Origin: Sphingobacteriaceae bacterium
Lineage (GTDB): Bacteria; Bacteroidota; Bacteroidia; Sphingobacteriales; Sphingobacteriaceae
Length of the DNA: 64,000 nt
Reading direction: 5' to 3'
NCBI GenBank assembly: GCA_029266635.1
Contig: JAQSWM010000001.1
Span: forward strand, 124,001 to 188,000
This document shows positions 1-64,000 of this stretch, one piece after another (the first letter of the stretch is position 1; the number at the start of each line of letters is the position of its first letter). Below the pieces are notes generated by a model. It saw only the letters and a list, made by a program, of their open reading frames with translations. It was not told the DNA's origin and made no database searches. The translations under genes were made by a program, and so were the position numbers.

Positions 1-63
1 AAACGCAGTATTTACTCTTATTAAGGTTTCTGCATGGTTATGATGATGGGAATGGGATTCCAT
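1..63 (-). CDS. Cation diffusion facilitator (CzcD-like), N-terminal fragment
   Basis: Reading the minus strand from an ATG at 61-63 to the window edge gives 21 open codons beginning MESHSHHHNHAETLIRVNTA. A His-rich N-terminus followed by a short amphipathic stretch ending in N-T-A-F is the usual opening of CDF metal/proton antiporters (CzcD/ZitB type), where the histidines bind Zn or similar ions before the first membrane helix. The rest of the gene lies outside the window. It starts one base after the PAP2 stop codon, so the two are probably co-transcribed. The family call rests on these few residues only. Confidence 0.5.
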   Translation of the reverse strand, partial: MESHSHHHNHAETLIRVNTAF

Positions 64-64
64 A

Positions 65-784
65 TTACACCTGCTGCACCTGTTTGTTGATCTTGTTTTT
101 ACTATAGAATTCCATATGCCGAATTACCCAAATAACCAGGATGAGCCAGATTGTGCCTGCGCAAAAGCCTCCAATTACATCGCTTGCATAGTGCACCCGG
201 AGATAGATCCTGCTTAAGCCAATAGACAAGATAAGTACAATGATAGCCGTTAGGATCAGAATACGATAACTTCGGTTTATGTCTTTTCTATTCCAGATAA
301 AATAGATTAACAAACCGTAAAAGGTTACGCTGCTCATGGCGTGCCCGCTTGGAAAACTTAGACCAATAGCCGGATCAAGCAAAGGCACGGGCGGGCGTTG
401 CCGGTTAAACCACTGCTTCAGCAGAAGCATCAACAGCACGCTACTGAGAGCAATAGAGCCAACCTTTATCGAATACCACTTGTGCTTCCTTACGAAAATG
501 GCCCAGCAAAACAGCAGGACGTTGGCAACAATCAGAAACTGATAATTGCCGAGTTCGGAAATAAACAACATTATTCCGTTGTTTCGGCTACTAACTTGCC
601 GCGAAAGGAAATGGAATGCTGAGGCATCAAACTCTTCCTTATGATCTAAAAAGACCATCTTCGCGACAAACAGGAACAAGTAGAAAGCGACTAAAAATAA
701 CATCAGTGCCAGAAGGGTTTCGGCGGTAAACAAGATTGCTCCGGCAAACCTGCTGTCATAGAACTTTTTGGCTCTTCTTATCAT
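65..784 (-). CDS. PAP2-family membrane phosphatase
   Basis: A 239-residue integral membrane protein with about six hydrophobic segments and the three-part acid phosphatase signature of the PAP2 superfamily: K123-x6-R130-P131, then P-S146-G-H148, then S-R192-x5-H198-x3-D202. H198 should be the phosphate-accepting nucleophile and H148 the acid. Such enzymes dephosphorylate lipid phosphates such as undecaprenyl diphosphate or phosphatidylglycerophosphate on the periplasmic side; the substrate cannot be told from sequence. The start is ATG at 782-784. It ends one base before the CDF-like gene, suggesting a shared transcript. Confidence 0.85.
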   Translation of the reverse strand: MIRRAKKFYDSRFAGAILFTAETLLALMLFLVAFYLFLFVAKMVFLDHKEEFDASAFHFLSRQVSSRNNGIMLFISELGNYQFLIVANVLLFCWAIFVRKHKWYSIKVGSIALSSVLLMLLLKQWFNRQRPPVPLLDPAIGLSFPSGHAMSSVTFYGLLIYFIWNRKDINRSYRILILTAIIVLILSIGLSRIYLRVHYASDVIGGFCAGTIWLILVIWVIRHMEFYSKNKINKQVQQV

Positions 785-889
785 TATCGAATCACGGTAA
801 TAGAACCCGAGCTGATGAAACTTCTTTTATGATATTCGTGATCTTTATCAGCGAAGAAGCTGTTGAAGCTTAGAAATTTACAACCAGCA

Positions 890-3079
890 CTATCGGATCA
901 AAATAACAGAACCGGAGCTGTTTACCTTTTGTTTGTAGTATCTATCGTACCCGTCGAAAACCCAATAATAAGTGCCAGTGGGAACATCTATGCCGTCTTT
1001 TTTCCCATCCCAGGCTTGTGAACTGCTTCGCCCGCTAAATACAACCTGTCCCCAACGATCAAACACCTTAAAATAGTTGAGGTCAATTATGCCGGTTAAC
1101 TCCATCCGAAAGGTATCATTGGTGCCGTCGCCGTTAGGAGTAAACGCATTTGTACTTTTTAATGAAGGTAATGGCGGAGGTACAACCACGACTTCCATAG
1201 GCAATATCCTACGGCAATGGTTGCTATTTTCTGCCTTTACGAAGAACTTGCCGCTCGCCAAAATCTTTGATGGGTTTTCAACGGGCTTCGTGGCAAGTGC
1301 ATCTAACCAGAACGTGTATGTAAGACCATTTACAGGGGTAATGGTGGTGTTCAGATCAACTGTTTCAGGATAATCTACCGTTGTAATTGGCGCCACTCTC
1401 AAGTCGAGCTCCGGCTGACATATAACTTTAAAGGGTGCGGTTAATAGACAGCCAGCGTAATTAGTTGCTTTTACATAGTAAGTGCTGCTGATTGTAATTT
1501 CCTGTAATGAGCTTAGTTTTTGTGTCAGGGCAGCATCCCGGAAAAATGTGTAAACAAGCCCGGTGCTGCTGCCTTGTGTGATTTCGGCTTCGGTTAGATA
1601 CTCGCCTGCACATACTTCAAACTGAGCTTTCGCGATTTTCAACACCGGAATATCCACTATAGATACAGTAACAGGCGTCATCACTGGACAAGTATTCGGA
1701 AGTGTAGCTTTTATGTAGTAAACGCCGCTTTCGCTTACAGCGGCAGGCGATGTCAAGGGAATGCTAGCGTCAACATCCTTCCAGTAGGAGAACACGATGC
1801 CTGGGCCACTTCCGCTTGTTATAGCCGGATTTGTCAGGTTAACAGCACCCGGTTTACAGATCGCACCAGGATTATTGACAACCACCTTCGGAGGGTCGAA
1901 GATTTGAACATTTACTGGTTTCACTACAAAGCAGCCGGAGGGATTAGTAGCCTTGATATAGTAGGTACCTGATTGCTTGACGGCCTTTGCACCCTGCACG
2001 AATGTGGTACATTCTTGGTCGGTATAATAGCTAAATTTGAACTTCGGCGTACTCCCTGCAGTTATAAATGGTGCCGTAAGATCGACGCCCACATCCCTGC
2101 ACCCGGCTAAAGGTTCTGGTGTCACCTTTAAATCCAGAGGTCCGGTATATTCTGTAATTGATGTATATAGGACGTTTTCACAGCCTAATTCCGGGAAAGG
2201 AACTATTTTCAGTGCATAAATGGTATTCAGTGGAGGTATAGGCGAGATAGTCAGAGTACTTTCTTTCCCAAGTACCTGGCTCATGTCTGAATTATACCAA
2301 TAATACTCTTTGAACCCTGCGGGTGCTTTCAGCGTAACGTGGTCCGTTATGCCAGGACAGACGGTGTTGCCGCTTATAGGTGATGAGCAGTTTTCGTTGA
2401 CATCAACATACGCATACCCGAAATGCCCGCCAGGGGCACAATCGTTGGTAGCAAATTCTATCCGGATGGTTTTACCAGCATAACCAAGAAAATTTATACT
2501 TACCGGAGCCCAGGGCTTAAACCATTTATCAGAAGTACCGGCTCTTTGAAATCCCGGCAAATTGGAAGTTGCAACAAAATCGTGCGAACCGCATCCGATT
2601 GATTGATTGGTGACATCGTCAAAGACATTGACCGTAAATTTTGGCTGCGCTTCTACCGCATGGGAAGGGTTCTGAAACACTACCGCGTAATTGTAGATAA
2701 ATGTGTAGTCGGCGGCATCGTCCGGAACCTTAAATCTATAGGTCATTTTCTCCGCCTGGCTGCCACTGGTAGCATTGCCAAGCATAACAGAGTAGTTGCT
2801 TCCGTTGGGGCAGACGACAGGAAAATTACCGTAAAAGTCCAATTCTGTTGACGTAGCCGGAATGATGGTATGCCGGCCCTCCACCTCTCCTAACTGACTA
2901 ATATTGATCACGTTTGTTTTTGGATCAATGCCTCCTGTGTAACATTTCCAGTTACTAAAATCCCCAAGTTCAAAACCAATATTTTCCGGGCAGTCGCTCT
3001 CTGTTTGAGCCACTACACGAATGCACGTGGCAAACACGAGACAGGTGGCGAGGAAGAATGCTCCGACTTTAGAATGCAT
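890..3079 (-). CDS. T9SS-exported adhesin-like protein with gliding-motility C-terminal domain
   Basis: This 729-residue protein begins with a signal peptide (hydrophobic run FFLATCLVFATC, cleavage after V-A-Q near residue 25). The N-terminal third resembles a galactose-binding/lectin-like sandwich. The centre, about residues 320-640, holds four degenerate repeats of roughly 75-80 residues, each with an aromatic-rich turn and a [TF][YF][YF][IV]KA strand followed by a Cys, as in Ig-like PKD/HYR adhesin repeats. The last 90 residues (NAFTPNGDGTND, F-x-V-F-D-R-W-G, W-D-G, P-x-G-T-Y-Y-W) are a textbook CHU_C/gliding-motility-associated type B sorting domain, so the protein should be exported by the type IX system and surface-bound. 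Ligand unknown. Confidence 0.85.
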   Translation of the reverse strand: MHSKVGAFFLATCLVFATCIRVVAQTESDCPENIGFELGDFSNWKCYTGGIDPKTNVINISQLGEVEGRHTIIPATSTELDFYGNFPVVCPNGSNYSVMLGNATSGSQAEKMTYRFKVPDDAADYTFIYNYAVVFQNPSHAVEAQPKFTVNVFDDVTNQSIGCGSHDFVATSNLPGFQRAGTSDKWFKPWAPVSINFLGYAGKTIRIEFATNDCAPGGHFGYAYVDVNENCSSPISGNTVCPGITDHVTLKAPAGFKEYYWYNSDMSQVLGKESTLTISPIPPLNTIYALKIVPFPELGCENVLYTSITEYTGPLDLKVTPEPLAGCRDVGVDLTAPFITAGSTPKFKFSYYTDQECTTFVQGAKAVKQSGTYYIKATNPSGCFVVKPVNVQIFDPPKVVVNNPGAICKPGAVNLTNPAITSGSGPGIVFSYWKDVDASIPLTSPAAVSESGVYYIKATLPNTCPVMTPVTVSIVDIPVLKIAKAQFEVCAGEYLTEAEITQGSSTGLVYTFFRDAALTQKLSSLQEITISSTYYVKATNYAGCLLTAPFKVICQPELDLRVAPITTVDYPETVDLNTTITPVNGLTYTFWLDALATKPVENPSKILASGKFFVKAENSNHCRRILPMEVVVVPPPLPSLKSTNAFTPNGDGTNDTFRMELTGIIDLNYFKVFDRWGQVVFSGRSSSQAWDGKKDGIDVPTGTYYWVFDGYDRYYKQKVNSSGSVILIR

Positions 3080-3114
3080 GGGGCTTTAACTCTGTAATTT
3101 ACAAATACGAACCT

Positions 3115-3122
3115 CAAATTTA
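3115..3122 (-). promoter_or_regulatory. Candidate -7 element for the T9SS adhesin gene
   Basis: On the minus strand this reads TAAATTTG, a full match to the Bacteroidota -7 consensus TAnnTTTG, about 35 bases before the ATG. No good TTTG -33 element sits at the expected 19-21 base distance; a TTTC lies about 23 bases upstream. Plausible but unproven. Confidence 0.35.
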
Positions 3123-3151
3123 ATCTAAAAAAAGGAATTTCCGTCGAAAGC

Positions 3152-3173
3152 AAATCAGCGAATCTGCTGATTT
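3152..3173. repeat. 8-bp inverted repeat in the divergent intergenic region
   Basis: AAATCAGC and GCTGATTT are perfect inverted arms around a 6-base loop (GAATCT). It sits in the middle of the 220-base region between the divergent adhesin and PepSY genes, so it is not at the end of either gene. It could be a regulator site or a hairpin; no function can be assigned. Confidence 0.4.
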
Positions 3174-3242
3174 TCTTTGCCATACAGATTTGCCGATTCA
3201 GTTGGGTAGGTACTGCTGATGTAACCTCCGTCACACTAATAC

Positions 3243-3272
3243 TTGCCAATTAAGCATCAATTTATATTTTTG
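3243..3272 (+). promoter_or_regulatory. Bacteroidota-type promoter for the PepSY gene
   Basis: A TTG at 3243-3245 is followed after 19 bases by TATTTTTG at 3265-3272, matching the TTTG-N19-21-TAnnTTTG layout used by the phylum's primary sigma factor. Transcription would begin near 3279, inside an open reading frame that formally extends upstream to 3243. This argues that translation starts downstream, at TTG 3300. Confidence 0.5.
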
Positions 3273-3276
3273 CATC

Positions 3277-3291
3277 TTAGAATTAGTCTAA
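3277..3291. promoter_or_regulatory. Palindromic operator resembling a Fur/DtxR-type iron box
   Basis: TTAGAATTAGTCTAA has 5-bp inverted arms (TTAGA/TCTAA) around a 5-bp centre and overlaps the predicted transcription start, where a repressor would block initiation. AT-rich palindromes with TTAGA/TCTAA arms resemble iron-regulator sites, and the gene behind it is a PepSY/PiuB-like protein, a family often iron-regulated. The regulator's identity is inference. Confidence 0.4.
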
Positions 3292-3299
3292 ATAACATT

Positions 3300-4463
3300 T
3301 TGAAGAATATATTACGGACGATACACCTTTGCCTCGCTTTAGCTGCAAGCATTTTTATCATCATTTCCTGCATCACCGGCACCATCATGGTGTTTGAGGA
3401 TGAAATCCAGCATTACCAACATCCAGAACGATATACAGTAACACCGCAAGGCAAACCGCTGAGCGCAGATGAGCTTACGAGACGTGCGGCGGCAACATCT
3501 CCCGAAGCCAAACTATCTTCTCTAAAAGTGTATAACAATCCTTCGAGGACTGTTGAAGTTGGGATTAACTTACCGGAACCAGAAAAGTCCGGTACGCAAG
3601 CCCCAGCCCGAAACCCAGGCAAAGCTCCGGAAGCCAAACCCAAAGGAAGCCCCGGGCTCACCGTCTATATAAACCCATACACCGGAAGGGTCATAGACTC
3701 TTACAATCCCAGAAAATCTTTCTTTAAATCTGTTGAAATGTTCCACCGGTTTCTTGGCGGCGGACAGGGAAGCATAGGCAAATTAATTACAGGCATCTCG
3801 GCATTTTTCCTGTTTGTTATCGTGATAACAGGCATAATCCTGTGGTGGCCTAAAACAGTAAACATCCTAAAACAAAGGTCACTTATTAAATTCAATGCGA
3901 GCCGGAAGAGGCTCAACCACGATCTCCACATCGTTACCGGCTTTTATGTTTCTATATTTTTAGTGGTATCTACCGTAACGGGATTGATCATGGCTTTCAA
4001 CTGGATAAATCAAGGTATTTTCACCCTTACGGGGAGTAAGATTGAAAATCCACCTCCTCCAACCTCTGCTTATCACATCGGCGCTGTGCCCGTATCTGCA
4101 GATCAGGTAATCAAAAATTCTATTTCCTCTTTTCCCGATGCAGAATATTACTTTCTTCGATTTCCGAAAGATTCTGCAGGAGCTGTGTCGGTGAGCGTTC
4201 TGCCACATGAAGCCTTCGAAAATGAGGTCGACAGCTATTTCTTAGACCAGTATAGCGGGGAGATTGTGGGTAGCCAAAAGTTCAAAGACAGAAACGTCGG
4301 ACAGAAAATACGGTCGTATGTTAAGCCAATCCACACCGGCTCGCTTTATGGGTTTCCCACCAAAATAATCAGCTTTCTTGTGTGCATTCTTACCGTCACC
4401 TTTCCTATCACCGGAGTAATTATGTGGCTCAACAGGATAAAGAAGCGGAAGCCTGCGCTTTAG
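3300..4463 (+). CDS. PepSY-associated membrane protein (PiuB-like)
   Basis: An inner-membrane protein of about 387 residues from TTG 3300 (406 if the upstream TTG 3243 is used). It shows four main hydrophobic segments: one near the N-terminus (LCLALAASIFIIISCITG), one after the conserved F-H-R-F-L-G-G-G motif, one in the middle and one at the C-terminus. The periplasmic loops correspond to PepSY-like regions. This is the PepSY_TM/PiuB architecture found beside siderophore receptors and ferric reductases. Start 3300 is preferred because the promoter and operator overlap the upstream codons. There is no TonB receptor next to it; its exact role, probably iron assimilation or redox at the membrane, is inferred. 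Confidence 0.75.
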   Translation: MKNILRTIHLCLALAASIFIIISCITGTIMVFEDEIQHYQHPERYTVTPQGKPLSADELTRRAAATSPEAKLSSLKVYNNPSRTVEVGINLPEPEKSGTQAPARNPGKAPEAKPKGSPGLTVYINPYTGRVIDSYNPRKSFFKSVEMFHRFLGGGQGSIGKLITGISAFFLFVIVITGIILWWPKTVNILKQRSLIKFNASRKRLNHDLHIVTGFYVSIFLVVSTVTGLIMAFNWINQGIFTLTGSKIENPPPPTSAYHIGAVPVSADQVIKNSISSFPDAEYYFLRFPKDSAGAVSVSVLPHEAFENEVDSYFLDQYSGEIVGSQKFKDRNVGQKIRSYVKPIHTGSLYGFPTKIISFLVCILTVTFPITGVIMWLNRIKKRKPAL

Positions 4464-4583
4464 TATCACATGATTTTCGAACTGACTCACTTCTGAGCAT
4501 ACAAGCGCTGCTGCGAAACTGTGCGCCAGCGAGAACTTTCATATTCCTTGTTTGTAATACTTATCTTACCGCAAAATAATTGA

Positions 4584-6713
4584 ATGTCAAAAAAATCAAA
4601 TAACGTTAAGCAAATACTCAGGCAGTTAATATCCGATGTGTTCGAAAAATCGGGCAACCAGCCGCTTAACTACAAACAAGTATCAGCACAGTTAAACCTT
4701 ACAGATAACGATTCCCGCGAAACTATCCTGGAAATACTCCAGGAGGAAACGAAAAAAGGCATACTGCAGCAGCCCGAAAAAGGCAAATACCAGTTAAAGG
4801 AACTGAAAAACTCTATCACAGGAAAGGTGCAGATGACAGCCGACGGCTCTGCCTTTATTGTTCCCGACGACGAGTTCGAAGAAGATATCTACGTTGCTCC
4901 GCGGAAACTTCACAATGCCCTCCACGGAGATAAAGTAAAAGTATACGCCTTCGGAAAAGCGAAGGGCGGGCGCAAGAAAGAAGGCGAAGTGGTGGAGATC
5001 ATCAGCCGGGCGAAGATGGATTTTACGGGTATTGTGAAGCTGTCTGAAAAGTTTGCCTTCCTCATTGCCGATGACCGCAAGATGAACCAGGATATTTTTA
5101 TTCCGCTTGCCGACATCAACGGCGCTACGGACGGAGTTAAGGCTGTGGCTGAGATTGTGGACTGGCCGGAAGGAGCCAAAAACCCCGTCGGTAAGATCAA
5201 GCATATTTTAGGAAAGCAGGGCGAGAATAACACGGAAATGAATGCCATCCTCGCTGATTATGGCTTCCCTTTGGAGTTCCCTGAAGCTGTTGAAGCGGAA
5301 GCAAATGCCATCCCTGAGGAAATATCACAGGAGGAGATCAAGAACCGCCGCGACTTCCGCGACACGCTTAGCTTCACAATCGACCCAGCCGACGCAAAGG
5401 ATTTCGATGATGCCATTTCATTCAAATATCTTGAAAATGGCAATTATGAAATTGGTGTGCACATCGCGGATGTTTCGCATTATGTGAAACCAAACACAGC
5501 TCTCGATAAAGAAGCTTATGAACGCGGCACTTCAGTTTACCTGGTTGACCGGGTAATCCCTATGTTGCCTGAGCGCTTGTCAAATGGAGTTTGCTCCCTT
5601 CGTCCTAACGAAGACAAGCTGTGCTTTGCCGCTGTTTTTGAGCTGGACAAAGAAGCGAATGTGGTTGAACAATGGTTTGGCAGAACAATCATCCATTCTG
5701 ACAAACGGTTTGCTTATGAGGATGCGCAACAGCTTATTGAAGATAAAGCAGGAGAATACAGCAAGGAAATATTGACCCTGAATGATCTTGCCTACAAACT
5801 GCGAGAACGCAAATTCAAACACGGCGCCATCAGCTTTGAGTCTACCGAAGTAAAGTTTAAGCTTGATGCAAACGGCAAACCAACCGGCGTCTACGTGAAG
5901 GAGCGTAAGGATGCGCATAAACTGATTGAAGATTTCATGTTGCTCGCCAACCGGAAAGTAGCCGAGTTCATCGCCAAGAAAGGCAAAGGAAAACAGAAAC
6001 TTACCTTCGTCTACCGTGCTCACGATTCGCCAAACGAAACTACACTGATGAACTTTGCGCAGTTTGCCATGAAGTTCGGATATAAGATCAATACAAAATC
6101 TGATCGTGAAATTGCCCGTTCTCTCAATCACCTGATGGAGGATGTGGAGGGCAAAAAGGAGCAGAATGTGCTTACGCAGTTGGCTATCCGCTCCATGGCA
6201 AAGGCAATTTATACGACCAAAAAATCATCCCACTACGGGCTTGCCTTCGATTTTTACACCCACTTCACCTCTCCTATCCGCCGCTACCCCGATGTTCTTT
6301 CCCACCGTTTGCTGGAACACTATCTGACAGGAGGAAAATCTGTAGATGAGGAAACATTTGAGAAAATGTGCATCTATTCATCCCAGATGGAGAAAAAAGC
6401 TGCTGATGCCGAGCGTGCTTCAATAAAATACAAGCAGGCAGAATATCTGGAAGATAACATCGGAAACATCTTCGAAGGCATCATTTCAGGTCTCACCGAA
6501 TGGGGCATGTACGTAGAGATTATTGAAAATAAGTGCGAGGGAATGGTACGCCTCCGCGATATAAACGACGACTTCTATGTTCTTGACGAGAAAAACTATT
6601 GCATCATTGGTCAGCGCAAAAAGAAAAAATATCAGTTAGGCGATACAGTAACGATCTCGGTAAAAAAAGTAGATTTGGGCAAAAGGCAAATAGATTTCAC
6701 ATTGGTGAAATAA
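4584..6713 (+). CDS. rnr: Ribonuclease R
   Basis: A 709-residue 3'-5' exoribonuclease of the RNase II/R family, which degrades structured RNA and takes part in rRNA and mRNA quality control. From N to C: a winged-helix region (residues 1-70), cold-shock OB domains (75-230), the RNB catalytic core with metal-binding aspartates in D267-PADAK-D273-F-D275-D276, and a C-terminal S1 domain (about 625-709, G-I-I-S-G-L-T-E-W-G-M-Y-V). The core motifs R-R-Y-P-D and A-E-R-A are present. The ATG start is clear. The symporter gene begins 13 bases after its stop, so they may share a transcript. Confidence 0.95.
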   Translation: MSKKSNNVKQILRQLISDVFEKSGNQPLNYKQVSAQLNLTDNDSRETILEILQEETKKGILQQPEKGKYQLKELKNSITGKVQMTADGSAFIVPDDEFEEDIYVAPRKLHNALHGDKVKVYAFGKAKGGRKKEGEVVEIISRAKMDFTGIVKLSEKFAFLIADDRKMNQDIFIPLADINGATDGVKAVAEIVDWPEGAKNPVGKIKHILGKQGENNTEMNAILADYGFPLEFPEAVEAEANAIPEEISQEEIKNRRDFRDTLSFTIDPADAKDFDDAISFKYLENGNYEIGVHIADVSHYVKPNTALDKEAYERGTSVYLVDRVIPMLPERLSNGVCSLRPNEDKLCFAAVFELDKEANVVEQWFGRTIIHSDKRFAYEDAQQLIEDKAGEYSKEILTLNDLAYKLRERKFKHGAISFESTEVKFKLDANGKPTGVYVKERKDAHKLIEDFMLLANRKVAEFIAKKGKGKQKLTFVYRAHDSPNETTLMNFAQFAMKFGYKINTKSDREIARSLNHLMEDVEGKKEQNVLTQLAIRSMAKAIYTTKKSSHYGLAFDFYTHFTSPIRRYPDVLSHRLLEHYLTGGKSVDEETFEKMCIYSSQMEKKAADAERASIKYKQAEYLEDNIGNIFEGIISGLTEWGMYVEIIENKCEGMVRLRDINDDFYVLDEKNYCIIGQRKKKKYQLGDTVTISVKKVDLGKRQIDFTLVK

Positions 6714-6726
6714 CTTTTCCCAATCA

Positions 6727-7947
6727 ATGAAGCCCTGGTTCAAAAACTATCGAGGTATCATCTGGCTTGTCGCCGGGATTGTGGTGGGCAGCCTAGCCGG
6801 ATTGCTGCTTGGCAAAAAGGTAGAGGTGCTGAAGCCAATAGGCGACGTATTTTTGAACCTGCTGTTCACTGGTGTGATCCCGCTCGTGTTCTTTGCCATT
6901 GCTTCTGCCATTGCAAGCCTCGGTGGATCAAAGAAACTGGGGAGAATACTCAGCGTCACATTTTTGATTTTCCTGGCTACAGTTCTCATTTCAGCATTCC
7001 TCACCATTGTTGCCGTGTGGCTTTTCCCGATTCACGAGCAATTGATGCCTATGCAGATTACCGAAAAGATTGATTCGCAGCCCTTCGGCGATCAACTGAC
7101 AAAGCTCTTCACCACTTCCGATTTCATGGAGTTGCTATCGCGGAAGAGCATGCTGGCGATGATCATCTTCTCGGTACTTGTAGGCTTTGCTACTTTACAA
7201 TCTGGTGAAAAAGGTGCGGCTTTCGCCGGATTCCTGCACTCCGGCAATGAAGTTTTCAAAAACGTCCTTGTCCTGATCATGAAACTTGCGCCCATAGGAT
7301 TGGGCGCTTACTTCGCCTATCAGGTCGGCGTTTTCGGTCCGCAGCTTTTTGGAGCTTACGCCCGGTCACTGGGCTTGTACTATGCATTTGGAGCTTTTTA
7401 CTTTGTTGTTCTGTTCAGCCTTTATGCGTTTGTAGCCGGCGGTGTAGAAGGAATAAAGCGATACTGGAAGAATAACATTATCCCATCAGCAACTGCAGTG
7501 GGCACATGCAGCAGCATCGCTACCATTCCAGCAAACCTGGATGCTGCTAAAAACATGGGCATTCCTGACGAAATCGCCAACGTCGCCATCCCGCTGGGCG
7601 GAACTTTGCATAAAGATGGTTCAAGTATATCTTCCATCATCAAAATGGCGGTTGTCTTTGCGCTATTTGGCAAAAGCTTCAACAGCACAGAAGTTGTAAT
7701 ACTTGCTTTGGGCATGACCGTTCTGGTGAGCATTGTGGAAGGCGGCATCCCTAACGGTGGTTACGTGGGCGAACTATTGTTTATTTCTGCGTATGGCTTT
7801 CCTCCCGAGGCTCTCCCCGCAGCCATGATCATCGGCACCCTTGTGGACCCCATGGCAACGCTCCTTAACGCCACCGGCGACACAGTTGCGACTATGCTGG
7901 TAACGAGAGTTGTGGAAGGAAAGAACTGGCTGATCGCTAAAAGTTAG
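6727..7947 (+). CDS. Dicarboxylate/amino acid:cation symporter (DAACS family)
   Basis: A 406-residue membrane protein with 8-10 hydrophobic segments and hallmarks of the GltP/DctA (SLC1) family: the serine-rich stretch T-C-S-S-I-A-T-I-P before re-entrant loop 1, P-L-G-G-T-L-H-K-D-G in TM7, and M-x-x-T-L-V-D-P-M-A-T-L-x-N-A-T-G-D near the end. It probably takes up glutamate, aspartate or C4-dicarboxylates with Na+ or H+. The T-L-H-K-D-G segment differs from the more usual N-M-D-G, so substrate and ion specificity may differ. Neighbouring rnr gives no functional hint. Confidence 0.9.
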   Translation: MKPWFKNYRGIIWLVAGIVVGSLAGLLLGKKVEVLKPIGDVFLNLLFTGVIPLVFFAIASAIASLGGSKKLGRILSVTFLIFLATVLISAFLTIVAVWLFPIHEQLMPMQITEKIDSQPFGDQLTKLFTTSDFMELLSRKSMLAMIIFSVLVGFATLQSGEKGAAFAGFLHSGNEVFKNVLVLIMKLAPIGLGAYFAYQVGVFGPQLFGAYARSLGLYYAFGAFYFVVLFSLYAFVAGGVEGIKRYWKNNIIPSATAVGTCSSIATIPANLDAAKNMGIPDEIANVAIPLGGTLHKDGSSISSIIKMAVVFALFGKSFNSTEVVILALGMTVLVSIVEGGIPNGGYVGELLFISAYGFPPEALPAAMIIGTLVDPMATLLNATGDTVATMLVTRVVEGKNWLIAKS

Positions 7948-8129
7948 GTTCACAAACCGTTTTCCGCTCCTCTACGACAGTTATTTTTACTCATACACAA
8001 CTGTTACAGCAACTTCTACAAATTTTGTATCACAAAATCGTTACCGCACTGATATTTGATTTGCTAACCAAGCGCTCATCAGGGAAAGCCAACACCCTTA
8101 ACAGAGGCATCTAACCTAATTTCTATTCT

Positions 8130-9035
8130 ATGAAAAATTATTTTTTCAAAGTGGAGAGCATTTGCTCATTCCGCGGAAGCAACACTGTGCCTGCAAAATC
8201 TATGAGGCCTTTCATGAAATGGCCCATCATGCTGGGCTGTGCAATGGTAATTTACTCGGGCTGTAAGCAAGACTCGGTTAAGCAGCAGGAGGTATCTGCA
8301 TCAACCAAAAACCAGGCATCTGTATCAAACCTGGCAGAAGATGCAGTCTCAATTGCATCAGCAACAGTGTATTCGGCAGCCAGCGGTGGAACTGCTATCG
8401 GATCTATTGGGGTCAATGAAAACCTGGATGCAGGAACAGTTTCAGGAACCCGGACCTATGTAACTTATAAGACGACCGGCGAAGATAAATCGGGGTGGGT
8501 TGCATCATCAGCTGTAAGGTTAACCAGTTGGATGTGGCCGATACAGGCAGTGAACACAACGCAGGACTTTAATGACTACTATGCTGACAAGGGTGGCTAT
8601 CACCTTGCAATCGATATGACAAGTTCGGTAGGCATAGACAACATTTTTGCTGCCCGGGGCGGCACAGTAGTTTATGCGGGCTATTCATCGTGTAACGGCA
8701 ATCATGTTATTATCCAGCACCTTAATGGCACTAATCCCACTGTTTATACTCTTTATTGCCATATGACTTCCATTAACGCATCAATTACTAACGGTGCTCA
8801 GGTAACAAAAGGCCAAACCATTGGCCAAATGGGAAGCACCGGGTGCGTAACCGGCAAACACTTACATTTCTCCATCTACAGCCGCAACTACAGTACTGAT
8901 CCATACGGCTATACAAGTTCTGGGGGTACAACTGTGTCTCGCTCAGATAGCAAAATTGTAATGAGCTACAGCAGCGGAAACGTGACCTATTACGACCCTC
9001 AATATGTGGTAAGGAATAGCGGACAACTACCTTAA
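8130..9035 (+). CDS. M23-family peptidoglycan peptidase, lipoprotein
   Basis: A predicted lipoprotein: hydrophobic stretch then lipobox I-Y-S-G-C45. An SH3b-like region (about residues 75-132) precedes a lysostaphin/LytM-type M23 domain whose zinc ligands are visible as H158-x3-D162 and H244-L-H246, with a further catalytic-type H211. It should cleave peptide crosslinks of peptidoglycan. The first ATG gives an unusually long basic N-region; ATG 8202 would give a more normal signal peptide (MRPFMKWP...), so the true start may be there. The 180-base upstream gap shows no clear terminator. It is followed after 45 bases by another lipoprotein, a glycosidase, in the same direction. Confidence 0.85.
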   Translation: MKNYFFKVESICSFRGSNTVPAKSMRPFMKWPIMLGCAMVIYSGCKQDSVKQQEVSASTKNQASVSNLAEDAVSIASATVYSAASGGTAIGSIGVNENLDAGTVSGTRTYVTYKTTGEDKSGWVASSAVRLTSWMWPIQAVNTTQDFNDYYADKGGYHLAIDMTSSVGIDNIFAARGGTVVYAGYSSCNGNHVIIQHLNGTNPTVYTLYCHMTSINASITNGAQVTKGQTIGQMGSTGCVTGKHLHFSIYSRNYSTDPYGYTSSGGTTVSRSDSKIVMSYSSGNVTYYDPQYVVRNSGQLP

Positions 9036-9080
9036 ATGACATCCTAAATCGCCATCTAATCAATTGTAAAAAACTCTTTT

Positions 9081-10736
9081 ATGAAAAAGCAACTTTTAGG
9101 TTTTGCAATCATCCTTGCGGTGTTAGCATCCTGTAACAAAGTCCCGCTCGTCAGCGACGGACAAGATGCACAAATGAGCGACAAAAACACATCGACTGTG
9201 AGTGCGGTCTATGCTCCCAGCCTGGACGACCAGTACAACGTTTTGCTCAATGCAACGGGCTACAATCCTCGGTACATGAACATAAATGAGCCCTGGCACA
9301 AAACCGATCCAAATTACCAGTTAGGGCTTGTGGATTCTAAGGCGAACATGATCCGCTATCCCGGAGGGACGTTTGGAAACTACTTCAACTTTAACACTGA
9401 CCAATGTTTCCGCAAGAAAGCCAGCAACGACCCGGATGGATGGGTTGACCTCGCCAAGGTGGAAAACGATGCCATTAATAACTACATCAATAATGATAAC
9501 CTGGTAACTAACTCTATTGCAGATTTGAAGTATGCTGCCAAGGGAGGCACTAGCGGACAATCTGTAAATGTGGTGTTCCAAATGAACATGGTTACTCCCG
9601 GATATGATTATTACAAAACCATCCACCCAACCTGGGCTGCTCCAAATCCTGGAAGCAGCAACCTGAGCGATACCTGGTATAAAATGCTGGATGATCGGTA
9701 TGCACGTTTCAAAGGCATGCTACTGCGGGCAAAAACCGGTACAGACCCTATTACCGTTCAATTCATTGAGCTCGGAAATGAATATTACTTTGCTCATGCG
9801 TACTGCGAGGAAGCATTTCCTAACGGAGCTGCGCATGGAAAAGCATGTAACTACATCGCAAACAAGCTCAGGAACGATCCGGATTTGAATCTGGCTTCCA
9901 ATGTGCGGATTGCAGCTACTGCATCCTGTGTTCCTGGAAACAATAGCCGCACAACTAACTGGAACAGCAGTCTAATAACAACTTTGGACAGAGACGTTGT
10001 GCCGTATGTGACCATGCACGAGTATCAGGCATTCGTAGAGCCTGCAACATACAGTGAAAGCAGCTTCCAAAACAAAGTAGTTGACTGGTATAAAGCTATC
10101 AGCGATGACTTTGTAACAAGCGGCGCCGATCAGTATTTTCTTGCTCCGGCAACCGGCAACCCTTGGAAAGTTTGGTACACAGAAACAAATGCCAACTGGG
10201 ATGGAACGGTCACAGATGGAACGCCGGTTAGCCAACGCACATGGGCGCAAAGTATAGTAGAGGCATATTCTGCTGCCTACCTATATGACCGCGGGAATGC
10301 CGACATGTACCTGCAGTTCCAGTTTAACAACCAGGTGAAAGATAATGCCGACATAACGAACGGTCTGAGGCTTTATAACCGGGCATTGGCGCTTATTCCA
10401 TTTATGAAAGCTTCTGAAAATGCCACATCCACGGCGAGGGTGTCGTTTGTAGGAACAGGCCTGCCTACCTTGCCCAACAGTCCCAAGGGAGTGGTTGCAG
10501 GCTATTGCTTCTTCACTTCGGGTGGAACAAAAAAGCTCTTTTTCGTAAACCTGTCTTCAACGAACAAGACTCTTAATTTAGGAGCTAATATTTTTACAAG
10601 TGGTACAAACGCAATTGTAGAGGCTTACAACAACACCTCCATAAGTTCAACTGCAGTACCGGCTCATACTACAACTACCTATACAAAAACAAGCGTCACT
10701 TTAAAACCCTACTCTGTAAGCTATATTTACCAATAA
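9081..10736 (+). CDS. Clan GH-A-like glycoside hydrolase, lipoprotein (alpha-L-arabinofuranosidase-like)
   Basis: A 551-residue lipoprotein (lipobox L-A-S-C18) whose layout matches retaining clan GH-A glycosidases related to GH51/GH39/GH79: a strand with R-Y-P-G-G-T-F-G-N (92-100), the acid/base Glu in E-L-G-N-E234-Y-Y, a His in M-H313-E-Y, and the nucleophile Glu in W-Y-T-E368-T-N. The C-terminal 130 residues form a beta-rich domain as in arabinofuranosidases. It probably trims polysaccharide at the cell surface. Family number and substrate cannot be settled by eye. A strong terminator follows. Pairing with an M23 peptidase is unusual for a polysaccharide locus, and no SusC/SusD genes are near. 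Confidence 0.7.
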   Translation: MKKQLLGFAIILAVLASCNKVPLVSDGQDAQMSDKNTSTVSAVYAPSLDDQYNVLLNATGYNPRYMNINEPWHKTDPNYQLGLVDSKANMIRYPGGTFGNYFNFNTDQCFRKKASNDPDGWVDLAKVENDAINNYINNDNLVTNSIADLKYAAKGGTSGQSVNVVFQMNMVTPGYDYYKTIHPTWAAPNPGSSNLSDTWYKMLDDRYARFKGMLLRAKTGTDPITVQFIELGNEYYFAHAYCEEAFPNGAAHGKACNYIANKLRNDPDLNLASNVRIAATASCVPGNNSRTTNWNSSLITTLDRDVVPYVTMHEYQAFVEPATYSESSFQNKVVDWYKAISDDFVTSGADQYFLAPATGNPWKVWYTETNANWDGTVTDGTPVSQRTWAQSIVEAYSAAYLYDRGNADMYLQFQFNNQVKDNADITNGLRLYNRALALIPFMKASENATSTARVSFVGTGLPTLPNSPKGVVAGYCFFTSGGTKKLFFVNLSSTNKTLNLGANIFTSGTNAIVEAYNNTSISSTAVPAHTTTTYTKTSVTLKPYSVSYIYQ

Positions 10737-10760
10737 CTTTCAGGGTTATGGAGTTAAGAG

Positions 10761-10790
10761 AAAATCCTCGCTTCAGCGGGGATTTTTTTG
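10761..10790 (+). terminator. Intrinsic terminator after the glycosidase gene
   Basis: AAAATCC-T-CGC and GCG-G-GGATTTT pair around a TTCA loop, followed by a T run. It lies 24 bases after the glycosidase stop. Confidence 0.85.
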
Positions 10791-10853
10791 TTAAGACTTT
10801 CTATAGACAAACAGTAGCAGAAAAGATGTGTTATATACACACAACTATCTGCT

Positions 10854-11105
10854 ATGTTAAACTCAAATCCGTTTAAAATTTCTATACCGCTCGGCGGCAC
10901 CGGCCATCCCGATGAACTCACCATCACCCCGCAAGGCGATAATCTCTTCAACATCTCGTTAAAAGGAAAGATAATTGGCAAAGCCCTGAAAACCTTAGAA
11001 GATTGGGAACAAGTTGAAGTTGAACAATATCCACTTCCGCTGGAACAGTTTACTAAAATAGCAAAGCTGATTGATGACCATTACCTCGCTTCAGAGCTAA
11101 AGTAG
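10854..11105 (+). CDS. Small conserved-looking hypothetical protein (83 aa)
   Basis: An 83-residue acidic soluble protein starting MLNSNPFKISIPLGG, with no signal peptide or membrane segment. The pattern alternates beta strands (DELTITPQGDNLFNISLKGK) with a C-terminal helix. I do not recognise the family. It has its own leader after the preceding terminator, with a TGTGT/ACACA inverted repeat at 10827-10841 just upstream, and ends 5 bases before the convergent GreA-like gene. Codon use resembles its neighbours, so it is likely real. Confidence 0.6.
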   Translation: MLNSNPFKISIPLGGTGHPDELTITPQGDNLFNISLKGKIIGKALKTLEDWEQVEVEQYPLPLEQFTKIAKLIDDHYLASELK

Positions 11106-11110
11106 CTTGC

Positions 11111-11563
11111 TCAGCAAACCTTCAAAATCTTGTAATCTCTGCCGTTGAAGTGTATTTCATCATTGTCTTGAAGCCCGCTTAGCTTTACGCCAATGGGTGA
11201 GCCGGGAGAAACAGCAAAAAACGATTCCGCGTTAAGGGTGAACTGTCCTGCGCTAATAGCAAGATAGAAACTCCCATGATCGGTATAAACTAAACTGCCG
11301 GGCTGAACGGTTCTTGAAGCTTTGGTGGGATTGATGCGTTCCAGCAATTGCTTTTGCCGGGCTGCTTCTGTAAGCTGGAGTTTGTTACGGCTTATTTCCT
11401 GCTGCGCCATTTCCCTGCCGGTTTCATACTTATCGCCCGCACTGCTCTTCGTGTCATTCTTCATCGCATCTTCAGCATCTTCAATGGCTTTTTGCGCTGC
11501 AGCCATGCGCTCCTCAATGTATCCAAGGCAAAGTTGGTAAAGTTCTTTCTTTATATTTTCCAT
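11111..11563 (-). CDS. GreA/GreB-like coiled-coil protein
   Basis: A 150-residue protein starting at ATG 11563 (MENIKKELYQ). The N-terminal half (about 1-80) is a long charged helix hairpin. The C-terminal half is beta-rich, with S-P-G-S-P-I-G-V-K-L-S-G-L-Q-D-N-D-E-I at the position where GreA has S-P-L-G-x-A-L-L-G-x-K-x-G-D. This layout is that of transcript-cleavage factors that enter the RNA polymerase secondary channel. The acidic pair at the coiled-coil tip is less clear than in true GreA, so it may be a Gnk/Rnk-like anti-cleavage relative. Upstream in-frame codons exist but add a poor N-terminus. Confidence 0.5.
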   Translation of the reverse strand: MENIKKELYQLCLGYIEERMAAAQKAIEDAEDAMKNDTKSSAGDKYETGREMAQQEISRNKLQLTEAARQKQLLERINPTKASRTVQPGSLVYTDHGSFYLAISAGQFTLNAESFFAVSPGSPIGVKLSGLQDNDEIHFNGRDYKILKVC

Positions 11564-11667
11564 ACAAAATCCCTTCCCGGCAAAGGGCGGCAATATAGCC
11601 TTTTGGGGTTAGAACTTTATGAGCTTTGGTGGGTTGTTACTTATCAAATCAGCAACTAAGCTTACCT

Positions 11668-12105
11668 ATGTTCTATAAAATTTTGACCGTAATAGTATTA
11701 TCAAGCTTTGAAATTTACGCTGCCATCCCTGCGGGCTACGCAATGGGGTTAACTCCTTTTACCATTTTATGCTCAAGTATCGTTGGCGGCCTGGCCGGGG
11801 TTTTTATAGCCGCTTATTTAGGCGATAGAATTAAGGCGATGATTAAGCGATATAAAAAAAATAAGGGGCAGGAAGAAAGGCCTAAAAAAGAAAAAACCGG
11901 ATTAGCCCATCGAATTTGGGTCAGGTATGGGATAATTGGCTTAGGCTTTTTTGGAACAATAACAGTCGGTGCTCCAGCCAGCATCGCAGTTGGGATAGGA
12001 TTAAATGCACCTGTGCAAAAGTTGGTTACATGGTGTTGTATTGGTATAGTTGTAAGGTGTGTAATTTTCACTTTTATGGGACACCTGGGCTCTAAGCTAT
12101 TTTAG
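11668..12105 (+). CDS. Small multidrug-export-like membrane protein
   Basis: A 145-residue protein starting at ATG 11668 (MFYKILTVIV) with about four hydrophobic segments and a basic loop (K-R-Y-K-K-N-K-G-Q-E) in the middle. The conserved E-I-Y-A-A-I-P-A-G-Y-A-x-G near the N-terminus resembles the Sm_multidrug_ex (PF06695) family, whose true function is not established. No obvious operon partner; clpB follows after 128 bases. Confidence 0.6.
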   Translation: MFYKILTVIVLSSFEIYAAIPAGYAMGLTPFTILCSSIVGGLAGVFIAAYLGDRIKAMIKRYKKNKGQEERPKKEKTGLAHRIWVRYGIIGLGFFGTITVGAPASIAVGIGLNAPVQKLVTWCCIGIVVRCVIFTFMGHLGSKLF

Positions 12106-12233
12106 AATCTGTCAATCCTTCAGGTAAACTACTATTTATCAGACAATTAGGCACTTGCAATTGAACTGCATTGACAATATTTCCGATCTGTTTGCAATAT
12201 GCTGATTGGCAGAAATTTTGAGCAAAACCAGGT

Positions 12234-14849
12234 ATGAACTTTAACAACTTTACAATAAAGGCACAGGAAGCTATTCAAAAAGCTTCCGAAATAGCAGGCG
12301 GCAATCAGCAGCAGGCTATTGAAACATCACATATACTAAAAGGGCTGTTAACTGTAGATGAAAATGTTGTAAGCTTTTTACTAAAAAAGCTCAACGTGAA
12401 CATCAACAGGCTCAACGATGTACTTGATGCGCAGATATCCAGCTATCCAAAGGTTAGCGGAAGTGATATTTACCTTTCTTCATCCGCGAACAGCGCTTTA
12501 CAAAAGGCACAAAGCTATTTGAAAGAATTTAAGGATGAGTTTGTGTCTGTAGAACATATTCTTTTAGGCATTCTAAATGCTGGCGATAAGACCAGCTCGA
12601 TCCTGAAGGATGCCGGCGTCACTGAAAAAGATCTGAAGAAAGCTATCACAGAACTTCGTGGGAACAATCGGGTTACCGACCAAAATGCAGAGGCTACTTT
12701 CAATGCTCTGAACAAGTATGCCCGGAATCTGAATGAATATGCCGAGAGTGGCAAACTAGATCCGGTTATTGGCCGGGATGACGAGATCCGTCGTGTTATA
12801 CAGATCCTCTCCCGCCGCACCAAGAACAACCCGATCCTTATCGGTGAGCCGGGCGTTGGTAAAACAGCAATCGCAGAAGGCATCGCATTTCGAATTATCA
12901 AAGGCGATGTTCCCGAGAATCTGAAAAGCAAAACTGTTTACTCGCTTGATATGGGCGCTCTCATCGCGGGAGCCAAATACAAAGGCGAGTTTGAAGAACG
13001 CCTAAAAGCTGTTGTAAAAGAGGTTGCGCAGAGCGATGGCGACATTATCCTGTTCATCGATGAGATACATACTCTTGTAGGCGCAGGCGGCGGCGAAGGC
13101 GCAATGGATGCGGCTAACATCTTAAAACCAGCGCTTGCACGTGGCGAATTAAGAGCCATCGGCGCAACCACGCTCAATGAATATCAGAAATATCTCGAAA
13201 AAGATAAAGCGCTTGAACGCCGTTTCCAGAAAGTTCAGGTTGACGAGCCGGATACACAAGATGCCATCTCAATTCTCCGCGGTTTAAAAGAGCGTTATGA
13301 AACTCACCACAAGGTGCGGATCAAAGACGAGGCGATCATCGCGGCGGTTGAACTTTCGCAACGCTATATTTCTGATCGGTTCTTACCGGATAAAGCTATC
13401 GACCTGATGGATGAGGCGGCGTCAAAGCTAAGGATGGAAATGGACTCCGTTCCCGAGGCTGTTGACGAACTGGACAGAAAGATTATGCAGCTTGAAATTG
13501 AGCGTGAAGCTATCAAGCGTGAAAACGACGAGAAAAAAGTTGCGGAACTGAGCGAAGAAATAGCCAATCTTTCTGCTGACCGTGATTCTATCAAAGCAAA
13601 CTGGCAGGGCGAAAAGAGCCTCGTGGATGCTATAAACCAGCAAAGCGAGCTGATCGAGAACTATAAGCTTGAAGCTGAGCAGGCAGAGCGTGCTGGTGAC
13701 TACGGTAAAGTAGCTGAGTTGCGTTATGGAAAGATAAAAGAAGCCCAGGACAAAGCCGAAAGCCTTAAACAGGAACTTGAAGAGAGACAGAACGGCAGCC
13801 GCATGTTGAAAGAAGAGGTTACCTCGGAAGATATTGCAGGCGTGGTTTCACGCTGGACAGGCATCCCGGTAATGAAGATGATCCAGAGCGAACGCGAAAA
13901 GCTGCTGCACCTGGAAGAAGAATTGCACAAACGTGTTGCCGGGCAGCATGAGGCAATAGAAGCCATTTCTGATGCTATCAGGCGCTCACGTGCCGGGCTG
14001 CACGACAAGCGTAAGCCAATTGGTTCGTTCATTTTCCTCGGCACAACCGGAGTGGGCAAAACTGAGTTGGCAAAAGCGCTGGCTGAGTTCCTGTTTAATG
14101 ATGAGCAATCGCTGGTGCGGATAGATATGAGCGAGTACCAGGAACGGCATTCGGTGAGCCGTCTGGTGGGTGCGCCTCCGGGATATGTGGGCTACGATGA
14201 AGGCGGACAATTAACTGAAGCCGTTCGCCGCAAGCCATACTCTGTTGTATTGCTCGACGAAATCGAGAAGGCACATCCGGACGTGTTTAATATTTTGCTA
14301 CAAGTGCTGGATGATGGTCGCCTAACCGACAACAAAGGGCGGGTGGTGAACTTCAAAAACACCATCATCATCATGACGTCTAACATCGGATCTCACCTGA
14401 TCCAGGAAAACTTCAAAGATTTTGAGAATGCGAACCAGGATGAGGTGATGGCCAAAACCAAGAACGAGTTGTTCGAGCTGTTAAAGCAAACAATCCGGCC
14501 GGAGTTTCTGAACAGGATAGATGATCTGATTATGTTTACGCCGCTTGGCCGCAACGAGATCCGCGACATTGTAAGCCTGCAGTTCAGGCATGTGCAGCAG
14601 TCGCTGGAAGAGCTTGGAGTAGAAATTGAAGCATCGGACGAGGCGTTGGATTGGCTCGCCCAGTTAGGGTATGACCCTCAATTCGGAGCTCGCCCGTTGA
14701 AACGAGTTATTCAAAAACGGATATTGAACGAGTTGTCTAAAGACATACTTGCAGGCAAGGTTGATAAAGACAGCCGCATCCTGCTGGATGTATTCGATCA
14801 CAATTTTGTATTCCTGAATAAAGACAAGCTTGAAAAATCAGAAGGATAA
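12234..14849 (+). CDS. clpB: ATP-dependent chaperone ClpB
   Basis: An 871-residue disaggregase of normal length. Domains: double Clp-N repeat (1-150), first AAA+ domain with Walker A G-E-P-G-V-G-K-T near residue 207, the coiled-coil M domain (about 405-525, rich in Glu/Lys heptads), and second AAA+ domain with G-T-T-G-V-G-K-T near 603, then the C-terminal small domain. ClpB threads aggregated proteins through its hexameric pore with DnaK. The ATG start is supported by the conserved opening [13 protein letters not shown]. No HrcA/CIRCE element is visible upstream. A strong terminator follows. Confidence 0.97.
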
Positions 14850-14873
14850 AAATTCCTTCGCACAAAAAAAGAA

Positions 14874-14906
14874 AGCCCCTTAGCTGCAAAGCTAAGGGGC
14901 TATTTT
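14874..14906. terminator. Intrinsic terminator between clpB and the convergent S41 gene
   Basis: A perfect 11-bp stem (AGCCCCTTAGC / GCTAAGGGGCT) with a 6-base loop. An A-rich run precedes it and a T-rich run follows, so it can terminate both clpB and the convergent peptidase operon. Confidence 0.9.
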
Positions 14907-14920
14907 ATAGTGCTTTGATG

Positions 14921-16534
14921 TTATTGCTTCAGCTTTAAGCGATTTTCAATCATGCCTTTAAATTCGCTCTCATCATTCAGGTTATTGATTTCCAAGCTTG
15001 ATGTACTAATCTTTTGGCTGTTTATAGTAATTGATTTCGGAGAAGAAACTGCAAATGCTCCGTTAGCAATGTAGCCGATAGCCTTAGCAATGTAGTTTTC
15101 GTTCCTGTCACCAAAATCGTGTAGAGCATCGTCATAACTATCCACAGCATCAGGCGTAAAGCCCGCAAAATATTCGCCCTGTCCCGCAGAATTCCTGGTT
15201 TGGAACATAGAATAATACACATCGTATTTATTCTCAAGCCTGATCGGAAAGAAGCCCACCGGCTTGCCGTATGTTGTTGTTCCTACAAGCTTCACATTCA
15301 TGTAAGGCTTTAAGCTGTTAATCACAAGTTCGCTTGCCGAAGCCGTACCGCCAGAAACAATAAACACAACATTTGTGATGCCTTCCAGAGAGCCTTTTTT
15401 CTCAAACTTTTCCGTGTTAGTTTTCACGGTATAATCCAGGTCGGCATAGGTAACCATTTTACCGTTACTGTACTGAACCTTGTCGTTCGCATCCAAAAAA
15501 GGCTGGTGCGACAGAATTTTTGCCTGTCCAGTCTGCATTAATGCGTTATAATGCTCGGCAAACATAACCTGTCCCGTCAGATTGGAAGGAGCAATAAGAT
15601 TTGCCAAATATTGAGCTGTTGAAACGTACCCGCCGCCATTATAGCGTAAGTCTATCACCAGGTTGTTAATGCCTGCTGCAGAAAACTTATTAAACGCCGC
15701 AAGCAAAACACTTTGCGCATTCGCGGATGATGAAAAGCGGGCAAATGCAAGGTAACCAACGGTCTTTGCACCTTGCACCAGCACAGTATCTTTTAAGATT
15801 GGGCTGCTGCTGTACACAGCCTTATTAAGTGTAAGGTTTGTAAATGGTGTCCCGTCCTTTTTAGTACCGCTTATGATCACACTGCCCGAGCTGAATAAAG
15901 CAGAGTTAATAGCAGACGACTCGGTAGAATAATTTGATCCATAAGCTTTGCCATTGATCACAGTAATAGCGGCGCCCCTTGTAAGCCCCGCCTTTTGAGC
16001 AGGCGAACCCGGATATACCGCCTGAAGCACAATTTTGTAAGAAGTAGCACTTCCATAGGCACCGGCCTTGAAACCGAAGTCATTGCCATTCCCATCCAAA
16101 TCTACTGAGCTTTTCAGATCCAGGATAGAGGATGTTGGATTCTGATTTGCGATATCAAAAATGTATGAGTACTTGGCGCTTGTAGAACTTGAGCTACTAT
16201 ACTCGTACGGCTGAGACGTTAAAGGATTTATCTTAGCCTGGCTTATTGCATACAATTCAGCATTGTAATCGCCTAGTTCAGTGCCCGCAGTAGTAAACTT
16301 GCGTGGACCAAAAGCCTCGTACGACGGTAAGGCATCATTCCACAGGTAAACCTCCTTCGCATACAGAAAGATCGAGTCTTTCGTGAGATCAGCCCGGCTA
16401 ACCGTCGGTTGCACTCCCGGAGCCGGATCTGGTGTTACAGCTTTCTTATCCTTTTTACAGGAAGCAGCAAGCAGCATCGCAATAATGCCGAATAAGGCAA
16501 AATTGAATTTGCCGCTTAATTTCATGTTGGTCAT
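14921..16534 (-). CDS. S41-family (CtpA-like) peptidase, lipoprotein
   Basis: A 537-residue lipoprotein (L-A-A-S-C26 lipobox, then K-K-D-K-K). A PDZ-like region spans about residues 155-240 (P-G-S-P-A-Q-K-A-G-L), followed by the S41 core with D-L-R-Y-N-G-G-G (295-302), catalytic S401 in T-A-S-A-S-E-L and K424 in G-K-P-V-G, the Ser-Lys dyad of C-terminal processing peptidases. It should act on periplasmic or outer-membrane proteins. It is paralogous to the gene just upstream on the same strand (4-base gap). M1 and M4 are both usable starts. Confidence 0.88.
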   Translation of the reverse strand: MTNMKLSGKFNFALFGIIAMLLAASCKKDKKAVTPDPAPGVQPTVSRADLTKDSIFLYAKEVYLWNDALPSYEAFGPRKFTTAGTELGDYNAELYAISQAKINPLTSQPYEYSSSSSTSAKYSYIFDIANQNPTSSILDLKSSVDLDGNGNDFGFKAGAYGSATSYKIVLQAVYPGSPAQKAGLTRGAAITVINGKAYGSNYSTESSAINSALFSSGSVIISGTKKDGTPFTNLTLNKAVYSSSPILKDTVLVQGAKTVGYLAFARFSSSANAQSVLLAAFNKFSAAGINNLVIDLRYNGGGYVSTAQYLANLIAPSNLTGQVMFAEHYNALMQTGQAKILSHQPFLDANDKVQYSNGKMVTYADLDYTVKTNTEKFEKKGSLEGITNVVFIVSGGTASASELVINSLKPYMNVKLVGTTTYGKPVGFFPIRLENKYDVYYSMFQTRNSAGQGEYFAGFTPDAVDSYDDALHDFGDRNENYIAKAIGYIANGAFAVSSPKSITINSQKISTSSLEINNLNDESEFKGMIENRLKLKQ

Positions 16535-16538
16535 TTAA

Positions 16539-18047
16539 TTATTTGTTTGATTTTGATTCTTGTTTGATCATGCCCTTGAACTGTTTCCGGTCAAGTTCAC
16601 TCGTGATGTGTTCAATCTCTGATGAGGTAAAGGCTGGTGCGCCCGCAATGGTGCCATTTTTAGGATTGCTTGTCGCGAACATGCCATTAGCAGAATAGCC
16701 TAAGGCATAAGATAACAACTTTTCTGTTGGGTCGCCAAAATCTTTGGTAACATCATCATTGTCCTCTTTATCAACTGAAAGCCCGTCATAGTAAGCGCCC
16801 ACGCCTAGCTGATTTTGTGTCTCGAACTGAGGGATATACATATCATATTTATCGATGTGGATAGCAAAGAAGCCCACGGGCTTGCCATACGTTTTCTTCC
16901 CGATCAGTTTCACATCCATAATAGGCTTAAGGCTGTTTATAGTTAGTTCGCTGGCCGATGCAGTTGATCCTGTTACGATAAAATATGCCCGGTTGATGCT
17001 AGCAGCTCCGATTTTAGAAAACAGCTCAACATTGCCGGCAGCGGTTGTGGGCTTATAATCGAAATCATAGTAAGAGTACATCGTACTGCCCTGATAGAAC
17101 TTCTGATTTTTGAGGATGGTGGCCTGCCCGCTTTGCATGGTTTGGTTAAATACGGTTGTGTACATCACCTTGCCATTCTGAGTAGCTGGAGCTATCAGGT
17201 TCACCAAATCACCGGCGGTACCAACTGAACCTCCTCCGTTGTATCGCAAATCTACGATCACTTCGGTTGCACCCTGAGCAGAGAAATCTGAAAATACCTG
17301 CTTCAGAGCGGGACTGGAGTTGGTGGTAAAGCTGTTGAAAACGATATAGGCAACTTTCTTGGCACCTACTGTGAATACTTTGCTAAGTATAATCGGGTTT
17401 AAAGCGTAAGTAGCCTTTGCAACTACAACATCCTGCTGTGTGCCGTCAGGCTTTTTAACAGTCATGCTCACGCTGGCAGCATCGCCGAAGATTGCATTTA
17501 CTACATAGTTAATGTCGGCATCGCTTGTAGTCAAACCTGTTTTGCCATTCAATTTTGTTATCTGATAGCCGCGTTTCAGCCCTGCGCTGGCAGCGGGAGA
17601 GCCTCCGTATACATATTTGATGCGCAAATCTGAAGGGCTGTTGTAGAACACAGAAAAGCCATAATCACCGGCAGTCCCGCCTAACTGAGTTGACACTGAT
17701 CCATCATCGATGAAAGAATACTTGGGCTCACCGGCAGTTCCCGTGTATTCGTACGGTTTGCCTGTGGCGGGATTTAAAGAATACTGGGTAAGCGCAAAAA
17801 GCTCTGCATCAAAACTGGAAAACTTGCGTGGATTGAAAGTCGCATAGTCTGGCAGAGAATTGTTCCAAAAATATGTTTGCTTGGCGTACAGATAAATTGA
17901 ATCCTTGGTCAGTTCATCACGTGTACCGGTAGTTGGAACTTCCGTATCAGGTGTTACTTTCTTATCCTTTTTGCATCCTACGGCAAAAATGGAGAGCATT
18001 AAAAACGCGAAGTAATAAGCCCTGTTAATTTTTGAAAACACTTTCAT
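16539..18047 (-). CDS. S41-family (CtpA-like) peptidase, lipoprotein (paralog)
   Basis: A 502-residue lipoprotein (F-A-V-G-C25 lipobox, followed by the same K-K-D-K-K as its neighbour). The PDZ-like stretch Y-G-G-S-P-A-A-S-A-G-L is near residues 147-157; the catalytic core has D-L-R-Y-N-G-G-G (266-273), S366 and K389, the same 23-residue Ser-Lys spacing as the downstream paralog. The two look like an old tandem duplication: same domain order but diverged over most of their length. It starts 8 bases after the HAD gene's stop. Confidence 0.88.
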   Translation of the reverse strand: MKVFSKINRAYYFAFLMLSIFAVGCKKDKKVTPDTEVPTTGTRDELTKDSIYLYAKQTYFWNNSLPDYATFNPRKFSSFDAELFALTQYSLNPATGKPYEYTGTAGEPKYSFIDDGSVSTQLGGTAGDYGFSVFYNSPSDLRIKYVYGGSPAASAGLKRGYQITKLNGKTGLTTSDADINYVVNAIFGDAASVSMTVKKPDGTQQDVVVAKATYALNPIILSKVFTVGAKKVAYIVFNSFTTNSSPALKQVFSDFSAQGATEVIVDLRYNGGGSVGTAGDLVNLIAPATQNGKVMYTTVFNQTMQSGQATILKNQKFYQGSTMYSYYDFDYKPTTAAGNVELFSKIGAASINRAYFIVTGSTASASELTINSLKPIMDVKLIGKKTYGKPVGFFAIHIDKYDMYIPQFETQNQLGVGAYYDGLSVDKEDNDDVTKDFGDPTEKLLSYALGYSANGMFATSNPKNGTIAGAPAFTSSEIEHITSELDRKQFKGMIKQESKSNK

Positions 18048-18055
18048 ATATAAAT

Positions 18056-18670
18056 TTATGTAAAATCAATTGATTGTATGTAATCTATCCCTGCATTACG
18101 GGCAAATTCTTCATCTGTCTTACTGTTGCCTATAATTGCTAAATCTTTGCGCAATAGGTTGTAATCTCCTAATAAATCATTTAATACAGTAGTTTCAGGC
18201 TTCGGGTTGGTTTCGTTTGCAAAAAAAACTCTTAAATAGTTTTCAAGCCCATTCCACTCCATCTGTCTTATTTTGTTTAGCTGCTGTTCAGGATCTCCGT
18301 TTGTTACTATAAATAAATTCTTCCTGTCAACTACCATTTCCTGCATTAAACTCAACATATTCTGAAACAGTAACAGCTTCAGTGGCAGCCTTGCAGTGCT
18401 ATGCAAACGCTCAAAATTACCGCGATATTTTGCATCTAAACCGAAGGCTTCCTGCACCTTCTCAAAAATGCCGGCAGCTCCATGAAATTCGAATGATTTT
18501 TTGAAAAAAGCCGAAAGCTCATCAGCCTTTGGAAAGCCTTCTGAATACTCGATGAAATTCGAAAAAAGGTAGTATACCTGTAATAGATAATCTTTTTCCG
18601 GATATAGCACATCATCCAGTTCAAAGATGAATGCCTTCTTCTTGGTGCTGATATCAGCGTATGTTAACAT
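18056..18670 (-). CDS. HAD-superfamily protein with altered catalytic positions
   Basis: A 204-residue protein starting at ATG 18670 (MLTYADISTK). The fold markers are there: F-E-L-D-D-V-L-Y-P-E near residue 16-25, I-V-T-N-G (motif II), N-P-K-P-E (motif III) and I-I-G-N-S-K-T-D (motif IV). The nucleophile Asp of D-x-D-x-[TV] is Glu here (GAA codon) and the motif IV G-D-S is G-N-S. Most HAD phosphatases would be inactive with these changes, so this may be a binding or regulatory protein. A longer frame reaching 18751 would overlap the ABC gene and adds an implausible N-terminus. Confidence 0.7.
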   Translation of the reverse strand: MLTYADISTKKKAFIFELDDVLYPEKDYLLQVYYLFSNFIEYSEGFPKADELSAFFKKSFEFHGAAGIFEKVQEAFGLDAKYRGNFERLHSTARLPLKLLLFQNMLSLMQEMVVDRKNLFIVTNGDPEQQLNKIRQMEWNGLENYLRVFFANETNPKPETTVLNDLLGDYNLLRKDLAIIGNSKTDEEFARNAGIDYIQSIDFT

Positions 18671-18731
18671 ATTGTCAAATTCAAACCAGCAACTGCTAAA
18701 GCTCTGAACAGAAGTTAGAATTCGTCTAAAT

Positions 18732-19391
18732 TCACAAGTGCTCAACCACAAGCCCGTCCTTCATCAGCACCTTTCTATCAGCCATTTCCGCAAGCTCTTC
18801 ATTGTGAGTAACAATGACAAAGGTGTGTCCCAGATTGTCCCTCAGCTCCTTGAACAAGACATGAAGCGCCCGGGCATTGTTGGAGTCGAGGTTTCCTGAA
18901 GGCTCATCAGCCAAAATAATAGAAGGTTTGTTAATGAGTGCCCGTGCAATGGCAACCCGCTGCTGCTCGCCGCCAGATAGCTCGGCAGGCTTGTGGCTGG
19001 CTCTTTCGCTAAGCCCCAACATCTCCAGCAAAGCCGATGCTTCTTTCTCCGCTTCCCGCTGACTTTTATTGGCGATATAAGCCGGAATGCAGATGTTCTC
19101 CAGGGCAGTAAACTCCGGCAGCAAATGATGAAACTGAAAAATAAATCCGATATGAAGATTTCTAAAAGCGCTCAGGTTACGTGAAGAAAGGCTGTTCACT
19201 TTTACTTTGTTCAGGATCACCTCCCCGGCATCAGGCTTGTCCAGTGTTCCGATTATGTGAAGAAGCGTGCTTTTTCCGGCGCCAGATGCGCCTACTATCG
19301 TAACAATTTCGCCTTTTTGAACATCCAGATTAACTCCCTTAAGTATTTCGAGTTTGCCGTACTGCTTGTGTATGCCTGTTGCTTTTAACAT
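18732..19391 (-). CDS. ABC transporter ATP-binding protein (LolD/MacB-like)
   Basis: A 219-residue ATPase starting at ATG 19391 ([13 protein letters not shown]). Walker [11 protein letters not shown]-loop [10 protein letters not shown], signature [14 protein letters not shown], Walker [13 protein letters not shown] and H-loop T-H-N are all present. The P-E-F-T-A-L-E-N motif and G-N-L-D-S are typical of LolD/MacB/FtsE-type ATPases, which work on lipoproteins or with FtsX-like permeases. No permease is adjacent. Heading a run that ends in two lipoprotein peptidases fits a lipoprotein sorting role, but that is inference. Confidence 0.85.
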
Positions 19392-19477
19392 CTGCCGAAG
19401 ATAACCATTTGCATGGGATGCTGTTTTCAAAACCTACGGACCCAAACACTGTTTGATATTTAGCCGTACAAAATTCA

Positions 19478-19497
19478 GGTAAATTGGTAGTTTTACC
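19478..19497. repeat. Inverted repeat before sucC
   Basis: GGTAAA and TTTACC are inverted around 8 bases, ending 15 bases before the sucC start. It may be a leader hairpin or operator; it lies where the sucC promoter and the divergent lolD-like promoter share 121 bases. Confidence 0.3.
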
Positions 19498-19512
19498 GCA
19501 AATTCTTAATCA

Positions 19513-20703
19513 ATGAACATTCACGAATATCAGGGCAAAGCGATACTGAAAAGTTTTGGCGTACGCGTACAGGAGGGCATTGTTGCCGACACCCCTGAGC
19601 AGGCTGTTGAAGCTGCCAAAAAACTGAAGGAAGATTATAACTCAGACTGGGTTGTTGTAAAAGCACAGATACATGCCGGGGGCCGCGGAAAAGGCGGTGG
19701 CGTGAAGCTGGCGAAAAACCTTGAGGAAGTTAAAGAAAAAGCTAGCCAGATAATCGGGATGCAACTGATAACTCCTCAAACCGGAGCCGAAGGAAAAAAG
19801 GTTAATAAGGTTTTAGTTGCTCAGGATGTTTACTATCCCGGCGAAAGCGAAACCAAAGAGTTTTACATGGGCGTTCTTCTTGATCGTGCAAGAGGGCGCA
19901 ACATTGTGATGTATTCTACCGAAGGCGGGATGGATATTGAAGAAGTTGCTGAACACACTCCGCACCTGATCTTCAAAGAAGAAATTGACCCGAAAGTTGG
20001 CTTGCAGGGATTTCAGGCACGCAAAATTGCCTTCAATCTCGGGTTGAGCGGCGATGCGTTCAAAGATATGACCAAATTTGTGGCAGCGCTTTACAAAGCT
20101 TACGAAGCTACGGATTCGTCGATGTTTGAGATAAATCCAGTGCTGAAAACCTCTGATAATAAAATACTGGCGGTTGATGCCAAGGTTAACCTGGATGATA
20201 ACGGTTTGTTCCGTCACCCGGATTATGCCGCTTTACGCGATACTTCGGAAGAAGATCCAACAGAAGTAGAGGCAAGCATGTCGAGCCTGAATTACGTAAA
20301 ACTCGACGGAAACGTAGGATGTATGGTGAACGGTGCGGGCTTGGCGATGGCTACCATGGACATCATCAAGATTGCAGGCGGCGAGCCTGCTAACTTCCTC
20401 GACGTGGGCGGTACCGCAAATGCACAAACGGTTAAGTCAGCTTTTAACATCATTCTGAAAGATCCGAATGTTAAAGCTATTCTGATCAACATTTTTGGCG
20501 GCATCGTGCGCTGCGACCGTGTAGCGCAGGGCGTAATTGATGCTTACAAAGAGATTGGGAACATCCCGGTGCCGATCATTGTGCGTTTGCAAGGAACAAA
20601 CGCTGCAGAAGCCAAGAAACTGATTGATGAATCTGGTTTAAAAGTTTATTCAGCAATTCAGTTAAAGGAAGCTGCGGCACTTGTGAAGCAGGTTTTGGCT
20701 TAA
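19513..20703 (+). CDS. sucC: Succinate-CoA ligase, ADP-forming, beta subunit
   Basis: A 396-residue protein of normal length that forms succinyl-CoA or runs the reverse, ATP-yielding step of the TCA cycle with the alpha subunit. It opens [17 protein letters not shown], the conserved N-terminus of the ATP-grasp domain; [15 protein letters not shown] and the C-terminal ligase motif [15 protein letters not shown] are intact. The alpha subunit gene sucD is not next to it, as is common in this phylum. A terminator follows directly. Confidence 0.97.
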
Positions 20704-20720
20704 ACGAAACTAATTTTGAC

Positions 20721-20755
20721 AAAGAAGGCCGGCAATATTGCGGCCTTCTTTGTTT
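20721..20755. terminator. Intrinsic terminator after sucC
   Basis: AAAGAAGGCCG pairs with CGGCCTTCTTT around a 9-base loop, followed by TGTTTT. The leading A run also makes it usable for the convergent lipoprotein gene. Confidence 0.88.
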
Positions 20756-20785
20756 TATATAATTGCTTTCGGTAGTCGATAAAGC

Positions 20786-21289
20786 TTAATAATTTGTCCA
20801 TTGCGAAGCTGGTACCTTAACAGTATGAAGATTGCCACTACCGTCTATATACACGTAAAATAACGTTTTAACATTTGATAATCCAGCTAACAAATACCAT
20901 GTTTTCGGGCGTAACTGACCTAAAATTTTCTTAGTCGAGCTGGATTTATGCGAATCTGCCCACCACAAAAAGCCATTATCTCTGTTAAAAAACACCTTAC
21001 GGCTCGAATAGGCGATTCCATTGTATTTAACATTTGCACGATAGACGAAAGCAGAGTCCTTAATTAATTTTTCTAAGAGATCGGACGGCGCAACATTCTC
21101 CAGGTTTATACTATCGCTACTATCTTTTAAACTCATTCTACTAACATCAAATCCGTTATCCACTTCATCCCAATTAGGGTTAACGACATAGTTCTTTGTG
21201 ATAGTCACTTCCTTTTCTTTGCAGCTGAACGCGAATATCATTACAAACACTAAACTTGCCCGACAAATAATATCTTTTCTGACAGTCAT
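20786..21289 (-). CDS. Hypothetical lipoprotein (167 aa)
   Basis: Signal peptide with lipobox F-A-F-S-C23 (C-K-E-K-E follows), then a mature part of about 145 residues rich in Ser, Asn and aromatic residues. No catalytic motif or recognisable domain is visible. It probably sits in the outer or inner membrane, facing the periplasm or the surface. It lies 58 bases downstream of kdsA on the same strand, with a perfect palindrome between them, so it may be regulated separately. Confidence 0.6.
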   Translation of the reverse strand: MTVRKDIICRASLVFVMIFAFSCKEKEVTITKNYVVNPNWDEVDNGFDVSRMSLKDSSDSINLENVAPSDLLEKLIKDSAFVYRANVKYNGIAYSSRKVFFNRDNGFLWWADSHKSSSTKKILGQLRPKTWYLLAGLSNVKTLFYVYIDGSGNLHTVKVPASQWTNY

Positions 21290-21314
21290 TGTCTTTGTGT
21301 TAAATTTCTTCGTG

Positions 21315-21329
21315 CAATGCGTCGCATTG
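21315..21329. promoter_or_regulatory. Perfect 7-bp palindrome upstream of the lipoprotein gene
   Basis: CAATGCG and CGCATTG flank one central base, 26 bases before the lipoprotein start and 19 bases past the kdsA stop. There is no T run on either side, so a terminator is unlikely. A similar 16-mer (13 of 16 matching) lies at 27402-27417. Confidence 0.4.
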
Positions 21330-21347
21330 AAACTACAGACGATCCAA

Positions 21348-22163
21348 TTAAATAATTGCCTGCCTTACCCTGACCAGCTTCACCAGCAAATCTTCAAGCA
21401 AATCAAGATGCAACATATTTGCTCCGTCAGATTTAGCATGTGATGGATCAGTATGGGTTTCAATAAACAAGCCGTCCGCTCCTACCGCGATAGCTGCTTT
21501 CGCAATGGTTTCTATCAGTGCTGGCTTCCCTCCTGTGACGCCGCTTGCCTGGTTGGGCTGTTGCAGAGAATGTGTACAATCCATCACCACAGGCACGCCA
21601 AAAGAGCGCATCTCGAGGATGCCCCGGTAATCAACGATCAAATCCTGGTAGCCAAAAGTGTTGCCACGATCAGTTAAAATCACGTTCTCGTTGCCGGATT
21701 CCTTTATCTTATCAACGGCATGTTTCATTGATCCGGCTGAAAGGAATTGCCCTTTCTTAATATTTATCGTTTTGCCGGTTTGAGCGGCAGCAATCAAGAG
21801 ATCAGTTTGTCGGCAGAGGAATGCAGGAATTTGTAAAACATCCACGTATTCTGCAGCCATTGCAGCTTCGCCTGATTCGTGAATATCGGTTACTGTGGGC
21901 ACGCCAAATTCTTTGCTGATTTTAGCCAATATCTTTAACGCCTTCTCATCACCAATCCCGGTAAAAGAATCAGCCCTTGAGCGGTTAGCCTTGCGGTAAG
22001 AGCCCTTAAAGATGTAAGGTATCTGTAGTTTATCGGTGATTGAAATTATCCGTTCGGCGATGCGCATGGCAACGTCTTCGCCTTCAATAGCGCAAGGGCC
22101 CGCCATCAGGAAAAAGTTATTGCCGGAAGTAAATTTCAGTTGCGGGATGTTGGTGAGAGACAT
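21348..22163 (-). CDS. kdsA: 3-deoxy-8-phosphooctulonate (KDO 8-P) synthase
   Basis: A 271-residue aldolase of the DAHP/KDO8P synthase family, condensing arabinose 5-phosphate with phosphoenolpyruvate to KDO 8-phosphate for lipopolysaccharide core. Seen motifs: M-A-G-P-C-A-I-E, F-K-G-S-Y-R-K-A-N-R-S, T-D-I-H-E, L-Q-I-P-A-F-L-C-R-Q-T-D-L and the K-x-G-Q-F-L-S/D-R-G-N-T-F-G-Y stretch. It starts three bases after the recQ stop, an apparent operon. The upstream enzyme KdsD is encoded divergently on the other side of recQ. Confidence 0.96.
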   Translation of the reverse strand: MSLTNIPQLKFTSGNNFFLMAGPCAIEGEDVAMRIAERIISITDKLQIPYIFKGSYRKANRSRADSFTGIGDEKALKILAKISKEFGVPTVTDIHESGEAAMAAEYVDVLQIPAFLCRQTDLLIAAAQTGKTINIKKGQFLSAGSMKHAVDKIKESGNENVILTDRGNTFGYQDLIVDYRGILEMRSFGVPVVMDCTHSLQQPNQASGVTGGKPALIETIAKAAIAVGADGLFIETHTDPSHAKSDGANMLHLDLLEDLLVKLVRVRQAII

Positions 22164-22166
22164 GTA

Positions 22167-24356
22167 TTAATTTCCTAATTCCGACAAAAACTTAATACGC
22201 ATCAACTGCAATTCCTCGCGGGTATAATCGTCGGTACCAAGCTCCTTCAACGCAACATCGATAGAATCCACCTCGCTGCTGCGGAAATAATCGAACACTT
22301 CATCCTGCCTGTCTTCTTCAATCAAATCGTCGATATAGTAGCTCAGATTCAACTTTGTGCCAGAGTTCACAATGGTTTCGACTTCCTTCAGCATATCTTC
22401 GTAGCTAAGGCCTTTGGAAGATGCAATGTCGTCAAGCGCAATATGGCGGTCAATGTTCTGGATGATAGAAACTTTCAACGCCGATTTGTTGGCTGCGCTT
22501 TTAATCACCAGGTCTATTGGGCGGTCAATATCGTTTTCTTCTACGTACTTTTTAATCAGCTCCACAAACGGCCCGCCAAACTTAAGCGCCTTTCCCGATC
22601 CCACGCCCTGGATCTGCTTCAGCTCGTCTGTGGTGATCGGGTAATGCGTGCACATCTCCTCCAAAGAAGGATCCTGGAAAATAACAAACGGCGGAAGGTT
22701 CTTTTGCTTGGCGATCTTCTTGCGTAAATCCTTCAGCATCTGCAGTAACTGGGTGTCCAGCGTTCCGCCCGCTTGTGCTAAGCCTTCCTCCTGCTCATCT
22801 TCAGTTACTTCTATAGAATTGTTGAGGATAAACTTTAGAGCGTGCGGATTCTGGATAAAGCTCTTACCGGATTTGGTCAGCTTTAAAAGCCCGTAGCTGT
22901 CGGTGTCTTTAGCTACATAATTATTCAGCAGAGCCTGGCGCAGCAATGATTTCCAAAGGATCTCACCCTCTTCTTTGCCGCTTCCGAATGCCGGAAGCTT
23001 ATCGTGCTCATAAGACGAAATCTGTTGGTTATCAATTCCCATGATCACGTTGTACATGTGATGGTCGTCAAACTTTTCGCCTAAATCCTGGATGAGCTTT
23101 AATGTAAACTGTAGCTTCTCGGATGCATCGAAATATGTTTTTGTGTGCCGGCAATTGTCGCACATGTTATTACAACCAGTTTCGTTGAAGTTCTCGCCGA
23201 AATAATGAAGTATTTGCTTCCTCCGGCACACGGAAGATTCAACGTAATCAATTACCTCTTTAAGTATCTGTGTGCCTATTTCGCGTTCAGAAACAGGCTT
23301 ATCTTTCATGAACTTCGTAAGCTTTTCAATATCCTTCTCAGAATAGAAAGCTACGCAGTATCCTTCACCACCATCACGGCCAGAGCGCCCGGTTTCCTGA
23401 TAATAGCCCTCCATACTTTTTGGAATATCATGGTGGATCACGAAACGCACATCAGGCTTATCGATGCCCATCCCAAATGCGATGGTTGCCACAATCACTT
23501 CCACCTCTTCCATCAGGAACTTGTCCTGCGTGTCGGCCCGCACCTTTGGCTCAAGCCCGGCGTGGTATGGCAGAGCTTTAATGCCGTTCAGGTTCAAAGC
23601 TTCTGCAACTTCCTCAACCTTTTTGCGGCTCAGGCAATACACAATCCCTGACTTGCCCGAATGTCCTTTGATAAAACGAACAATTTCCTTCAGCACATTC
23701 CGCTTCGGGCGTACCTCATAAAACAAGTTTGGCCGGTTAAACGACGACTTGAACAAAGTTGCATTGTTCATCTGCAGGTTCTTCTGGATATCCTGCTGAA
23801 CCTTTGGAGTAGCGGTGGCGGTTAGAGCGATGATTGGGATGTTTTCGCCGATATTATTAATTACCTGGCGGATTTTCCTGTACTCAGGCCTGAAATCGTG
23901 GCCCCATTCAGAAATACAATGTGCTTCATCTACTGCAACAAACGAAACAGTTATCAGCCGAAGAAAATCCACGTTCTCTGCTTTGGTAAGCGATTCAGGC
24001 GCAACATATAACAGTTTGGTTTCGCCGCTCAAAACATCCTGGCGTACCTTGGTTATTTCTGCTTTGTTTAACGAGGAATTTAGAAAATGTGCAATGCTGT
24101 CTGTCCCGCCAAAAGCCCGAAGCTGGTCCACCTGATTTTTCATCAGGGCGATAAGAGGTGATATAACGATGGCTGTTCCATCGCTCATTAATGCAGGCAG
24201 TTGGTAACAGATTGATTTGCCCCCGCCTGTGGGCATTATAACGAATGTGTCTTTCTTTTGTAGTATGTTAGTTATAATTGCTTCCTGGTCGCCCTTGAAG
24301 TTATCAAACCCAAAAAAATTCTGCAAGTTATCGAAGAGTGACTTCTTGGTCTCCAT
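22167..24356 (-). CDS. recQ: ATP-dependent DNA helicase RecQ
   Basis: A 729-residue RecQ helicase. Walker A P-T-G-G-G-K47-S, D-E-A-H box (V-D-E-A-H-C-I-S-E-W-G-H-D-F-R-P-E-Y), motif V/VI (Y-Y-Q-E-T-G-R-S-G-R-D-G), the zinc-binding Cys set (C-R-R-K...C-N-N-M-C-D-N-C), a winged helix, and an HRDC domain around residues 515-595 (P-P-F-V-I-F...G-V-G-x-x-K). An extra C-terminal helical region of about 120 residues follows, as in other Bacteroidota RecQ proteins. It unwinds 3'-tailed DNA in recombination and fork repair. Confidence 0.96.
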   Translation of the reverse strand: METKKSLFDNLQNFFGFDNFKGDQEAIITNILQKKDTFVIMPTGGGKSICYQLPALMSDGTAIVISPLIALMKNQVDQLRAFGGTDSIAHFLNSSLNKAEITKVRQDVLSGETKLLYVAPESLTKAENVDFLRLITVSFVAVDEAHCISEWGHDFRPEYRKIRQVINNIGENIPIIALTATATPKVQQDIQKNLQMNNATLFKSSFNRPNLFYEVRPKRNVLKEIVRFIKGHSGKSGIVYCLSRKKVEEVAEALNLNGIKALPYHAGLEPKVRADTQDKFLMEEVEVIVATIAFGMGIDKPDVRFVIHHDIPKSMEGYYQETGRSGRDGGEGYCVAFYSEKDIEKLTKFMKDKPVSEREIGTQILKEVIDYVESSVCRRKQILHYFGENFNETGCNNMCDNCRHTKTYFDASEKLQFTLKLIQDLGEKFDDHHMYNVIMGIDNQQISSYEHDKLPAFGSGKEEGEILWKSLLRQALLNNYVAKDTDSYGLLKLTKSGKSFIQNPHALKFILNNSIEVTEDEQEEGLAQAGGTLDTQLLQMLKDLRKKIAKQKNLPPFVIFQDPSLEEMCTHYPITTDELKQIQGVGSGKALKFGGPFVELIKKYVEENDIDRPIDLVIKSAANKSALKVSIIQNIDRHIALDDIASSKGLSYEDMLKEVETIVNSGTKLNLSYYIDDLIEEDRQDEVFDYFRSSEVDSIDVALKELGTDDYTREELQLMRIKFLSELGN

Positions 24357-24404
24357 GTTCTCTGGAAAAATTACGAAATGGTATTAATAAACAGCAAAAT
24401 AACA

Positions 24405-24412
24405 TAAATTTG
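24405..24412 (+). promoter_or_regulatory. Candidate -7 element for kdsD
   Basis: TAAATTTG matches TAnnTTTG exactly and lies 34 bases upstream of the TTG start, a normal distance for a short 5' leader. No clear TTTG -33 element was found. Confidence 0.4.
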
Positions 24413-24446
24413 CCCGAAAATAGTATAGCAGCCCAAAAGTAACTGT

Positions 24447-25412
24447 TTGAAAACGCCCTCAGAAATCCTGCAAATTGCCCATAATACGCTGCATACCGAA
24501 GTCCAGGGAATTTCCGGTTTAATACCCCGCCTAAAAAATGACTTTGCAGTGATTGTAACAGATATTCTGCACCTGAAAGGACGGGTAATTGTTACAGGAG
24601 TTGGCAAGAGCGCTATTATAGCACAAAAGATTGTTGCCACATTCAACTCTACCGGAACTCCGTCTATTTACATGCATGCGGGCGATGCAATTCATGGCGA
24701 CTTGGGTATTATTCAGAAAGACGACCTTGTAATTTGCATATCTAAAAGCGGAAACACCGCCGAGATAAAAGTGTTGGTGCCGCTGCTCAAACAAGCAGGC
24801 AACAAACTGGTGGGAATGGTCGGCAATCTCGACTCTTACCTCGCCCGTCAGGCTAATCTCATCCTCGACACCACTGTTGAAACCGAAGCTTGCCCGCACA
24901 ACCTGGCCCCTACCACCAGCACAACTGCTCAGTTAGCCATGGGCGATGCCTTGGCTGTGTGCTTGCTGGAGTGCCGGGAATTTACCAGCGATGATTTCGC
25001 GAAATATCATCCTGGAGGCTCACTTGGCAAACGCCTTTACCTGAAGGTGAGCGAACTGGCACTCCAGAACGAAAAGCCTCAGGTATTGCCGGATGCTCTG
25101 GTGCGGGAGGTGATTGTGGAGATAACGAACAAGCGCCTCGGAGCAGTGGCGGTTGTGGAGGACAATGTAATCGAAGGAGTTATCACTGATGGCGATATCA
25201 GGCGGATGATGGAAAAACATCAATCCATTGAGGGCTTGAAAGCTGCTGATATTATGGGCAAGTCTCCGCTAAAAATCAATAAAGATGAGCTGGCGGTAAA
25301 TGCGCTTGAGCTCATGCGATCTAACAATATCACCCAATTGTTGGTTACAGATGGCAGTTCCTATTTCGGAATCGTACATTTGCACGATCTATTAAAAGAA
25401 GGAATAATTTAG
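24447..25412 (+). CDS. kdsD: D-arabinose 5-phosphate isomerase (KpsF/GutQ family)
   Basis: A 321-residue protein with an N-terminal SIS sugar-isomerase domain (T-G-V-G-K-S, T-P-S-I-Y-M-H-A-G-D-A-I-H-G-D-L-G, S-K-S-G-N-T-A-E) and a C-terminal CBS pair (about 205-321). It turns ribulose 5-phosphate into arabinose 5-phosphate, the substrate of KdsA. The frame upstream is closed by a TAG at 24426 without any ATG, so TTG 24447 is the best start. manC follows after 7 bases, giving a two-gene sugar precursor unit divergent from recQ-kdsA. Confidence 0.94.
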   Translation: MKTPSEILQIAHNTLHTEVQGISGLIPRLKNDFAVIVTDILHLKGRVIVTGVGKSAIIAQKIVATFNSTGTPSIYMHAGDAIHGDLGIIQKDDLVICISKSGNTAEIKVLVPLLKQAGNKLVGMVGNLDSYLARQANLILDTTVETEACPHNLAPTTSTTAQLAMGDALAVCLLECREFTSDDFAKYHPGGSLGKRLYLKVSELALQNEKPQVLPDALVREVIVEITNKRLGAVAVVEDNVIEGVITDGDIRRMMEKHQSIEGLKAADIMGKSPLKINKDELAVNALELMRSNNITQLLVTDGSSYFGIVHLHDLLKEGII

Positions 25413-25419
25413 TTTTCAG

Positions 25420-26505
25420 ATGGAGAATAATTTCGCAGTTATTATGGCTGGCGGTATCGGGAGCCGTTTTTGGCCAATAAGCCGCACAACCTATCCCAAG
25501 CAATTCATTGATATTCTTGGGACGGGAAAAACGCTTATCCAAAGCACTTACGACCGTTTTAAAGCTATTGTTCCTGAAGAAAACATTTACATCGTCACTA
25601 ACGATATCTATGCTGATCTGATCAAAACCCAAATTCCGCAGATCAAAGATCATCAGATACTTGGCGAGCCGATCATGCGCAATACAGCGCCATGCATCGC
25701 CTATGCGTGCCATAAAATCCACGCGATTAATAAAGATGCTGCGATAGTTGTGGCGCCTTCAGATCACCTGATTTTAAATCCCGAAGGCTTTGTAAACGAC
25801 ATTAACAAGGCTCTCAAAACAGCTACAAATAACAACTGCCTGATTACGCTGGGCATTAAACCTTCCCGGCCCGATACAGGCTACGGTTACATACAGTACA
25901 ACTCCTCTACTTTAGATCACGACTTTTTTAAGGTAAAAACCTTCACCGAAAAGCCAAATCTTGAGTTAGCGAAAGAGTTTATCCAGAGCGGGGATTTCCT
26001 TTGGAACGGCGGTATTTTTGTTTGGTCCGCAGATTCAATTTTGAAGGCATTTGAGCAACATATGCCTGATATGAATGACATATTCAGAGATACTGAAGAA
26101 TCAGTTTACAACACTGCTGAAGAACATAACTTCATCCAGAACGCCTATTACCAATGCAAAAACATCTCGATAGATTACGGCATTATGGAGAAAGCCGATA
26201 ACGTGTATGTTTTGCCAACTGATTTCGGCTGGTCGGATTTGGGGACCTGGGCTTCTATCTATGACCTGGCGGATAAAGACTATGTAGGCAACGCGGTTAT
26301 TCCCGCAGAAAAAGTAATCATGTACGATTCTTCGAACTGCATGGTCAATGTGCCCGCGGGAAAGCTTGTTATATTAAAAGGCCTCCACGATTTTATCGTA
26401 GTAGAATCAAACAACACGCTGATGATTTGCCCACGCTCAGAGGAGCAAAATGTGAAGCAAGTAGTGGCTGATGTGAAAGGGAAATTCGGGGCAGAGTATA
26501 TTTAA
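25420..26505 (+). CDS. manC: Mannose-1-phosphate guanylyltransferase
   Basis: A 361-residue nucleotidyltransferase making GDP-mannose from mannose 1-phosphate and GTP. The signature A-G-G-I-G-S-R-F-W-P-I-S-R at residues 10-22 and the following P-K-Q-F are intact, as are F-x-E-K-P and W-N-G-G-I-F-V-W. It is the short, monofunctional form without the phosphomannose isomerase domain. It lies directly behind kdsD. Its stop codon overlaps the convergent rlmB stop (shared TTAA at 26502-26505). Confidence 0.94.
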   Translation: MENNFAVIMAGGIGSRFWPISRTTYPKQFIDILGTGKTLIQSTYDRFKAIVPEENIYIVTNDIYADLIKTQIPQIKDHQILGEPIMRNTAPCIAYACHKIHAINKDAAIVVAPSDHLILNPEGFVNDINKALKTATNNNCLITLGIKPSRPDTGYGYIQYNSSTLDHDFFKVKTFTEKPNLELAKEFIQSGDFLWNGGIFVWSADSILKAFEQHMPDMNDIFRDTEESVYNTAEEHNFIQNAYYQCKNISIDYGIMEKADNVYVLPTDFGWSDLGTWASIYDLADKDYVGNAVIPAEKVIMYDSSNCMVNVPAGKLVILKGLHDFIVVESNNTLMICPRSEEQNVKQVVADVKGKFGAEYI

Positions 26506-27266
26506 GCAATCCGCTGCCTCACTGCCTCATACAGAATAACCCCCGCCGATACAGAAACATTCAACGATTCAATTTCTCCGAACATGGGGATTTTTGCCAA
26601 ATGATCGGATATCCGTATGAGCTCATTTGAAATTCCGCTTTCCTCAGAGCCGAGAATTATTGCCGTGGGCACCGTATAATCTGGTTTGTACAAATTATCG
26701 TTCGTCTTTTCTGTGCAGGCAACAAGCTGCAAGCCGGATTCCTGTAGAAATTTCGCTACTTTTTGAAGGCTTTCATGGCGGCAAACCGGAATTTTATACA
26801 AAGCTCCTGCCGAGGTTTTTATAGCATCGGGGTTAATCTGAGCTGAGCCCTTAGCCGGAACTACTATCGCATGCACGCCCGAGCACTCCGCCGTACGGGC
26901 GATGGCACCAAAGTTTCGCACATCTGTAACGCCATCCAGTATCAAAATCAGTGGCACCTCCCCTCTTTCAAATACCAGGGGAATGATATTCTCAACTTTA
27001 TCGTAGGTAATTGGAGAAATGAAAGCTACTACGCCTTGGTGATTTTTCGGTGTTATCCGGTTGAGCTTTTCAACAGGCACCATTTGATAAACCATATCTT
27101 GTTCTTTCAACAAGTTCTTCAGCTCCTGAAAGATAGCCCCGGCCAAGCCACGCTGCACAAAAACCGACTCCAATTCCTTCCCGCTTTTTATCGCTTCAAT
27201 CACGGCACGTATTCCAAATACCATTTGATTTACTTCGCGTTTAGCGCCGGAAGGGTTAGTGTTCAT
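26502..27266 (-). CDS. rlmB: 23S rRNA (guanosine-2'-O-)-methyltransferase RlmB-type
   Basis: A SPOUT-class TrmH/SpoU methyltransferase of about 254 residues. An N-terminal substrate-binding domain begins V-F-G-I-R-A-V-I-E-A-I; the catalytic knot shows D-G-V-T-D-V-R-N-F-G-A-I-A-R-T-A, I-L-G-S-E-E-S-G-I and L-N-V-S-V-S-A-G-V-I-L-Y-E. ATG 27266 (MNTNPSGAKR) is preferred; an upstream in-frame ATG at 27284 would add six residues. RlmB methylates G2251 in E. coli 23S rRNA; assignment over other SpoU family members is by resemblance. Confidence 0.88.
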   Translation of the reverse strand: MNTNPSGAKREVNQMVFGIRAVIEAIKSGKELESVFVQRGLAGAIFQELKNLLKEQDMVYQMVPVEKLNRITPKNHQGVVAFISPITYDKVENIIPLVFERGEVPLILILDGVTDVRNFGAIARTAECSGVHAIVVPAKGSAQINPDAIKTSAGALYKIPVCRHESLQKVAKFLQESGLQLVACTEKTNDNLYKPDYTVPTAIILGSEESGISNELIRISDHLAKIPMFGEIESLNVSVSAGVILYEAVRQRIA

Positions 27267-27275
27267 AGCCTGAAT

Positions 27276-27304
27276 TTTGAGCATGCAAGGTAGCTATATT
27301 TTTG
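27276..27304 (+). promoter_or_regulatory. Candidate promoter far upstream of dnaB
   Basis: TTTG (27276-27279) and TATTTTTG (27297-27304) are 17 bases apart, close to the Bacteroidota promoter layout. It points into the 250-base gap before dnaB, so it would make a long leader or a small RNA. Confidence 0.3.
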
Positions 27305-27558
27305 CGCCTTTGGCAGTATACAGAGGTCAATATTAAATGTTTGAACCATTTTCTTAACAGCTGAAAAGTTTTTAACAAGCCTGAAAAAACGTCGTATAGC
27401 CGCAATGCGCTGCATTCGCCAACAGCTTATCAACACTCGCTGTTAATATCATAATAATACATCTGCCGCAAAATCAAATAGTGTAACTTGCTAAATTGTT
27501 TAGCTTGTTTATAACTTAAAAACCCGCCCGCCGTTTTTTAATATATTTTTGTTCCCCC
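27305..27558 (+). other. Structured AT-rich region upstream of dnaB, no gene seen
   Basis: No open frame of note is present. It contains two inverted repeats: AATGC-GCT-GCATT at 27404-27416, and AACAGC/GCTGTT at 27421-27444 with a 12-base loop containing TTATCAACA. The end is very A/T-rich and runs into a second -7-like element. It may be a dnaB leader, a small RNA or simply spacer. Confidence 0.4.
27544..27551 (+). promoter_or_regulatory. -7-like element abutting the dnaB start
   Basis: TATTTTTG matches TAnnTTTG and ends 7 bases before the ATG, so a transcript from it would have almost no leader. The surrounding TATATTTTTG is identical to those at 3263 and 27295. Confidence 0.35.
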
Positions 27559-29127
27559 ATGAGTTTAGACCACGAACAAGATTTTAGCCGAAGCACCAAA
27601 AACAGTGCTGCGCCCGAGCGCCGCACACGATTAAATAACTTAGTAAGCGGATTGGGAAAACTTCCGCCGCAGGCTGTTGACCTGGAAGAAGCCGTACTTG
27701 GAGCACTTATGCTTGAGAAAGACGCTCTTTCTGCCGTTATCGACATTTTGAAGCCTGAAATATTCTATAAAGAAAGCCATCAAAAGATTTTTGAAGCAAT
27801 TACCGTACTGTTTCAGAAGTCCTCCCCCGTCGATATTTTGACTGTGACTGCCCAAATGCGCCAGTTAGGAACGCTGGAGATGATTGGCGGTGCATACTAC
27901 ATCACAGAACTTACCAACCGCGTTGCCTCAGCGGCAAACATTGAATATCATTCCCGGATTATCTCTCAAAAGTTCATCCAACGGGAACTGATCCGCATTT
28001 CTACGGAGATTATTCAGAATGCGTACGAGGACACGTCAGACATTTTCGATCTTCTTGATCATGCAGAGAAGAACCTGTTCGAGATAGCGCAAAACAACCT
28101 TCGCCGTGATTCAAGGAAAATGGACGACATCGTTCGGGAATCTTTGGAAACGCTTGAGAAATTAAAAGATAAAACTGACGGGCTAACCGGCGTACCTTCC
28201 GGCTTTACAGCGCTTGACCGGATGACCTCTGGCTGGCAACCTTCCGATTTAGTTATTATCGCTGCCCGTCCCGCGATGGGAAAAACAGCTTTTGTGTTGA
28301 GCTGTGCCCGAAACGCTGCTGTTCAGTTCAAGAAACCCGTGGTAGTTTTCTCGCTTGAGATGTCGTCTGTTCAGTTGGTAAATCGTCTGATTTCTGGCGA
28401 AACTGAAATTGAGCAGGAGAAAATCCGAAAGGGCAATCTCGCTGAATGGGAATGGGCGCAGATGCACTCGAAGATTGGCGGGCTTACTGAAGCTCCTTTG
28501 TTCATCGACGATACTCCTGCGTTGAACATCTTTGAGTTCCGGGCCAAGTGCCGCAGGCTGAAAGCACAGTACGATATTCAGATGATCATCATTGACTACT
28601 TGCAATTGATGCATGGCAAAGGCGACAGCAAAGGCGGGAATCGGGAGCAGGAAATTGGTAGTATTTCACGAGCATTGAAATCAGTGGCGAAGGAATTGAA
28701 TGTGCCTGTTATTGCACTTTCTCAGTTGAGTCGTGCGGTTGAAAATCGCCCGGGAGGAAGCAAGCGGCCAATGTTATCGGATTTACGTGAATCGGGTTCT
28801 ATTGAGCAGGATGCGGATATGGTTTTGTTCCTTTATCGTCCGGAATATTACGGGCTTACAGAGGATGAGCAGGGACGTTCAACTGTTGGCGTGGGCGAGG
28901 TTATCATTGCCAAGCACAGGAACGGTGAGACGGGCACAGTGCCACTGAAATTCGTAGGCAAGTATGTGAAGTTCCAGGATTTGGATGAGGATTTCACAAA
29001 TCCATCATCTTTCAGCAGCAATGATCCGTTTGCCGGCATGGCGCCTTCGGCCGATTTTGAAAAGCCAAACAACTTTATCATCCGTCCATCAAGAATGGAT
29101 GATATTGATGAAGAACCGCCGTTTTAA
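27559..29127 (+). CDS. dnaB: Replicative DNA helicase DnaB
   Basis: A 522-residue protein with the DnaB N-terminal helical domain (P-P-Q-A-V-D-L-E-E-A-V-L-G-A-L-M near residues 34-49), a linker helix and the RecA-like ATPase domain (Walker A A-R-P-A-M-G-K-T-A-F, Walker B I-I-I-D-Y-L-Q-L-M, sensor A-L-S-Q-L-S-R, D-L-R-E-S-G-S-I-E-Q-D-A-D arginine-finger region). The family name is secure. A Bacteroidota-style C-terminal tail rich in Ser, Asn and Pro follows the ATPase. A very strong terminator lies just after the stop. Confidence 0.97.
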   Translation: MSLDHEQDFSRSTKNSAAPERRTRLNNLVSGLGKLPPQAVDLEEAVLGALMLEKDALSAVIDILKPEIFYKESHQKIFEAITVLFQKSSPVDILTVTAQMRQLGTLEMIGGAYYITELTNRVASAANIEYHSRIISQKFIQRELIRISTEIIQNAYEDTSDIFDLLDHAEKNLFEIAQNNLRRDSRKMDDIVRESLETLEKLKDKTDGLTGVPSGFTALDRMTSGWQPSDLVIIAARPAMGKTAFVLSCARNAAVQFKKPVVVFSLEMSSVQLVNRLISGETEIEQEKIRKGNLAEWEWAQMHSKIGGLTEAPLFIDDTPALNIFEFRAKCRRLKAQYDIQMIIIDYLQLMHGKGDSKGGNREQEIGSISRALKSVAKELNVPVIALSQLSRAVENRPGGSKRPMLSDLRESGSIEQDADMVLFLYRPEYYGLTEDEQGRSTVGVGEVIIAKHRNGETGTVPLKFVGKYVKFQDLDEDFTNPSSFSSNDPFAGMAPSADFEKPNNFIIRPSRMDDIDEEPPF

Positions 29128-29130
29128 TTG

Positions 29131-29169
29131 TACTGAGCGCAGTTAAAGAATAACTGCGCTCAGTATTTT
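29131..29169 (+). terminator. Strong intrinsic terminator after dnaB
   Basis: A perfect 15-bp stem (TACTGAGCGCAGTTA with its complement) and a 5-base loop, then TTTT. It starts three bases after the dnaB stop and ends just before the stop of the convergent FMN-binding protein gene. Confidence 0.9.
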
Positions 29170-29170
29170 G

Positions 29171-29710
29171 TTAGTCTACTTCCAGTCTTCCTTCAATAGA
29201 ATCATCAAGTGTTTTGCCGGAAACCATTGATACAGCCATCTTCAGGAATGCGACTACGTTTCCATGCTTGTTATCCCAGTAATAGCCCTGCGTTGGAGAA
29301 ACTTTGATTACGCTTATTCGTGGATCATCCTTGCCCTCGGTAAACCATACCTTCACTATTGGCTCCCACAGCTCTTCTATTTTTTGTCGGTCGTCATAAA
29401 TCTCTGCGATACCGTACACACTCATAAATGCAGAGTGTTTTGAGCCCTGAAAAAGTAACTGTACGAAAGGATCTTTAGTTAATTCATCGTTTTTGTGGCT
29501 GTCTTTGCTGCTCAGGAACCAAATGTTCCCCGCATCATCAACCTTCTGAGCCGCCATAGGCCGGGTAGAAAACGGAAGGCCCGTTTTAATGTTGGAGCAG
29601 AAAAAGCACGAGTCTGCTTTCTCCGCTAACTCTTTTAATTTTTTTACTGCCTCGGGACCGCCGAGATCTTTCATGTTATCTTCCGGTTGGTTTTGATTGA
29701 TGCTGTCCAT
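29171..29710 (-). CDS. Pyridoxamine 5'-phosphate oxidase-like general stress protein
   Basis: A 179-residue split-barrel flavin-binding-type protein of the COG3871 general stress family. Typical features: T-G-L-P-F-S-T-R-P-M near residue 44-53, G-N-I-W-F-L-S-S-K-D-S-H-K, V-Q-L-L-F-Q-G-S-K-H-S-A-F-M-S-V-Y-G-I-A-E and the late W-F-T-E-G-K-D-D-P-R-I. These proteins bind FMN or F420-like cofactors; the reaction is not known. A 15-bp perfect palindrome sits in its upstream region. Confidence 0.85.
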   Translation of the reverse strand: MDSINQNQPEDNMKDLGGPEAVKKLKELAEKADSCFFCSNIKTGLPFSTRPMAAQKVDDAGNIWFLSSKDSHKNDELTKDPFVQLLFQGSKHSAFMSVYGIAEIYDDRQKIEELWEPIVKVWFTEGKDDPRISVIKVSPTQGYYWDNKHGNVVAFLKMAVSMVSGKTLDDSIEGRLEVD

Positions 29711-29981
29711 GTTTTTCAGTTAAGTAGTTTATGATAAACTGATAAATACGGGAATTGTTGAGGCGAAGATTGGACGCATTTGCCGATTACGGTAAAGCTG
29801 CGTCTAAGCACGTGTTTGCAGGCGGCCAGCAGGGGCTTTCAATATTTCAGGAAAACTTAAAACAAACTTTTAAGTTGAGCAGGGCCAGCAAACATTTTTA
29901 CCCGCATTCAAACAGCAAAGTAGCAGAAGTTTGGTTAGATTTTGGGGAGAGGCGATTTACAAAGCCTGTTTGAAGTGGTAA
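29711..29981. other. Gap without a supported gene
   Basis: 270 bases between the stress protein start and the PspC gene stop. The only notable element is AGTTTATGATAAACT at 29726-29740, a perfect palindrome around one base, 15 bases upstream of the stress protein gene, possibly its operator. A 72-codon frame (29755-29973, TTG start) shows no family likeness and is not called. Confidence 0.5.
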
Positions 29982-30203
29982 TTAAAAATCCCATATCCTG
30001 GTACGGATACGCTTCACATAACCGCGGATATCGAGCACAAAGGCAGCAAGAAAGTAGAAGATGACGGGAAAACCGACTGCAAGAAAGGATGCATATATAA
30101 AAAACAGCCGGATTTTCGACATGGAAATATTTAGCCTCTCGCCTAAATAGGCACAAACACCAAATGATTGCCTTTCAAAATATGTGAAAATTCGTTGCAG
30201 CAT
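29982..30203 (-). CDS. PspC-domain small membrane protein
   Basis: A 73-residue protein with the PspC pattern: R-x-x-x-x-x-F-G-V-C-A-Y-L-G-E-R-L-N-I-S-M-S-K-I-R-L near residues 13-32, then a single long hydrophobic segment and a basic tail. Full PspC proteins help sense envelope stress; this short form is the domain alone. It starts one base after the DUF2851 stop, so it is the last gene of that operon. Confidence 0.75.
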   Translation of the reverse strand: MLQRIFTYFERQSFGVCAYLGERLNISMSKIRLFFIYASFLAVGFPVIFYFLAAFVLDIRGYVKRIRTRIWDF

Positions 30204-30204
30204 T

Positions 30205-31488
30205 TTAGGCTGTATTGATCAATTTAACGCCAATTCCACAAGTTAAGCATTTTTTCGTGTCGCAGTACATTTTTTTTAATTGTAGCAGCGCCTGTGAAGA
30301 ATCGGCTTGTTCAGGCTTTAACCCTATACTGCTAAACCGTTTGATGATGTGATTTGTTTCAGCAGGCAAAGATTCAAGTAAAGTTAGGGCTCTGTTCACA
30401 TAACTTTCCTTGCCCATGTACCTGCCATAGCTGAATAGAAATACGGCAACGGTATTTAAAAGTATGTTGTTTATAGAATCGTCACCTAACTGCGGAGAAG
30501 ACTTTCCGGTTTCTTTATCAAACCTGAAATGAGTCTGCCAATATGGATTTACCGGAAGTTCGCTGAACATAGCCTTTAAGGCTTTCACATCTTTAACTTC
30601 AACAACCTTAGCAAATAAATAGCTTGATTTAACTACCAGTGCTGCGAACTGCGCTAATCGCAAAGTGGGAAAGTTCTGTGGCCGCAGACGAAGGAATTTC
30701 CATAAGTAAGCGTCGATCGGCTGAAGATTATATTTCTTTCCTAGGAAGTCGTATTCGTCCTTTAGCTTTCGGGGATACTCATCTTCTAAAACCTGATTGA
30801 GAAAACCAGACTGTCCAAATACCAGCGCTTCTATTTGCGAAGCATCACTCTTGTGTTTTGCAAGGATTTGCTGCGGCAGTGAGCGGGCAAAAAGCTCAAA
30901 AGGAGCCGAATTCGTTTTGAATCCGAAGTTGCGGGCGAGCATCACGTAAAAGGCATCGTCCCAACTGCCTTTATATTGCTGGAGAAGCTGGTTTACCTCT
31001 GCGGATTTACTTTCAAGCCGCTCCACAAGTACACGCGAAAGCCAGCTTTTCACATGAAAGCTATCCACTCCGGAAAGGAGCTTTTCGCAGGGAATCCAGT
31101 TGAGGTTCTGCATCAAACCATGATACTTCTGCTCTACATCGGACGGGATGCGCCCCCCAAGCACCAGGACAGGGATCTTAGTTCCATCTGGACGGGAAAT
31201 CTCCTGATCATGCTGATAAACTACATGAAGAATTACATTGTCGTATGCCCTGTCGCTGCTATGCTGATGCCGCTCCCAATCGGACGAGCGCAAATGGATC
31301 TCCACATTCCCCGCCCAGGTCTCCTCTCCGATCCTGATCTTCGCCTGCTCAAAATCCGGACCTGCATTTTTATTGTGGATGCCTACAGCTAAGATTTCAA
31401 GTGCCTCGCCGTCAATCGTACAATGGTTCTCCTTATCAAAAAGCCTGAATTGCCAGACATAATGCAGAAGATCTTCGTTGAAATGCAT
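30205..31488 (-). CDS. DUF2851 family protein
   Basis: A 427-residue cytoplasmic protein whose opening (M-H-F-N-E-D-L-L-H-Y-V-W-Q-F-R-L-F) and following G-P-D-F-x-x-A-K-I-R-I-G and G-N-V-E-I-H-x-x-S-S-D-W segments are characteristic of DUF2851, common in Bacteroidota and without a known function. The region near residues 55-120 has the spacing of acidic and His residues seen in nuclease-like folds, but this is only a resemblance. A C-terminal Cys pair pattern (C-D-T-K-K-C-L-T-C-G) may bind a metal. Confidence 0.8.
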   Translation of the reverse strand: MHFNEDLLHYVWQFRLFDKENHCTIDGEALEILAVGIHNKNAGPDFEQAKIRIGEETWAGNVEIHLRSSDWERHQHSSDRAYDNVILHVVYQHDQEISRPDGTKIPVLVLGGRIPSDVEQKYHGLMQNLNWIPCEKLLSGVDSFHVKSWLSRVLVERLESKSAEVNQLLQQYKGSWDDAFYVMLARNFGFKTNSAPFELFARSLPQQILAKHKSDASQIEALVFGQSGFLNQVLEDEYPRKLKDEYDFLGKKYNLQPIDAYLWKFLRLRPQNFPTLRLAQFAALVVKSSYLFAKVVEVKDVKALKAMFSELPVNPYWQTHFRFDKETGKSSPQLGDDSINNILLNTVAVFLFSYGRYMGKESYVNRALTLLESLPAETNHIIKRFSSIGLKPEQADSSQALLQLKKMYCDTKKCLTCGIGVKLINTA

Positions 31489-31536
31489 TCATAAATTTAG
31501 TGAAGATTATTGGAGAACGAAATAGGGCGAAAAGCT

Positions 31537-32427
31537 TCAGAACTCGCCTTCCACGCCTAATCCAAAAAGTGCAAAGTCGTACTTTACAGGATCAGCAGGA
31601 TCAAACTCCCGCAGCCTTTCCGTAAGCTCAAGCGCCGTTTGCCAGTCCACCTGTTTGCGTTTAATCAGCCCCAACCTGCGGGCAACACGCTCAACATGGA
31701 CATCACAGGGACAAACGAGCTGGGCAGGACTGATCCGGTTCCAGATGCCAAAATCTACGCCTTGATCATCCTTCCGAACCATCCACCTAAGAAACATATT
31801 AAGCCGCTTACAGGTAGATTTCTGTACGGGTGAGCTTACGTGTTTGATAGTGCGGCGGGGAAAATCGGGCTGGCTAAAGAAATAGGGACGGAAATAATTT
31901 AAATTCTCTTCCGTTGTTTTCTGTGGCTGATTCAGTTCATGTGCAAAGCAGGCTGGAGAACTTAGTTCCTGAGAAGCCGGAACAGTATCTCCGATTAAAA
32001 AATCATTGCGGAATTCTGAGTTCTTGTTCTTCGCAACTTTCGGCAGAAAAGCATCTTCAAGCGAATCAAATTCCTGGTAATGTTTGTGAAAGAAGCTAAC
32101 GAAATAAAGCAAGTCCGTGTCGTTGAAAGTGCGGTGTTTAAAGCCAAGCAGCCGCTTCAGTCCGTCATTAGCATGCTCAAGCACAAACTTGTACGGCTCT
32201 CCGCCCATACGCTCTATCAGTTCGTTGCATTTGTTGATGATGGTTTTCCTTTGTCCCCATGCTAACATAGCAGCAAAAAAACCCATGATTTCAATGTCCT
32301 GCTTTAACGAGAACTGGTGAGGAATGACAATCGGATCGTTCTTGATAAAGTCAGGACGGTTGTATTGATCGACTTTTGAGTCGAGGAATCGCTTGAGGGC
32401 TACACCAGATTCGAAGCTGGCAGGCAT
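31537..32427 (-). CDS. TIGR02757 family protein
   Basis: A 296-residue soluble protein matching the TIGR02757 family of Bacteroidota and relatives (L-x-x-F-L-D-S-K-V-D-Q-Y-N-R-P-D-F near the N-terminus, A-A-M-L-A-W-G-Q-R-K-T-I-I-N-K, L-N-M-F-L-R-W-M-V-R, P-C-D-V-H-V-E-R-V-A-R-R-L-G-L). The last motif resembles helix-hairpin-helix DNA glycosylases (D-x-H-V-x-R), so a nucleic-acid role is possible. Its ATG overlaps the metB stop by one base (TAATG), indicating coupled translation. Confidence 0.8.
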   Translation of the reverse strand: MPASFESGVALKRFLDSKVDQYNRPDFIKNDPIVIPHQFSLKQDIEIMGFFAAMLAWGQRKTIINKCNELIERMGGEPYKFVLEHANDGLKRLLGFKHRTFNDTDLLYFVSFFHKHYQEFDSLEDAFLPKVAKNKNSEFRNDFLIGDTVPASQELSSPACFAHELNQPQKTTEENLNYFRPYFFSQPDFPRRTIKHVSSPVQKSTCKRLNMFLRWMVRKDDQGVDFGIWNRISPAQLVCPCDVHVERVARRLGLIKRKQVDWQTALELTERLREFDPADPVKYDFALFGLGVEGEF

Positions 32428-33566
32428 TATCCTAGCACCTGCTTCAAATCCTCCAGCAAATCTTCAATATCCTCCACTCCCACACTCAGGCGAAGCAGGT
32501 TATCCACCACTCCGGCTTTCTCCCGTTCTTCTTTGGGGATAGATCCATGGGTCATGCTCACCGGATGATTAATCAAAGATTCCACACCGCCCAGCGACTC
32601 CGCCAGTGCGAACACCTTGAAAGACGACGCAATTCTAAACGTTTCCTGCAGATCAGCGTCCTTCAGCACAAGGGAAATCATCCCACCAAAATCACGCATC
32701 TGCCTTTTAGCCACTTCATGATTTGGGCTGTCTTCAAAGCCCGGCCAATAAATCGTTTCCACACGCGGATGGCTCTTCAGGAACTGCGCAACCGCCCGGC
32801 CGTTCTCGCAATGAGCCTTCATCCGCAGATGCAAAGTTTTAATTCCCCGCAACACCAGAAAACTGTCCATTGGCCCCGGCGTGGCGCCGCAGGCATTGTA
32901 GATGAACCAAAGGCGTTTGTACAAATCTTCATCGTTGAGCATCAGTGCGCCCATCACCACATCCGAATGCCCGCCGATGTACTTTGTAACTGAATGCATA
33001 ACAATATCAGCACCCAGATCAATCGGGTTTTGCAGGTATGGAGATGCAAAGGTATTATCAACTGTTAACAGAATGTTGTGTTGCTTTGCAATTTTCGCGA
33101 CAGCCGCAATATCCACCACCTGCATAGTAGGGTTTGTAGGAGTTTCGATCCAGATCAACTTAGTTTTATCGCTCACATATGAACGGATAATCTCAGGATC
33201 GGAAAGATCCAGGAAGTGAAATTTGATTCCGTAGTTGGTGAATATCTTGGTAAAGATTCGGTAAGAACCGCCATACAAATCATTCCCGGTAATTACTTCA
33301 TCACCTGGGGAAAGTAGTTTCAATACCGCGTCTGTAGCTCCCATCCCGCTCGAAAAAGCTAATCCAAACTTCGCATTCTCAAGTGCAGCGAGGCAGGCTT
33401 CCAATGCAGCCCGGGTCGGGTTCGTTCCGCGGGAATACTCATAACCTTTGTTATCGCCCGGCGATTTCTGCCAGTAAGTTGAGGTTTGGTAAATAGGCGT
33501 CATGATTGCGCCTGTTGTTGGATCGGGCTCCTGGCCTGCGTGTATTGCTTTGGTGGCGAACTTCAT
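32427..33566 (-). CDS. metB: Cystathionine gamma-synthase/gamma-lyase-type PLP enzyme
   Basis: A 379-residue Cys/Met-metabolism PLP enzyme. The N-terminal F-A-T-K-A-I-H-A-G-Q-E-P-D-P-x-T-G-A, Y-x-Y-S-R-G-T-N-P-T-R, S-S-G-M-G-A, D-N-T-F-A-S-P-Y-L-Q and Schiff-base lysine region H-S-V-T-K-Y-I-G-G-H are intact. The reaction (trans-sulfuration from cysteine to methionine, or the lyase direction) cannot be decided from sequence, so the symbol is provisional. It heads a minus-strand operon and lies divergent from egtB; both concern sulfur amino acids. Confidence 0.85.
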   Translation of the reverse strand: MKFATKAIHAGQEPDPTTGAIMTPIYQTSTYWQKSPGDNKGYEYSRGTNPTRAALEACLAALENAKFGLAFSSGMGATDAVLKLLSPGDEVITGNDLYGGSYRIFTKIFTNYGIKFHFLDLSDPEIIRSYVSDKTKLIWIETPTNPTMQVVDIAAVAKIAKQHNILLTVDNTFASPYLQNPIDLGADIVMHSVTKYIGGHSDVVMGALMLNDEDLYKRLWFIYNACGATPGPMDSFLVLRGIKTLHLRMKAHCENGRAVAQFLKSHPRVETIYWPGFEDSPNHEVAKRQMRDFGGMISLVLKDADLQETFRIASSFKVFALAESLGGVESLINHPVSMTHGSIPKEEREKAGVVDNLLRLSVGVEDIEDLLEDLKQVLG

Positions 33567-33689
33567 ATGAATGGATCTATTGAGGCGAAATTAATATTCT
33601 ACATTGAAAACTGCACAGCATGGACATCCGGCTGCAAGCATACAGCGTAAGAACATTATAATGCTACCGATGTTTACCGTTCTACATTC

Positions 33690-34844
33690 ATGCTAATGCT
33701 TTTAGATAAATATCGAACGACCAGGAAACGCAGCGAAGACATTTGCGCTCCTCTTGAAACTGAGGATTACGTTGTTCAGCCTGTTGCGGATGTGAGCCCG
33801 CCGAAGTGGCACCTTGGGCACACCTCCTGGTTTTTCGAAACCTTCGTTCTTAAACCTCACGTGGAAGGCTATTGTGAGTTTAACCCAGATTACAATTACC
33901 TGTACAATAGTTATTATGAAAGTGTCGGCGCTCGCGTTGTACGCACTAATCGTGGGAATATCAGCCGCCCCGGTGTAGAAGAAATTTACAGCTATCGCAA
34001 GTATGTTGATGCAGCAATGGAAGCTTTCCTGGCTTCAGAACACCCGAAGCTGCCAGAGCTCAACTCTTTAATTATTCTCGGGCTTAATCACGAGGAACAG
34101 CATCAGGAGCTGTTGTTAACCGACATCAAGTACATCCTCGGGCACAATCCGCTGCTGCCAGTCTACAAAAATAAACCTGCTGAAGATATTCCCGCTCAAT
34201 CTTCTGATTTCACCAGTATCCCGGAAGGTATTTATGAGATTGGCTACAAAGGCACAGACTTCTGCTTCGACAATGAGTTGGGCGTACATAGGGTTTATCT
34301 GCACTCCTATGATATTTGCAATTCGCTGGTGAGCAATGCCGATTATCTGGAATTTATGAATGCTGGCGGCTATCGCGATTTTAAATTCTGGCATTCAGAA
34401 GGCTGGGATTGGGTTAACTCTAATCATGTTGATTGCCCGATGTACTGGCACAACATTGACGACGAATGGTTTAACTATACGTTCAACGGTCTGCAGCCAC
34501 TAAATACTGACCAGCCGGTTGCTCACATCAGCTATTATGAAGCCTGGGCATATGCAAACTGGAAAGGTATGCGGCTGCCAACTGAGTTTGAGTGGGAAAT
34601 TGCTTCGGAACAATTTAACTGGGGCACGCGTTGGGAATGGACAGAAAGTGCCTACCTGCCGTATCCTGGATTTAAAAAAGCTGAAGGTGCCATAGGCGAA
34701 TACAATGGCAAATTTATGGTTAGCCAGATGGTACTGCGGGGCGCATCCGAAGCTACGTCACCCGGGCATAGCCGCAATACCTACCGCAACTTCTTTCACC
34801 CCTCTTCACGATGGCAATTCACCGGCATACGGCTGGCAAAATAA
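33690..34844 (+). CDS. egtB: Ergothioneine biosynthesis sulfoxide synthase EgtB
   Basis: A 384-residue non-heme iron enzyme that joins hercynine and a thiol (gamma-glutamylcysteine or cysteine) with O2. The DinB-like N-terminal domain carries the iron ligands: H41-L-G-H44, then H134-E-E-Q-H138-Q-E. The C-terminal FGE-sulfatase domain follows (S-N-A-D-Y-L-E-F, R-L-P-T-E-F-E-W-E, W-E-W-T-E-S, Y-R-N-F-F). At the usual R-G-G-S-C-A-T position this protein reads R-G-A-S-E-A-T, so no Cys is present there. egtD follows after one base, giving the two-gene pathway core. Confidence 0.92.
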   Translation: MLMLLDKYRTTRKRSEDICAPLETEDYVVQPVADVSPPKWHLGHTSWFFETFVLKPHVEGYCEFNPDYNYLYNSYYESVGARVVRTNRGNISRPGVEEIYSYRKYVDAAMEAFLASEHPKLPELNSLIILGLNHEEQHQELLLTDIKYILGHNPLLPVYKNKPAEDIPAQSSDFTSIPEGIYEIGYKGTDFCFDNELGVHRVYLHSYDICNSLVSNADYLEFMNAGGYRDFKFWHSEGWDWVNSNHVDCPMYWHNIDDEWFNYTFNGLQPLNTDQPVAHISYYEAWAYANWKGMRLPTEFEWEIASEQFNWGTRWEWTESAYLPYPGFKKAEGAIGEYNGKFMVSQMVLRGASEATSPGHSRNTYRNFFHPSSRWQFTGIRLAK

Positions 34845-34845
34845 T

Positions 34846-35826
34846 ATGGACCAAACTAAGCACGCTCATAACGAACAAACATTTCGTGATAGTCAGTTTT
34901 ACGCGGATGCAATCCGGGGGCTATCGGCTTCACCGAAATACCTGCAATCAAAATACTTCTACGATACTGAAGGCGACATCCTGTTTCAGAAAATTATGAA
35001 GTCCCCGGAATATTATCTCACCAATTGCGAACTGGAGATCCTTTCCGGACAAACCGGCGAAATAGCAGATGCAATCTTAAACAGGTTTACCGAATTCGAC
35101 CTTGTTGAACTTGGTGCCGGCGATGCGCTTAAATCTTCCTACCTGCTAAATACTTTGCTCAAACGCAAGGCAGATTTCACTTATATGCCGATTGACATTT
35201 CAGCGCATGTTATACAGCAACTGGAACAAAACCTGCCTAAGAAATTATCGGGGCTGAAGCTTACAGGACTAAACGGCGAGTATTTTCCGATGCTGAAAGA
35301 AGCAAACAGGCTTTCAAAAAGAAAGAAAGTCATTCTGTTACTTGGTGCAAATCTTGGAAACATGTTGCCATCGCAGGCGCAGGTTTTCTGCAATGAACTC
35401 CGAAGGAATGTTAAGGAGGGCGATATCCTACTGATCGGATTTGACCTAAAAAAACATCCCAAAACCATCCTGAGCGCCTATGATGATGAGGCAGGCATCA
35501 CCAGAGAATTCAACCTTAACCTCTTGAAAAGAATAAACCGGGAGTTGGATGGCGATTTTAATGTGAAGGCTTTTGAACATTATGCCACTTACGACCCGCA
35601 AACCGGCAGCTGCAAAAGCTATCTGATTAGCCTTGAGAAACAGCGGGTGCATATCGGCGGAAAGCCATTCCAATTCCAAAAAGATGAATTTATTGCAATG
35701 GAGATATCGCAGAAATACGATGTGGAGGAAGTCAATACCATGGCTAGAAACGCCGGGTTTGAGTCTGTGGCCTATTTTTATGATTCAAAAAACTGGTTTT
35801 TAGATGTTTTATGGCAATGTGACTAA
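34846..35826 (+). CDS. egtD: L-histidine N-alpha-methyltransferase EgtD
   Basis: A 326-residue SAM enzyme that trimethylates histidine to hercynine, the first step of ergothioneine synthesis. It starts at ATG 34846 (MDQTKHAHNE), one base after the egtB stop; an earlier in-frame start would lie inside egtB. Recognisable motifs: P-K-Y-L-Q-S-K-Y-F-Y-D, S-P-E-Y-Y-L-T-N-C-E, V-E-L-G-A-G-D-A-L-K-S, Y-M-P-I-D-I-S, L-L-G-A-N-L-G-N and the late substrate-binding Y-x-x-Y-D-P-Q-T-G. No egtA, egtC or egtE is nearby. Confidence 0.93.
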   Translation: MDQTKHAHNEQTFRDSQFYADAIRGLSASPKYLQSKYFYDTEGDILFQKIMKSPEYYLTNCELEILSGQTGEIADAILNRFTEFDLVELGAGDALKSSYLLNTLLKRKADFTYMPIDISAHVIQQLEQNLPKKLSGLKLTGLNGEYFPMLKEANRLSKRKKVILLLGANLGNMLPSQAQVFCNELRRNVKEGDILLIGFDLKKHPKTILSAYDDEAGITREFNLNLLKRINRELDGDFNVKAFEHYATYDPQTGSCKSYLISLEKQRVHIGGKPFQFQKDEFIAMEISQKYDVEEVNTMARNAGFESVAYFYDSKNWFLDVLWQCD

Positions 35827-35893
35827 AAATTCAAAATCTGTAAACACTTCCGGGCTCATTGTTGTACTAAATAATACAATAGACAGGAAAGAT

Positions 35894-36079
35894 ATGGCAA
35901 GATACGTGACTCTACTAATTAACAATGAAGCTATGGCATTGGAGAAAAAAAGCATCATAGCAATAGAACCGCATACGGGCGGAACCAGAATAATTGTAAA
36001 GGATGACAAGCCTGGCAAGAAAACAGAATATTTTACCAGAACTAATTACGATTACGTGGTAGAGGCTTACCAATCGTAA
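35894..36079 (+). CDS. Hypothetical protein (61 aa)
   Basis: A small basic protein starting at ATG 35894 (MARYVTLLINNEAMALEKKS). Its frame runs back to 35804 with a non-ATG start, overlapping egtD, which I think less likely. The predicted pattern is four or five beta strands (Y-V-T-L-L-I, S-I-I-A-I-E, T-R-I-I-V-K) and no membrane segment. Not recognised. It may share the egtBD transcript (67-base gap). Confidence 0.5.
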   Translation: MARYVTLLINNEAMALEKKSIIAIEPHTGGTRIIVKDDKPGKKTEYFTRTNYDYVVEAYQS

Positions 36080-36094
36080 TTAAAATGGAAAGAC

Positions 36095-36187
36095 ATGATT
36101 GTTCCGATTTTAATAGGAGTGGTTTTCGTCGCGATAGTTGGTGCCGTGTTCTTTTCTAGTGGAAAACGTGATATAAAGAAGCCATGA
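36095..36187 (+). CDS. 30-residue single-span membrane peptide
   Basis: ATG 36095 opens 30 codons: MIVPILIGVVFVAIVGAVFF followed by S-S-G-K-R-D-I-K-K-P and TGA. That is one hydrophobic span with a short basic tail, positive inside. Its stop overlaps the next gene's start in ATGA (36184-36187), a standard sign of translational coupling, so it is probably a real gene although very short. No function known. Confidence 0.55.
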   Translation: MIVPILIGVVFVAIVGAVFFSSGKRDIKKP

Positions 36188-36795
36188 GCAAAGAACATAT
36201 TATTCCTGAACAGGAAAAAGGCAGCAGCAGCGATACTGAAGCTCACGCGAGCTTTAAAAGCGCAACTGAGGCGGCCGATTTCTTCAGGATCGCCAAAAAG
36301 CGGCTACTAGATGTTTCCAATTGGGATAAGATCTGCGGGAAGGCATCTGCAAAGTTCCAATTAACAGATAACACTGGGTCAGCCGTGGCCAGAGAGCCCA
36401 AGGTTGGAGATCATTTTCAGATCAACATTCCCGCTCCCGGCAACGACACGGGCGAAGGCTACGACTGGGTTCAAATTGAAGCCATCGACGATAAAGGCGA
36501 TCAGGAAAGCGATTATGAGTATACCGCTATTAAGGTTCGCCCAGCCACAAATCCTCAGAATCAAAAATCAGACACAGCCCATTTCTTCAAGGAAGACGCC
36601 ACCTCCACATTTCTGGTGGAGAGGAAAGGCAATACGGTTAGAGCCGAGGTTCATGGTCGGAATGAACTTCCGAATACAAAAACCGAAGGTGTTTTGGACA
36701 CCATTAGAAATGCCCTAGTGGCTTTAGGCGCAATGGCCGGCATCTCAACGCCACAGTGGAAAAGCCTTGTGAATGGCATTGTTGAGGTGAAATAA
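36184..36795 (+). CDS. Hypothetical soluble protein (203 aa), possibly START-like
   Basis: A 203-residue acidic protein without signal peptide or membrane segment. The spacing of predicted strands, the helix-like C-terminus (V-L-D-T-I-R-N-A-L-V-A-L-G) and the phrase V-G-D-H-F-Q-I-N-I-P-A-P-G-N-D remind me of SRPBCC/START lipid-binding folds, but no family motif is certain. Coupled to the 30-residue peptide upstream by a 4-base overlap. Followed by a strong terminator. Confidence 0.55.
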   Translation: MSKEHIIPEQEKGSSSDTEAHASFKSATEAADFFRIAKKRLLDVSNWDKICGKASAKFQLTDNTGSAVAREPKVGDHFQINIPAPGNDTGEGYDWVQIEAIDDKGDQESDYEYTAIKVRPATNPQNQKSDTAHFFKEDATSTFLVERKGNTVRAEVHGRNELPNTKTEGVLDTIRNALVALGAMAGISTPQWKSLVNGIVEVK

Positions 36796-36808
36796 AAACT
36801 GGCATCAT

Positions 36809-36845
36809 AAAAAAGCCGCGGTTGAAATTCAACCGCGGCTTTTTT
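36809..36845. terminator. Bidirectional intrinsic terminator
   Basis: A long near-perfect palindrome: AAAAAAGCCGCGGTTGAA on the left, its complement on the right, with one base between. A run before and T run after make it usable for both this transcript and the convergent small protein gene. Confidence 0.9.
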
Positions 36846-36859
36846 GTTTTGAGCCCTAA

Positions 36860-37171
36860 TTACAGTAACAGGATCAATAAAAGAATGATAATGATAATAG
36901 CACCCACTGAAAGATAAACGCCACCGCCAAGTGCTTTAGCTTCTTTCTTCATGCTTTTCAACTCAGTTTTCAAATCCTGACGCTGTTGAGAAGTCAGGTT
37001 TGACTTATCCATTGCCTGAATTTCCTCCACCCTGTCTTTAATCTGTTCAATCCGTACCAGCTGCTGCTCGGTTGGTTGCTCTTTTGGTTTTGAGCTTGCA
37101 TAAGCCGGAACAGACATCACAGTAACAGCCAGCATTAAGCTTGCAAATAGTAAATAAGCTTTCTTCTTCAT
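36860..37171 (-). CDS. Small envelope protein with coiled coil and C-terminal membrane anchor (103 aa)
   Basis: Signal peptide (residues 1-25, cleavage after A-Y-A), a charged coiled-coil-like middle (about 30-80, rich in Glu, Gln, Lys) and a C-terminal 18-residue tail of almost pure Ile/Leu after G-G-G-V-Y-L. Exported and then anchored by its C-terminus, with the helix domain in the periplasm. Similar short proteins are common in Bacteroidota, function unknown. The 151-base upstream gap shows nothing definite. Confidence 0.7.
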   Translation of the reverse strand: MKKKAYLLFASLMLAVTVMSVPAYASSKPKEQPTEQQLVRIEQIKDRVEEIQAMDKSNLTSQQRQDLKTELKSMKKEAKALGGGVYLSVGAIIIIILLLILLL

Positions 37172-37322
37172 AGTGTTTAGTTTAAAAGGTGTAACAAGTA
37201 CATAATACCTATTGAAGAAAATTGTTTGCTGTTTGAAGCAAATTCAAGTTGTTCTTAGACAGAAAAAACAAAAAGAGAATTTCTCAGAGCATTGTTGCAT
37301 TTTTGACACTTCAATTTTCTGA

Positions 37323-38558
37323 ATGGCAAACTCGAGAAAAGCCGCTGTTGGCTTCATATTCATTACATTACTGATTGACACAATCGGTTTTGGCCTGATA
37401 ATCCCGGTATTTCCACACCTGATTCAGCAACTTGTGCATGGAACATTAAGCCAGGCATCTATCTGGAGCGGCTGGCTCACCTTTGCGTATGCAGTAATGC
37501 AGTTTGTTTGTGCACCTATCATTGGAAACCTGAGCGATAAATATGGACGCCGGCCTGTTCTGTTGCTGTCGCTTCTTGCATTCGGGCTAGATTATATTCT
37601 TTTGTCGTTTGCGCCAACCATCTGGTGGCTTTTCGCAGGGCGAATTATTGCCGGTATCACCGGCGCCAGCTTCACAACAGCAGCAGCTTACATTGCAGAC
37701 ATCAGCACAAATGAAAACCGGGCACAGAACTTTGGAACAGTCGGCGCTGCGTTTGGGCTGGGCTTTATCATTGGGCCTGCAATTGGAGGGCTGCTTGGAG
37801 AATTTAATCCGCGAATGCCTTTTATGGTTGCTGCAGGGTTGACCTTGTTGAATTTTGCTTATGGATATTTTGTGTTGCCTGAGTCACTTTCAAAAGAGAA
37901 CCGGCGTCCATTTAGCTGGTCACGGGCGAATCCACTCGGGTCATTAATGCAGCTCAAAACTTATCAGGGCGTGGGTGGGCTCATCATCGCTCTGGTGTTC
38001 GTGTACATAGCAGCGCATTCTGTACAAAGCACATGGACGTTTATCAACATAGCCAAATTCAACTGGAGCGAAGGGCTTATCGGTGCGTCGCTTGCAATTG
38101 TTGGTTTGTTAATAGCAGTTGTGCAGGGTGGTCTGATCCGCTTTATCAATCCATGGCTGGGAAATGAGCGGAGCATTTATATGGGACTCGGATTGTATGC
38201 TCTTGGATTATTCCTGTTCGCTTTCGCGACACAAAGCTGGATGATGTTTGTGTTTTTGGTGCCGTATTGCCTTGGCGGTATAGCCGGACCGGCTTTGCAG
38301 GCGGTTATTACGGAACACGTGCCGGCAAATGAGCAAGGCGAATTACAGGGAGCATTAACCAGCCTCATGAGCGTGACCATGATTGTTGGTCCCTTGCTGA
38401 TGAACAACTTATTTTCATGGTTTACAGCCAAGAGCGCCCCTATACACTTCCCGGGAGCACCCTTCCTGGCAGGTGGCATATTTATGCTGATCAGTGCAGC
38501 AATCGCAGCTCAAAGCATGAAGAGAGATGCCTTTGTAAACAGAGGCAGAAAAGATTAA
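37323..38558 (+). CDS. TetA-like MFS efflux transporter
   Basis: A 411-residue, 12-span major facilitator protein. The A-motif [14 protein letters not shown] after TM2, the start [22 protein letters not shown] and the C-motif-like [13 protein letters not shown] in TM5 mark the TCR/Tet drug:H+ antiporter group. Chromosomal members like this often export other small molecules, so resistance should not be assumed. Stop codon overlaps the convergent DUF502 gene by 4 bases. Confidence 0.88.
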
Positions 38559-39151
38559 TGGATACCGCTCACGCCACCCGATACCACAAACTTCATTGCC
38601 TCGGTGCCGTTCATTTTTAGTGGCTTTACTTTTTCTTTGCTGATAATACACAATTGGCCGGCAAACGAATAAGAGAAGGGAAAGTACACCGCAACTTCTC
38701 CTGGCAAGTCAAGTAGAACAAGGTCTTTTTGAGTCAAGAAGCCTATTTTTTTCAAACCGCTTTCGTTTACTTCTACCAGAACGGGCTCGTTAAACTTTTT
38801 CTCATCGCCTACAAAGGCTTCGGTAAGATCCTTAATTGACGAATACAGGAAATTGAACAGCGGCAGCCTGTTAAGCCATCGGTTAAACCATAGCTTTATT
38901 GGCTCGGTAATGAAGTTGGTGACTACAATGCCAGCCAGCAAGATGATTACCAGAACAGTCAGAATACCAAGCCCCGGAATGTAAACGTACTTACCGGTTT
39001 TGGGGTTTACCCACAAAACATCACTAAGGTTGAGCGATTTGTCTAAAGATGATACTACCCAAAAGATCAGGAAGATGGCAGCGCCGATGGGAACTACCAC
39101 TAAAACTCCTTTCAAAAAATACCTGAATAGCGCTCTGAAGACTCTGTTCAT
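38555..39151 (-). CDS. DUF502 membrane protein
   Basis: A 198-residue protein with two N-terminal membrane spans (residues about 10-33 and 55-80) and a beta-rich C-terminal domain. [17 protein letters not shown] and P-V-L-V-E-V-x-E-S-G are typical of DUF502 (plant COV-like) proteins. Function not established in bacteria. Confidence 0.85.
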
Positions 39152-39265
39152 TTGCAGTTAAATAGCACGGCGAAATTAATCAATTAGATTCAGAGTTCGG
39201 GACGCTGATGGTGCTGCGGCGAACAGGCTGGACTAGCAAATTGATATTAGTGCTGGTGCACGAGG

Positions 39266-39646
39266 TCATTCCTCATAAAAGTCGGCCAGCGCTCCAAAAT
39301 AGGCATCGTTCCAACCCTCGGAGATATTGTCAAATTCCTCATCAGGAATATTGGTGTGTTTCAGCTCAACAGAAGTGCCTTTCTTATCAGGATGAAGGAT
39401 TATGGTCACTATAGACGGTTCCGCCTGATCTCCAAAATACCATTCCTGAACAATCTTTTTCCCGTATTCAAATTCAAGGTTCTTCCCTGAAATGCTTCCA
39501 TCCCACATTGAAAATTCAGTCCCCGGATCAGCCGACATTTCAGCCTTCTCGCCCGTCCATAACTGAATAGTTGACGGTGTGGTTAAGGCCAGGTAAATAT
39601 CTTCCGGGCTGGCAGGTATCAGGTAGTATTTTTTGTAATCTTTCAT
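39266..39646 (-). CDS. AHSA1/START-like domain protein (126 aa)
   Basis: A single SRPBCC/AHSA1-like fold: Y-Y-L-I-P-A-S-P-E-D-I-Y-x-A-L-T at the start, L-W-T-G, E-F-S-M-W-D-G-S-I-S-G and the C-terminal helix W-N-D-A-Y-F-G-A-L-A. These domains bind small hydrophobic ligands or act as Hsp90 co-chaperones. It lies between DUF502 and PPK2 on the same strand, 34 bases from the latter. Confidence 0.75.
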   Translation of the reverse strand: MKDYKKYYLIPASPEDIYLALTTPSTIQLWTGEKAEMSADPGTEFSMWDGSISGKNLEFEYGKKIVQEWYFGDQAEPSIVTIILHPDKKGTSVELKHTNIPDEEFDNISEGWNDAYFGALADFYEE

Positions 39647-39651
39647 CGCGG

Positions 39652-39659
39652 CAAATATA
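39652..39659 (-). promoter_or_regulatory. -7-like element abutting the START-like gene
   Basis: The minus strand reads TATATTTG, matching TAnnTTTG, ending 5 bases before the ATG at 39646. Used as a promoter it would make a leaderless or near-leaderless mRNA. Confidence 0.3.
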
Positions 39660-39680
39660 GCTCAAGAATTTTAGAGCACC

Positions 39681-40559
39681 TTACTCGCCCGTCAGTGCCT
39701 CCCGGCTCTCCTGCAGCTTTGCAACTTCATCCTCTGAAAGCTCCGGATATTTGAGGTTTAGATTCTGTAAAGTTTCCACGATGATTGAGCAAACCGCCAC
39801 ACGTGCAAACCACTTTTTATCTGCAGGGATGATGTACCATGGAGAATTTTTAGTTGAAGTATTTCGGATGGCATCCTGGTAAGCATCCATGTACTCGTCC
39901 CAATGCCGCCGCTCCTCAATGTCAAACGATGAAAATTTCCAGTTCTTAGCCGGATCATCTATCCGCTCTAGAAATCGCTCCTTCTGCTCCTTTTTAGAAA
40001 CGTTCAGGAAGAATTTGATGATCATCGTTCCATTCCGGTGAAGATGCTTTTCAAAATCGGCAATGCTGGTGTAGCGTTTGTCCCAAAAATCGCCGTCAGG
40101 CTTCTCTCCCACTTCTAGATCGCTTCTGTTCTCCTTCAAAAGCAATTCGGGATGTACCTTACAAACCAGCACGTTTTCGTAATGCGAGCGGTTGTGGATC
40201 CCAATCCTCCCCTTTTCCGGCAAAGCTTTGTAGTGCCGCCACAAGAAATCGTGTTCATAATCTTCGGAAGATGGCTGCTTAAAGCTGTAAACCTGACAGC
40301 CCTGAGGATTCAGCCCACTCATCACATGCTTGATTGCACTGTCTTTCCCCGCGGCATCCATCGCCTGGAAAATCAGCAGCAAAGAATGCTGATTGTTCGC
40401 GTAAAGCAGATCCTGAAGCTCAGTTAATTCCGCTTTAAGCCGCTCGAGCTCGGCTGCTGCACTCTCCTTATCAAAATCACCGGTAAAATCGGTATCAAAA
40501 TCCTTCAGATTGAACTCACCGTTTTCGCCGGCAAAAAATTCTTTAATTTTCAAACCCAT
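39681..40559 (-). CDS. ppk2: Polyphosphate kinase 2 family protein
   Basis: A 292-residue PPK2-type enzyme that moves phosphate between polyphosphate and nucleotides. Walker A A66-M-D-A-A-G-K-D73, followed by S-G-L-N-P-Q-G-C-Q-V, F-L-W-R-H-Y-K-A-L-P-E-K-G, the lid N-R-S-H-Y-E-N-V-L-V, and the late W-K-F-S-S-F-D-I-E-E-R-x-x-W-D-x-Y. Class I and III members differ in whether AMP or ADP/GDP is preferred; I cannot decide. It is 98 bases from, and divergent to, the PBP gene. Confidence 0.92.
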   Translation of the reverse strand: MGLKIKEFFAGENGEFNLKDFDTDFTGDFDKESAAAELERLKAELTELQDLLYANNQHSLLLIFQAMDAAGKDSAIKHVMSGLNPQGCQVYSFKQPSSEDYEHDFLWRHYKALPEKGRIGIHNRSHYENVLVCKVHPELLLKENRSDLEVGEKPDGDFWDKRYTSIADFEKHLHRNGTMIIKFFLNVSKKEQKERFLERIDDPAKNWKFSSFDIEERRHWDEYMDAYQDAIRNTSTKNSPWYIIPADKKWFARVAVCSIIVETLQNLNLKYPELSEDEVAKLQESREALTGE

Positions 40560-40626
40560 GTTTATAGCCTAATGTTATGAACTTTTGATGTATAGAAGCG
40601 TTACTTAAATGTTCGCCAGAGTATGC

Positions 40627-40634
40627 TAATTTAG
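40627..40634 (+). promoter_or_regulatory. Weak -7-like element before the PBP1A gene
   Basis: TAATTTAG differs from TAnnTTTG at one position and lies 23 bases before the ATG. The same TAnnTTAGC variant appears before the LexA-like gene at 46893-46900. Confidence 0.25.
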
Positions 40635-40657
40635 CAGCGCCTTTCCTTATTAGATTT

Positions 40658-43123
40658 ATGTTCAAAGAGATAAAAAACAAGCCGCTCCGTTACATAGTTA
40701 TCCTCCTTTATTGCATAATTGCCTTCTTCTGCCTTCTCGAGCTTAACTTTTTGTGGCTGTTTGGATACTCGGTCACCAAAAAAGATATCGAGTCGCCAGC
40801 CATGCGTGTTTCCTCTGAAGTTTACACTGCCGACGGCAAACTCATTGGAAAATATTTTAAAGAAAACCGCACACCAGTTGATTTCAAGAAAATATCTCCA
40901 AGCGTAATTAATGCACTTATTGCCACTGAAGATGTGCGCTTTTACAAACATAGCGGCGTTGATCTTATCTCTCTGGGCTCCAGCCTTCTATCTACCATTA
41001 CCGGCGATAAGCGGGGCGCCAGTACGATTACGCAGCAGCTTGCAAAAAACCTTTATCGCACACGTTACAATAAATCGCAAGGCTTTATAAGGCATATACC
41101 TGTAATCCGCACAATTGTTTACAAGTTTAAAGAGTGGCTTACCGCGATAAAACTCGAACAGCACTATTCTAAAAATGAGATTTTAACGCTTTACCTCAAC
41201 ACGGTTCCCTTCGGCAACAATACCTACGGGATAAAAACGGCTGCTAAAAAGTATTTCAACAAAGAACCGGATAAACTGAAAGTCCAGGAATCGGCGATGC
41301 TGGTGGGCATGCTCAAAGGCACAACCAGTTACAATCCCATTCAAAATCCTAAGAATGCGCTTGAGCGGCGGAATGTTGTTTTATCGCAGATGGCGAAATA
41401 TAATTACATCACCAAGTCGGAATTTAAAGCCGATAGTGGCTCGCCGCTAAAGGTTTCGCAGGGAGTTGAAGAAGATGACAGCCAGGGAGACTCTTACCTG
41501 CGTGCTGCGGTAGCCCGATACCTGGAAAAATGGTGCAACGATAACAACTATGATCTCTACGAAGATGGCCTTAAGATTTACACCACGATAGATTCAAAAC
41601 TGCAGAAATACGCTGAAGAAGCTGTAGCCGAGCAGATGCGCATCCTCCAGAACCGCTTCAATGAAGCCTGGGGAAATCAAAATCCATGGCGTGATTCCAA
41701 AGGCGTCGAAGTTCCCAATTTTATAGAAAATGCAGTTGCACATTTACCTGTCTATGCTGCGCTGAAATCCCGCTATAAAAACAATCCAGATTCCATAGAT
41801 ATCTGGTTAAACACGAAGAAGAAGATGACTGTGTTTAGCTGGAAAGGAGAAAAAGAAGTTGAATTCTCTACCATAGATTCCGTGAAGTATTATGCCAAAC
41901 TGCTAAACACCGGCATGATGACTTTAGATCCTTTTACCGGGCATATTAAAGTTTGGGTGGGTGGGATAAATAACAAATACTTCAAATTCGATCACGTTAA
42001 TCAGGCTAAACGCCAGGCTGGTTCTACATTCAAGCCATTTGCCTACCTGGCTGCCCTGGAAAGCGGCATGAGCCCCTGCGACAAATTCGTAGATAAACCG
42101 GTGCGAATTTCCTATCAGGAAAACGGCAAAGAAGTATACTGGGAGCCTAATAATGCAGATTTTAACTTTTCCGGCCGGGAGATGTCTTTGCGTTGGGCGA
42201 TGGGAAAATCTGTAAACTCCATTACTGCCCAGATAACGGAAAAAGTGGGTTGGGACAACGTGGTAAAATATGCTCACGCCTGTGGCATTGAGAGCCCTCT
42301 GAAATCTGTTCCCTCAGTCAGCTTAGGTTCGAACGACGTATCAGTATTCGAGATGGTGCGGTCTTACGGCACCTTTCTGAATAAAGGTGTGCGCACGGAA
42401 GCTATTTTGGTGGATCGCATTACAGATCGTGATGGCAGCAAGATTGCCACTTTCAAGCCAAAAACAGAGCGTGCATTGAGCGAAGAAATAGCATGGCTGA
42501 TGCTTTATATGTTCCGTGGCGGGATGGATGAGCCGGGCGGCACTTCGCAATCGCTGTGGGAATGGGACCTCTGGAAAAAGAATAACCAGATTGGCGGCAA
42601 AACCGGAACCTCTTCCGATTATGTTGACGGGTGGTACATGGGCATCACTAAAGATCTGGTGACGGGAGTTTGGGTGGGGTGCGATGACCGCAGCATACAC
42701 TTCCGCACCTCCGGCACCGGCGAAGGGGCGCACACTGCCCTGCCTATTTTCGGGAAGTTTATGGAAAAGGTTTACCATGACCCGTCAACAGGTATCACCT
42801 ATGGCCCTTTCCCCAAACCGGGAGTGAAAATTGAAAGGGAATACAATTGCCCTACTCCCCGTTATACAGAGGTAGATACCACGGCAGCAGACAGTTCTAT
42901 CGTGGATTCACTCAACTTGCTTCAATTCCCAGAGGAAAATCCGCAAACACCGCTTTCTGAACCTAATAAGATTATTCCGCCAAAAGTTCAGGCTCCTGAA
43001 CCCTCAAGGCCTAACAACCCTCCTGCAGAAGTTAAGCCTGAGCTAACACCTGCCGAAGAAAGAAAGCAACGCAGAGAAGAGCGTAAAAAAGCACGCGAGT
43101 TAAAGAATGGTTCAGAAAATTAA
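40658..43123 (+). CDS. Class A penicillin-binding protein (PBP1A-like)
   Basis: An 821-residue bifunctional peptidoglycan synthase. One N-terminal membrane span, then a GT51 glycosyltransferase (A-T-E-D-V-R-F-Y-K-H-x-G-V-D and R-G-A-S-T-I-T-Q-Q-L-A-K-N), then the transpeptidase with S456-T-F-K, S518-V-N and K648-T-G-T. The C-terminal tail is rich in Pro, Glu, Lys and Arg and probably disordered. It builds cell wall at the periplasmic face. Not part of a division-gene cluster here. Confidence 0.95.
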   Translation: MFKEIKNKPLRYIVILLYCIIAFFCLLELNFLWLFGYSVTKKDIESPAMRVSSEVYTADGKLIGKYFKENRTPVDFKKISPSVINALIATEDVRFYKHSGVDLISLGSSLLSTITGDKRGASTITQQLAKNLYRTRYNKSQGFIRHIPVIRTIVYKFKEWLTAIKLEQHYSKNEILTLYLNTVPFGNNTYGIKTAAKKYFNKEPDKLKVQESAMLVGMLKGTTSYNPIQNPKNALERRNVVLSQMAKYNYITKSEFKADSGSPLKVSQGVEEDDSQGDSYLRAAVARYLEKWCNDNNYDLYEDGLKIYTTIDSKLQKYAEEAVAEQMRILQNRFNEAWGNQNPWRDSKGVEVPNFIENAVAHLPVYAALKSRYKNNPDSIDIWLNTKKKMTVFSWKGEKEVEFSTIDSVKYYAKLLNTGMMTLDPFTGHIKVWVGGINNKYFKFDHVNQAKRQAGSTFKPFAYLAALESGMSPCDKFVDKPVRISYQENGKEVYWEPNNADFNFSGREMSLRWAMGKSVNSITAQITEKVGWDNVVKYAHACGIESPLKSVPSVSLGSNDVSVFEMVRSYGTFLNKGVRTEAILVDRITDRDGSKIATFKPKTERALSEEIAWLMLYMFRGGMDEPGGTSQSLWEWDLWKKNNQIGGKTGTSSDYVDGWYMGITKDLVTGVWVGCDDRSIHFRTSGTGEGAHTALPIFGKFMEKVYHDPSTGITYGPFPKPGVKIEREYNCPTPRYTEVDTTAADSSIVDSLNLLQFPEENPQTPLSEPNKIIPPKVQAPEPSRPNNPPAEVKPELTPAEERKQRREERKKARELKNGSEN

Positions 43124-43124
43124 C

Positions 43125-43146
43125 TTATTTTCATTTTATTTTCATA
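43125..43146 (+). repeat. 11-bp tandem direct repeat behind the PBP gene
   Basis: TTATTTTCATT followed directly by TTATTTTCATA, 10 of 11 bases identical, beginning one base after the PBP stop codon. Probably chance in T-rich DNA. Confidence 0.35.
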
Positions 43147-43223
43147 TAGTTGATTTAAAATCGGCAAAGCAAACTAAACGCTGATATTAAACGTAGTTAT
43201 AAGAAAACTCTAAAACCCATTAA

Positions 43224-46200
43224 ATGAAACATATAGACGTTTTTGGCAGGGTTAATTACTTCCGCCTATTCATTATCGTTGCGTTTTTGTTCTTAAATAT
43301 ATTTCCTGCCAGTGCGCAGTATTTCGGTCAGAACAAAGTCCGTTATAAAAACCTGAAGTTTAAGGTTTACGAAACTCCGCACTTTGAACTTTACTATTAT
43401 CTCCAAAATGATAGCCTGATCAAACGTTTTGTAAAGGAAAGCGAAACTTGGTATGATCTTCATCAGCAGGTCTTCCGCGATACATTTAAGAGAAAGAATC
43501 CGGTTATTTTATATGCGAACTCTCCTGAATTCCAGCAGACAACAGCTATCGATGGCGAGATTGGGGTAGGAACAGGCGGTGTTACTGAAGGGATGAAGAA
43601 CCGTGTTGTGATGCCGGTAATGCAGATAAACTCACAAACCAGGCACGTTCTTGGACACGAGTTGGTGCACGCTTTTCAATATCATTCCTTAATTGAAGGT
43701 GATTCAACAAACCTAGAAAATATCGGAAACCTGCCTCTGTGGATGGTAGAAGGTATGGCTGAGTATTTGTCCATTGGCAAATCTGATGCGTATACTGCCA
43801 TGTGGATGCGTGATGCTTATCTGAACCACGATATCCCATCACTAAAAGACCTCACCGAATCAAACAAGTATTTCCCGTATCGCTACGGACAGGCATTTTG
43901 GTCGTACATGGGCTCCACGTACGGCGATACGATAATTGTACCGTTTTTCAAAGCCACTGCCAAGTTCGGGTATCAAATGGCAATCAGGCGCACATTTGGG
44001 TTTGATGATAAAACGCTGTCCAGTCTCTGGAAAACCAGTATTGAGAATACTTATCGGCCTTTACTCAAAGACACCGCACAAGTGCCGATGGGACGTTTGC
44101 TTATCGACGAAAAGAACGGCGGAGAAACCTACAACGTAGCTCCGGCAGTTTCGCGGGATGGCAGGTATGTGGCATTTCTTTCTGAAAAGGACCTCCTCAG
44201 CATTGACCTCTTCATCGCCGACGCACAAACGGGACAAATAATTCGAAAGCTTACCAGTAAAGCCCGAAACTCGCACATAGACGAAATCAGCTTTATAGAA
44301 TCGGCAGGTGCATGGTCTCCAGACGGAAGTAAATTCGCGTTTAGCATTTACAGTGCGGGCAAAATAAAACTTCTTATTGTTGATACTTCTTCAGGCCGCA
44401 CGCTTGCAACTGAAGATATGGGCGAGGTTGGCGAGTTTTCAAATTTAACCTGGTCTCCCAACGGGGATGACATTGCATTTGCAGGCCTTAAAAACGGGCA
44501 GAGTGATTTGTATATGTTCAATCTGAGCAGCAAAGTTATTACCCAACTTACAAACGATAAGTATTCTGATTACCAACCAAGCTTCTCGAACGACGGAAAA
44601 AGCATTGTATTCAGCAGCGACAGAGGCACGTTTGATCGTTCCAACAAAACTGTAGATATTACCATGAACCTGGCGGTGATGGACGTGGCTACCAAAAAAG
44701 TGACCGATATTACCGTGTTCGACGGGGCTAACAATTTGAACCCGCAGTTCTCCGGAAATGATCAGCAAATATATTTCCTCTCAAACCGCGACGGTTTCCG
44801 CAATCTATACCGCTACTCGCTGAATGGTGGCAAGCTGGAACAAATGACAGATTATTTCACCGGAATAAGCGGCATTACTGAGTACTCTCCGGCTTTGAGC
44901 GTGTCTAAGACAGACGATATTGTTTATTCTTACTATCGTGCTCAGAAGTATAAAATTTACAACAGTAAGCCTGCAGACTTCAAGCCGGTTAATGTTTCTC
45001 CTACAGCAATAAATATGGAGGCGGCGCTCTTGCCTCCTTTCAAATCTTCGGGAGTTGACCTGATCAATGCAAACCTCGACAACTTCGAGCGCTTTGAACA
45101 AATAACAAATGCGCAAATTCAGGAAGTACCTTACAGGCCTAAATTTAAGCTTGATTATATTTCAAGCAGTGGCGTAGGAGCATCGGCAGGAAGGTTCGGA
45201 GCGGGTTTATCAAGTGGCATACAGGGTATTTTTAGCGATATTTTAGGAAGAAACCAGATCTACGCGACTGCGGCTGTAAATGGCGAGATCTATGATTTCG
45301 GTGGACAGGTTGCATATTTAAATCAGCAGAGCAGGATCAACTGGGGCGGTGCAGTGGGCCACATCCCTAATATTTCGGCTTTTACATCCGATCAAATTAT
45401 ACAAGGACAGAATGGCCAGACGCTCTACCGGTCTAGTTACGATATCATCCGTACTTTCCAGGATGAGGTGCAACTGTTTGCCAGCTATCCATTTTCAAGG
45501 GTACATCGCTTTGAGGCTGGCGGCTCTTTCTCAAACTATTCTTATCGGGTAGATAGGATGTCTGATTATTATGATTACCAAACCGGAGCTTACCAGGGAT
45601 CTGAAAGGGCAAAAGTACCTTTGGAGGAAGCGAACGCCTTTTATAACCAATACTATGGCTACAATTTCCAAAACTTTAAGGTTTTCGGAACAGACGCAGC
45701 TTTTGTGGGCGATAATGCTTTCTTCGGTATAACCAGCCCGCTAAGCGGCTTCCGTTATCGTTTAGGCGTATCAAACTACGTCGGCGACTACAATTTTGGA
45801 ACTATAACTGCCGATGGCAGGAAGTACGTTCGTCTGAAGCCTATCACCATTGCAGGAAGATTGTATAGTGTGAGCAGATTTGGTAAAGACCAAAATCGCT
45901 TATATGGCGAGTTTATTGGCTATCCTTATCTGATACGCGGTTATGAGTACAACTCTTTTGCCAACTCAAATGGCACAGGTTCTAGCTTCGATGTAAATCG
46001 GCTTATTGGAAGTAAGATTGCTGTAGCGAACTTTGAGGTGCGGCTTCCTTTCACAGGACCTGAAAAGCTCGCAGCTATAAAATCTAAGTTCCTGTTTTCA
46101 GATCTGAATGCATTTTTTGATATGGGTTTAGCGTATAATGCAGATTCAAAAGTTATGTTTAATGGTACCCCCAGGGTAAATACTAACGAACGTGCTCCTG

Positions 46201-46331
46201 TCATGAGTGCAGGTGTATCTCTCCGGGTAAATGTCTTTGGATACTTTGTATTAGAACCGTACCTCGCAGTACCGTTCCAGCGTACTGACAAGAAAACCGT
46301 GTTCGGGCTGAACTTTGCCCCAGGCTGGTAA
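43224..46331 (+). CDS. Gluzincin-like metallopeptidase / TolB-like propeller / outer-membrane barrel protein
   Basis: A 1035-residue envelope protein. Signal peptide (1-32, ends S-A-Q). Residues 45-260 form a peptidase MA-like domain with H145-E-L-V-H149 and a downstream third-ligand candidate in W-M-V-E176-G-M-A-E180. Residues about 290-590 are a TolB/DPP4-type beta-propeller (repeats such as S-P-D-G-S-K-F-A-F-S and S-P-N-G-D-D-I-A-F-A). The last 400 residues are aromatic, Gly-rich and alternating, like an outer-membrane beta-barrel of the bacterial surface antigen type, ending in G-L-N-F-A-P-G-W. Probably an outer-membrane protease or assembly protein; activity unproven. Confidence 0.75.
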   Translation: MKHIDVFGRVNYFRLFIIVAFLFLNIFPASAQYFGQNKVRYKNLKFKVYETPHFELYYYLQNDSLIKRFVKESETWYDLHQQVFRDTFKRKNPVILYANSPEFQQTTAIDGEIGVGTGGVTEGMKNRVVMPVMQINSQTRHVLGHELVHAFQYHSLIEGDSTNLENIGNLPLWMVEGMAEYLSIGKSDAYTAMWMRDAYLNHDIPSLKDLTESNKYFPYRYGQAFWSYMGSTYGDTIIVPFFKATAKFGYQMAIRRTFGFDDKTLSSLWKTSIENTYRPLLKDTAQVPMGRLLIDEKNGGETYNVAPAVSRDGRYVAFLSEKDLLSIDLFIADAQTGQIIRKLTSKARNSHIDEISFIESAGAWSPDGSKFAFSIYSAGKIKLLIVDTSSGRTLATEDMGEVGEFSNLTWSPNGDDIAFAGLKNGQSDLYMFNLSSKVITQLTNDKYSDYQPSFSNDGKSIVFSSDRGTFDRSNKTVDITMNLAVMDVATKKVTDITVFDGANNLNPQFSGNDQQIYFLSNRDGFRNLYRYSLNGGKLEQMTDYFTGISGITEYSPALSVSKTDDIVYSYYRAQKYKIYNSKPADFKPVNVSPTAINMEAALLPPFKSSGVDLINANLDNFERFEQITNAQIQEVPYRPKFKLDYISSSGVGASAGRFGAGLSSGIQGIFSDILGRNQIYATAAVNGEIYDFGGQVAYLNQQSRINWGGAVGHIPNISAFTSDQIIQGQNGQTLYRSSYDIIRTFQDEVQLFASYPFSRVHRFEAGGSFSNYSYRVDRMSDYYDYQTGAYQGSERAKVPLEEANAFYNQYYGYNFQNFKVFGTDAAFVGDNAFFGITSPLSGFRYRLGVSNYVGDYNFGTITADGRKYVRLKPITIAGRLYSVSRFGKDQNRLYGEFIGYPYLIRGYEYNSFANSNGTGSSFDVNRLIGSKIAVANFEVRLPFTGPEKLAAIKSKFLFSDLNAFFDMGLAYNADSKVMFNGTPRVNTNERAPVMSAGVSLRVNVFGYFVLEPYLAVPFQRTDKKTVFGLNFAPGW

Positions 46332-46346
46332 ATATATTATCCAAAC

Positions 46347-46378
46347 AAAAAGGCAGCTCAATTGGGCTGCCTTTTTTG
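46347..46378 (+). terminator. Intrinsic terminator after the 1035-aa protein gene
   Basis: AAAAAGGCAGC pairs with GCTGCCTTTTT around an 8-base loop, followed by more T. 15 bases past the stop. Confidence 0.88.
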
Positions 46379-46453
46379 TTTTATCACATTTCTTACTAAG
46401 AATTTTCTTTCTGAATGCGTGAATTATATCAGTGAATCCGTTTCCAAAACAGA

Positions 46454-46801
46454 TTAGAATAGCTGGCTGGCAAAAGTGGGCTGCCTTAGGCTATGCCTAA
46501 ACAACTTTGTATTTTCAAAGTTAAGCCCGATGGTAAGGTCCAGCCAATCAGGATTTACAGATCTTACCAGCCGCTCCTTCTGCATACGTGTAAACCGACT
46601 GATTAGCCCAAATCGCTGCAACGCTGCTTGCTCGGTATTCAGCTCCTCGAAATAAACCAGTCGCGTTAGCTGCTGAGACGAATCAAAAAACAGGTTAGGC
46701 ATCTCCGTATAAAATTTCATGGTCTTTGCCAAATCAGAGCTCATACCTACATGCAACGAACTCCGGTTTCTGTCTGTAACTATATATACGTACTTTTTCA
46801 T
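46454..46801 (-). CDS. GIY-YIG nuclease-superfamily protein (115 aa)
   Basis: Starts at ATG 46801 (MKKYVYIVTDRNRSSLHVGM). V-Y-I and H-V-G take the places of the GIY and YIG motifs of UPF0213/UvrC-like nucleases; E-E-x-N-T-E and the helix E-x-x-L-x-x-F follow. The usual catalytic Arg in the helix after the second motif is not clearly placed, so activity is doubtful. It is divergent from a LexA-like regulator, with which it shares 121 bases of upstream DNA. Confidence 0.7.
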   Translation of the reverse strand: MKKYVYIVTDRNRSSLHVGMSSDLAKTMKFYTEMPNLFFDSSQQLTRLVYFEELNTEQAALQRFGLISRFTRMQKERLVRSVNPDWLDLTIGLNFENTKLFRHSLRQPTFASQLF

Positions 46802-46861
46802 AGTGTCCTGTTTAAATGTTAGCAACTAATTAGATTGGTATTTTTTGTGTATCAGATATTA

Positions 46862-46891
46862 TTACTAATTTTATGAGCATAAAGTTACTAA
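46862..46891. promoter_or_regulatory. Candidate operator between the GIY-YIG and LexA-like genes
   Basis: A perfect palindrome TTTATG-AG-CATAAA (46870-46883) is flanked one base away on each side by the direct repeat TTACTAA (46862-46868 and 46885-46891, 23 bases apart). The symmetrical placing in a divergent promoter region suggests an autoregulatory site of the LexA-like protein. Confidence 0.45.
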
Positions 46892-46922
46892 GTATTTTAG
46901 CAAATGCAAATAAAAAATTAAA

Positions 46923-47699
46923 ATGAGCAACATTTCATCAAACCTTAAGTACCTACGCAAGAAAAAAGGCTTAACGCAGCAACAGTTCGCTGATAGCATG
47001 GACATTAAGCGTTCGCTGGTTGGAGCGTATGAAGAAGAGCGTGCTGAACCTAAATATGAATTGCTAAAAAAGTTCGCTGAGTTCTATGAGCTCAGCATGG
47101 ATGAATTGATTAACGAAAAAATCAACGATAAGTGGAAGCCGAAACCAAAGGCCGACGCCAACAACATACGCATCCTTAGTATTTCGGTTGATTCGCAGGA
47201 GCGTGAGAATATAGAGCTGGTGCCAATAAAAGCCAGTGCAGGCTATTTGAATGGTTACGGCGTTCCGGAATTTATAAGCGAATTGCCGAAATTCCATTTA
47301 CCTATGTTCAGACAAGGCACTTACCGGGCATTTGAAATAAAGGGCGATTCTATGCTGCCCCTGCAGCCAGGATCAATTATAATTGGCGAGTACCTTGAAA
47401 ATTGGAACGACATCAAAATTGGCGATACTTACGTAGTCATCAGCAAATCCGACGGCATAGTTTATAAACGTGCTGGCAGCAAATTCAAAGAAAGCAAAGC
47501 AATTAAGCTCTTGTCAGACAATCCGGTTTACGATCCATACACCGTTCCTGCTGAAGATATTCTGGAAGTTTGGAAGTCGAAAGCTTACATCTCCACCTCC
47601 TTTCCAGAGCCAACTCCCGAACCAACAATGGAAAGCCTTACGGGCATGATGGCACGGATGCAAAAGTCCATCGCTGAGCTGCAGAAAAGCAACAATTAA
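46923..47699 (+). CDS. LexA-like XRE-family regulator with S24 peptidase domain
   Basis: A 258-residue repressor. N-terminal XRE helix-turn-helix (residues 5-62, L-R-K-K-K-G-L-T-Q-Q-Q-F-A-D), a linker, and a C-terminal S24 domain with the self-cleavage site S-A106-G107-Y-L-N-G-Y-G, catalytic S143 in K-G-D-S-M and K182 in V-Y-K-R. Phage repressors and Bacteroidota SOS-like regulators have this layout, so it is probably inactivated by self-cleavage during DNA damage. A Pro/Glu/Thr-rich stretch and a short helix end it. No prophage genes are near. Confidence 0.85.
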   Translation: MSNISSNLKYLRKKKGLTQQQFADSMDIKRSLVGAYEEERAEPKYELLKKFAEFYELSMDELINEKINDKWKPKPKADANNIRILSISVDSQERENIELVPIKASAGYLNGYGVPEFISELPKFHLPMFRQGTYRAFEIKGDSMLPLQPGSIIIGEYLENWNDIKIGDTYVVISKSDGIVYKRAGSKFKESKAIKLLSDNPVYDPYTVPAEDILEVWKSKAYISTSFPEPTPEPTMESLTGMMARMQKSIAELQKSNN

Positions 47700-47761
47700 G
47701 TTACATTCTATGGCTAAACCAATGGGTAACTTGGTGTTCTAAACCTCAAATAAACTTAAAA

Positions 47762-48181
47762 ATGAAAAAGGTATTAATGGTAATTGCGTTGCTGACCGGA
47801 GTTGTTTCATTCAGCAAAGCACAAGGCGGCGGCGCTCAGGGCGGTGGACGGATGGGCGGGACACCCGAAGAGCGGCTGCAACGTTCAATGGCTCAGTTAG
47901 AGCCTCTCAAGTTAACAGATGACCAAAAGGCTAAGGTTACAGCTCTGTATGTTGCGCAAGGAAAAAGTGCCGACAGCCTGATGAAAGCTAATCAAGGTGG
48001 CGATCGCCAGGCTATGATGAGCAAATTCATGGAAATGCGTGCTGCTAACGACAAGAAATTAATGGATCTTTTGAATGATAATCAAAAGAAACAGTACACT
48101 GCTATGATGGAAGCCAGGCGTAATCGTCAGGGTGGACAAGGCGGTGGCCAGCGCCCTCAAGGCGGAGGCGGCAACAACTAA
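47762..48181 (+). CDS. Spy-like periplasmic protein (LTxxQ family-like)
   Basis: A 139-residue exported protein: signal peptide (1-20, ends S-K-A-Q), Gly-rich patches at both ends (G-G-G-A-Q-G-G-G and G-G-Q-G-G-G-Q-R-P-Q-G-G-G-G), and a helical centre with L-T-D-D-Q-K-A-K and M-x-x-L-N-D-N-Q-K-K-Q-Y. This is the helix pattern of Spy/CpxP-type chaperones and stress sensors. Chaperone activity is inference. A strong terminator follows. Confidence 0.7.
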   Translation: MKKVLMVIALLTGVVSFSKAQGGGAQGGGRMGGTPEERLQRSMAQLEPLKLTDDQKAKVTALYVAQGKSADSLMKANQGGDRQAMMSKFMEMRAANDKKLMDLLNDNQKKQYTAMMEARRNRQGGQGGGQRPQGGGGNN

Positions 48182-48198
48182 TTAGTTCAGCTTTACAT

Positions 48199-48229
48199 AA
48201 GGCGGCCTGAAACTCAGGCCGCCTTTTTT
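48199..48229 (+). terminator. Intrinsic terminator after the Spy-like gene
   Basis: A perfect 12-bp stem AAGGCGGCCTGA / TCAGGCCGCCTT with an AAC loop, followed by TTTT. Confidence 0.92.
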
Positions 48230-48292
48230 GTTGTATATACTTTAGTTTTCATCGCCCCCAAGTCTACTGCCCTAAAATCCCCATCTTCTCCT

Positions 48293-48300
48293 TAGCTTTG
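48293..48300 (+). promoter_or_regulatory. -7-like element abutting bioF
   Basis: TAGCTTTG matches TAnnTTTG and ends 8 bases before the bioF ATG. No BirA-type operator palindrome is visible between here and the preceding terminator. Confidence 0.35.
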
Positions 48301-48308
48301 GACGCCAC

Positions 48309-49430
48309 ATGCAAACAGCACTCAACTTTATAAATGATCGGTTAGCTGAACGTGAACAGTTATATCTTCTGCGTAAACTAAAAACCGATACTGACTTAGT
48401 TGACTTCTGCTCGAACGATTATCTTGGTTTTGCCCGCTCGGAAGAGTTAAAGAAGAGGATTGAACAGTCAAATGAAAATTCTGGACAGCCGTCTGGCTCC
48501 ACGGGTTCAAGGCTTATCACCGGAAATACTGCTTTCGCAGAGAAGTTGGAGGATGAGATCGCCCAGTTCCACGAGGCAGAGTCGGGCTTGCTCTACAATT
48601 CCGGATACGATGCAAACCTTGGCTTATTCTCCTGTCTGCCTCAGCGGGGAGACACAATTATCACCGATGAGTTGATCCATGCTTCCATTATTGACGGTGC
48701 AAGGCTGAGCCATGCAAACCGTTTCACATTTAAGCATAATGATTTGGAAAGCCTGCGGGGGAAACTCACCGCGGCAAAAGGCAACATCTTTATTGGAGTT
48801 GAAAGCATCTATTCCATGGATGGCGATGAGGCTCCGCTCGAAAGCATTGTAGCTTTAGCCGACGAGTTTGGCGCAGCGGTCATTGTAGACGAAGCACACG
48901 CAACAGGTATTTACGGCTTACAGGGACGTGGGCTAGTTAACCAGTATAACTTACAGAATCGTGTGTTTGCCCGCGTGGTTACGTTTGGAAAAGCGTTAGG
49001 CACACACGGAGCTATCGTGCTTGGAAGCAAAGCCCTTCGCTCCTACCTAATCAATTTTTCCCGCTCATTCATTTATACAACCGCAGCTCCGTTCCATTCG
49101 CTGCTGAGTATACGAATGGCATACCAGCATCTGCAAAGCGACAATTTCGCTGGCAAAATGGACCAAACAATAGCCTTTTTTAAAAATCAGATTCGGGATA
49201 TTGCTCACCACTTTACTCAGTGTAGTTCCCCTATCCAAAGCCTTATCGTTGGCGGAAATGCTGAAACAAAAGCACTCGAGAATAAGTTGAAGGCAGCCGG
49301 ATATAATGTCAAGGCTATTTTGTCGCCGACGGTCCCCGTCGGCAAGGAGCGGTTACGCATTTGCCTACACAACTTTAACACACAAGAAGAGATGGCGGAT
49401 TTAGTATCCTTTTTAAAACAAGTATTATGA
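48309..49430 (+). CDS. bioF: 8-amino-7-oxononanoate synthase
   Basis: A 373-residue PLP-dependent alpha-oxoamine synthase that condenses pimeloyl-ACP/CoA with alanine in biotin synthesis. D-F-C-S-N-D-Y-L-G, G-S-T-G-S-R-L-I-T-G-N, F-H-E-A-E-S-G-L-L-Y-N-S-G-Y-D-A-N, V-D-E-A-H-A-T-G and the lysine region T-F-G-K-A-L-G-T-H-G are intact. 2-amino-3-ketobutyrate ligase is the close alternative, but overlap with bioD supports bioF. Ends in an ATGA overlap with bioD. Confidence 0.93.
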   Translation: MQTALNFINDRLAEREQLYLLRKLKTDTDLVDFCSNDYLGFARSEELKKRIEQSNENSGQPSGSTGSRLITGNTAFAEKLEDEIAQFHEAESGLLYNSGYDANLGLFSCLPQRGDTIITDELIHASIIDGARLSHANRFTFKHNDLESLRGKLTAAKGNIFIGVESIYSMDGDEAPLESIVALADEFGAAVIVDEAHATGIYGLQGRGLVNQYNLQNRVFARVVTFGKALGTHGAIVLGSKALRSYLINFSRSFIYTTAAPFHSLLSIRMAYQHLQSDNFAGKMDQTIAFFKNQIRDIAHHFTQCSSPIQSLIVGGNAETKALENKLKAAGYNVKAILSPTVPVGKERLRICLHNFNTQEEMADLVSFLKQVL

Positions 49431-50044
49431 AGCCGCTATTTGTAACGGGCATCGGCACCGACGTTGGCAAAACAATCATCTCGGCAATATTGGTAGAGAA
49501 GCTCAGGGCTGATTACTGGAAGCCTATACAATCCGGTGATTTGGACAACTCCGATACCCACAAAGTTCAGCGGCTTGTTTCCAACCCAACGTCTGCTTTT
49601 CACCCGGAAACCTATCGCCTTACACAGCCCTATTCTCCTCATAAATCGGCAGATTTAGACAGCGTAGGCATAGATGAATCTGTATTCAGCCTTCCCCAAA
49701 CGGAGAACAATCTGATTATTGAAGGAGCGGGCGGCTTGATGGTGCCGCTATCTGAAAGGTTTTATATTGTCGATCTGATAAAGAATCTTGAAATTGAAGT
49801 TGTGCTGGTATCAAGAAACTATCTTGGCAGCATTAACCATACGCTTTTATCTGTAGAATTGCTGAGGTCGAGAAACATTCCGATTAAAGGAATTGTGTTT
49901 AACGGCGACAAGGATGAATATTCGGAAGATGTGATTCGGAAATACAGCAAGGTTTCATATTTTGCAAATATCCCGCAGCAGAGCGATCTAAATCCACAGA
50001 CCATATCTGCTCTGGGAGATCATTTCAGTAATTGGGATCTATAG
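49427..50044 (+). CDS. bioD: Dethiobiotin synthetase
   Basis: A 205-residue ATP-dependent carboxylase that closes the ureido ring of dethiobiotin. P-loop-like G-T-D-V-G-K-T at residues 10-16, Y-W-K-P-I-Q-S-G, and E-G-A-G-G-L-M-V-P-L are present. Four-base overlap with bioF and zero-base contact with the next gene imply one transcript. bioA, bioB and bioC are not in the window. Confidence 0.93.
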   Translation: MKPLFVTGIGTDVGKTIISAILVEKLRADYWKPIQSGDLDNSDTHKVQRLVSNPTSAFHPETYRLTQPYSPHKSADLDSVGIDESVFSLPQTENNLIIEGAGGLMVPLSERFYIVDLIKNLEIEVVLVSRNYLGSINHTLLSVELLRSRNIPIKGIVFNGDKDEYSEDVIRKYSKVSYFANIPQQSDLNPQTISALGDHFSNWDL

Positions 50045-50935
50045 ATGGAAGAAATAGCGGTAATCGGTTCAGGCACAATGGGTAATGGCATTGCTCACGT
50101 TTTTGCACAGTTTGGCTACAGCGTAAGCCTGGTGGATATCAATGATGACGCGTTGCAGAAAGGGCTGGCCACTATTTCTAAAAACCTGGACAGGCAGGTA
50201 ACGAAGGGAACATTGGCGGAGGGCGACAAACAAACAGTACTAAGCAACATCCATACCTTCACCGATATGGAGAAGGGTGTTAGCGGAGGCGATGTTGTGG
50301 TGGAAGCTGCAACAGAAAACATTGAGCTGAAGCTTGGCATCTTTAAGCAGTTAAGCAGCTTCTGCAAGCCTGATGCGATCCTTGCCTCCAACACATCCTC
50401 TATTTCAATTACGAAAATAGCTTCTGTTACCAGCAACCCTGAGCGGGTAATCGGCATGCATTTCATGAATCCGGTACCGGTGATGAAATTGGTAGAAGTT
50501 ATCCGTGGATATTCGACTTGCGACGAAGTAACATCCCGCACCATCGACCTCGCCCGCAGGCTGCAAAAAGAACCTGTGGAAGTAAATGATTATCCCGGCT
50601 TTGTAGCCAACCGCATTCTGATGCCAATGATCAACGAAGCCATTTACAGCCTCTACGAAGGCGTTGCAGGAGTAGAAGAAATTGATACCGTAATGCGCCT
50701 TGGCATGGCTCACCCAATGGGCCCTTTGCAGCTCGCCGATTTCATTGGACTTGATGTTTGCCTCGCAATCTTACAGGTTTTGCACACCGGATTCGGCAAC
50801 CCGAAATATGCTCCCTGCCCTCTTCTTGTCAACATGGTAACTGCAGGGCATAAAGGCGCAAAGTCAAAAATTGGCTTTTACGATTACAGCCATGGCGGCA
50901 AAGAGTTGGTTGTAGCGGCTGGATTTAGAAAGTAG
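50045..50935 (+). CDS. 3-hydroxyacyl-CoA (3-hydroxybutyryl-CoA) dehydrogenase
   Basis: A 296-residue NAD-dependent enzyme: Rossmann G-S-G-T-M-G-N-G-I-A-H near residues 7-17, E-A-A-T-E-N-I-E-L-K, S-N-T-S-S-I-S-I-T-K, H-F-M-N-P-V-P-V-M-K-L-V-E-V and P-G-F-V-A-N-R-I-L-M-P. Single-domain length matches Hbd/PaaH proteins that oxidise or reduce short 3-hydroxyacyl-CoAs. It starts directly at the bioD stop; a metabolic link with biotin is not evident, so co-location may be only transcriptional. Confidence 0.9.
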   Translation: MEEIAVIGSGTMGNGIAHVFAQFGYSVSLVDINDDALQKGLATISKNLDRQVTKGTLAEGDKQTVLSNIHTFTDMEKGVSGGDVVVEAATENIELKLGIFKQLSSFCKPDAILASNTSSISITKIASVTSNPERVIGMHFMNPVPVMKLVEVIRGYSTCDEVTSRTIDLARRLQKEPVEVNDYPGFVANRILMPMINEAIYSLYEGVAGVEEIDTVMRLGMAHPMGPLQLADFIGLDVCLAILQVLHTGFGNPKYAPCPLLVNMVTAGHKGAKSKIGFYDYSHGGKELVVAAGFRK

Positions 50936-50946
50936 CTGCGGCTACT
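50931..50946. other. Hairpin covering both convergent stop codons
   Basis: AGTAGC-TGCG-GCTACT spans the TAG of the dehydrogenase (50933-50935) and the TAG of DUF4403 (50942-50944). Six-bp stem with a 4-base loop and no T run, so a weak terminator at best. Confidence 0.35.
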
Positions 50947-52348
50947 CCATCCCATCAATACTGATAGCAACTTTGCCTTTTGCAACAACCATAGCGACAA
51001 TCGCGTTCGGCGTCAGGAAGATCTTGTTCGGAGCGAGTTCAGTCATTGAGCCGTACACTTTCACACCTTTCATCGGCTGATAGCCGTTTAAATAAGTTGC
51101 CATTGTTTTCTGTCCCTCGTTTAACTGCTCAGAAATTGAGAACCGGCAATTTTGCTCAATCTTTTTCAAGATGATACCATGCACCAGCCAATCACCAGCT
51201 TTTAATAATTTGTTCTTTGAATCAAGAACAAAATCAACCTGGTTCAGGTAAATCTCTTTTTTGGCGGGGTCATACTGAGGCACTCCCGACAGGTAAACAT
51301 CCCCGTTAAGGGAGCCACTCATCCCCAACTGCACAATGATCTTATCATCTTTTCCCCAAAGGTCAACGTGATTTACCGTCACTGATTTGCCCCCGGATTC
51401 AAACTTCTGCCCCGTAAAATTCTTCTGCATCAGCGCCGCTGCATCTGCATATCTCACAAAGCCCGCGATATTCGCGTTAAACTCAGCCGGCATTTTGTCA
51501 ACCACCTTCAGAGCCAGCTTATTCTTATCAAAAGTCAATGTAGGCTTTGATCCGACTGATGTCTCCAGGTAAGACTTCATTCCCAAATTAATGGTCACCT
51601 TTTTATTGGCGATAGTTGCCTTACTGGCATAAAGTTCAAGCGGTTGCATCGCAAACCAGGTGTGATATTCACTATTCACCTCTACAGGCTTGCTCACCTC
51701 TTCTAACGCTGTAACCACATAAGGTTTGATATCAAAAGATTCTGCAATTGAGTTATCAATTATTTTCGCCATCCGGCTCTTGAAAACAGCCAGGGCAGGA
51801 TTGATCAGGTAAGTAATTGGCACATTCTTGCCCATCACGCTTACGCTCGGGCTTTCCTTCCACTCAATTCCTTCAATCTGGGTGTTGGTGGCAAGCTTCC
51901 AGTTATTGGTCAGGTTAGCGGTAGTATTCAGTTTGATAACGCCGTTGAGGTTCAGGTCGCGGGTATCGTAAGCAGAAAGGCCGAACTTCTCAACGCCATA
52001 TTTTACCCGTGTCCATATTTTCAGAGGAAGTTCCATGTGAAGCTTTCCGCCCGCTTCAGTCACCACGATAGGCGCCTGCTTCCAGACTTTTAGCATCAGG
52101 TTATCGCCGTTCATGTCGTTATCTTCGTAGATAAGCCCGTTGAGGTATTTGTTGGTTTGAGTTTGTATATCGGCAATGCTAAGCTCCACGGGAAGGTTAA
52201 CAAACGATACCTGCTTATCATAAACCACTTGCGTGGAGTTGTATTCCGGTGCGGGCTTGAGCGCTGCTATCTTATTGCCTGTGCTGCACGACGAGTAAAA
52301 AAGCACTGTTGGTATAATAACAAAAGCGGTTTTTAATATCTGTTTCAT
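50942..52348 (-). CDS. DUF4403 family lipoprotein
   Basis: A 468-residue protein with a lipobox (F-Y-S-S-C21) and a long beta-rich periplasmic part typical of DUF4403 (S-F-V-N-L-P-V-E-L-S-I-A-D-I, I-E-G-I-E-W-K-E-S-P-S). The family is found in many Bacteroidota and related to tubular lipid-binding (TULIP) folds as far as I recall; function not established. It is convergent with the dehydrogenase and divergent from rnhA (90 bases). Confidence 0.8.
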   Translation of the reverse strand: MKQILKTAFVIIPTVLFYSSCSTGNKIAALKPAPEYNSTQVVYDKQVSFVNLPVELSIADIQTQTNKYLNGLIYEDNDMNGDNLMLKVWKQAPIVVTEAGGKLHMELPLKIWTRVKYGVEKFGLSAYDTRDLNLNGVIKLNTTANLTNNWKLATNTQIEGIEWKESPSVSVMGKNVPITYLINPALAVFKSRMAKIIDNSIAESFDIKPYVVTALEEVSKPVEVNSEYHTWFAMQPLELYASKATIANKKVTINLGMKSYLETSVGSKPTLTFDKNKLALKVVDKMPAEFNANIAGFVRYADAAALMQKNFTGQKFESGGKSVTVNHVDLWGKDDKIIVQLGMSGSLNGDVYLSGVPQYDPAKKEIYLNQVDFVLDSKNKLLKAGDWLVHGIILKKIEQNCRFSISEQLNEGQKTMATYLNGYQPMKGVKVYGSMTELAPNKIFLTPNAIVAMVVAKGKVAISIDGME

Positions 52349-52438
52349 ACGTTTTTACAGTTTTTTTTTTGAGGCTACGAAGATATTGCTGATTTTCCTG
52401 AAAAGCAATCTCAATTTTTGTAGTATTGCCGCAAGGCG

Positions 52439-52912
52439 ATGATAGAAATTTTCACAGACGGAGCTTCGAGCGGCAATCCCGGACCGGGCGGATTTGGTGT
52501 TATTTTAAAGTCGGGAAACCATTACAAGGAAATTTCTGCCGGATACCGTAAAACCACCAACAACCGCATGGAGCTGATGGCGGTGATTGTTGGTCTCGAG
52601 AGTATTAAAAAGCCCGGACAGGAAGTAATCATCTATTCAGATTCGAAATATGTGATTGACGCGGTGGAGAAAAGGTGGCTGAACGGATGGGTGAGCAAGG
52701 GCTTTGCCGGAAAGAAAAACAAGGATCTTTGGCTACGATTTTTAGACGTGTATAAACTTCACAAAGTAAAATTCAAATGGGTTAAGGGCCACGCCGGGCA
52801 CCCGGAAAATGAGCGTTGCGATGAACTCGCAGTAGCCGCTTCACAGAAAAGGGAAAGCCTTGCGGCGGATGTTGTTTTTGAAGCAGAAAGCCAGCGCAGT
52901 TCCTTATTGTAG
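52439..52912 (+). CDS. rnhA: Ribonuclease HI
   Basis: A 157-residue RNase H1 that removes RNA from RNA-DNA hybrids. Catalytic residues D7 (F-T-D-G-A-S-S-G-N-P-G-P-G-G), E45 (N-R-M-E-L), D68 (Y-S-D-S-K-Y) and D128 (E-R-C-D-E-L-A) with the H118 loop (V-K-G-H-A-G-H) are all in place. The last 25 residues extend slightly past the E. coli enzyme. Its stop directly abuts the convergent fbp stop. Confidence 0.96.
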   Translation: MIEIFTDGASSGNPGPGGFGVILKSGNHYKEISAGYRKTTNNRMELMAVIVGLESIKKPGQEVIIYSDSKYVIDAVEKRWLNGWVSKGFAGKKNKDLWLRFLDVYKLHKVKFKWVKGHAGHPENERCDELAVAASQKRESLAADVVFEAESQRSSLL

Positions 52913-53980
52913 TTAGTCGATTCCCCCGATAATGCCGAGGCTTTCCAGCCGGGCTTCTGTCTCATCATCTGTGAGCCTTGAATATTCCCGCATAAATTCT
53001 TCCGCTTTCAGAACCATGTTTTCGGAACCAATGAAAATCGCCGAACGCTGATGGAGAGAAGTAACCTCGAGTTCTAATATCCGTGTGAAGCCGGTAGTTG
53101 CCCTGCCTCCTGCCTGCTCTATGATAAACGCTATCGGATTGCATTCATAAACCAGCCTCAGCTTCCCTAAAGGAGCGCTCGACGTAGTGGGATATATAAA
53201 AATGCCTCCTTTAATCATATTCCTGTGAATATCTGCAACCATTGAGCCTATGTATCGGGAAGTGTACGGGCGCTTGGTTGCTTTATCTTCCTCCTGGCAG
53301 AATTTGATGTACTTTTTCACGCCGTCGGGGAAATGCACATAATAGCCTTCATTGATGGAATAGATGGTGCCATCCTTTGGGATTTTCATCTCCGGGTGCG
53401 AAAGGCAGAATTCGCCGATGGAGGGGTCGAGGGTAAAGCCATTTACGCCTTTTCCTGTAGTGTACACCAACATGGTGGATGAGCCATAGATCACGTACCC
53501 CGCAGCTACCTGCTCCGTACCATTTTGAAGAACATCGTGCAAGGTTGCTTTACCTTCAACCGATTTGCGCCGGTAAATGGAAAAAATTGTTCCGACCGCA
53601 ACATTCACATCAATATTAGACGAACCATCCAGCGGATCGATGGCAACGATATACTTGGCGTTTTTAGATATCTCTGAATCGATGTACAGATAATCATCAT
53701 TCTCTTCCGACACTACAATACAGCACTCACCTCCGCTTTTCAACGCTGATATAAATTGCTCGTTTGCATATACGTCCAGCTTCTTCTGCGTTTCGCCCTG
53801 TATGTTAGTACTGTCAAGTTCTCCCAGTATGTCAACAAGCCCCGCTTTATTCACCTCCCGGTTCACAATCTTTGCCGCAATCCCGATGTCTCTCAACAAG
53901 CGGGACAACTCACCTTTTGCGTATGGAAAATCAGCCTGCTTCTCTATGATAAATTGCCCGAGAGTCCTTACTATTGTCAT
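52913..53980 (-). CDS. fbp: Fructose-1,6-bisphosphatase, class I
   Basis: A 355-residue gluconeogenic phosphatase. Metal-binding [18 protein letters not shown] near residue 94, [10 protein letters not shown] and the late [19 protein letters not shown] match class I Fbp. Last gene of the purL > trmN6 > phosphoesterase > fbp run (19-base gap upstream). Confidence 0.95.
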
Positions 53981-53999
53981 ACTTAGTGTATTCTATACG

Positions 54000-54494
54000 T
54001 TATCTGTTGCCCAATTCAATGGCTTCTAATGTATGGATTTTTTCTTCTGAAACACAAAAACGAAGCAATGTGCGAACTTTATGCCAACCTGCTTTTCCAG
54101 CCGCTCCAGGATTTAAGTGTAAACAGCTAATTTTTTTATCAAATATAACTTTGAGGATATGGGAGTGTCCGCAAATGAAAAGCTTCGGCGGATTCGCATA
54201 AATCTCAACTTTAATTTTCGGGTCGTACCTGCCGGGATAACCTCCGATATGAGTGATCCAGACATCCAGTTCCTCACATTTAAAACGCAGGTTCTCCGGA
54301 TAGGTTTGCCGCACTTCCCTCCCATCAATATTTCCGTAAACAGCTTTGAAAGGTTTGAATGCAGCAAGTTTATCAGCTACCGCGACATTCCCGATATCAC
54401 CAGCATGCCAGATTTCATCGCATTCATCAAAATACTTAAAAACTGCATCGTCCAGATAGCTGTGCGTATCTGAAAGCAAACCTATTTTAACCAT
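54000..54494 (-). CDS. YfcE/MJ0936-type metallophosphoesterase
   Basis: A 164-residue calcineurin-like phosphodiesterase starting at ATG 54494 (MVKIGLLSDTHS). Metal motifs D-T-H, W-H-A-G-D-I-G-N, Y-G-N-I-D-G and G-H-S-H are present. Substrate unknown; E. coli YfcE acts on phosphodiesters in vitro. An upstream TTG start would overlap trmN6. Two bases separate it from the trmN6 stop. Confidence 0.88.
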   Translation of the reverse strand: MVKIGLLSDTHSYLDDAVFKYFDECDEIWHAGDIGNVAVADKLAAFKPFKAVYGNIDGREVRQTYPENLRFKCEELDVWITHIGGYPGRYDPKIKVEIYANPPKLFICGHSHILKVIFDKKISCLHLNPGAAGKAGWHKVRTLLRFCVSEEKIHTLEAIELGNR

Positions 54495-54496
54495 GA

Positions 54497-55204
54497 TCAA
54501 AAAATAGTAAAGAATGGCTTAAGTGCCGTGATGTATTGCTGAGAGTATTTTTTTTCCTGTTTGTAGATAAAGAAAGCTTCATTTTGCATTTCTTGTTTTC
54601 CGAAGCCGAAGATTAAAATATGCCTGTGGTCTTTTGAAGAATTGAACGACCGAACGGCAATCTGTGTATGCACATTCAAGCCCAGAGAAGCCGCAAGCGA
54701 TGTTATCTGCGGAGTTATTTCCACGGGCAGGATTAGGGCTAATTTCCCGGCGGATGACAAGTGAGCTGAAGAGTCTTCCAGCAACTCTTCGAAGAACTTG
54801 ATGCCTGTGTGCCGTGCCGCCTTCTTTTGTTCGTTGGGATTTGTTAGCGAATTCAGAAAAAACGGCGGATTAGAAACGATCAGGTCATATTTCAATTGCG
54901 TTGATGCGAAATAATCCTGAAAAGATACAGGGTGCATAGCAAGCCGCTCAGCGAAGGGTGAGGATTGAAAGTTACGGGCTGCCGTTGCGGCGGATGGAGC
55001 ATCGTTCTCTACGGCATGGACTTCAGCGGCGGGGAAACGTTGAGCCAGCATCAGGGCGATTACGCCTGTGCCGGTGCCAATGTCAAGGATAGTTTCAGGA
55101 TTGTTGTGTTCAGCCAAAGCAGCAAGCAAAACGCCATCAGTGTTCACTTTCATGGCGCAGTTTGCCTGATCTACTGAGAATTGCTTGAATTGGAAAATAC
55201 TCAT
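54497..55204 (-). CDS. trmN6: tRNA1(Val) adenine-37 N6-methyltransferase
   Basis: A 235-residue class I SAM methyltransferase of the YfiC/TrmN6 group, with opening F-Q-F-K-Q-F-S-V-D-Q, SAM loop I-L-D-I-G-T-G-T-G-V-I-A-L-M-L-A-Q-R and catalytic N-P-P-F-F, the motif of N6-adenine methylation. Modifies A37 of tRNA-Val in E. coli; other targets are possible. Start 17 bases after the purL stop. Confidence 0.88.
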   Translation of the reverse strand: MSIFQFKQFSVDQANCAMKVNTDGVLLAALAEHNNPETILDIGTGTGVIALMLAQRFPAAEVHAVENDAPSAATAARNFQSSPFAERLAMHPVSFQDYFASTQLKYDLIVSNPPFFLNSLTNPNEQKKAARHTGIKFFEELLEDSSAHLSSAGKLALILPVEITPQITSLAASLGLNVHTQIAVRSFNSSKDHRHILIFGFGKQEMQNEAFFIYKQEKKYSQQYITALKPFFTIF

Positions 55205-55221
55205 TCCATTCTTCAGCAGAA

Positions 55222-57444
55222 CTACTCTTCTAGAATGGAATGAAGCACATCGTCGTAAACAGGTTTGAAGTCCTGAATATTGCCGAATTGTTCTCTATCA
55301 ACAAGCATGCTGCCGTTTGTGACCGTACCCAGGTAGTTGAACTCAGTTTCTGATGTAGCCATCAGCTCCACAAAAGCTTCCTGGTTCTCCGGCTTCACCG
55401 AAACTACTATCCTGCCCTGAGCCTCACCGAAAAGGAATGCATCTTTACGAATGCTATCATCAGATTCTATGTCGAAGCCTAAATTATTGGGATTAGCGGA
55501 TTCAAAAAGCGTGACAAATAAGCCGCCATCAGCCACATCGTGCGCAGAGGCGATTAGCCTTTCTTTGATGAGCTGCTTAATCACCTGGTGAGTTGCATAT
55601 TCTGTTTCAAGATCGAAATGAGGCGCAGGCGAAGCGGCAACTTTATGGAATGAAGCCAGGTATTGTGAAGAGGCGATGTCGTTCACACTTTCGCCGACCA
55701 AGTAAATAAAATCTCCCTCTGCTTTAAAATCAGCAGTCATCATATCATCAACGTTATCTAAAACGCCTAACATACCGATCGTTGGGGTTGGGAACACTGG
55801 CCCATCATCTGTGGACTGATTGTAGAAGCTCACGTTTCCGCCTGTAACCGGCGTTTCGAATTTGGTACAGGCTGCTCCCATACCTTTAATTGCGCCTACG
55901 AACTGCCAGTAAACTTCAGGCACGTAGGGATTTCCGAAATTGAGGCAATTGGTAATGGCAACAGGCTCGCCGCCTGCGCAGGTGATATTGCGGGCAGCTT
56001 CAGCCACGGCAATCATACAGCCCTTTTCAGGATCTGCATTTACGTAACGCGAGTTGCAATCTACCGTTAACACGATGGCTTTTTCTGTACCCTTTAAACT
56101 CACAACAGCAGCATCGCAGGGGCGATTAGTGGTCATGGTGGCGGTACCAACCATAGAATCGTACTGTTGAGTTACCCAGCGCTTGGACGCAATATTTGGA
56201 TGCGATAGCAGGTGCTGAGCAACAGCTTTCAAATCCTCCGGCTCCTGAACGGACTCTATGGAAAACTTTTGATATTCTTTATAATAAGCGGGCTCCCTGT
56301 ATTCGCGTTTGTAAACCGGAGCGCCTCCCCCGAGCACGAGGTCGTCTGCAGGCACATCGGCCACCAACTCACCATTCATGTAATACTCAAGGCGTTTAGT
56401 ATCTGTTACCTGCCCAATTTCTACGCAGTTCAAATCCCATTTATCGAAAACCGCCTGCACTTCCTCTTCCCTTCCTTTTTCAACTACGATCAGCATCCGC
56501 TCCTGCGATTCCGAAAGCAGGATTTCATAAGGCTTCATGTTCTCCTGGCGCATAGGCACCTTGTCGAGGTCTATCCGCATACCATGTTCGCCTTTAGCCG
56601 ACATCTCGGAGTTGGAGCAAATTATTCCCGCAGCGCCCATATCCTGCATACCGACGACAGCGCCGGTTTGGATTACTTCGAGCGTAGCTTCCAGCAACAA
56701 CTTCTCCTGGAAGGGATCGCCCACCTGAACCGCCGGCAAATCATTTACAGAATCAGCAGTAATATCTTTTGAGGCGAAAGCAGCACCGTGGATTCCGTCC
56801 TTGCCCGTTGCAGAGCCCACAATGTAAACGGGATTTCCAACACCGTACGAAGTGGCAGAAACAGTTTCGCCAACCTTCACGATCCCCGCCGACATGGCAT
56901 TAACAAGCGGATTAACGTTGTAGCATTCATCGAAAAACAACTCTCCGCCAACGGTAGGTATCCCGAATGCATTTCCGTAATCGCCGATCCCTTTTACCAC
57001 ACCCTTCACCAGCCATTTTGTGCGATCCAGGCTGAGATCGCCGAAACGCAAAGAGTTAAGCTGAGCAATGGGACGTGCGCCCATTGTGAAAATATCGCGG
57101 TTTATGCCTCCCACGCCAGTGGCAGCGCCCTGGTAGGGCTCAAGTGCTGATGGGTGATTATGCGATTCGATCTTGAAAACACAGGCAATTCCATCGCCCA
57201 GGTCAACCATACCCGCATTCTCCTCTCCCGCTTTCGCCAGCATACGCGGGCCATCTTTCGGAAGAGTTTTAAGCCACGTTATTGAGTTTTTGTAAGAGCA
57301 ATGTTCGCTCCACATTACCGAGAAAATTGAAAGCTCAGTGAAATTCGGAGTACGCCCGAGTATCTCTTTAATACGGCTAAATTCTTCGGGAAGTAAACCT
57401 AGTTCTTTGGCTGTTTCGGGGGTGGCAAGCTGGGTATTTTCCAA
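55222..57444 (-). CDS. purL: Phosphoribosylformylglycinamidine synthase subunit PurL
   Basis: A 740-residue PurL of the small, PurS/PurQ-dependent type, adding ammonia to formylglycinamide ribotide in purine synthesis. M-W-S-E-H-C-S-Y-K-N-S, G-D-G-I-A-C-V-F-K-I-E-S-H-N-H-P, G-G-I-N-R-D-I, D-M-G-A-A-G-I and the later tandem PurM-like half D-V-A-D-G-G-L are intact. The only good start in frame is a TTG at 57444, because a stop lies six codons upstream. No other pur gene is in the window. Confidence 0.95.
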   Translation of the reverse strand: MENTQLATPETAKELGLLPEEFSRIKEILGRTPNFTELSIFSVMWSEHCSYKNSITWLKTLPKDGPRMLAKAGEENAGMVDLGDGIACVFKIESHNHPSALEPYQGAATGVGGINRDIFTMGARPIAQLNSLRFGDLSLDRTKWLVKGVVKGIGDYGNAFGIPTVGGELFFDECYNVNPLVNAMSAGIVKVGETVSATSYGVGNPVYIVGSATGKDGIHGAAFASKDITADSVNDLPAVQVGDPFQEKLLLEATLEVIQTGAVVGMQDMGAAGIICSNSEMSAKGEHGMRIDLDKVPMRQENMKPYEILLSESQERMLIVVEKGREEEVQAVFDKWDLNCVEIGQVTDTKRLEYYMNGELVADVPADDLVLGGGAPVYKREYREPAYYKEYQKFSIESVQEPEDLKAVAQHLLSHPNIASKRWVTQQYDSMVGTATMTTNRPCDAAVVSLKGTEKAIVLTVDCNSRYVNADPEKGCMIAVAEAARNITCAGGEPVAITNCLNFGNPYVPEVYWQFVGAIKGMGAACTKFETPVTGGNVSFYNQSTDDGPVFPTPTIGMLGVLDNVDDMMTADFKAEGDFIYLVGESVNDIASSQYLASFHKVAASPAPHFDLETEYATHQVIKQLIKERLIASAHDVADGGLFVTLFESANPNNLGFDIESDDSIRKDAFLFGEAQGRIVVSVKPENQEAFVELMATSETEFNYLGTVTNGSMLVDREQFGNIQDFKPVYDDVLHSILEE

Positions 57445-57511
57445 GACGATATGAGTTGTTTAACAAGCTGCGAATTTAGAAAAAAACGCGGAAGGTTCAG
57501 GTTAAACACGC

Positions 57512-58684
57512 TTAATTAAACTCCAATTCGGTTCCTAAACGGCTGTACAATGCGGCTATTTGCTTACCGACAGCCTTGTAAGAGAATTTAGCCCGTGCTT
57601 CAGCAGCGATCCGCGTGCGATCAAATTGCCGAATGCCTTCTACAATCTCAAGCATCGCTTTGAAGCATGCCTCCTCATTTTCAGAACTGACCAGGATACC
57701 GTTTTCATCGTTCACAACTTCACGTATGCCTCCAACATCAGTGGCAACCATCGGCAGGCCGCAACATAATCCTTCTAAAATCACACAGGGCAAGTTTTCA
57801 TATCTGCTAAACATCACGAAGCAATCAGCCGATTTCATAAGCTCAGCCACTTCCGGATATTCCACTTCGCCATGACTAATAACGCACTTCTTCAGAAGCT
57901 CAGACGATTCTATTTGAAGCCTGATTGCTCTGGGAAGTTCGCCTACCAGGTGAAGCTCAGCTGAAGCTCCGCCACAAAGCAACTTCTCGAACGCTTTAAG
58001 GAGCCCATCTGTATTCTTCTGATATTTCATGGTCGATACGTGCAAAAACACGAACCGACCTCCTCGCGGACGAACTCCTGGACAGTTGAAGATCCCTACA
58101 TCGACAACGTTAGGTATAATCGTTTGAGGAACGTTCGGCGCCCATCTTTTGATTTCCGTTCCGAGCCGTTGCGCAACAGGTATGATGTGATCTACCGACC
58201 GAAGCAATCGTGTAAACAAAATCCGCTTTGCTCTATTCGCCTTCCATAAGCTATGTGGATTCTCCCGGTAAAATGCTGTCCAATGTTCCGTAATTACAAT
58301 AGGAGCACCAACGGAGTTCAATGCGAACTTAGCGGCGAATACGGCAGGAAACAACACTTGACAGTTGATGATCTGAGGCTTCCCTTTCTGATCAATTATT
58401 TCCTTTAGGTACTTCCTGTTGAGCGACAGATACTGCCACATATTATGAACGCTTCGGATAAGCGGAATTTTAGTTGTGGGATAATAAACTGTGTATGTGG
58501 TGACGTTTACCTTTCTGCTTACAATAATTTCCACTTTGCTGATTGATGGATCCTTGACAACGTACAGCACCACATGCTTACATTCTGCCGATGCTGCAAC
58601 CACCAGCCGCTCATTAAAATCTCCATTAAATCTATCAACCCGGCTGGGATACCAACTCGGCAGCACAAGTACATATTTATTCAT
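57512..58684 (-). CDS. GT4-family glycosyltransferase
   Basis: A 390-residue GT-B enzyme. N-terminal P-S-W-Y-P-S-R and I-V-I-T-E-H-W, C-terminal donor domain with F-L-H-V-S-T-M, the family 4 E-x7-E segment F-S-R-Y-E-N-L-P-C-V-I-L-E-G-L and G-L-P-M-V-A-T-D-V-G-G-I-R-E-V-V. It probably adds a sugar to a lipid-linked or surface glycan. It is divergent from porU (52 bases between starts) and 67 bases upstream of purL. Confidence 0.9.
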   Translation of the reverse strand: MNKYVLVLPSWYPSRVDRFNGDFNERLVVAASAECKHVVLYVVKDPSISKVEIIVSRKVNVTTYTVYYPTTKIPLIRSVHNMWQYLSLNRKYLKEIIDQKGKPQIINCQVLFPAVFAAKFALNSVGAPIVITEHWTAFYRENPHSLWKANRAKRILFTRLLRSVDHIIPVAQRLGTEIKRWAPNVPQTIIPNVVDVGIFNCPGVRPRGGRFVFLHVSTMKYQKNTDGLLKAFEKLLCGGASAELHLVGELPRAIRLQIESSELLKKCVISHGEVEYPEVAELMKSADCFVMFSRYENLPCVILEGLCCGLPMVATDVGGIREVVNDENGILVSSENEEACFKAMLEIVEGIRQFDRTRIAAEARAKFSYKAVGKQIAALYSRLGTELEFN

Positions 58685-58722
58685 AATGCTTTTTGCCCAC
58701 GACCGATGCTCTCGAAAATTGG

Positions 58723-58730
58723 TAAATTTG
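58723..58730 (+). promoter_or_regulatory. -7-like element abutting porU
   Basis: TAAATTTG, an exact TAnnTTTG match, ends 6 bases before the ATG at 58737 and lies in the 52-base gap shared with the divergent glycosyltransferase gene. A matching -33 at normal spacing is not obvious. Confidence 0.3.
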
Positions 58731-58736
58731 AATTGG

Positions 58737-61700
58737 ATGAAATACCGCCTACTGCTTTTTCTTCTCGCCGTTTCTGTTCAACTCAGTGCTCAAACGCCAT
58801 ATGGAAACGACTGGATTGTATTTTCTCAAACATACTATAAAATCAAGGTTGCTGAAAACGGGGTTTATCGTATTAACCAGTCGCAATTCCAACAAGCCGG
58901 AGCGCCGTTGAGTTCTATTAACGCAAGAAACATCCAACTTTTTCATCAAGGCAAAGAAGTACCTATTTACATTGCAGGAGAATTTGACGGCAAGTTGGAT
59001 GCGGGTGATTTTATCGAATTTTACGGAGAAAAGAACGACGGAAAGTTAGACAAAGCTCTTTACAGCAATCCCGCAGACCAACCTCACGATTTCTATAGCC
59101 TCTACACAGATACTGCTGCATACTTTTTAACCTGGAGCGCTTCTGTTCCGGGAAAACGCTACATCAACACCAAGATAAGATCCACAGGTCTTACTCCGGA
59201 ATCCTATTTCATGTACACATCTTCATCTTTCTTTACGGATGGAGGTTATTATCCCGGAGAATATATTCTTGCAGCTGCAAGTTTGTCTGAATACACGGCA
59301 GGTGAAGGCTTCTTAGGTTCGCAATATGGCTTGGGTGGCTCTCAGGTAAGAAGTGTAGCAACGCCCAACTTTGATAGCTCGGCTCCCGAGCCAAGCAGGC
59401 TCGAGTCTTTTGTTGCGGGCCGTTCGAATTCAGCTTCCACGAATACGCAAGGATACAATCACCATCTCCGGATTGAAGCCAGCAGCAATGGTTCAGCATT
59501 CAACACCAAAAAAGACACGCTGTTCAAAGCATACCAGACAGTACGCTCCAATGTGCTCTTAAACGCTGCTGACATTGGGGCGAACACTCAAATCCGCTTC
59601 AGTTCTGTAAATGATCTCGGGGCTGTGACCGATTTTCAGGCTCCCGGCTACATCATTATTACTTATGCAAGAAAATATAACCTTGTGGGATTAACTGAGC
59701 TACTGTTTAATGTAAAAGCCTCGGGTGCCAGCACCTTGCTGAAATTTTCCAACTCAGCACTTACCAAGCCTCTCCTGCTCGACCTTAATAATATGCGTCG
59801 GATAATAGCAGACCAGATTTCCGGCTCATTGGAAGCTGTGCTTCCGGCAACGGTGGGTGACAGGAATCTGTTTCTTTACGATAGCACAGCATTCAAGCCA
59901 ACGATTCTGAACCCCGTGCAGTTTACCAATCTAAACCCTTCCTCATCCGATAAAGACTTCCTGCTAATCACGCACCAGTCGCTGTTGCCTGCAGCACAGG
60001 ACTATGCAAATTATCGCAGCCAGAGTGGCTACAAACCACTTTTGATCACTACAGACCAGCTTTACGACCAGTTTTTTTACGGAGTTCATCATCCGCTCGC
60101 TATTCACAATTTTGCCGCGTACATGTTGGCTAAAGCAGCCGTCAAACCCGCTTACATGTTGTTGCTCGGGAAAGGGCAATCGAATTTGTATGTGAGAAAT
60201 GCACAAGGCTTAGCTGCCGATCTTATTCCCTCCATTGGTAATCCGCCGTCTGATGAGCTATTTACAAGCGGCTTGAACGGCACCAATTGGGAGCCTGCAA
60301 TAGCTACCGGCCGCATTGCCGCTCAAACAAACAATGACGTTAGCAACTATTTGAATAAGCTTAAAACATACGAGAGTGAGCCAGACTCTTTGTGGCGAAA
60401 GAATATTATTAATGTCAGCGGAGGCAATACCTTATCAGAAAACATTTCCTGGTCTGGGTTTCAGAGAGCATTTCAAAAGATCGCAGAAGGCGAATATTTT
60501 GGAGCCCACGGAATTGAGTTCCACAAGTTTGTAAATGAGCCGATCACCGACAACCTGCGGCTAAAGATTGCTGCTGAAATCAACAAAGGCGCATCTTTAC
60601 TATCCTTTTTCGGGCATGGAACAGCCCAAGCCACCGAAGTCAATTTTGGCGAACCCGCCGATCTTCAGAATCAAGGCAATTTGCTGGTGTATCTGATCAA
60701 CGGCTGTGATGCCGGAAATCCATTTACTACTTTAACCTTAGGAGAAAAGCTGATATTCGAACCCAACAAAGGTGCTGTGGGTTGGCTGGCTACTTCAGAC
60801 GAGGGCGTTGTTGGTTACCTGGCGCAATTTACAAACATCTTCTACAAGAACGCCTTTAATCTATATTATGGCAAGTCCATTGCGGAGATCATTAAACAAA
60901 CCATCAAGAGCTATCAAAACCCTAACGACAAGATTAACCAGGCACATGCCCGGCAATATCTCTGGCAAGGTGATCCGGCATTAAAATTCTATAGCCCCGC
61001 TAAACCCGATTATTTCATCGAGAACATAGACCTCTTCATCTATCCTTCAAACGCAACGGCGGTGAGTGATTCCTTCGCGGTAGCAATTGTGGCCAAAAAT
61101 TTGGGCAAAGCGTTGGACGATTCGCTGTCCATTTCAATTACACGAACCCTGCCGGATAATTCCGTTGTACAGTATCCCGCCAGGAACTTCAAACCTGTTT
61201 TCAATATCGATACTCTGTTTTATTATATCAAGTCGAACGATGTGAAAACGGGCGGCAATAACAAGTTCGTGGTGACGATTGACGCGAATAACAGCAAGTT
61301 AGAGCTAAGCGAGTCCAACAACACTGCTCAACTTGATTTCATTATGCCAGTTAACGGTGTAAATATTCTTTACCCGAAAAAGTACGCAATCGTTGGCGAT
61401 GCCGCCATTGAGCTGAAGGCGCAATCAAATACTCTCTTGATTGGAAGTGCGGAATACATATTTGAAATAGATACAGTCAAAAGCTTTTCGAGTTCGTGGA
61501 AGAAATCATCAGGAATATTGTCCGACGGATTTATGCCAACCTGGAAGCCTGCATTTACTCCGGAAAATAAAAGAGTTTACTACTGGCGTGTGCGATTCAA
61601 CCTTCCGATTGATCAAGGCGGAGACTGGCAGGAAAGTTCATTTACCTACATAGCGGGAAGCCCGGATGGCTGGAACCAAAGCCATTTTCAGCAATTTGAA

Positions 61701-63665
61701 AACACCGGATTAAAGAACATCGTGATGAACTCCGCGGAGCGACGGTTTCGGTTTGAAAACAGCACGTTTTACACATCAATCCAAACCCGGGGCGATGATG
61801 CTCCAACCACTCTTGAACGCACTTTCCGCTCAGAGCCGGGCGGCAAATTAGCCTTTCGCGGGATGGAATTTACCGGATTTACGCTTATCGCGATGGACCC
61901 GGCCACGCTGAATTTCTACTCATATCCAAGTCCGTACAACTACTACAACGGCACCACAACCGAGGATGTGAACGGCTACACGGGTCAATTCTATTTCGAT
62001 CTGAACTCGGCTGTAGATGTAGACAGCCTGGTGGGATACGTGAACAACATTCCGCAAGGATATTATGTGGTAGGCTATAACGGTAGAAATATTTCGTTGA
62101 AAGACATGCCGCAACGGGCGAAAGATGCTTTCGCGAACCTCGGCACCCTGATTATTAACAATGTAAATCCGGGAGAGCCTTATATGTTTTGGGGGCAGAA
62201 AGGCGGCGCACCTGGAAGTGCTATCGAAAAAATCGCTGATCCTGCCTCTGCTACGCCCGCCCGAAGCCAGGTAATAAAATTTAATTATGAGTATCCTTTC
62301 CCTTTCGACAATGGATCTTACACTTCAGAAAAAGCTGGTCCATCCCAGAAATGGAGTAAAGTGTTTTATAATTTTCTCAAAGAACCCGAAGACTCAATAC
62401 AAATTTCATTGATTGGTGTCGAGGCAAATGGCGCAGAAACCGTGCTCGTGCCTAAAGCTCCGGCAGACTCTCTGGACCTGTCGACCATTGACGCAAGTAT
62501 CTATCCCTACCTCCGGCTAAAAGTGGCAGTTTCTGATAACGTCAATCGTACTCCTGCTCAGCTTAAAGGATGGAAGTTTTTGTATCAGGAATATCCCGAA
62601 GGCACCATCAATCCCGAACTTAAAAATGTCTTTTATGCTAAAACGATACAAGAAGGTGATTCTGTAAAATGGCAGCTGAGCTATCAAAACATATCCAAAT
62701 ACACCACAGACTCTATTCAGCTTTATTACGAACTTACTAAAGCAGATCGCAGCACAACACGCAAATTTGTTAAGAGCTATGCGCCGCTAAACCCATCCGC
62801 CAGTCTTACCGCAGATTTGAGGCTGCCTACACTGGGGCTCAAGGGCGCCAATGTTTTAAAGCTTGAATTCCTGCCCAAAAACCTTCGTGATTCTTACAAT
62901 TTCAACAATTATCTTGCACAGAACTTCACGGTTCAAGCTGACGAAAAAGCGCCATTTGTAGATGTTGTTTTTGACGGAAAACACATTGTAAACAGCGAGA
63001 TCGTTTCGCCTTCTCCCGAGATATCTGTGAGCCTTTTGGATGAAAATACGTTCATTCTGCTGAACGATACAACTGTGCTCGACGTCTATATTAAACGTCA
63101 GGATGAGAGCACCTTCCACCGGGTTTCTTACTCATCAGGAAAACTGATTTTTGCGCCCGCAGGGTCTACATCGACCAACAAAGCAACCGTGATGTACAAG
63201 CCCGATAAACTCGCTGATGGAATTTACACGTTGAGAGTTGAAGGAAGGGATAAAACGGGCAACATAAATTTGACGAACAGTTACGAGATAGACTTTGAGG
63301 TGGTGAACGAGTCGGCAATAAGCAACTTTTATCCCTACCCTAATCCTTTTACCACCAGCATGAAATTTGTATTTACGCTTACAGGTGATAAGATCCCTGA
63401 CAAGATTCGAATACAAATCCTGACCATAACCGGGAAAATAGTGCGGGAAGTGCTGAAGGATGAATTGGGACCTTTGCGGATCGGAAACAATGTTTCAGCC
63501 TTTTCCTGGGACGGCACCGATCAATTTGGAGATCGGCTCGCTAATGGCGTTTACTTTTACAACGTGATGGTCGAGAATTCCGACAAAGCTGAAATCAAAC
63601 ATCGCCAAACCTCAGGAGATAAGTTTTTCAAGAATAATTATGGCAAGATTTATTTAATGCGGTAA
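58737..63665 (+). CDS. porU: Type IX secretion sortase PorU (C25 peptidase)
   Basis: A 1642-residue surface cysteine peptidase. ATG 58737 opens a proper signal peptide (MKYRLLLFLLAVSVQLSAQ); the open frame running back to 58491 overlaps the divergent gene and lacks one. The gingipain-like C25 domain has the catalytic H627 in F-F-G-H-G-T and C657 in I-N-G-C-D-A-G. A long beta-rich middle (about 750-1500) and a T9SS-type C-terminal domain (Y-P-Y-P-N-P-F, F-S-W-D-G-T-D-Q-F-G-D-R-L-A-N-G-V-Y) follow. PorU removes the sorting domain of T9SS cargo and attaches it to the surface. Longer than P. gingivalis PorU (about 1158). Confidence 0.92.
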   Translation: MKYRLLLFLLAVSVQLSAQTPYGNDWIVFSQTYYKIKVAENGVYRINQSQFQQAGAPLSSINARNIQLFHQGKEVPIYIAGEFDGKLDAGDFIEFYGEKNDGKLDKALYSNPADQPHDFYSLYTDTAAYFLTWSASVPGKRYINTKIRSTGLTPESYFMYTSSSFFTDGGYYPGEYILAAASLSEYTAGEGFLGSQYGLGGSQVRSVATPNFDSSAPEPSRLESFVAGRSNSASTNTQGYNHHLRIEASSNGSAFNTKKDTLFKAYQTVRSNVLLNAADIGANTQIRFSSVNDLGAVTDFQAPGYIIITYARKYNLVGLTELLFNVKASGASTLLKFSNSALTKPLLLDLNNMRRIIADQISGSLEAVLPATVGDRNLFLYDSTAFKPTILNPVQFTNLNPSSSDKDFLLITHQSLLPAAQDYANYRSQSGYKPLLITTDQLYDQFFYGVHHPLAIHNFAAYMLAKAAVKPAYMLLLGKGQSNLYVRNAQGLAADLIPSIGNPPSDELFTSGLNGTNWEPAIATGRIAAQTNNDVSNYLNKLKTYESEPDSLWRKNIINVSGGNTLSENISWSGFQRAFQKIAEGEYFGAHGIEFHKFVNEPITDNLRLKIAAEINKGASLLSFFGHGTAQATEVNFGEPADLQNQGNLLVYLINGCDAGNPFTTLTLGEKLIFEPNKGAVGWLATSDEGVVGYLAQFTNIFYKNAFNLYYGKSIAEIIKQTIKSYQNPNDKINQAHARQYLWQGDPALKFYSPAKPDYFIENIDLFIYPSNATAVSDSFAVAIVAKNLGKALDDSLSISITRTLPDNSVVQYPARNFKPVFNIDTLFYYIKSNDVKTGGNNKFVVTIDANNSKLELSESNNTAQLDFIMPVNGVNILYPKKYAIVGDAAIELKAQSNTLLIGSAEYIFEIDTVKSFSSSWKKSSGILSDGFMPTWKPAFTPENKRVYYWRVRFNLPIDQGGDWQESSFTYIAGSPDGWNQSHFQQFENTGLKNIVMNSAERRFRFENSTFYTSIQTRGDDAPTTLERTFRSEPGGKLAFRGMEFTGFTLIAMDPATLNFYSYPSPYNYYNGTTTEDVNGYTGQFYFDLNSAVDVDSLVGYVNNIPQGYYVVGYNGRNISLKDMPQRAKDAFANLGTLIINNVNPGEPYMFWGQKGGAPGSAIEKIADPASATPARSQVIKFNYEYPFPFDNGSYTSEKAGPSQKWSKVFYNFLKEPEDSIQISLIGVEANGAETVLVPKAPADSLDLSTIDASIYPYLRLKVAVSDNVNRTPAQLKGWKFLYQEYPEGTINPELKNVFYAKTIQEGDSVKWQLSYQNISKYTTDSIQLYYELTKADRSTTRKFVKSYAPLNPSASLTADLRLPTLGLKGANVLKLEFLPKNLRDSYNFNNYLAQNFTVQADEKAPFVDVVFDGKHIVNSEIVSPSPEISVSLLDENTFILLNDTTVLDVYIKRQDESTFHRVSYSSGKLIFAPAGSTSTNKATVMYKPDKLADGIYTLRVEGRDKTGNINLTNSYEIDFEVVNESAISNFYPYPNPFTTSMKFVFTLTGDKIPDKIRIQILTITGKIVREVLKDELGPLRIGNNVSAFSWDGTDQFGDRLANGVYFYNVMVENSDKAEIKHRQTSGDKFFKNNYGKIYLMR

Positions 63666-64000
63666 TCAAATGCGATCAATGAGCTGGAATACACGCTTAA
63701 ACCGGTTTCGAACAGCCGAATACCTAATAATGAAATAAGGTCTAAGTTGTGGATTAAAGTAGGATTTGAAGTTGGCAATACCTTCCATATTTGCACCACA
63801 GAAGTCTATCTCTTTGTGGCCCTGGCTAAAAAGAGTTTCGATCATATACTGGTAAAGGAAAGTATGAGCATATTTTTCGCTACGGCTTATTGGATTTAAA
63901 GCGAGCATGTATGCCTTTAAAAGTTTCTTATCTAGCAATACCAGGTTACTACCCAAGCAAATGTCAGCTCTATAGAGGCTGAAGGCTCTTAAATACCCCC
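63666..64000 (-). CDS. GNAT/FemAB-like protein, C-terminal part (cut by window edge)
   Basis: The minus-strand frame is open from the window end to a TGA at 63666-63668, giving about 110 residues. H-K-E-I-D-F-C-G-A-N-M-E-G-I-A-N-F-K-S-Y-F followed by P-Y-F-I-I-R-Y is the usual C-terminal motif of Bacteroidota GNAT/FemAB-related transferases (D-F-x-G-S-N-x-x-G-x-x-x-F-x-x-x-F-x-x-x-x-x-P-Y), which often modify cell-surface molecules. The acyl-CoA site is outside the window. Its stop abuts the porU stop with no terminator. Confidence 0.65.
   Translation of the reverse strand, partial: GYLRAFSLYRADICLGSNLVLLDKKLLKAYMLALNPISRSEKYAHTFLYQYMIETLFSQGHKEIDFCGANMEGIANFKSYFNPQLRPYFIIRYSAVRNRFKRVFQLIDRI

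Follow-up and report, generated by a model that had tools for sequence, protein, structure and literature searches.

A 30-codon gene for a predicted membrane microprotein overlaps a gene for a predicted START-fold protein behind egtBD in a member of the Sphingobacteriaceae

Introduction

Behind the ergothioneine biosynthesis genes egtB and egtD of a Sphingobacteriaceae bacterium lie three small open reading frames (ORFs), the second of which would encode a hydrophobic peptide of 30 residues and ends within the start of the third. This locus raises the question of whether so short a frame is a gene and, if it is, whether its product and the 203-residue protein encoded after it work as a pair. 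The locus was analysed in the window (the whole stretch of DNA under study, 64,000 nucleotides) and compared with sets of other genomes, where genera and genomes are referred to by g and G numbers, respectively.

Results

Gene organisation behind egtBD

All three ORFs were present where the first-pass annotation had placed them, each with an ATG start (Table 1). EgtB scored 355.7 bits against the SenA profile, under the SenA cut-off of 420, and EgtD scored 290.2 bits against TIGR03438, slightly short of the cut-off of 290.9. The 61-mer gene starts 67 bases after egtD and its stop codon is followed after 15 bases by the start of the 30-mer, the TGA of which sits within the ATGA at the start of the 203-aa gene. 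The latter start matches the N-termini of homologues in alignment, so that both the start and the ATGA overlap already described for this locus are sound. Upstream of its start, the frame of the 61-mer stays open as far as an ATG at 35804, but the 61-aa start is the one at which its homologues begin.

Table 1. Features of the egtBD region in window coordinates.
Feature	Position	Strand	Basis or description
egtB, ergothioneine biosynthesis EgtB	33690..34844	+	TIGR03440, 545.7 bits (cut-off 360)
egtD, histidine methyltransferase	34846..35826	+	PF10017, E=6e-98
61-aa small soluble protein	35894..36079	+	by alignment, probable diverged paralogue of a 62-64-aa family
30-aa putative single-span microprotein	36095..36187	+	hydrophobic N-terminal span, basic C-terminal tail
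ATGA stop/start overlap of the 30-mer and 203-aa genes	36184..36187	+	
203-aa protein	36184..36795	+	predicted SRPBCC/START (Bet v 1) fold, HGRNE signature
Strong bidirectional intrinsic terminator separating the 203-aa gene from the convergent 103-aa gene	36807..36847		hairpin and U run
103-aa exported protein, convergent neighbour	36860..37171	-	C-terminal span

The terminator hairpin comprises 19 pairs (-29 kcal/mol, z -7.8) before its U run, and was missing from the list produced by a consensus terminator scan; the C-terminal span of the convergent 103-aa protein is rich in isoleucine and leucine. At a distance of 2.5-4 kb downstream, the minus strand carries genes for an AHSA1-type SRPBCC protein (PF08327, 39266-39646), which is a second and clearly assigned helix-grip protein in the neighbourhood, and for a PPK2 polyphosphate kinase (39681-40559).

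Given the 67-base gap, co-transcription of the three small genes with egtBD is plausible. In the sequence after egtD in 29 relatives, no homologue of the 61-mer, the 30-mer or the 203-aa protein was recognised, and the egtBD link is therefore local. A literature search found, within the limits of the terms tried, no paper on ergothioneine genes in this phylum.

Scans of the 61-, 30- and 203-aa proteins against Pfam, NCBIfam, PADLOC and PHROGs returned nothing above cut-off (for the 203-aa protein, SRPBCC families included), and no defence or phage link emerged. The statement in the first-pass annotation that none of the three could be recognised thus holds as far as curated families are concerned, but all three proteins have homologues and none is an orphan.

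A conserved microprotein family

Against a background drawn from 464 kb of this genome, the 30-mer (MIVPILIGVVFVAIVGAVFFSSGKRDIKKP) was the second most hydrophobic of 345 intergenic ATG-started ORFs of 20-60 codons, and it was the sole ORF with a 17-residue hydropathy window of at least 2.2 among the 14 that abut or slightly overlap a following gene. A search of 41 relatives gave no convincing match, and one of 351 genomes gave weak matches (E 0.01-0.1), behind which lay four peptides, each 30-34 residues long and begun by ATG, that match the 30-mer at their start and carry a basic tail. A profile built from these four peptides and the window 30-mer (five sequences) found members outside its training set in G256 (E 4e-12), G112 (4e-11), G276 (7e-11), G131 (3e-10) and G261 (5e-10), together with more start-aligned members at E values up to about 3e-4. 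The resulting family, in which the G261 member is counted from its profile match and not from a sequence read out, comprises peptides of 25-37 residues in 23 of 379 genomes and six genera (g1, g13, g15, g16, g18 and g20), with the start motif M-[IFLV]-x-[PS]-[IL]-x-x-[GA]-[IV]-x-F, one span and a K/R-rich tail. The window 30-mer shares the size range, ATG start, start motif, single span and basic tail of the family. Several further low-E matches (L242, L249 and L250-L254) were excluded as internal segments of other proteins or as a different, longer peptide; the peptide in L242 and L249 (genus g13) is a separate single-span peptide of about 50 aa (PILIGV..KEFEEEVIQSELPPEKDDKEN), conserved along with its neighbours and outside the 30-mer family.

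In 24 of 25 pairs, pS in the peptide frame was at least three times pN (for example 0.88 vs 0.15 and 0.46 vs 0.02), as measured at the loci of relatives, the genus of the window being represented by a single genome in the comparison set. An excess of pS in nearly all pairs is the mark of a translated peptide that is selected for its sequence. That the 30-mer is instead an untranslated hydrophobic frame arising by chance in the spacer between the 61-mer and 203-aa genes is extremely improbable: the comparison set holds no second genome of the genus for the same locus and the tail of the window member differs from those of the other members, but independent members were recovered at E values of 4e-12 to 5e-10 (by a profile that includes the 30-mer itself), the same Met start and motif recur across members under purifying selection, and hydrophobicity and overlap of this degree are jointly rare in this genome. 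Judged on its sequence and that of its relatives, the 30-mer is a real gene and a member of an unnamed microprotein family that spans several genera, as the earlier reading of the frame as a gene had supposed. From the distribution of charge, its product would be a single-span inner-membrane microprotein with the basic tail in the cytoplasm.

Size and a single span would also fit, in a general way, a toxic peptide of the type I toxin-antitoxin kind (DinQ, PMC3567139; Hok) that stands before the 203-aa gene by chance. No second close copy of the 30-mer was seen in this genome, however, Rfam gave no match in the region, and in several genera the peptide is co-directional with its neighbours across short gaps, all of which makes a toxin very unlikely. 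The FeoB-associated Cys-rich membrane proteins (PF12669) gave a weak match to the span in 14 of 18 microprotein members (best E 0.0027); the 30-mer itself, which is without Cys, scored 14.5 bits against a cut-off of 27 and was rejected as a member, and no feoB was recognised among the neighbours examined at peptide loci.

Gene neighbours of the microprotein in other genomes

Conservation of the span and of the ATGA overlap in relatives, which the first-pass annotation had put forward as a check, was found in part: the peptide frame is kept in other genera, but its position beside the 203-aa gene is not, the ATGA pairing being seen in this genome only. Elsewhere the peptide stands next to other genes. 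In G070, G107 and G049, a protein of 92-93 aa is encoded 16-37 bases downstream of the microprotein (at position 1501 of the locus, on the matching strand); this protein is conserved (THDHEVIKKW..GVLRIHFP..FLYQE) and family-less, and was found in these three genomes of two genera. In five g16 genomes the microprotein lies 12-15 bases before a gene for a 576-577-aa protein with an N-terminal span, which looks AsmA-like by eye but had zero Pfam or NCBIfam matches. In G040, G062 and G014, the microprotein is preceded, at 12-26 bases and on the same strand, by a gene for a protein of 83-87 aa without a known family. Also near peptide loci are DUF892-type, Dps-like (by eye), AHSA1, mechanosensitive-channel and baeRF genes.

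Distribution and predicted fold of the 203-aa protein

Of 301 genomes of the taxonomic family, 174, from 13 of 25 genera, carry a homologue of the 203-aa protein, mostly at 36-63% identity. Further homologues occur in other families of the same class (Bacteroidia) and in a Flavipsychrobacter MAG and a Bacteroidetes MAG; the gene is single copy in this genome. About 30 residues are nearly invariant across the family, among them a GYDWV-type motif, W47, G65, D76, P83, P85, W95, H133, HGRNE at 157-161, N164, R175 and Q191-W192. A PDB sequence search with the 203-aa profile found no relative. The AlphaFold2 model, made from a three-sequence alignment, had a mean pLDDT of 70.8 and a pTM of 0.72, as the best of five models that disagree (mean pLDDT 70.8 to 35.5) and with residues 160-185 poor. 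Its elements follow the order b1-a1-a2-b2-b3-b4-b5-b6-b7-a3-a4, which is the SRPBCC/START topology. The best Foldseek matches of the model were kirola, ginseng MLP and PR-10 proteins (E 4e-4, probability 0.99), and with VIA-align, alignments of about 150 residues gave Z scores of 12.6 (4r7k) and 11 to 12 (PYL abscisic acid receptors). The prediction of an SRPBCC/START (Bet v 1) fold therefore has good support, and the protein is filed under that fold without being assigned to a named family. As a scaffold, the START/Bet v 1 fold accommodates large hydrophobic ligands (PMC2577659). On the model, the 203-aa protein most likely binds a bulky hydrophobic ligand, which may be, for example, a membrane lipid, a quinone or an oxidised lipid.

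The 61-mer as a diverged paralogue

The 61-mer appears to belong with a family of 62-64-aa proteins that has homologues in 20 of 201 genomes and no Pfam match. A canonical 63-aa copy is present in this genome (G000:C17:133305-133484; L275, 1803-1994) beside an RRM RNA-binding protein (NF058537), and the same adjacency of a family member and an RRM RNA-binding protein was seen at a second locus (L033). Relative to this FEKxRIIxIEP family (motifs FEK, EP..GTKII and EASHxxEEP), the 61-mer keeps the EK, EP and GT-II positions and has lost EASHxxEEP; by alignment, it looks like a diverged copy from a small family that is located elsewhere. A single-sequence model was all-beta but, at a pLDDT of 57, too poor to use, and a PDB search with the 61-mer profile returned sliding-clamp matches only, at chance level.

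Association of the microprotein and 203-aa families

At about 47 other 203-aa loci inspected, no peptide abutted the gene or lay directly upstream of it. The two families were nevertheless found within 7 kb of each other in four of 19 other genomes that hold both (1.5 kb apart in G107, 1.0 kb in G131, 3.9 kb in G256 and 6.6 kb in G276), against 0.07 expected at random (P about 1e-6; counting the two g16 cases as one event gives 5e-5). A 203-aa homologue is held by 20 of 23 peptide-bearing genomes vs 174 of 301 genomes, in a comparison that ignores relatedness; G040, G062 and G014 have the peptide family and no 203-aa homologue. The microprotein and 203-aa families share a gene neighbourhood beyond chance, yet they are no obligate pair. 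Clustering above chance makes a functional link plausible.

The first-pass annotation had gone further in suggesting that the peptide and the soluble protein are membrane anchor and effector, a reading by which the 203-aa protein would be bound at the membrane by the peptide, in a ratio fixed by coupled translation. The ATGA overlap, the clustering and the commoner occurrence of the 203-aa gene in peptide genomes fit such a pair, but most 203-aa genes have no adjacent peptide, each family occurs without the other, and elsewhere the peptide directly precedes the 92-aa or 577-aa protein; taken as a whole, an anchor and its effector are unlikely here, although the suggestion has partial support. 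In a bolder variant, the microprotein family would serve START-fold proteins as a membrane partner and, under stress, bring the 203-aa lipid binder to the inner membrane; the two would form a bacterial lipid sensor or carrier in two pieces, coupled in translation in one operon here and loosely clustered elsewhere. This variant seems to us quite unlikely. It is decidedly improbable that the peptide acts mainly in cis as a leader, with the ribosome-binding site of the 203-aa gene being opened as the peptide is translated: the overlap and the 15-base gap to the 61-mer would suit that role, but the amino-acid sequence of the peptide is under purifying selection where it is not upstream of a 203-aa gene, which a leader would not need.

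Stress-related neighbourhoods of 203-aa homologues

Of 40 loci with a 203-aa homologue, eight have a DUF892 (YciF-type) gene at a distance of up to about 8 kb, as against none of 40 control regions from the same genome set (P=0.003), a P value that, like those of the other neighbours, is optimistic because recurrent neighbours, including the DUF892 cluster, were sought first and chosen after the data had been viewed; the DUF892 domain was confirmed in two of these neighbours. With the same 40 loci and 40 controls, a short-chain dehydrogenase cluster was found at eight loci and in two controls, and the family of the convergent 103-aa neighbour of the window in five vs none. A PurU-like protein of 279 aa is encoded directly upstream of the 203-aa homologue in five loci. 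The 30-mer and 203-aa families had no curated match to any stress family; that both belong to a stress gene set is a reasonable reading of their neighbours.

Discussion

The explanation that we favour, and consider rather probable, is that two independently evolving conserved families and a diverged paralogue of a third were joined behind egtBD in this lineage, where the START-fold 203-aa protein and the membrane 30-mer would be co-produced, both of them drawn from a general envelope or oxidative stress gene set. In such an arrangement the 30-mer would sit in the inner membrane with its basic tail in the cytoplasm, the 203-aa protein would be a cytosolic helix-grip protein that binds a bulky hydrophobic ligand, the ATGA overlap would serve to make the two together, and the ergothioneine synthesis genes upstream may lie on the same transcript. 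That the two share an envelope or stress gene set appears likelier to us than that they form an anchor-effector pair.

The description of the cluster as the best candidate for an undescribed small system was overstated, with the 203-aa family found in 174 of 301 genomes, the peptide family standing beside other genes, and the 61-mer being in all appearance a paralogue. The microprotein and 203-aa families appear to be undescribed in the libraries searched and to be of known kinds, namely small membrane proteins and helix-grip proteins. A 30-codon gene, of a length that length-based calling skips, is here a member of a microprotein family conserved across Bacteroidota genera, and a predicted fold and a likely context can be offered for a protein family that is absent from Pfam and NCBIfam and is present in more than half of the genomes sampled from the taxonomic family. 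The 30-mer and 203-aa pair could show how a START-like protein works at a bacterial membrane.

Known systems offer comparisons. In size, single span and basic tail, the 30-mer is like E. coli YohP (27 aa, PMC7549839), a small stress-associated membrane protein; YohP comes from another phylum, and the 30-mer has a conserved start motif (MxxPIxxGIxF). With SRPBCC/START/Bet v 1 proteins, the 203-aa protein shares a predicted helix-grip topology and a good structural alignment to PR-10, MLP and PYL proteins, whereas it lacks a Pfam or NCBIfam SRPBCC sequence match and has HGRNE and GYDWV-type motifs of its own. Finally, general stress neighbourhoods with genes for DUF892 (YciF-like) ferritin-type proteins resemble the setting of these families in that the same type of gene recurs near 203-aa homologues and some peptide loci, whereas in the window the place of a DUF892 gene is taken by egtBD and, at a distance of 2.5-4 kb, by AHSA1 and PPK2 genes.
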